Shown in pieces: positions 1 to 21,496 of a stretch of 21,496 bases of DNA. The position numbers and the translations under genes are program-made. How positions within the stretch are numbered: the first letter of the stretch is position 1; the number at the start of each line of letters is the position of its first letter. The notes under the pieces were generated by a model. The model worked only from the letters and a program-made list of their open reading frames with translations, did no database searches and was not told the origin of the DNA. The stretch is from a virus. The stretch spans positions 1-21,496 of IMG/VR virus record IMGVR_UViG_3300021440_000138. One strand, 5' to 3'.

Positions 1-362
1 TTCAAACGCTGGGCGGTCCGCAGCCGCAGATAGTTGGCCGGGTTGACCGTGATTACAGCGCCGCAGCCGCGCTTTACGGCGATGCGCGGGCGTTTTTCAG
101 GGCATGGATTGCTAACCGCCTTGGTTATTGGCGCTACGTTGCCCAAGGTGGCCCCGCGATACATGGCGCGGCTGGCATCGAGCCAGACATGATCCCCGGC
201 GCGCTGGCCGTGGGCGACATTCGCCATATCCGCTTGCCCATTGCCGCCATGCCGTGCCAGGTTGAGTGCATCGGCATCAACCCCGGCGCGGTGAACCGCC
301 GTATTCAGGAACTCGCCGCGCTGCCCTATGCGACGGCTAGAACGCAGGTGAATGCGGCATGA
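1..362 (+). CDS. Unknown phage protein, C-terminal 119 residues (5' end outside window)
   Basis: This reading frame is open from the left edge (first full codon at base 3) to a TGA at 360-362, so only the C-terminal 119 residues are visible. The frame shows the GC-rich third positions typical of the other genes here. Its stop overlaps the start of the next gene as ATGA (359-362), which indicates translational coupling and one operon with the DUF3987 ATPase. The residues include an aromatic stretch (FFRAWIANRLGYWRYVAQGG) and then a Pro/Ile-rich part with two cysteines (MPCQVECIGINPG). I do not recognise the family. Its position before a replication ATPase suggests a role in DNA metabolism, but that is inference from context only. 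Confidence 0.75.
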   Translation, partial: QTLGGPQPQIVGRVDRDYSAAAALYGDARAFFRAWIANRLGYWRYVAQGGPAIHGAAGIEPDMIPGALAVGDIRHIRLPIAAMPCQVECIGINPGAVNRRIQELAALPYATARTQVNAA

Positions 363-1954
363 TCGACCCCACGCAAGGCAATATCCACTACATCGACCCG
401 CCCGCATGGCTCGACGACGCGCCGGAATGGGACGAAATGCCGGAGTGGGCCGAAGCCGGGGAATTCGCCAAGCCGGAGCCCGCCGTTGCCGAACGCTGGC
501 CCGTCCCGGTTGACCTGTGGGCGCGATACGAAGAACCGAAGCTGCCCGCCGACCTGCTGCCCGAAGGCATCGAGCGCTTTGCCCGCCGTCAAGCCGCGAT
601 CATGGGTGCGGATGCGGCGGGCATGGCAATGGCGGCGCTGACGGTTTGCGCCACGGCGATTCCTGACGCCATCGAGCTGCAAGTGAAGCGCAACGATCCG
701 ACATGGCGCGAACACGCGCGGCTATGGGTAGCGCTGGTCGGCCCGCCATCCCGCAAGAAAACGCCGATATTCAAAGCCGCCATGGGGCCGCTGCGGGCAA
801 TCGACAACACCTTGATGCGCGGCTATCTCGCCGCAAGCGAAGAATACGAGGCGCTCACCAAAGAGGAAAAGAAGGCCAGCCCAAAGCCCAAGCAGCGGCG
901 GCTGGTTATCAGCGATACGACTATCGAAGCGGCGCAGGAAGTCATGATGGACAGCCCCGATGGCGTCCTATCGGAGCAAGACGAACTATCGGGCTGGTTT
1001 GGCTCGATGGACCGCTACAATGCCAAAGGCGGGGGTGACCGCGCGTTTTGGCTCAAGGCCTTCAACGGCGGCACCTACAACCTCAACCGCATCGCGCGCG
1101 GCGCCAAGCAAATTCCCAACCTCTCGATTTCATTGCTGGGCGGCATCCAGCCCGAACCGATGCGCAAGTTTGCCTCGGAAAGCGTTGACGACGGCTTGCT
1201 GCAACGGATGCTGCCCGTGATCCTGCGGCCCAGCACGGTAGGGCAGGACATCGGCCCGGATGCAGCGGCACAGGCTTACGAACAACTGGTCAGCGATCTC
1301 TACGGCCTGCGCAATCAGGGCCATATGGTGATCCATTTCAGCGACGGCGCAAAGGCGATCCGCGACACGCTCGAAGGCCAGCACCTCGCCCTGTCGACAG
1401 CGCTGGAAAGCGTTTCGCCGAAGCTGTCGGCCCACTACGGCAAATACGACGGCATATTTGCCCGCCTGTGCCTCGTGTGGCACTGCATCGAGAATGCCTA
1501 CCATGCCCTGCCCCAGACCGTTTCAGAGGCCACAGCGGGCCGCGTTGCCGATTTCATGGAGGAATTTATACGCCCCAGCGCCATCGCGTTCTACGCCGGC
1601 ATTCTCGGCATGGGCGCGGGCCACGAAGACCTGATCGCGCTGGCCTCGCTGATCGTCGCCAAAGGCATGGGCGAGGTAGCGGCGCGCGACGTGCAACGCA
1701 GCGGTCAATCCATGCGCCACGTCACCGCCGAAGACTTCCGCGCCATCGCCGAAAAGCTCGAAGCCTTCGGTTGGCTCGAACGCGGCGAACCCAAGCCGAA
1801 GTCCGTAACGACGCGCTGGATCGTAAATCCACGTGTCCACGACCTGTTCCAGGACCGCGCCGAGGTGGAAATGGCCCGGAGGCAGGCCGCGAAGGACGCT
1901 TTGCGCAGCGCAATCGAGGAAAGGAAGGCCAATGCCCAGACGCGTTCTGACTGA
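359..1954 (+). CDS. DUF3987-type primase/helicase-like ATPase
   Basis: A 531-residue P-loop ATPase resembling the DUF3987 family, which in phages and mobile elements occupies the place of a replicative helicase/primase. Residues 1-45 are acidic and rich in Trp and Pro. Residues 50-120 form a helical lead-in, followed by a Walker A-like motif GPPSRKKT at 128-135. A Walker B-like segment GVLSEQDEL lies at 202-210, and a sensor-like motif SLLGGIQPEPM at 258-268. The C-terminal third is helical with a winged-helix-like end. The ATG at 359 overlaps the preceding stop by ATGA, which supports this start. The gene overlaps the next one by 23 bases. Family assignment rests on the ordered motifs; the enzymatic role (unwinding, priming or both) is inferred from family knowledge. 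Confidence 0.85.
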   Translation: MIDPTQGNIHYIDPPAWLDDAPEWDEMPEWAEAGEFAKPEPAVAERWPVPVDLWARYEEPKLPADLLPEGIERFARRQAAIMGADAAGMAMAALTVCATAIPDAIELQVKRNDPTWREHARLWVALVGPPSRKKTPIFKAAMGPLRAIDNTLMRGYLAASEEYEALTKEEKKASPKPKQRRLVISDTTIEAAQEVMMDSPDGVLSEQDELSGWFGSMDRYNAKGGGDRAFWLKAFNGGTYNLNRIARGAKQIPNLSISLLGGIQPEPMRKFASESVDDGLLQRMLPVILRPSTVGQDIGPDAAAQAYEQLVSDLYGLRNQGHMVIHFSDGAKAIRDTLEGQHLALSTALESVSPKLSAHYGKYDGIFARLCLVWHCIENAYHALPQTVSEATAGRVADFMEEFIRPSAIAFYAGILGMGAGHEDLIALASLIVAKGMGEVAARDVQRSGQSMRHVTAEDFRAIAEKLEAFGWLERGEPKPKSVTTRWIVNPRVHDLFQDRAEVEMARRQAAKDALRSAIEERKANAQTRSD

Positions 1955-2180
1955 CCCCGACATCGTTAAACACGCCCGCCGCGCCTATCGGTTTTTCCTG
2001 GACGCGGGGGATAACCCGGACAGCGCCTTGCACAAAGGCATTGCCGCGACACTGGCGAACCGCTGGACCAAAGGCCGCTTCGATGTCACCAGCCCGCGCG
2101 GGCTGGTCCATTACGGGGAGCAATATGCCGCCCTGCAAGCCCTTGTTACCGCTCCGGATGGCGAAAACCAATGTTCATGA
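1932..2180 (+). CDS. Unknown 82-residue basic protein
   Basis: Small protein starting MPRRVLTDPDIVKHARRAYR and ending near DGENQCS. An open frame extends further upstream, but the ATG at 1932 is preferred. It follows a good Shine-Dalgarno stretch (gaggaaaggaagg), whereas the upstream extension is an Arg/Pro-rich shadow of the ATPase gene. The protein is basic and probably helical, with Arg/Lys/His spread along its length, so nucleic-acid contact is possible. I recognise no domain. It lies at the end of the replication module, directly before the repeat-bearing gap, and overlaps the ATPase gene by 23 bases. A DNA-binding partner of the ATPase or of the repeats is speculation from position and charge. 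Confidence 0.65.
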   Translation: MPRRVLTDPDIVKHARRAYRFFLDAGDNPDSALHKGIAATLANRWTKGRFDVTSPRGLVHYGEQYAALQALVTAPDGENQCS

Positions 2181-2207
2181 AAATGGCCTTGGATATGAAC
2201 GGCGAGC

Positions 2208-2260
2208 CTAGTTGTCGCTAGTTGTCGCCGGGAAATCGGTCTAGTTGTCGGCAGATGTCG
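2208..2260 (+). repeat. Direct 10-bp repeats CTAGTTGTCG (two tandem pairs)
   Basis: CTAGTTGTCG occurs exactly at 2208-2217, 2218-2227 and 2241-2250. A degenerate copy (GCAGATGTCG, 7 of 10) lies at 2251-2260. The copies form two head-to-tail pairs with a 10-bp period, about one helical turn, so a protein could bind both members of a pair on the same DNA face. The inverted counterpart lies at 2339-2358. This arrangement is typical of iterons, operators or terminase-binding sites; which of these applies cannot be decided from sequence alone. Confidence 0.85.
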
Positions 2261-2338
2261 CTTGTTGCGTGAGGTGTAAATAGAAATTTTGCTCTCTCTC
2301 TTTTTGGCGCGATGTTTTTACGCCTCGCGCGCGTCAAG

Positions 2339-2358
2339 CGACAACTAGCGACAACTGG
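2339..2358 (-). repeat. Inverted copy of the 10-bp repeat pair
   Basis: CGACAACTAG (2339-2348) followed by CGACAACTGG (2349-2358) is the reverse complement of the tandem pair at 2208-2227, with one change in the second unit. The 19 bases at 2338-2356 are a perfect inverted repeat of 2210-2228. The arms are separated by about 110 bases that include the AT/pyrimidine-rich core. The pair ends 23 bases before the start of the leader ORF and about 80 bases before terS. Confidence 0.85.
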
Positions 2359-2381
2359 AATTTAAGCGAAGGGGAAACGAT

Positions 2382-2441
2382 ATGGCCAAACCGCAGCCCT
2401 TGCCGCAACCGCGCAACCGTGTTAACGGACTGGTCGCATGA
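2382..2441 (+). CDS. 19-residue leader ORF coupled to terS
   Basis: A tiny ORF (MAKPQPLPQPRNRVNGLVA) begins at ATG 2382 behind a strong purine-rich ribosome site (gcgaaggggaaacg). It ends at TGA 2439-2441, overlapping the terS ATG as ATGA. The terS start itself has only a weak Shine-Dalgarno. The simplest reading is that ribosomes load on this leader and re-initiate at terS. The peptide is Pro/Gln-rich and basic and has no recognisable domain. It could act only as a translation-coupling leader. Confidence 0.5.
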   Translation: MAKPQPLPQPRNRVNGLVA

Positions 2442-2803
2442 GCGGGGGCAGACCAACCAAGTATGATCCGGCGTTTTGCCAGACCGTCATCGAGTGCGGC
2501 AAGCAGGGCATGACGCTGGCCGAAATGGCCGATGCTCTCAATGTCAATCGGGCCACCGTCAATGAATGGACGCAGCAGCACGAAGAGTTTTCTAGCGCCG
2601 TAAAACTTGGCCTTGAAAAAGCTCTGTCCTGGTGGGAGCGAAATGGCCGCACCGCAACCTTCGGATCGCATCCCGGCTTCAATGCCACGAGCTACATTTT
2701 CCAGATGAAAAACCGCTTCCGCGATGACTGGCGCGACAAGGTTGAGCAAGAGCATAGCGGCGGCGTGACGGTGGAGATTTTGCGGCTGGGGGGCGGGGAG
2801 TGA
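2438..2803 (+). CDS. terS: Terminase small subunit
   Basis: A 121-residue protein that in this family recognises the phage packaging site and presents concatemeric DNA to the large terminase subunit. The N-terminus (SGGRPTKYDPAFC) and the following helix-turn-helix (GMTLAEMADALNVNRATVNE, about residues 25-45) match small terminases with an N-terminal HTH. The middle part (residues 45-95) is helical and contains aromatic residues common in these proteins. The ATG overlaps the leader ORF stop, and the gene overlaps terL by GTGA, giving the standard terS-terL pair. Its likely target, by analogy with other phages, lies in or just before this gene, where the repeat cluster sits. Confidence 0.85.
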   Translation: MSGGRPTKYDPAFCQTVIECGKQGMTLAEMADALNVNRATVNEWTQQHEEFSSAVKLGLEKALSWWERNGRTATFGSHPGFNATSYIFQMKNRFRDDWRDKVEQEHSGGVTVEILRLGGGE

Positions 2804-4185
2804 CCCGCATCCGCCTGCCCCACAACAACTGGCGTCCGCGCCCCTACCAGATGGGCTTGTGGCGCTATCTGGAGAACGGTGGGCGTCATGCCGAGGCGCT
2901 GTGGCACCGGCGGGCTGGCAAGGACGAAATCCTGCTGCATTGGGGCGCTGTGGCCTCGCACCAGCGCGTTGCGACCTACTGGCATATGCTGCCCATGGCA
3001 TCGCAGGCCCGCAAGGCGATTTGGGAGGCGATCAACCCGCACAGCGGCAAGCGGCGGATCGACGAAGCATTCCCGCACGAGCTGCGCGAGACGACGCGCG
3101 AAAACGAGATGCTCATCAAGCTCAAGGTCGGCTCGACATGGCAGGTGGTCGGCTCGGACAACTTTAACTCGCTGGTCGGCTCCCCCCCGGCTGGCGTGGT
3201 TTGTTCGGAATGGGCGCTGGCAAACCCTTCGGCCCGCGCTTACCTGCGCCCGATCCTGGCCGAGAACGGCGGCTGGCAGGCCTATATCACCACGCCGCGC
3301 GGCAAGAACCATGCTTACAACACGTTCGCAGCGGCAGAGGCGGATATGCGCGCCGGGAAGGACGTGTTTGCCGAGCGGCTGAGCGTATTCGACACCAAGG
3401 CTATGGATGCGGAGACAATCGAGCGCGAACGGGCCGCGTATATCGCCGATTACGGGCAGGACGCGGGCGATGCGCTGTTCCGGCAGGAATACCTCTGCGA
3501 TTGGGACGCGGCTATCCTGGGGGCTTATTACGGCGCTGAAATGCGGATTGCGCTTGACCAGGGGCGGATCACCGAGCTGGATTACGACCCGGACCTGAAA
3601 GTCCACACGGCATGGGATTTGGGCTGGACCGACGATACCGCGATCTGGTTTTTCCAGGTGCATCGCGGCGAGGTGCGGGTGATCGATTACTACTCGGCAT
3701 CGGGCAAGGACATACCGACGATTGCCGAAGCGCTGTGGAACAAGGGCTATGCCTACGGGGATCATTGGCTGCCACACGATGCCAGGCCCAAGACTTTGGC
3801 GGCAAACGGACGTTCGATTGTCGAGCAACTGTTCGCGCTGGGTATTCGCGGCAAGATCGTGCCGTCGCTGTCATTGCAGGACGGGGTGCAGGCCGCGCGC
3901 AAGATGTTTCCGCGCGTCTGGTTTGATGAAGGCCGCTGCCATGAGGGCATCGAGTGCCTGCGCCAGTATCGCCGGGAATACGATAGCGACAAGCGGGTAT
4001 TCCGCGACAAGCCGCTGCACGACTGGACCTCGCACGGCGCGGACGCGTTTCGCATGATGGGCATTGCCTGGCGCGAGATGGCCCCCGCCGCCAAGCCCGA
4101 ACCGCCGCGTTTTTTCAACGACCTCACCGCAAACGAGGTATTCTGGCCCAAGCCAAGCACGGCTGTTTCTTTTGAGAGGCTCTGA
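2800..4185 (+). CDS. terL: Terminase large subunit (ATPase and nuclease)
   Basis: A 461-residue packaging motor. The N-terminal ATPase has a Walker A variant HRRAGKD (residues 36-42, Lys41), a Walker B stretch GVVCSE ending in Glu137, and a coupling motif YITTPRG (162-168). The C-terminal RNase H-like nuclease shows AWDLG (Asp273), PHDA (Asp327) and SHGADAF (Asp415), the expected three acidic residues. The start is GTG at 2800, inside the terS stop (GTGA), so the two subunits are translationally coupled. Length and motif order are normal, and nothing is missing. The C-terminus ends FERL, because the ribosome site of the next gene is embedded in the last codons. Confidence 0.93.
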   Translation: MTRIRLPHNNWRPRPYQMGLWRYLENGGRHAEALWHRRAGKDEILLHWGAVASHQRVATYWHMLPMASQARKAIWEAINPHSGKRRIDEAFPHELRETTRENEMLIKLKVGSTWQVVGSDNFNSLVGSPPAGVVCSEWALANPSARAYLRPILAENGGWQAYITTPRGKNHAYNTFAAAEADMRAGKDVFAERLSVFDTKAMDAETIERERAAYIADYGQDAGDALFRQEYLCDWDAAILGAYYGAEMRIALDQGRITELDYDPDLKVHTAWDLGWTDDTAIWFFQVHRGEVRVIDYYSASGKDIPTIAEALWNKGYAYGDHWLPHDARPKTLAANGRSIVEQLFALGIRGKIVPSLSLQDGVQAARKMFPRVWFDEGRCHEGIECLRQYRREYDSDKRVFRDKPLHDWTSHGADAFRMMGIAWREMAPAAKPEPPRFFNDLTANEVFWPKPSTAVSFERL

Positions 4186-4186
4186 C

Positions 4187-4360
4187 ATGTTTAAGTGCGA
4201 AGTAACCAGAGACGGGCGCGCCGCGATATTTGCTCCGTCCCGCAACAACGCGCGGTTTGGTGTAATGCTGAATGTTCCCCAAACCAGTGGGGCTGTCTTG
4301 GCCCCTGAGATCGATCACGCCTTGCAGATATTGCAGGCAATCAAACCCGAAAGGCTCTGA
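4187..4360 (+). CDS. Unknown 57-residue protein after terL
   Basis: Small protein MFKCEVTRDGRAAIFAPSRN... ending IKPERL. The frame is open further upstream, but the ATG at 4187 is chosen because it follows gagaggctctgac, a clear Shine-Dalgarno placed across the end of terL. The predicted fold is a short beta hairpin followed by a helix (DHALQILQAI). I recognise no family. It is the first gene of a three-gene block separating terL from portal, and its own 3' end again carries the Shine-Dalgarno of the following gene. Confidence 0.65.
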   Translation: MFKCEVTRDGRAAIFAPSRNNARFGVMLNVPQTSGAVLAPEIDHALQILQAIKPERL

Positions 4361-4362
4361 CA

Positions 4363-4815
4363 ATGACTAACCAGGTTTCATGGACCGACGACCTTGGCGG
4401 GCTTTACAATGCCAACGCGGTAACGCCGCTGCCCGTCACCATGCCCGCTTCTGGCATTCCGGCTGGTGCAACGCCGCTGGTCAGCGCTTCGGGCAACGTC
4501 GCCAATGCTTCGGCTGTCGCGACGCTGGCGGGCGCGGCGGGCAAAACGACCTATATTTCCGGGTTTGAGATCACGGGCGGCGGCGCTACTGCCGCTGCGC
4601 TGGTTTCGGCCACTGTGGCGGGGCTGCTGGGCGGCACGGCGACATATACCTACGGCGCGGTGACGGGTGCAGCGGCAGTGAATGCGCCGCTTGTTGTCGT
4701 ATTCACGCCGCCGCTGCCCGCATCAGCGGTCAATACCGCCATTGTGGTTACGCTGCCCGCTTTGGGCGCGGGCAACACCAATGCTGCCGTTGTGGCGCAC
4801 GGCTACCGGGTCTAA
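4363..4815 (+). CDS. Beta-rich putative virion (decoration-like) protein
   Basis: A 150-residue protein made largely of Ala, Gly, Thr and Val with alternating hydrophobic pattern (AAGKTTYISGFEITGGG at about residues 57-73, then ALPALGAG-like strands to the C-terminus HGYRV). This composition is typical of phage jelly-roll decoration or capsid-surface proteins. No catalytic motif is visible and no cysteines are present. The ATG at 4363 follows gaaaggctctgaca, a near copy of the leader of the preceding gene. Virion location is inferred from fold style and its place in the head gene region; decoration function is not proven. Confidence 0.7.
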   Translation: MTNQVSWTDDLGGLYNANAVTPLPVTMPASGIPAGATPLVSASGNVANASAVATLAGAAGKTTYISGFEITGGGATAAALVSATVAGLLGGTATYTYGAVTGAAAVNAPLVVVFTPPLPASAVNTAIVVTLPALGAGNTNAAVVAHGYRV

Positions 4816-4835
4816 CGATATTTTGAGAGGCTGAT

Positions 4836-6065
4836 ATGGCAGAGATTTCACCCCGTCCCGATGCGATGAAGCCAGTTGGGCTTGCCTCCGCCGTTGCCGA
4901 CGTGTCCTACATGAACCGCCCGGTCACGCTGCGCCAGGTTGCGACCAATACCGCGCTGGCGAACAACTTCAATGCGACGAACAAGCAGATGATGTTCCGC
5001 ACGGCCCATGTCATGCGGGCGCATGGCGGGGTGACGGCGCTGCAAGTGGGTTTCGCCAATTTCTATGTGCCGATTTCCGGCATTGAGGCAGGCGTCGGCG
5101 CGACCACGACGTTTACCGGATCGATCGAATATCCGTCCGGCACTTTTACGCAGCTAAAATTCTCTGGGTCCAGTTCCTACATTTGCCCGGATAACTCGAT
5201 TGCGTTGTCCGATTTGACCAACGTCACCATTCCGGAAGGCGCAGTTTTCTGGGTGCGAATGTATTCCACCTCGGCGGCGGGCATCATTTTCACGTCATGC
5301 ACCAATGCCAACTTGAATGTGCAGATGGGTGAAAGCCTGACTTATGGTGTGTCCGGCGTTGTGGATCAGACTATGGGCGGGACCGTGCCTTTGGCCGATG
5401 CCGGGGTGACGGTGCATCGTCCCTGCTGCATTCTGGGCTATTCGTCCACAGCCGTGCCTTACATTGTCGGCGACAGCCGTGGAGCTAACCCGCTGGATAC
5501 GGCAGCGTTCGGCATTCTGGAAACCGGCCATGCCGTCCTGTTCAACGATCTGCCTTACCTCAATGTCTCAACGGGCGGGGCAAGAACAACGAGCTGGACG
5601 ACAAGCGCAGCCGGACGCGCCCAGCGCGTGGCATTGAGCGCCTACGCCACGCACGGGGTGCAATTTCTCGGCATCAATGACCTCAATATCCCGACGCCAG
5701 CCGCGACGATCCAGGCCAATCGACAGGCGATTGCGGGATATATGCCCGCGCTGCAATGGTGGCAGGTCACGATTGACCCCTACACCTCGGCCTCAACCGA
5801 TTCCTACGCGACGATTGCCAACCAGACCGTTGGCCCGAATGAGGCGATACGGGTGGCGATCAACACATGGGTCCGCGCCGGGGCAACGCCATTTGCGGGC
5901 TATTTCGATATTGCCGACGCAATCGAAAGCTCGCGTAACAGCGGCAAGTGGAAGGTTTCATCGACGCAGGGGCCATTCACGGTCGACGGGCTTCATGCCA
6001 ACCAGGCGGGGCGCTATGAGGTTATGAGAATCCAGCCCGTAAACACGGGCGTGTTCCGTGTCTGA
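4836..6065 (+). CDS. SGNH/GDSL-family hydrolase, putative virion esterase
   Basis: A 409-residue protein with an N-terminal beta-rich domain (about 30-200) and a C-terminal SGNH-like catalytic domain. The four SGNH blocks can be read in order: block I VGDSRG with Ser214, block II GGAR with Gly248, block III LGIND with Asn281, and block V DGLH with Asp384 and His387. Such enzymes remove acyl groups, often acetyl, from polysaccharides or lipids. In phages, related domains act on capsule, O-antigen or other surface glycans. It has no signal peptide, so virion attachment through the N-terminal domain is the likely arrangement. The gene starts behind gagaggctgat and overlaps the portal gene by 8 bases. 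The substrate is unknown. Confidence 0.78.
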   Translation: MAEISPRPDAMKPVGLASAVADVSYMNRPVTLRQVATNTALANNFNATNKQMMFRTAHVMRAHGGVTALQVGFANFYVPISGIEAGVGATTTFTGSIEYPSGTFTQLKFSGSSSYICPDNSIALSDLTNVTIPEGAVFWVRMYSTSAAGIIFTSCTNANLNVQMGESLTYGVSGVVDQTMGGTVPLADAGVTVHRPCCILGYSSTAVPYIVGDSRGANPLDTAAFGILETGHAVLFNDLPYLNVSTGGARTTSWTTSAAGRAQRVALSAYATHGVQFLGINDLNIPTPAATIQANRQAIAGYMPALQWWQVTIDPYTSASTDSYATIANQTVGPNEAIRVAINTWVRAGATPFAGYFDIADAIESSRNSGKWKVSSTQGPFTVDGLHANQAGRYEVMRIQPVNTGVFRV

Positions 6066-8454
6066 GACATTGCAAGCCCCCAGCGAAGTAGGCCCCTACC
6101 TTGACACGGTGAAGGCTTACGAAAAGGCGTCGTCGAAATGGCGGACGCAGGCAAAGAAGATCGTCAAGCGCTACCTTGACGAGCGCAGCGACCAGCAAGC
6201 CAACAGGCTGAAATTCAATATCCTGTGGGCGAACGTCGAGACGCTGAAGCCCGCGATTTATGCCAAAACGCCGAAGCCTGAAGTTGAGCGGCGGTTTCTG
6301 GACAAAGACCCGGTTGGCCGCATGGCATCTGAGGTGCTGGAACGGTGCCTGGATTACTACCTGAGCGCGACGCCGTTCGGCTCGACTATGCGGCAGTCGC
6401 GGACGGACTACCTGCTGGTGGGGCGCGGCACGTCGTGGGTTCGCTATGTCCCGCAGATCAAGCAATTGTCGCCGCAAATCACCGATGACGTGGCAATCGG
6501 CGACGATAACGAGGACGGCGAAGCGCCCGAACCCATGGAAGAGATTTCATGGGAAGACGTGATGTCCGATTACGTCCACTGGAGCGACTTCGGACACAAT
6601 ATCGCCCGGACGTGGGAGGAGGTGAACGCGGTCTGGCGCATTGTCTACATGACCCGCCAGCAGATGAAGCGGCGCGGCTTCGAGGAATGGAACGAGGTTC
6701 CGCTTGATTACACCGATCGCGAAATGAAGGATGCGGACGGCGATACTGGCAAGAAAGCCGCCGTTTTCGAGCTATGGGACAAGTCCGAGCGCAAGGTGTT
6801 CTGGTTTACCAAGGCGCACCCGCGCTTTCTCGACGTGCGCGACGATCCGCTGGGCCTCGACCGCTTTTTTCCCTGTTCGCAGCCGATCTACGCCACGCTG
6901 GCGAATGAAAGCCTGATCCCGGTCCCGGATTACATCGAATACCAGGACCAGGCGACCGAGCTTGACGAGATCACGGCGCGCATTTCGGCACTGCAAAAGG
7001 CGATCAAGGCGGCGGGTGTTTACGACGCCGGGCAGCCGAACATCGCGCGGCTGCTCAATGAAGGCGTGACCAATGAATTGCTGCCCGTCGAGGGCTGGGC
7101 GGCATTGCAGGAAAAGGGCGGACTTTCCGGCGCGGTTGAAATGCTGCCGATGAAGGAAATCGCCGAAACGCTGTTGATGCTTTATGAGGCGCGCGAGAAG
7201 GTCAAGCAGGACCTTTACGAAATCACGGGTATGTCTGACATTATCCGGGGCGCGACCAAGGCGACCGAGACAGCGACGGCGCAGAATATCAAGAACAGCT
7301 ACGTCACGCTGCGCCTGTCCGAAAAGCAGCGCGAGATGCAGCGCTTTGCCCGCAATACCATCGAGATCATGGGCAACATCATCTGTCGCCATTTTCAGGA
7401 CGAAACCATTGTCAAGGTTTCGGGCGTCCAGATGCTCACGGCGGAGCAAAAGCAGCAGGCCCAGATGCAGCAGCAGATGGCCGGGAAGCCTGCACCGCTG
7501 ACCGGCCAGCCGATCCCGCCGCTTGACGAAGACGTTGCGGAATTGCTGTCTGAGCCGACATGGGAGGAAGTGCTGGCATTGCTGCGCGCCGATCCTGATC
7601 GCTGCTTCCGGATCGACATCGAAACGGACAGCACCATTGAGCTTGATGCGGCGCAGGACCGTGATGAGGCGATGGCGTTTCTTACCGCAGTGGGCGGGTT
7701 TCTCGAAAAGGCCGTGCAGGTGCCGCCGTCGCTTGCGCCGCTGGCCGGGGCGATGCTGGAATTCGGGGTGCGGAAATGGCGCGTCGGTCGGCAGCTTGAA
7801 GGGACGATCAACAAAACCGTTGAGGAAATGGAAAAGGCGGCGAAGAATCCGCCGCAACAGCAGCCAGATCCGGCCATGGCAAAGGTGCAGCAGGACGGCC
7901 AGATGCAGACCGCGCAATTGCAGCAGTCCGGGCAGCTCAAGCAAGCCGAAATGGCAGCGAGTGCGCAAACCGAACAAGCCAAGATCGCCTCAATGCAGAA
8001 AATCGAGCAATTGAAGCTCGACGGGATGCACCAGATCGAGGCGGGCAAGCAGGCGCTGGAGGCCGAACGGCTGCGCAGCGATGCCCAAAGCAAGGCCATA
8101 CAGGCCGAGAATGAGCGCCAGTTGGAGGAAATGCGTATTTCCGCCGAGGATGCCCGCGAACGTGACCGTATGGCTGCTGAACAGGACATGGAGCGCTTCA
8201 AGGCTGAACTGGAAGCGCGGACGCGGATCGAGGTTGCGGAAATCACTGCCGGGGCATCGCTACAGGCGGCGCAGATCAGCGCGGCATCGGCGGCGGTCGA
8301 GAACAAGCCCGAAAAGGCAGAGGAAACCAAGCCGGACAAGGGGCATGAAGCGCTGGCATCGGCAATTCAAGGCATGACCGAGGTTGTCAAGGAAAGCCGC
8401 AAGCCGCGCAAGGTCATCCGTGACGGCGATGGCAAGGTGGCGGGCATCGAATGA
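6058..8454 (+). CDS. Portal protein
   Basis: A 798-residue portal protein of the P22/SU10-like type, forming the dodecameric channel through which DNA enters and leaves the head. The N-terminal region (WRTQAKKIVKRYLDER... LKFNILWANVETLKPAIYAK) and the middle part (DLYEITGMSDIIRGATKATE, typical of the portal stem/clip region) are characteristic. Residues about 605-735 form a long Gln/Glu/Ala/Lys-rich coiled coil, comparable in position with the C-terminal barrel of the P22 portal. The start is GTG at 6058, overlapping the upstream gene by 8 bases. The end overlaps the next gene by ATGA. The extended C-terminus makes it longer than minimal portals. Confidence 0.9.
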   Translation: MSETLQAPSEVGPYLDTVKAYEKASSKWRTQAKKIVKRYLDERSDQQANRLKFNILWANVETLKPAIYAKTPKPEVERRFLDKDPVGRMASEVLERCLDYYLSATPFGSTMRQSRTDYLLVGRGTSWVRYVPQIKQLSPQITDDVAIGDDNEDGEAPEPMEEISWEDVMSDYVHWSDFGHNIARTWEEVNAVWRIVYMTRQQMKRRGFEEWNEVPLDYTDREMKDADGDTGKKAAVFELWDKSERKVFWFTKAHPRFLDVRDDPLGLDRFFPCSQPIYATLANESLIPVPDYIEYQDQATELDEITARISALQKAIKAAGVYDAGQPNIARLLNEGVTNELLPVEGWAALQEKGGLSGAVEMLPMKEIAETLLMLYEAREKVKQDLYEITGMSDIIRGATKATETATAQNIKNSYVTLRLSEKQREMQRFARNTIEIMGNIICRHFQDETIVKVSGVQMLTAEQKQQAQMQQQMAGKPAPLTGQPIPPLDEDVAELLSEPTWEEVLALLRADPDRCFRIDIETDSTIELDAAQDRDEAMAFLTAVGGFLEKAVQVPPSLAPLAGAMLEFGVRKWRVGRQLEGTINKTVEEMEKAAKNPPQQQPDPAMAKVQQDGQMQTAQLQQSGQLKQAEMAASAQTEQAKIASMQKIEQLKLDGMHQIEAGKQALEAERLRSDAQSKAIQAENERQLEEMRISAEDARERDRMAAEQDMERFKAELEARTRIEVAEITAGASLQAAQISAASAAVENKPEKAEETKPDKGHEALASAIQGMTEVVKESRKPRKVIRDGDGKVAGIE

Positions 8455-9563
8455 CCGACAATACTACCCTTCCGATTCCGTCCGGTTCGACCAGCGGCGA
8501 TGTCATCCGCGACATTGACCGCGCCGGGATCAAAACGCAGGTTGTGCAGCTCGATATAGGCGGTGCGGCTGCGGAAAGCCTTGTTACGGGAACAATGCCC
8601 GTCAGCGGCAATGTCGGCGTCACGGGCAGTGTGGCGGTCACAGGCACGTTCTGGCAGGCCACGCAGCCCGTTTCAGGCACGGTTACAGTCGGCAATGCCT
8701 CGCTGGCCGTGACGGGGCCTTTGACCGATACGCAGCTACGGGCGGCGGCAGTTCCGGTTTCGCTTGCCAGCACCACGATCACAGGCTCGGTTGCTGTTAC
8801 CGGGCCGCTGACCGATACCCAATTACGCGCCAGTGCGGTGCCTGTCTCGCTGGCTTCAACGACGATCACCGGGACGGTTGCGGCAACGCAAAGCGGCACT
8901 TGGACAGTGCAGCCCGGCAACACGGCAAATACAACGCCGTGGCTTATGCGGCCTAGTGACGGCACGAACAATGTTGCTGTCAAAGCCGCAAGTGCTGCGG
9001 CAGCATTCACCGACCCGGCATTGACGGTTGATGTAAGGCCGGGCGGCGCACAGGTCACAGCCGCCGCTGCCCTTGCGGATGCATTTGCCAACCCGACGGT
9101 AGGTCAGCGCGCTGTTCTAGCCTCGGTATTCAACGGCACCACATGGGACCGGCAGCGCGGCATGGGGCTGGCGACGACGACCGGCGATACCGGCGCGAAG
9201 ACGGCCACGGGCAACGGGGCAACGCAGACCAACGTCGGCAACAAAGGTGTGCAAGTCCTGATTGTCATGGGCGCGGTAACGGGGACTACGCCGACCTTTG
9301 TCGGCAAACTGCAAGGTTCGGTCGATGGCGGCACAACATGGTATGATATTCCCGGCGCGGCCACGGCATCGCTGACGGCAACGGGTAACTTCGGCATTCT
9401 GGTTTACCCCGGCATCGCTGTGACGGCGGGAACGACCACGACCGGGACCACGGCCACGGCAAACATGACGATCCCCCGCAACTGGCGGCTGGTATGGACG
9501 ATTGGCGGCACCACGCCGTCGTTCACAATCACGTCGGTGCAATACAATTACCTGGTCAACTGA
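8451..9563 (+). CDS. Repeat-containing beta-structured virion protein
   Basis: A 370-residue protein. After a short N-terminus (SGSTSGDVIRDIDRAGIKTQ) come strands of the VPVSG...VTGS type. Then come two near-identical 29-residue units (residues 85-113 and 114-142) containing VTGPLTDTQLRA and VPVSLASTTITG. The C-terminal domain (about 240-370, with VLIVMGAVTGTTPTFVGKLQ and DGGTTWYDIPG) resembles beta-sandwich proteins common next to phage portals. Low cysteine content and the repeat pattern suggest an elongated virion protein such as a head fibre or decoration, but a tail role is possible. It overlaps the portal stop by ATGA. Confidence 0.75.
   Translation: MTDNTTLPIPSGSTSGDVIRDIDRAGIKTQVVQLDIGGAAAESLVTGTMPVSGNVGVTGSVAVTGTFWQATQPVSGTVTVGNASLAVTGPLTDTQLRAAAVPVSLASTTITGSVAVTGPLTDTQLRASAVPVSLASTTITGTVAATQSGTWTVQPGNTANTTPWLMRPSDGTNNVAVKAASAAAAFTDPALTVDVRPGGAQVTAAAALADAFANPTVGQRAVLASVFNGTTWDRQRGMGLATTTGDTGAKTATGNGATQTNVGNKGVQVLIVMGAVTGTTPTFVGKLQGSVDGGTTWYDIPGAATASLTATGNFGILVYPGIAVTAGTTTTGTTATANMTIPRNWRLVWTIGGTTPSFTITSVQYNYLVN
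8703..8876 (+). repeat. 87-bp tandem duplication within virion protein gene
   Basis: Two in-frame copies of 87 bases (8703-8789 and 8790-8876) encode 29-residue units that differ at only three positions (L/V, A/S and S/T). At the DNA level they have drifted at many third positions, so the protein sequence is held by selection while the duplication is not recent. Confidence 0.85.
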
Positions 9564-9564
9564 T

Positions 9565-9846
9565 ATGCTGCTGACCCTCCTCTTTCTCGGTAGCGCCAAC
9601 GCAGCGCCCCCGGTTGTCTCGGTTGCCGATACCCATGACGGCGCGGGCTGGGCCGTCCATCAGCTTGCGGTTGACCGGGAAAAGCGGCTTTCGCGGATCA
9701 AGCGGCCCGATACGGCAGCGGAGATTGCGGCAGATATGCGGCAGGCGATGGTGCCGAAAGCTGCGGTGCCGCGCCCGATGGTGGCTTCGGCAACCGCGCC
9801 GGTATTCGATGATGACGAGGATGATGTGTTATGTCTGTTGTTTTAA
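9565..9846 (+). CDS. Small secreted or membrane-targeted protein with acidic tail
   Basis: A 93-residue protein whose first 15 residues (MLLTLLFLGSANAAP) look like a short signal sequence with a plausible cleavage after ANA, although the usual N-terminal basic residues are absent. The middle is charged and helical (DREKRLSRIKRPDTAAEIAA), and the C-terminus is strongly acidic and then hydrophobic (DDDEDDVLCLLF). The ATG at 9565 lies one base after the previous stop; an upstream extension would read the preceding gene out of frame. Third positions are GC-rich, supporting real coding. No family is recognised. An envelope-directed function, for example in lysis or superinfection exclusion, is a guess. 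Confidence 0.6.
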   Translation: MLLTLLFLGSANAAPPVVSVADTHDGAGWAVHQLAVDREKRLSRIKRPDTAAEIAADMRQAMVPKAAVPRPMVASATAPVFDDDEDDVLCLLF

Positions 9847-10073
9847 ACAGCAACGGGATTGCTGAAATATGCCGCTGCACCGCGCGAAATCGCGGGGTTA
9901 CGCTTCCCGTCGATTTCATTGAACGCGCCGAAAAAGAAATAGCCCGGCGGATACCACGGAACGAATATGTGGCGCTTTCGCGCGATGGCTTGACCGCCGA
10001 AGTCATTTCAGGGCGGCTTGTTGTCGAAATTCTCGCCAAGCAATTTGAAGTTCTGGAGGCGCAAGATGCCTGA
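9831..10073 (+). CDS. Unknown 80-residue protein
   Basis: Small protein MSVVLNSNGIAEICRCTARN... with two closely spaced cysteines (C14, C16) and a helical C-terminal half (IERAEKEIARRIPRNEY... RLVVEILAKQFEVLEAQDA). It starts at ATG 9831 behind gagg in the acidic-tail codons of the previous gene and overlaps that gene by 16 bases. Its own end carries the ribosome site of the next gene (ggaggc). No family is recognised. The conserved-looking chain of overlaps places it in the head assembly operon. Confidence 0.65.
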   Translation: MSVVLNSNGIAEICRCTARNRGVTLPVDFIERAEKEIARRIPRNEYVALSRDGLTAEVISGRLVVEILAKQFEVLEAQDA

Positions 10074-10437
10074 CATTGACCCTCGCACTGGAGTAACTAA
10101 GGCGCGCTATTTTGAAATGCATGGGCTGATTGACGGATCACCCGAAGCCGAAGCCGCATGGGCCGCAAAACTGGCCTTTGTCCCGATCCGGCTGCAACCC
10201 CTAGTGATGCGCGATATCGAGCCGTATCAGGCTATGGGAACGGACATTGCGACCGGAACTGCGCCGTGGATCACTTCGCGTTCGCAGCACCGGGATTACA
10301 TCAAGCGCAACAACTACGTTGAGCTGGGCAATGATTCATCGCTGCAAGCCCCGCCGAAGGTCAACCAGGAAATCAGCGACCGGGAAATCGGCAAGCAAGT
10401 CAAACAAACCATCGAACAGAAAGGTATCAGGCTATGA
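10066..10437 (+). CDS. Conserved-type head-region protein of unknown function
   Basis: A 123-residue protein. The frame is open upstream, but ATG 10066 follows a strong ctggaggcgcaag ribosome site and is the sensible start. Residues 68-89 read WITSRSQHRDYIKRNNYVEL followed by GN. This resembles the SR-x-x-HR-x-(F/Y)-(L/I)-(K/R)-R-x-x-Y-x-E-(V/L)-GN pattern I recall from small proteins near phage scaffold genes. It has no cysteines, so it lacks the zinc ribbon that some such proteins carry. The C-terminus (EISDREIGKQVKQTIEQKG) is helical. The gene overlaps scaffold by ATGA. Function is unknown. Confidence 0.7.
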   Translation: MPDIDPRTGVTKARYFEMHGLIDGSPEAEAAWAAKLAFVPIRLQPLVMRDIEPYQAMGTDIATGTAPWITSRSQHRDYIKRNNYVELGNDSSLQAPPKVNQEISDREIGKQVKQTIEQKGIRL

Positions 10438-11450
10438 GTTCCCCCGACCTTGCCGAACGGACTATCGAAGAAGATGTTGCCGCCGCTATGGAGCAACACA
10501 CCGATGCCGCGCCAGCCGATGACACAGGCCCAGCGCGCGGCCCGGACGGCAAGTTCGCGCCTGCCGAAGCCGAACCTGCGCCCCCCGGAGAAGCACCCCC
10601 GGTTGCCGAAGTCGCTGCGGCGGAAGTGATCGATGATGCCCCCGCGATCCCCGACAAGTTCGCTATCCCGCCGACCTACGCAAAGAAGGCGATCCGCGAG
10701 AAATGGACCGAGTTGCCGCCCGAAGTCCGGCAGGAAATCCATGAGCGCGAAACCGATATTCACCGCCAGTTTACCCGGTTCGATGATGAGCGGACGTTCG
10801 GCAAGCAGGTCAAGGAAGTGGTCGCGCCTTATGAGCCGTTCATTCGCTCGCTTGGGGCCGATCCGGTGCAGGCCTTAGATTACCTGCTGAAAACGGACTA
10901 CGCCCTGCGCACCGCGCCGCCCGAAGCGCGCAAACAGATGTTCATGAAGGCGGCGGCGGATTACGGCATCCAGTTCGGCCCTGATGAGCTGGGCGCAGCG
11001 CCGCAGGGCGATCCGCGCGTGGAAACTTTGGCGCAGCAGATTGCACGGCTTGAACAAGCGCAGCAATCTGATATACAAGCCCGGCAACTTCAGGAACAAC
11101 AGTCCCTGGAACAGCAGATTGCGGACTTCGCTTCGAGGCCCGACAAGCCATTTTTTGACAGGGTATCGCCGATTATGGCGTCCCTCCTTCAAAGCGGGCA
11201 AGTGGGCAATCTCGAAGAAGCCTACGATCAGGCTGTATGGGCTGACCCTGAAACCCGCGCGCTTCAGCTCGCCGCAGAGCAAAGCCAACGCTCCTCCAAA
11301 TCGCAAGCCGCCGTGGATAAAGCCCGCGCGGCCAGTGCTTCGGTCACAGGCGCACCGGGTCTAACCGTGCAAGCCTCCAGTCCGACAAGCTCCGGGTCAT
11401 TGGAAGATGACATTCGCGCCGCGATGAACGCGGCTTCCGGCAGAATTTAA
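10434..11450 (+). CDS. Putative scaffolding protein
   Basis: A 338-residue acidic, Ala/Glu/Gln/Pro-rich protein directly before the major capsid gene, the standard place for scaffold. Residues 1-75 are disordered and acidic. A conserved-looking region follows (EKWTELPPEVRQEIHERETD, then FIRSLGADPVQALDYLL), seen in scaffold proteins of P22-like and related podoviruses. Residues about 195-230 are a Gln-rich coiled coil (LAQQIARLEQAQQSDIQARQ). The short C-terminal end (LEDDIRAAMNAASGRI) is likely the capsid-binding helix. Its action would be to guide procapsid assembly and then leave. Start ATG overlaps the previous stop (ATGA). No protease domain is visible. Confidence 0.82.
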   Translation: MSSPDLAERTIEEDVAAAMEQHTDAAPADDTGPARGPDGKFAPAEAEPAPPGEAPPVAEVAAAEVIDDAPAIPDKFAIPPTYAKKAIREKWTELPPEVRQEIHERETDIHRQFTRFDDERTFGKQVKEVVAPYEPFIRSLGADPVQALDYLLKTDYALRTAPPEARKQMFMKAAADYGIQFGPDELGAAPQGDPRVETLAQQIARLEQAQQSDIQARQLQEQQSLEQQIADFASRPDKPFFDRVSPIMASLLQSGQVGNLEEAYDQAVWADPETRALQLAAEQSQRSSKSQAAVDKARAASASVTGAPGLTVQASSPTSSGSLEDDIRAAMNAASGRI

Positions 11451-11464
11451 TGGAGTAGCCCGTC

Positions 11465-12454
11465 ATGGCCCTCGTTAACCCCTCTTCGACGATGAATGAA
11501 ATCGTCACCACCACCCTGCGTTCGCGCACCGGCAAACTCGCCGACAACGTAACCAAGAACAATGCCCTGCTCGCCCGCCTTTCCGCCAAGGGCAAGCGCA
11601 AGATGGTCAACGGCGGTCGCACCATTGTGCAAGAGATCGAATACGCGGAAAACGGCACCTACAAGCGCTACAGCGGTTATGAAGCCCTGAACATCTCGCC
11701 CAGCGACGTGTTCACTTCGGCGGAATACAACTACGCGCAGGCCGCAGTCGCCATTTCGATCAGCGGGCTGGAAATGATCCAGAACAGCGGCGAGGCAGCG
11801 GTTATCGACCTGCTGGCAAGCCGTATCGGCAATGCCGAACGCACCATCCGCAACAACATCGCGCTCGACATCTACAGCGATGGCACGGCAGACGGCGGGC
11901 GGCAGATCGGCGGCTTGCAGTTGCTGGTTTCGGCAACCCCGACGACCGGGACCGTGGGCGGCATCGACCGTTCGACGACTGTCGGCTCGTTTTTCCGTAA
12001 CAAGGCGTTCTCGGCTGTCACCAACGGCGGCGCGGCAGCGACTTCGGCCAACATCCAGTCCTACATGAACCGCCTCTACGTGCAGCTTGTGCGCGGGGCC
12101 GACAAGCCGGACTTGCTGGTCGCGGATAACAACTACTGGCGACTGTATCTGGAAAGCCTTCAGGCAATCCAGCGCATCAACAGCAGCGATGAAGCCATGG
12201 CCGGGTTCTCCAGCCTCAAATACATGGAAGCCGACGTTGTTCTCGACGGCGGTGTGGGCGGCGGTTCGCCGACCAATACCATGTATTTCCTGAATACCGA
12301 CTTCCTCTATTTCCGCCCCGCTTCGGGCCGGAACTTTGAACCGCTCGGCGACGAACGGCAGTCGGTCAATCAGGATGCCATGGTCAAGCTCATCGGCTTT
12401 GCTGGCAACGTCACCCTCTCGAACGGTTCGCTCCAGGGCGTTCTGGTCGCTTAA
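11465..12454 (+). CDS. Major capsid protein
   Basis: A 329-residue protein of the HK97-like coat fold, forming the icosahedral shell. The N-terminus (MNEIVTTTLRSRTGKLADNV), the pattern RTIVQEIEYAEN, and NAERTIRNNIALDIYSDG at about residues 120-140 are typical of coat proteins annotated next to scaffolds in podoviruses. The end (GNVTLSNGSLQGVL) is also typical. Size, position after scaffold, and a good ribosome site (tggagtagcccgtc) support the call. There is no separate protease gene nearby and no obvious N-terminal delta domain, which fits a separate scaffold. Fold family is from recognition of sequence style, not alignment. Confidence 0.87.
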   Translation: MALVNPSSTMNEIVTTTLRSRTGKLADNVTKNNALLARLSAKGKRKMVNGGRTIVQEIEYAENGTYKRYSGYEALNISPSDVFTSAEYNYAQAAVAISISGLEMIQNSGEAAVIDLLASRIGNAERTIRNNIALDIYSDGTADGGRQIGGLQLLVSATPTTGTVGGIDRSTTVGSFFRNKAFSAVTNGGAAATSANIQSYMNRLYVQLVRGADKPDLLVADNNYWRLYLESLQAIQRINSSDEAMAGFSSLKYMEADVVLDGGVGGGSPTNTMYFLNTDFLYFRPASGRNFEPLGDERQSVNQDAMVKLIGFAGNVTLSNGSLQGVLVA

Positions 12455-12475
12455 AGCCAAGAAAGGACAAACATC

Positions 12476-13057
12476 ATGGCTTTTGTAGCTCTCAATGACA
12501 TCCTGGGTGAGGTTGACCTGAGCATTGTCGATACGGCAGGCCCGGGCTTCCAGAACCTGATTTCCGGCACCGGATCGGGCCGCATGAATTTCTACACGCA
12601 GATCGTTGCGGGTTACGACCCGAACCTCGGCGGCGGTGAATTCATGTATCTGCGATACTCCGGCACCATTGCCGCTGGCACCGTCTGCGAAGTCACGCCA
12701 TCGATCACAAGCGGGCAGATTATCCAGAACGCTACGGCATGGGCAGGCACAGCGATCACCGGACGGCCTCTCGCCATCGCGGTATCGGCGGGCACTGTCG
12801 GCCAGTTTGGCTGGTTCCAGGTGCAGGGCAACGCGATTACGACCGTGCAGGGCGCTCCGGCAGCAGGTAACCCCACCTACTGGCAGGCCGCTGGCGTCGT
12901 TTCGCCGACCGTGGTCATCTCCAAGCAGATGGTCAACGCGAACTTCGCTACGGCGGTTTCGCAGACCATCGGGCAGGGATCGACCGCCGTGGTGCTTACG
13001 TCCACACAGGCAATCGTGACGATCAACCGTCCGTTTGCCCAGGGCGCGATCACGTAA
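12476..13057 (+). CDS. Putative capsid decoration/stabilising protein
   Basis: A 193-residue beta-rich protein immediately after the coat gene, with a strong ribosome site (agaaaggacaaacatc). The sequence SGTIAAGTVCEVTP followed by a region on re-use of Ala/Gly/Val strands (GRPLAIAVSAGTVGQFGWFQ) resembles small head proteins found after coat genes. One cysteine is present and no enzyme motif is visible. Capsid binding is inferred from position and composition. It is followed by the only strong intergenic hairpin in the late region, so it probably shares a high-level transcript with the coat gene. Confidence 0.72.
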   Translation: MAFVALNDILGEVDLSIVDTAGPGFQNLISGTGSGRMNFYTQIVAGYDPNLGGGEFMYLRYSGTIAAGTVCEVTPSITSGQIIQNATAWAGTAITGRPLAIAVSAGTVGQFGWFQVQGNAITTVQGAPAAGNPTYWQAAGVVSPTVVISKQMVNANFATAVSQTIGQGSTAVVLTSTQAIVTINRPFAQGAIT

Positions 13058-13062
13058 ACAGG

Positions 13063-13096
13063 TAGCGGTGCAGGTTCGGGGGAGCCTGCGCCGCTA
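13063..13096 (+). other. Intergenic RNA hairpin after the capsid genes
   Basis: tagcggtgcagg (13063-13074) pairs with cctgcgccgcta (13085-13096), giving 12 pairs with one G-U. The loop can close further (ttc/gag) to leave a GGGG tetraloop. It stands six bases after the stop of the capsid-associated gene. The following bases are C-rich, and the nearest T run (13117-13121) is 20 bases away, so it is not a classic intrinsic terminator. It may stabilise the abundant capsid mRNA 3' end or lower read-through. Confidence 0.6.
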
Positions 13097-13131
13097 CATC
13101 CCCCAATCCCCCCACGTTTTTGGAGAAGCCC

Positions 13132-13761
13132 ATGTTTGACGCCCCCACACTTGCCGAACCGCAGATCGTCGGCAACGGCGATGTCCGCGCGGTCACTTAC
13201 GGCAATGATTCCGGCCTCTACGTCGAGTTTCATTACGAGGATATCCACCTCGAGGCGCGCAGCGAGGCGGAGGGCCGTCCGATCTATGACCGCGTTCCGT
13301 TCATCTCGATCTACATTCCCGGCGACAAGACCAAGAAGGTTGTGCGCGCTGTCCGGACACAGTGGTTCGGCGATACCCCGCCCGATACGGAGCGCTTCCA
13401 CCGACAGTGGGCCGCGTTCCAGCAGGGCGAGAAGGTCATGGCCGAAGGCTTGCCGCTGAAGGAATGGCCGATCATGACCACTTCGCAGGTCAAAGAATTG
13501 AACGGCCTCAACATCTACACCGTCGAACAGCTTGCCGAAGTGCCGGATACCAACCTTGATGCACTGGGCCATGCCGGGCGATCATTGCGCGACAAGGCCA
13601 AGGGCCATCTGGCGCGCTTGGCTTCGACGGCAAGCGCTGACAAGCTTTCGGCGCAGAACGAAGATTTGCAGCGCCAGCTTGATGAACTGCGCGCCTCGCT
13701 CGAAGCGCCGCGCCGTGGCCGTCCTCCCAAAAACGAAGGGGTAACTGAAAATGACGATTAA
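13132..13761 (+). CDS. Head-tail region protein with HhH-like segment and AT-hook-like tail
   Basis: A 209-residue protein. The ATG at 13132 follows ttttggagaagccc; a TTG 12 bases upstream is less likely because it overlaps that ribosome site. Residues 1-110 form a beta-rich domain with aromatic residues (FHYEDIHLE, FISIYIPGDK). Residues 115-162 resemble a helix-hairpin-helix segment (ELNGLNIYTVEQLAEV... LGHAGRSLRDKAKGHL). Residues 170-190 are a short coiled coil. Residues 193-200 read PRRGRPPK, matching the AT-hook core with GRP between basic residues. The parts suggest DNA contact near the portal vertex. The protein family is not known to me and the function is inference. Confidence 0.7.
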   Translation: MFDAPTLAEPQIVGNGDVRAVTYGNDSGLYVEFHYEDIHLEARSEAEGRPIYDRVPFISIYIPGDKTKKVVRAVRTQWFGDTPPDTERFHRQWAAFQQGEKVMAEGLPLKEWPIMTTSQVKELNGLNIYTVEQLAEVPDTNLDALGHAGRSLRDKAKGHLARLASTASADKLSAQNEDLQRQLDELRASLEAPRRGRPPKNEGVTENDD

Positions 13762-14119
13762 GCAAAACCTGGTCGGTAGCGGCCTTGCACCGAGCTCGGC
13801 AACCGCCGTGCTGGGCAGCGCCAGTGCGGGCCTTGTTGCCACCGGGACGACGCAGGCCGATGCCTTGATCATCCAGGTGAGCAACAACCAGTATACGACC
13901 GTTGCGGCTGGCACTGGGGCCGTCATTCCGAGCTTCACCCAGCCCGGCGACGTGATCCGCGTTTTCAACAACGGCGCGAACACATTGCTGGTCTATCCCC
14001 CGCTGGGCGGGGCGATCAACAACGGTGCGACCAATGCCGGATTCTCGGTTGCGGCCAACAAGGGGGCGCAGTTTACGATGGTGAGCGCTACCCTTTGGGG
14101 TGCGATCCTGAGCGCCTGA
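13751..14119 (+). CDS. Small beta-rich virion protein
   Basis: A 122-residue protein rich in Ala, Gly, Asn, Thr and Val, with strand-like stretches GDVIRVFNNGANTLLVYPPL at residues 61-80 and then GAINNGATNAGFSV. Small beta proteins with an NTLLVYPP-like strand occur among phage head or neck genes. The start ATG 13751 lies inside the end of the preceding gene (11-base overlap), close behind its ribosome-like aaggggtaact. No enzyme motif is present. A role as a minor head or fibre-like piece is inferred. Confidence 0.7.
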   Translation: MTIKQNLVGSGLAPSSATAVLGSASAGLVATGTTQADALIIQVSNNQYTTVAAGTGAVIPSFTQPGDVIRVFNNGANTLLVYPPLGGAINNGATNAGFSVAANKGAQFTMVSATLWGAILSA

Positions 14120-14120
14120 C

Positions 14121-14843
14121 GTGGCTTCGTCGCTGCTTGATCTGGTCAATGAGGTTTGTCTGGAAGTGGGGCTTCCGACGACTACGCTCGTCGTTTCCTC
14201 GACCGATACGCAGGTTAAGCAGCTCCTGGCCCTCGCTAACCGCGAGGGCCGGGAACAAGTCGCTGCACCGAACCAGTGGCCGCAACTGCAAAAGGTGCAG
14301 ACCGTCACCCTGGTGAACGGACAGGCATCCTACGATTTCCCCAGCGACTTCAATGCCTACATTTCGGAGACGATCTGGAACCCGTCGATGCGCTGGACCG
14401 TGGCAGGCCCCATGTCGCCGCAGGATTGGGAATTCCTGAAATCCGGCCTCATCAATTCGCAGCCGTGGATGCGGTTTCGGATTTGGCAGGGCAAGATATT
14501 CTTTGATCCGACACCGACCAGCGTCAACGACGGCCAGACGGTGACAATCGAATACCAGTCGAACAGCTACTGCAATTCGGCAGCGGGAGTTGCGCAAAGC
14601 AAATGGGCGGCTGATACCGACACGTTCGCGCTGCCGGAAGACGTGCTTGTTCTGGGCCTCAAATGGCGCTGGCTGGCGGCGAAACGGCTCGATTACGGCG
14701 AGGAAAAGAAAGCGTGGGCCGATGCCTGCGACAAGGAACTTGCCCGCGCCTACAGCAACCGCACCGTGCCGCTGAATAACCAGTCGTGGCCGGACGCATG
14801 GGGCAAGGGGTCGATCCAAGACGGCGACTATCCGGGCCGATGA
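14121..14843 (+). CDS. Head-to-tail adaptor protein (SU10-like)
   Basis: A 240-residue protein matching the phage adaptor type described in SU10-like podoviruses. This protein sits under the portal and joins it to the nozzle, the counterpart of P22 gp4. Recognisable parts are the N-terminal helix (SLLDLVNEVCLEVGLP), VKQLLALANREGREQV at about residues 32-47, the QWPQLQKVQTVTLVNGQASY strand pair, YDFPSDFNAYI at about 72-82, and a C-terminal helix (WRWLAAKRLDYGEEKKAWAD). The start is GTG at 14121, one base after the previous stop; no earlier start fits. It overlaps the nozzle gene by ATGA, matching the assembly order of the parts. Confidence 0.85.
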   Translation: MASSLLDLVNEVCLEVGLPTTTLVVSSTDTQVKQLLALANREGREQVAAPNQWPQLQKVQTVTLVNGQASYDFPSDFNAYISETIWNPSMRWTVAGPMSPQDWEFLKSGLINSQPWMRFRIWQGKIFFDPTPTSVNDGQTVTIEYQSNSYCNSAAGVAQSKWAADTDTFALPEDVLVLGLKWRWLAAKRLDYGEEKKAWADACDKELARAYSNRTVPLNNQSWPDAWGKGSIQDGDYPGR

Positions 14844-16384
14844 AACAGGCGCTGCGCTCGACCAAGGCGTCCACCACCTCGATTCCGGCCCCTGTCGGCG
14901 GCTTGAACGCTATCGACTCGCTGGCCGATATGCCCGCAACCGATGCGATCCAGATGGACAATTGGGTGCCGGGCGTTACGTCCTGCGCAATCCGCTACGG
15001 CTATCTTGCGCAAGTGACGGGCTTCGCCTCAACCGTCGAAAGCCTGATGCCCTACAATGCCGCATCGGCCAACAAGCTCTTTGCCGCCTCCGGGACCGCA
15101 ATCTATGACGTGACGGTAGCTGGCGCATTGGGGGCGGCGGTTGTGTCGGCCATGTCAAACGCGCGCTGGCAGCATATCAATTTCGGCACGGTCGGCGGGC
15201 AATTCCTGCTGGCAGTCAACGGCGCGGACAAGTGCCGGGTCTATAACGGCACGGTATGGGGCTTTGAAGGCGACGGCACGTTCCCGGCTGTGACGGGCTT
15301 CAACACGCAGCTTGCCAAAGACGTTCAGGTCTATGCCCGGCGTGTCTGGTTTGTCGAAAAGAACAGCTTCCGGGTCTGGTATCTGCCGCTGGAAAGCATC
15401 GGCGGTGCGGCGGCATCAATCGACTTTTCATCGCGGTTCATTCTGGGCGGCTATCTCGCCGGAATGGTGACGTGGCAGGTTGCATCCGAACTCAACATCA
15501 ACACCTACGCGGCCTTCGTTTCGTCCATGGGCGAGGTGCTGCTTTATACGGGCGATAACCCCGCCGATGCGACGACATGGGCGCAGGTCGGCCAATTCCG
15601 CATTGGCCGGCCTATCGGGCAGCGGTTCTACGAGCGTTTCGGCAATGATACGGTCCTTGTGACTATCGACGGGCTTATGCCACTGTCGAAAGCGGCAATT
15701 ACGGACAGGCGTTCGCAGTCCGATGCGATCAGCTACAAGATCATTCAGGCCATCGGCGATGACCAGTTGCTCTATTCGGCAAACTTCGGCTGGCAGGCGA
15801 TCATCTATCCGGCTGGCAACAAGCTCATCATCAACGTGCCAAAATCGCAGGCATCGGATAACGTGCAATACGTGATGAACACGCTCACGAATGCATGGTG
15901 CCGCTACACCGGGATCGGGGCCTATTGCTGGGCGCTCTACAAGGACGAAATCTATTTCGGCGGCGCAACGGGCGTCTACAAGGCCGAATACGGCAATGAT
16001 GACAACGGCACCGCGATCAATGCCACGGTGATCCCGGCATACAGCTATTACGGCGCACCGGGCGCTAACAAGCTGTTTACCGCCGTGCGCCCGATCATCA
16101 CCGCCAACGGCACGTTTTCGCCATCTATCGGGCTGGTATTCGACTTTCAGGGCGGTATCCCGTCAAGCAGCCCCCAGCTTTCGACGGCAAGCTCAACGGC
16201 GGCGTGGAATACCTCGCCGTGGAATACGACGCCTTGGGGGTCGGTATTCATCACGAACCGCAACTGGCAATGGATCGGCGGCATCGGTTTCTCGGCAACA
16301 ATGGTCATGCAAAGCTCTACCAAGGGTATGGATGTAACGTGGGCCTCTACCGATTGGCTTTATGAGCGCGGCGGGGTTTACTAA
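14840..16384 (+). CDS. Tail nozzle/hub protein (P22 gp10-like, beta-propeller type)
   Basis: A 514-residue protein. ATG 14840 is chosen because it overlaps the adaptor stop (ATGA); the longer open frame upstream is a shadow. The N-terminus (STTSIPAPVGGLNAIDSLAD... AIQMDNWVPG) is a hallmark of podovirus nozzle or DNA-stabilisation proteins. The body has propeller-like strands (FAASGTAIYDVTVAG, FLLAVNGADKCRVYNG, RVWFVEKNSFRVWYLPL). Near the C-terminus, AAWNTSPWNTTPWGS carries spaced Trp residues typical of this family. It would close the tail end and hold the packaged genome. The next gene's ATG overlaps its stop by one base. Confidence 0.85.
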   Translation: MKQALRSTKASTTSIPAPVGGLNAIDSLADMPATDAIQMDNWVPGVTSCAIRYGYLAQVTGFASTVESLMPYNAASANKLFAASGTAIYDVTVAGALGAAVVSAMSNARWQHINFGTVGGQFLLAVNGADKCRVYNGTVWGFEGDGTFPAVTGFNTQLAKDVQVYARRVWFVEKNSFRVWYLPLESIGGAAASIDFSSRFILGGYLAGMVTWQVASELNINTYAAFVSSMGEVLLYTGDNPADATTWAQVGQFRIGRPIGQRFYERFGNDTVLVTIDGLMPLSKAAITDRRSQSDAISYKIIQAIGDDQLLYSANFGWQAIIYPAGNKLIINVPKSQASDNVQYVMNTLTNAWCRYTGIGAYCWALYKDEIYFGGATGVYKAEYGNDDNGTAINATVIPAYSYYGAPGANKLFTAVRPIITANGTFSPSIGLVFDFQGGIPSSSPQLSTASSTAAWNTSPWNTTPWGSVFITNRNWQWIGGIGFSATMVMQSSTKGMDVTWASTDWLYERGGVY

Positions 16385-16848
16385 TGTTGCTTGACCCTGT
16401 GCCGGGGGGTCGATTTATCATCGCCGATGACCGCATGATGCGCTGGATTGCCGAACGCATCCCCGGCATTGCGCCGGGATACACATGGCAGCAGGCAACG
16501 GCGATTGGGCTGGCATCGGGCAATGAGATCATCGCGGGCATGGTCGTGCATGACTACGTGCCGGAAACGCGTAACTGCCAGATCACGTTCGCGGCATCGC
16601 GTCCGAATTGGGCCACGAAAGCCTCGATCCGCGCCATGCTGGCATATCCGTTCCTGCAATTGAACTGCCGCCGCGTGACAACGCTGATCCGGCGTTCAAA
16701 TGCCCGCGCGATCCGGTTCAACCTGGGGATCGGGTTCAAGCAGGAAGGCGTGGTGCGCTATGGCTTCGGTGACGAGGATGCGCTGTTGTTCGGCCTGCTG
16801 ATCGAGGAAGCGCCGGAATGGATGGGCTTTACCTCGCCGCCCGAATAG
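16384..16848 (+). CDS. GNAT-family N-acetyltransferase
   Basis: A 154-residue protein with GNAT features: an N-terminal alpha/beta part, a central strand containing AIGLASGNEIIAGMVVHDYV, a basic helix and strand RRVTTLIRRSNARAIRFN, and the acceptor-end signature GIGFKQEGVVRYGFGDEDAL, where GF-x-x-EG is the usual strand-turn near the C-terminus. GNAT enzymes move an acetyl group from acetyl-CoA to an amine. Small GNATs of this kind occur among tail genes of podoviruses, but their target is generally unknown. The start ATG 16384 overlaps the nozzle stop (TAATG), so it belongs to the late operon. The length is normal. The acetyl-CoA pyrophosphate loop (Q/RxxGxG/A) is not clear. Confidence 0.78.
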   Translation: MLLDPVPGGRFIIADDRMMRWIAERIPGIAPGYTWQQATAIGLASGNEIIAGMVVHDYVPETRNCQITFAASRPNWATKASIRAMLAYPFLQLNCRRVTTLIRRSNARAIRFNLGIGFKQEGVVRYGFGDEDALLFGLLIEEAPEWMGFTSPPE

Positions 16849-16856
16849 GCTAAGTC

Positions 16857-16919
16857 ATGCGCGAATGGCAGCGGCCTTGTCGCTCCTCCATCGAGCAATC
16901 GAGATCGGAGGACGCGTGA
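16857..16919 (+). CDS. 20-residue micro-ORF coupled to the next gene
   Basis: ATG 16857 to TGA 16917-16919 encodes MREWQRPCRSSIEQSRSEDA. It starts eight bases after the GNAT stop, and its stop overlaps the GTG of the next gene as GTGA, the junction type used throughout this operon. Third positions are mostly G or C. There is a weak ribosome site (ataggctaag). It could be a leader that carries ribosomes to the GTG start. A competing reading is that the next gene starts at ATG 16865 in another frame. Confidence 0.4.
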   Translation: MREWQRPCRSSIEQSRSEDA

Positions 16920-17152
16920 ACAAGCTCAATCCCCATAAGCCCAATGCATATGACCCGGCGCAGAACATCGCGGCGGCACAGGGTATGAATATGCCCGTGC
17001 ATGGTATGGAAAATATGCCAATGCCTCAGCGCGGCGGGCAGCACAGCGACCAGCGGGCGATGATGCGGCGGCAGATGATGGCGCAAATGCTGGCAAGTCA
17101 GCCGTTCAAAAACCCGCAAATGGTCCCCATGCAACAGCAGATGTATAGCTGA
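16916..17152 (+). CDS. Methionine-rich small protein
   Basis: A 78-residue protein starting at GTG 16916 behind cggagga. A longer version from ATG 16865 would add MAAALSLLHRAIEIGGR but has no ribosome site. About a sixth of the residues are Met, in clusters (GMNMPVHGMENMPMPQ, RAMMRRQMMAQML, MVPMQQQMYS), with many Gln and Pro. The profile fits a flexible virion or internal protein. It overlaps the next gene by TGATG. I do not recognise a family. Its position ahead of the S74 and ejection-protein genes suggests a particle component. Confidence 0.62.
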   Translation: MNKLNPHKPNAYDPAQNIAAAQGMNMPVHGMENMPMPQRGGQHSDQRAMMRRQMMAQMLASQPFKNPQMVPMQQQMYS

Positions 17153-18117
17153 TGAAAGCGCCCAAAGCACCCGATCCCTACGCGACTTCGGCGGCACAAA
17201 CGCAGTCGAACCAGCAGACCGCCGCCTATAACGCGGCGCTCAACCGGGTTTCGCAATACACGCCCTACGGGAACCTGGTCTATTCGCAGACCGGGGTTGA
17301 TGGCAGCGGCGCGCCGAACTACCGCGCGGACGTATCGCTTACCCCGGCAACGCAGCACCAGCTCGACACGCAGCAGGCGCAGGACAGCGCGATTGCCGAC
17401 CTTGGCTTGGGCCTAACCGGGCAAATCGGCGACCAGATCAACCAGCCGATGCCGGACACTGCCGAGAGCGCGCGGGCGGCAAGCGATGCCTACTATAACA
17501 AGCAAAAGGCTTATCTTGATCCGCAGTGGGCAACCACGCAGGACAATACCGACAGCAAACTGGCAAACCAGGGCATTATCCAAGGCTCCGAGGCATGGAA
17601 CCGCGCGCAGGATGCGCTGGGGCGGCAAAAGACTTTTGCTTACGACCAGGCGCAGAACGGTGCAGTGCTGCAAGGCCAGAACGCGCAGGCGGCGGCTTTG
17701 GCGAATGCGATCACGCAGCGCAACTTGCCCGTTAACCAGCTCAACGCGCTGCGCAGTGCTACGCAAATCCAGAACCCGACGTTCACCAATACGCCGACTT
17801 CAAACTCGGCCAATACCGATGTTTCGGGCAATATCTGGAACAGCTACAATGCGCAGGTTGCCAACTCGAACAACTTCATGAACGGTTTGTTCGGGCTGGG
17901 CGGTGCGGCGCTTATGGCATCTGATCGCAGGTTGAAAACAGCGATCCGCCGCATCGGTAAAACCCGCATTATGGGCTTGCCGCTTTACGCGTTCCGCTAT
18001 GTGTGGGGCGGTCCTGTCCGCGTCGGCGTCATGGCGCAGGACGTGCTGCGCGTGATGCCTGAAGCCGCGCTTAAGGTGAAGGGTCGCTACGTGGTCAATT
18101 ACGGGGCGCTCAGCTAA
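17152..18117 (+). CDS. Virion protein with C-terminal Peptidase S74 chaperone domain
   Basis: A 321-residue protein. Residues 1-250 are polar, rich in Gln, Asn, Ala and Thr, and start with VSQYTPYGNLVYSQTG (33-48), which resembles a pattern found in podovirus particle proteins. Residues 256-321 form an intramolecular chaperone auto-processing domain: SDRRLK with Ser257 and Lys262 as the likely self-cleavage pair, then YAFRYVWGG, VGVMAQDV and VMPEAAL. In this family the domain helps trimers fold and then cuts itself off just before the serine, which would release about 65 residues. The long N-terminal part looks helical and disordered rather than fibre-like. Starts TGATG, ends TAATG with its neighbours. 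Confidence 0.82.
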   Translation: MKAPKAPDPYATSAAQTQSNQQTAAYNAALNRVSQYTPYGNLVYSQTGVDGSGAPNYRADVSLTPATQHQLDTQQAQDSAIADLGLGLTGQIGDQINQPMPDTAESARAASDAYYNKQKAYLDPQWATTQDNTDSKLANQGIIQGSEAWNRAQDALGRQKTFAYDQAQNGAVLQGQNAQAAALANAITQRNLPVNQLNALRSATQIQNPTFTNTPTSNSANTDVSGNIWNSYNAQVANSNNFMNGLFGLGGAALMASDRRLKTAIRRIGKTRIMGLPLYAFRYVWGGPVRVGVMAQDVLRVMPEAALKVKGRYVVNYGALS

Positions 18118-19754
18118 TGGCGACCAAACAGGACGTATCCTTTGCCAGCCCGCAAGCGATCCTTGCGCCGGACCTTACCGTCCAGCAGGCGCAGCAGGAG
18201 CGCCAGCAAGCGCTGATCGACGCCTTGAAGTCGCAGGCCTTGCAGCAGATAGACGGCGGGCGCGGTGCCATTTCATGGACGCAGGGGCTGGCGAAGCTGG
18301 CCGATGCGCTTGCGGCGCGGACCATGCAAAAGCGTGTGGACAAGAAGGCGGTGCTACTAAACCAGTCCTACGCCGACCGGATGCGCCCAATGTTCGGCTT
18401 GCCGCCTATCGGGCAGCAACAGCAAGGCAGCAGCGCCGGGCCTATTGATCCCGGAATGTCGGCTGGAATGTCGCAGCCTACGCAATTCGATCAGGCCTTC
18501 GCGCCTGAAACGCAAGCAATGGCGGGGGCCTCTCCTCCCCCCGTGGCACCTGCCATGCAGGAAGCCGCCCCGCTGCCGCAGTCCCCGCAGTCCCCTGCGG
18601 CAGCGGGGGATTACCCTATGGCGCTGAGCGGCAATCCACAGCAGGATCTCAACGACTGGGCGATGAACTCGGACGAATACACAAAGGCCATGATCGCCAA
18701 TCACGCGCCGGTCGCGATGGCCCGCACCGTGCAGCAGGCGCGGGATGCAATGGCGCGCGGGGACTTTGCGACGGCGCAAGCATTGCTGAAAAATATCCAA
18801 AAAGAGAACAACATTCCGCCAATCATAGGCCGGGCAAATGCGACAATTCGCGATGCGACTGATCCGTCAAAGGTTCTCGGGTATGATCCGGGCGCACTAA
18901 CCGGGGCAATTCCTGAATTTGGGCCGGATGGAATGCCGACTGGCTACAGAATGCTGCCCGGTGCATCACAAGCGATTGCGGCGGCATCCGGGGCTGAAAC
19001 CGCAGGCAAGAACGCAAACACGCCGATCACGGCTTACGATGCACAGGGCAACCCGATATTCACCAACGCGCTTAATGCGGCCCACGGCGGACAGGGCGGC
19101 AACTTGCGCCCCGCGCCCCCGCTTGGCGCGCAGGCCGCTTTCAACGTCACTGGCACCAATTCAGCCAATGCGTTCCAATCCATCTCGGATGCGGCTGCGG
19201 ACGTGCCTAACCGCATCCTCGCGCTGCGCCAGATGCAAACGCTGGTCAATGATCCGAAGTCAGTATTCGGAAAGGGCAGCGAAGGATGGAATAAGGCGGC
19301 GGGCTATCTCGGCACATTGACGGGCGGCGAACGTCCGAACGTCACCAACGCAAACGAGTTCAACAAGTGGGCCGCGCAATACAGCGCCCGCTCTGCGCAG
19401 GAGCTTGGCCTGCAAGGTTCCGATAGCCGCGTCCAACTTGCTGTCCATGCCACCCCGAACGGCGAGATGACGCGCGGCGCGCTGCAAACCATTCTGCCGC
19501 AATTCGTCGGTCTGGAAAACGCCAAGGCAGGCATGGCGCAAGCCGCGAATACTTGGCAGCAGCAATACGGCCCCGCATCGGTGCAGCAGTTCCGCACGAC
19601 GTGGAATCAGAATTATGACCCGCGCATCTATACCTGGATGGCGCAGGGTCCGCAGGCCTTTGCGCAAAATGCCAAGTCGCTATCGGCTTCGGAACGCAAT
19701 GCGCTGCGCAACAAGTATGTTGAATTGAAGCGCATCGGGGCGCTGCCGCAGTGA
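18117..19754 (+). CDS. Putative internal virion / DNA ejection protein
   Basis: A 545-residue Ala/Gln/Pro/Asn-rich protein without a catalytic motif. Residues 20-45 are a Gln-rich helix (LTVQQAQQERQQALIDALKS), and 95-165 are low complexity (Pro, Gln, Ala, with a PQSPQSP repeat). The C-terminal 230 residues are mostly helical, with a clear domain from about 330 (NVTGTNSANAFQSISDAAAD) to the end. Proteins of this size and composition next to a transglycosylase-bearing protein are typical of the ejection proteins of T7- and P22-like phages, which form a channel across the envelope. Starts at TAATG and overlaps the next gene by GTGA. The ejection role is inferred from context. Confidence 0.72.
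   Translation: MATKQDVSFASPQAILAPDLTVQQAQQERQQALIDALKSQALQQIDGGRGAISWTQGLAKLADALAARTMQKRVDKKAVLLNQSYADRMRPMFGLPPIGQQQQGSSAGPIDPGMSAGMSQPTQFDQAFAPETQAMAGASPPPVAPAMQEAAPLPQSPQSPAAAGDYPMALSGNPQQDLNDWAMNSDEYTKAMIANHAPVAMARTVQQARDAMARGDFATAQALLKNIQKENNIPPIIGRANATIRDATDPSKVLGYDPGALTGAIPEFGPDGMPTGYRMLPGASQAIAAASGAETAGKNANTPITAYDAQGNPIFTNALNAAHGGQGGNLRPAPPLGAQAAFNVTGTNSANAFQSISDAAADVPNRILALRQMQTLVNDPKSVFGKGSEGWNKAAGYLGTLTGGERPNVTNANEFNKWAAQYSARSAQELGLQGSDSRVQLAVHATPNGEMTRGALQTILPQFVGLENAKAGMAQAANTWQQQYGPASVQQFRTTWNQNYDPRIYTWMAQGPQAFAQNAKSLSASERNALRNKYVELKRIGALPQ
18568..18608 (+). repeat. 14-bp perfect inverted repeat inside ejection-protein gene
   Basis: ccccgctgccgcag (18568-18581) and its exact reverse complement ctgcggcagcgggg (18595-18608) enclose a 13-base loop. 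The stem has 12 G-C pairs and would form a very stable mRNA hairpin. It lies in codons for the low-complexity linker (PLPQSPQSPAAAG), where a 9-base tandem (ccgcagtcc twice) also occurs. Confidence 0.8.
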
Positions 19755-21496
19755 GCGATGACCCGTTCCTTGCTGCGCTGGGCGGTGCAGGCCCTCGCAA
19801 GCCGCACCCCATGGTCAACACCATGGTGCCGATCACGATTGCCAGCGAAAGCGCGGGCAACCCCAATGCCGTTAGCCCCAAGGGCGCGCGCGGGATCATG
19901 CAAGTCATGCCGGACACGGCACGCAATCCCGGCTTCGGTATCACGCCGTCTAACGGCACCCCGGAGGATACGGCGCGGGTAGGGCGCGAACATCTCTCCG
20001 CGATGATGGACCGCTACAATGGCAATCCCGCGCAGGCATGGGCTGCCTACAATTGGGGTCCGGGCAATCTCGACGGGGCTTTGGCGAAATACGGCGCGAA
20101 TTGGCTGGCCCACGCGCCTGCCGAAACGCAGGCCTATGTGCGCAAGAACATGGAGCGGCTTGGCGGCGATCAAGCACCAGCCGACATGGGCGATCCGAAT
20201 GACCCCTTCCTTAGCGCCCTCAATGGTGATAGAGGCCATGGCAATGCTTCAAATGTTCCTGCACCGTCTGCCGGGAATGCTGGCGGGTCTGGGCCTGACA
20301 ATGGCCGTCCTGTTTTTCCAGTCGCTGGTGATCCACTACAAAATCAGCAGCCGCAAGCGCAAGCGGGACCAGCGCAAGACAGCCCTTCGCGCATTGCCCA
20401 AATCGGACGCTTCGGCCACGATGTAATCTCCGGCGTTTTTAACGGCGTCGATGATGTAGTGGGGCAAGGCTTCGGTCTGGCTGCCCGTCTCGGTGATTTC
20501 ACCGGGATCACGCACGGCGCGCTTGATCGCCATGACCAGTTTCAGGAAGGGTATCAGAAAGGCAATGAAAAAGCCTTTTACGATCCGAATAGCTGGGCGC
20601 GGGCAGGCGGACGGGTAGGCGGCAACATCGCAGCCCTTGCCCCCGTCACCGCCCTGCGCCCGCTCCAGGCATTGGGCGCGGAAGGCAAGCTAGGCGCTAC
20701 ACTGGCGAAATATGGCGACTACGCGGCGCAGGGCGCTGCCGCTGGCACCGTCATGAGCGGCGGTCACGACATCGCTGAAAACGCCGCGCTGGGCGCTGTG
20801 ACGGCCCCGGTGCTGGGCGCTGCTATCGAAAAGGTTGCCGCGCCCGCGTTGGTATGGGCCGGAAGCAAGGCCATGGGCGCTGCCGAACCGGGGATTAATG
20901 CCGTCAAGGCATTGGCCGAGCGGATCAAGACGCGTTCGCAGGCCGCTAGCGAGATGGCCCCGGAAACGGGCCCCGCTGCCCCGAACGTTATGCCCGCCGA
21001 AGTGCGGCAAGGCATGGCAAAGATGCTTGAAAGCGGTGCATCTGCTGATGATGTCGCTACAGCCTATCCTTATTGGTCCGATGCCAAGGGAAACCGCGCT
21101 GTTATTTCATGGTGGGCGAATCACTTCCAAAAGGGCGGGAAGGGTCCGGTCAAATTTGCCGGGGAAGCGCCAAAGCCGAGCGATCCAGCCGGACAAGCCA
21201 CCCGCGAACAGCTTGCCGCCGCTATCGGGGATCGCGCGCAGAACCGGGGTATTTCGGCAACGCGCGAATTGCCGCAAGGCGTTGCGACCCGCGCCAGCGA
21301 ACTTGAAGCGCAGGGCGTTCCGAAAGGCGAGGCACTGCGCCAAGCCGATATTGAGGCAATCGGCGCAAAGCCTGCCGTTGCCCATGTCACGCGTTCGTTC
21401 GACGATATGCACGCGCTGGTTGAAGGGGCGAAGCATACCACGCCGGAAGGTGCAGCCCTGCGCGAACAACTTGGACAGAACAATGCCGCGCTGCAC
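19751..21496 (+). CDS. Large ejection-type protein with N-terminal lytic transglycosylase domain (3' end outside window)
   Basis: GTG 19751 overlaps the previous stop (GTGA), and the frame stays open for 582 codons to the window edge. Residues about 26-135 form an SLT-type lytic transglycosylase domain: catalytic Glu33 in SESAGNPNAVSPKGARGIMQ, and AAYNWGPGN at 98-106. This enzyme class cuts peptidoglycan between MurNAc and GlcNAc. A Gly/Pro/Gln linker (about 150-215) follows, then Ala/Gly-rich helical segments (GAVTAPVLGAAIEKVAAPAL) and charged regions. T7 gp16 likewise combines an N-terminal transglycosylase with a long ejection protein. DPFL-x-AL occurs twice (residues 4-10 and 151-157). 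The linker DNA also appears to encode a second protein in another frame. Confidence 0.85.
   Translation, partial: MSDDPFLAALGGAGPRKPHPMVNTMVPITIASESAGNPNAVSPKGARGIMQVMPDTARNPGFGITPSNGTPEDTARVGREHLSAMMDRYNGNPAQAWAAYNWGPGNLDGALAKYGANWLAHAPAETQAYVRKNMERLGGDQAPADMGDPNDPFLSALNGDRGHGNASNVPAPSAGNAGGSGPDNGRPVFPVAGDPLQNQQPQAQAGPAQDSPSRIAQIGRFGHDVISGVFNGVDDVVGQGFGLAARLGDFTGITHGALDRHDQFQEGYQKGNEKAFYDPNSWARAGGRVGGNIAALAPVTALRPLQALGAEGKLGATLAKYGDYAAQGAAAGTVMSGGHDIAENAALGAVTAPVLGAAIEKVAAPALVWAGSKAMGAAEPGINAVKALAERIKTRSQAASEMAPETGPAAPNVMPAEVRQGMAKMLESGASADDVATAYPYWSDAKGNRAVISWWANHFQKGGKGPVKFAGEAPKPSDPAGQATREQLAAAIGDRAQNRGISATRELPQGVATRASELEAQGVPKGEALRQADIEAIGAKPAVAHVTRSFDDMHALVEGAKHTTPEGAALREQLGQNNAALH
20244..20426 (+). 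CDS. Overprinted small membrane protein, holin-like candidate
   Basis: A 60-residue ORF lies out of frame inside the transglycosylase gene. ATG 20244 is eight bases after AGAGG (20231-20235); ATG 20238 is possible but too close. Residues 12-32 (GMLAGLGLTMAVLFFQSLVI and neighbours) form one membrane segment. Residues 33-53 hold ten Lys/Arg and one Asp, which by the positive-inside rule keeps the C-terminus in the cytoplasm. By hand count about 47 of 60 codons end in G or C, the genome's usual bias. The enclosing gene's frame over the same bases shows only about 25 of 61. The AGA codon that makes the Shine-Dalgarno is rare here. A lysis role is inferred from shape and position beside a cell-wall enzyme. 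It could instead be another membrane factor. Confidence 0.6.
   Translation: MLQMFLHRLPGMLAGLGLTMAVLFFQSLVIHYKISSRKRKRDQRKTALRALPKSDASATM

Follow-up and report, generated by a model that had tools for sequence, protein, structure and literature searches.

The window analysed here, a stretch of 21,496 nucleotides, is a 21.5-kb viral fragment with a podovirus-type layout of terminase, portal, capsid and tail genes, and its portal and capsid are kin of Bradyrhizobium phage ppBjS10J-1 and Myxococcus phage Mx8. Three large genes lie 3' of the tail genes at the positions of gp14, gp15 and gp16: genes 17152 and 18117 occupy the gp14 and gp15 positions and precede a third gene (the outer gene), which starts at 19751. 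Residues 30–114 of the outer protein match the Pfam SLT family PF01464 (E=4.4e-18), and the protein also matches PHROG virion/ejection families. The SLT domain is followed by a disordered stretch of Gly, Pro, Ala, Ser and Gln, which agrees with the flexible linker described in an initial annotation of this DNA. The motif DPFLSAL occurs twice in the outer protein, at codon 4 (about 19760) and at codon 151 (about 20201), and a second reading frame lies directly behind the second copy. The features at this locus are as follows:

19751 to 21496, continuing past the window end, + strand: outer gene, encoding an SLT transglycosylase-domain ejection protein at a T7 gp16-like position (assigned by Pfam, PHROG and gene order).
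20201 to 20221, + strand: second copy of the outer motif DPFLSAL, directly 5' of the nested frame; the motif has the same place in all four phages compared.
20224 to 20235, + strand: candidate ribosome-binding region of the nested ORF, GGTGAT and then AGAGG (anti-Shine-Dalgarno duplex of -8.8 kcal/mol).
20244 to 20426, + strand: nested +1-frame ORF of 60 amino acids with its TAA at 20424–20426, a candidate single-pass membrane protein with a basic tail (from its frame, the G/C content at third codon positions (GC3) and the relatives).
20276 to 20332, + strand: predicted transmembrane segment of the nested ORF, starting near outer codon 176 (best 19-residue Kyte–Doolittle (KD) mean 2.06).

An Rfam search of 18000–21496 matched no family. 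The window stops short of where its own lysis cassette would lie.

The 60-residue out-of-frame ORF reads from ATG 20244 to the TAA as initially annotated, and its Shine–Dalgarno (SD) sequence AGAGG was indeed found at 20231–20235, spaced 8 bases from the ATG. The overlapping GGTGAT pairs with the anti-SD sequence better than AGAGG does. The resulting duplex ranks in the top 3 of the 128 internal +1 ATGs in the window, and the annotated starts tested in the window give weaker duplexes (-1.8 to -6.2). A second in-frame ATG at 20238 would extend the ORF to 62 codons. Its product, MLQMFLHRLPGMLAGLGLTMAVLFFQSLVIHYKISSRKRKRDQRKTALRALPKSDASATM, carries the single hydrophobic segment and the tail with ten basic residues (Lys/Arg) that had been noted from the sequence. 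The reported switch in third-position bias (about 78% G/C in the inner frame and about 41% in the outer frame) was reproduced by computation, which gave 77% for inner and 42% for outer third positions over 20240–20426; G/C at outer codon positions 1/2/3 is 0.77/0.58/0.42. Each third base of an outer codon serves as the second base of an inner codon, the one that sets hydrophobicity. AF2 run on four inner sequences predicted one helix (residues 2–50, mean pLDDT 75), which fits a single-pass protein and is uninformative on function.

Taken by itself, the window says little about whether this frame is a gene. When the linker was resampled with synonymous codons, the +1 frame remained open in 88% of cases, and the open frame is therefore uninformative. 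A gene-wide test of +1 hydropathy in the window genome alone gave p about 0.024, and among 32 control ORFs four had p < 0.05 and five reached KD >= 1.9 in the +1 frame. A single genome is thus weak evidence, since about one in six unrelated genes has a comparable hydrophobic segment in its +1 frame. One such segment was found in a distant ejection gene (L082, 19785–20987, outer codons about 365–385; KD 2.06, genewise p 0.015) and was considered as another nested gene; its relative L212 carries a stop there, so that this segment probably arose by chance. Decisive evidence for a nested gene comes from relatives.

Syntenic phages were found by scans with tail gene 14786 and the capsid gene. Scans with gene 18117 and the SLT gene yielded few further relatives, the useful ones having come through 14786 and the record behind L032. 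Three relatives have a sufficiently complete outer gene: L007, L012 and G001, the last being the 41,965-base record behind L032, with its outer gene at the opposite contig end. With the window they form a comparison set of four sequences in three lineages, L012 and G001 counting as one. The L007 outer protein is about 43% identical to that of the window.

All four sequences have a start codon at the aligned position, in the same +1 frame and right after DPFLxAL: ATG in the window and in L007 (9489), GTG in L012 (16047) and in G001 (1426 on the reverse complement). A transmembrane segment follows 3' of the aligned start in each of the three relatives, and the start and stop of the nested ORF both fall inside the outer gene, as in the window. 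The L007 inner protein reads MLTLFLHKLWLGLAFLAAKVAILFFVALGLLIFHPDYKDPPKK up to its stop codon, and those of L012 and G001 begin (V)VPHLLNLLKGLAAAALIPVFPVAYALWIYNLLGDPARHRGRRK... and (V)GRHLLNLLGILLSAAVLGSLPVAYALWIYNLLGDPARHLGRWK..., respectively. The ORFs are unequal in length, at 60 (window), 43 (L007), 149 (L012) and 148 (G001) codons, and the C-terminal tail is usually basic across lineages. In the first half of the transmembrane segment, the outer sequences of L012 and G001 differ and hydrophobicity is kept in both. Judged by anti-SD pairing, the window has good start signals, and those of L007 and G001 are weak. Of the inner features whose conservation had been proposed as support for overprinting, the start position is kept, as ATG or GTG. 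The converse pattern, a homologue that keeps the outer linker with the inner frame broken by stop codons, was named at the outset as the one that would argue against a second gene, and none was found among the relatives compared. The more distant relatives L008 and L110 have a different linker with no membrane segment there, and L008-type relatives are without the transmembrane segment.

Comparison of the outer proteins also revealed a domain swap between the two DPFLxAL motifs, where the window (19751–20200) and L007 have the SLT domain and L012 (15548–16010) and G001 (L103) have a domain of the NNNPGNLRWDG type. The motif, linker, nested frame and C-terminal part are kept in L012 and G001 despite the swapped N-terminal domain. 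More generally, the last ejection protein of this podophage group begins with a short motif, specific to its lineage, that occurs at least twice with linkers in between. The variants are DPFLxAL, DPIEAAL, LDDIIARDAG, LAAQFLADA, FDDYLNAAP, WADDLAAAAP and VDDWLGA, and repeated motifs occur in the window and in L007, L012, L008, L031, L034, L038, L043, L045, L051, L063 and L064. The repeated motif may act as a signal for packaging or docking.

Selection on the inner frame was assessed by codon resampling, in which the outer protein was held fixed and synonymous codons were drawn from each phage's own genes. This gave p values of 5e-4 for the window, 5e-5 for L007, 6.6e-3 for L012 and 5.1e-3 for G001; for the three relatives place and frame were set in advance, and the L012 and G001 values are mutually non-independent. 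Sliding windows of 40 codons were then compared over the genes of the window (1390), L007 (584) and L012 (836) and over the outer gene only of G001 (255). The linker that holds the nested ORF ranks lowest in outer GC3 (0.30–0.38) and highest in +1 hydropathy in all four phages, the G001 rank referring to its outer gene only. Other linker-like (Gly/Pro) stretches in the same phages mostly have GC3 of 0.6–0.8 and low +1 hydropathy, and of the 29 genes in the window, L007 and L012, none but the outer gene contains a +1 window above KD 1.6. Together, the resampling p values and the GC3 and hydropathy ranks in four phages indicate selection on the inner frame beyond the constraint of the outer protein.

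Pairwise comparison of the window with L007 points the same way. Over linker codons 165–204, amino acid identity is 0.30 and outer third-position identity is 0.54, compared with 0.46 overall in three neighbouring genes. Eight of 11 same-residue codons in the linker are identical (baseline 0.49), which is a small sample, and the inner proteins are about 40% identical vs 30% for the outer linker. The window–L007 inner similarity was also scored against resampled nulls and was discarded as evidence, since the +2 frame scored equally high and the test therefore reflects general nucleotide conservation; inner-protein similarity between the window and L012 or G001 was not significant. Permutation within the segment, which keeps codon content, was significant for L007 (p = 0.002) and gave 0.09–0.21 for the other three. 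Most of the signal therefore lies in T-rich third-position content.

L012 and G001 share a 275-nt identical run within outer codons 231–322 that covers most of the inner C-terminal tail and ends about 19 nt past the inner stop. This run could reflect dual coding or recombination; recombination explains it equally well because the two phages share other near-identical blocks, and it was set aside as a measure of synonymous depletion, being confounded by mosaicism. The test of synonymous-site variation proposed in the initial annotation, applied to these few sequences, thus went in the right direction for the window and L007, on a small sample, and was confounded for L012 and G001. Elsewhere in the same two phages, a 2.9-kb tail-fibre/lysis block (L012 18877–21759) is 98.8% identical, with most other aligned blocks at about 66–82%, and this block appears to be a recent exchange of the lysis cassette between L012 and G001.

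Overprinting is supported by homology across three lineages, which share the place and frame of the ORF, its start codon, its membrane segment and the bias between codon positions. Leaving its role aside, we consider it highly probable from these comparisons that the ORF at 20244–20426 is a real overprinted gene for a membrane protein. By its sequence, the +1 frame of the ejection/SLT linker specifies a single transmembrane helix that follows a short N-terminal stretch and leads into a C-terminal tail, basic in most cases. In the model proposed here, ribosomes would start internally on the late structural mRNA, and the protein would insert in the host inner membrane, with its tail in the cytoplasm by the positive-inside rule.

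The signal could instead come from the outer gene alone, if T-ending codons in a Gly/Pro/Ala/Ser linker, used for instance because codon choice there is relaxed or slow, give +1 hydrophobicity by chance. Hydrophobic +1 segments do arise in this way in single genes, as the control ORFs and L082 illustrate, and the within-segment permutation was non-significant in three of the four phages. A chance origin would nonetheless have to repeat position and frame in three lineages despite diverged linker sequence, and to make this linker extreme in every genome when the other linkers of these phages are ordinary in GC3 and low in +1 hydropathy. It also sits poorly with third-position conservation between the window and L007 that exceeds protein conservation, and we regard it as improbable. 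A +1 frameshift near DPFLxAL, which would give the SLT domain a fused membrane anchor with no internal start, would account for a +1 frame directly 3' of that domain. G-rich stretches do occur at the junction (AGAGG, CAGGGG, AAAGGG, AAAGGGGGG), and the +1 frame is open upstream in the window and L012. However, the phages have no slippery motif in common, an in-frame TGA in L007 limits any shift to a few codons, and all four retain ATG or GTG at the junction, with a strong SD in the window; frameshifting is thus very improbable. The overprinting proposed in the initial annotation is accordingly the part of its interpretation that gained support, from the three lineages, the resampling and the ranks, and the lysis role attached to it fared less well, given the cassette found in L012 and G001.

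Overprinting being the preferred reading, what the protein does can be discussed from its location and shape. The inner protein is an orphan: no match was found in Pfam, PHROGs, phage records (tblastn) or an IMG/VR scan, and a separate scan of genome contigs gave only remote SLT domains. Our tentative suggestion is a late inner-membrane effector of the holin or holin-modulator type that may tune lysis timing beside a conventional cassette, and a role other than those named in this section is just as conceivable. That it is the lysis protein proper, as a holin or of the single-gene lysis type, appears doubtful. Late-operon position and a single transmembrane segment with a polar basic tail would fit; the protein is small, with at least one transmembrane segment and a polar charged C-terminal tail as in holins, a combination that is not specific. 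Nested single-transmembrane lysis genes in the +1 frame recur in ssRNA phages (PMC7693330), and Rz contains Rz1 in its +1 frame (PMC6139136). On the other side, the ORF sits in an ejection gene and not in a lysis cassette, and Pfam and PHROG show no similarity to holin families. L012 and G001 carry a conventional cassette downstream, with an amidase endolysin (PHROG 822, E 9e-49), two small transmembrane proteins, an Rz-like spanin (E 1.4e-4) and an Rz1-type lipobox lipoprotein. A sole lysis role is therefore unlikely in these two phages, and the nested ORF does not resemble a levivirus-type Sgl in being the only lysis gene. Since the window ORF lacks cysteine, the lipobox of an o-spanin (Rz1-like) is excluded.

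Superinfection-exclusion factors are typically single-pass membrane proteins, and the nested frame lies in, and is presumably co-expressed with, an ejection gene. Both points would suit a protein with a part in DNA entry at the inner membrane, as a virion-carried ejection partner or an exclusion factor directed against phages that share these ejection proteins, yet there is no homologue with an assigned function, the sequence shows nothing of packaging, and late expression would be unusual for exclusion factors; this general role is somewhat unlikely. Within it, a membrane partner of DNA ejection is unlikely and a superinfection exclusion factor quite improbable. The related idea that the protein works with or against the product of the gene that hosts it, for example as an ejection membrane partner or a linked exclusion factor, likewise seems rather unlikely; if true, an injection enzyme and a membrane factor would be inherited as one dual-coded unit.

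Gene E of phiX174 lies within D, an out-of-frame membrane protein gene inside a structural/morphogenesis gene. The nested ORF shares this arrangement; E is a 91-aa MraY inhibitor of an ssDNA phage. The outer gene is like T7 gp16, an internal virion protein, in having an N-terminal SLT domain and in being the last of a gp14-15-16-like ejection set; the DPFLxAL repeats and linker are specific to the podophage group of the window, and we know of no nested transmembrane gene in T7 gp16. To our knowledge, no nested gene has been described in an ejection or transglycosylase gene of any tailed dsDNA phage, and a limited search of open-licence papers on nested and overlapping phage genes, by title and abstract opening, showed no such nesting. 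Gene callers routinely miss nested out-of-frame genes, and the comparative support here is unusually clear for one in a tailed dsDNA phage. It suggests that a second gene can be accommodated in the disordered linker of a virion protein, and that a simple scan for an outer GC3 minimum coinciding with a +1 hydropathy maximum at a homologous place may uncover more cases.

The closest parallels in form are embedded lysis genes. Single-transmembrane sgl genes in the +1 frame arise repeatedly in ssRNA phages (PMC7693330): MS2 L and the metatranscriptomic sgls likewise encode small single-transmembrane products from wholly within a larger, essential gene, in many cases in its +1 frame, and the examples lack mutual sequence similarity. 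Unlike the window ORF, which is known from sequence alone and is hosted by a dsDNA podophage ejection gene whose relatives have a normal lysis cassette, each sgl is the sole lysis gene of a tiny RNA genome. The embedded two-component spanins of lambda and T7 (PMC6139136) share with the window complete +1 nesting in a tailed dsDNA phage; Rz1, in contrast, has a lipobox Cys, belongs to the outer-membrane lipoproteins and is nested in another lysis gene, whereas the window ORF is Cys-free and lies in a gene for a virion protein. Nested membrane-protein genes are thus a known kind in phages, and the new aspect is the host gene, an ejection/transglycosylase gene.
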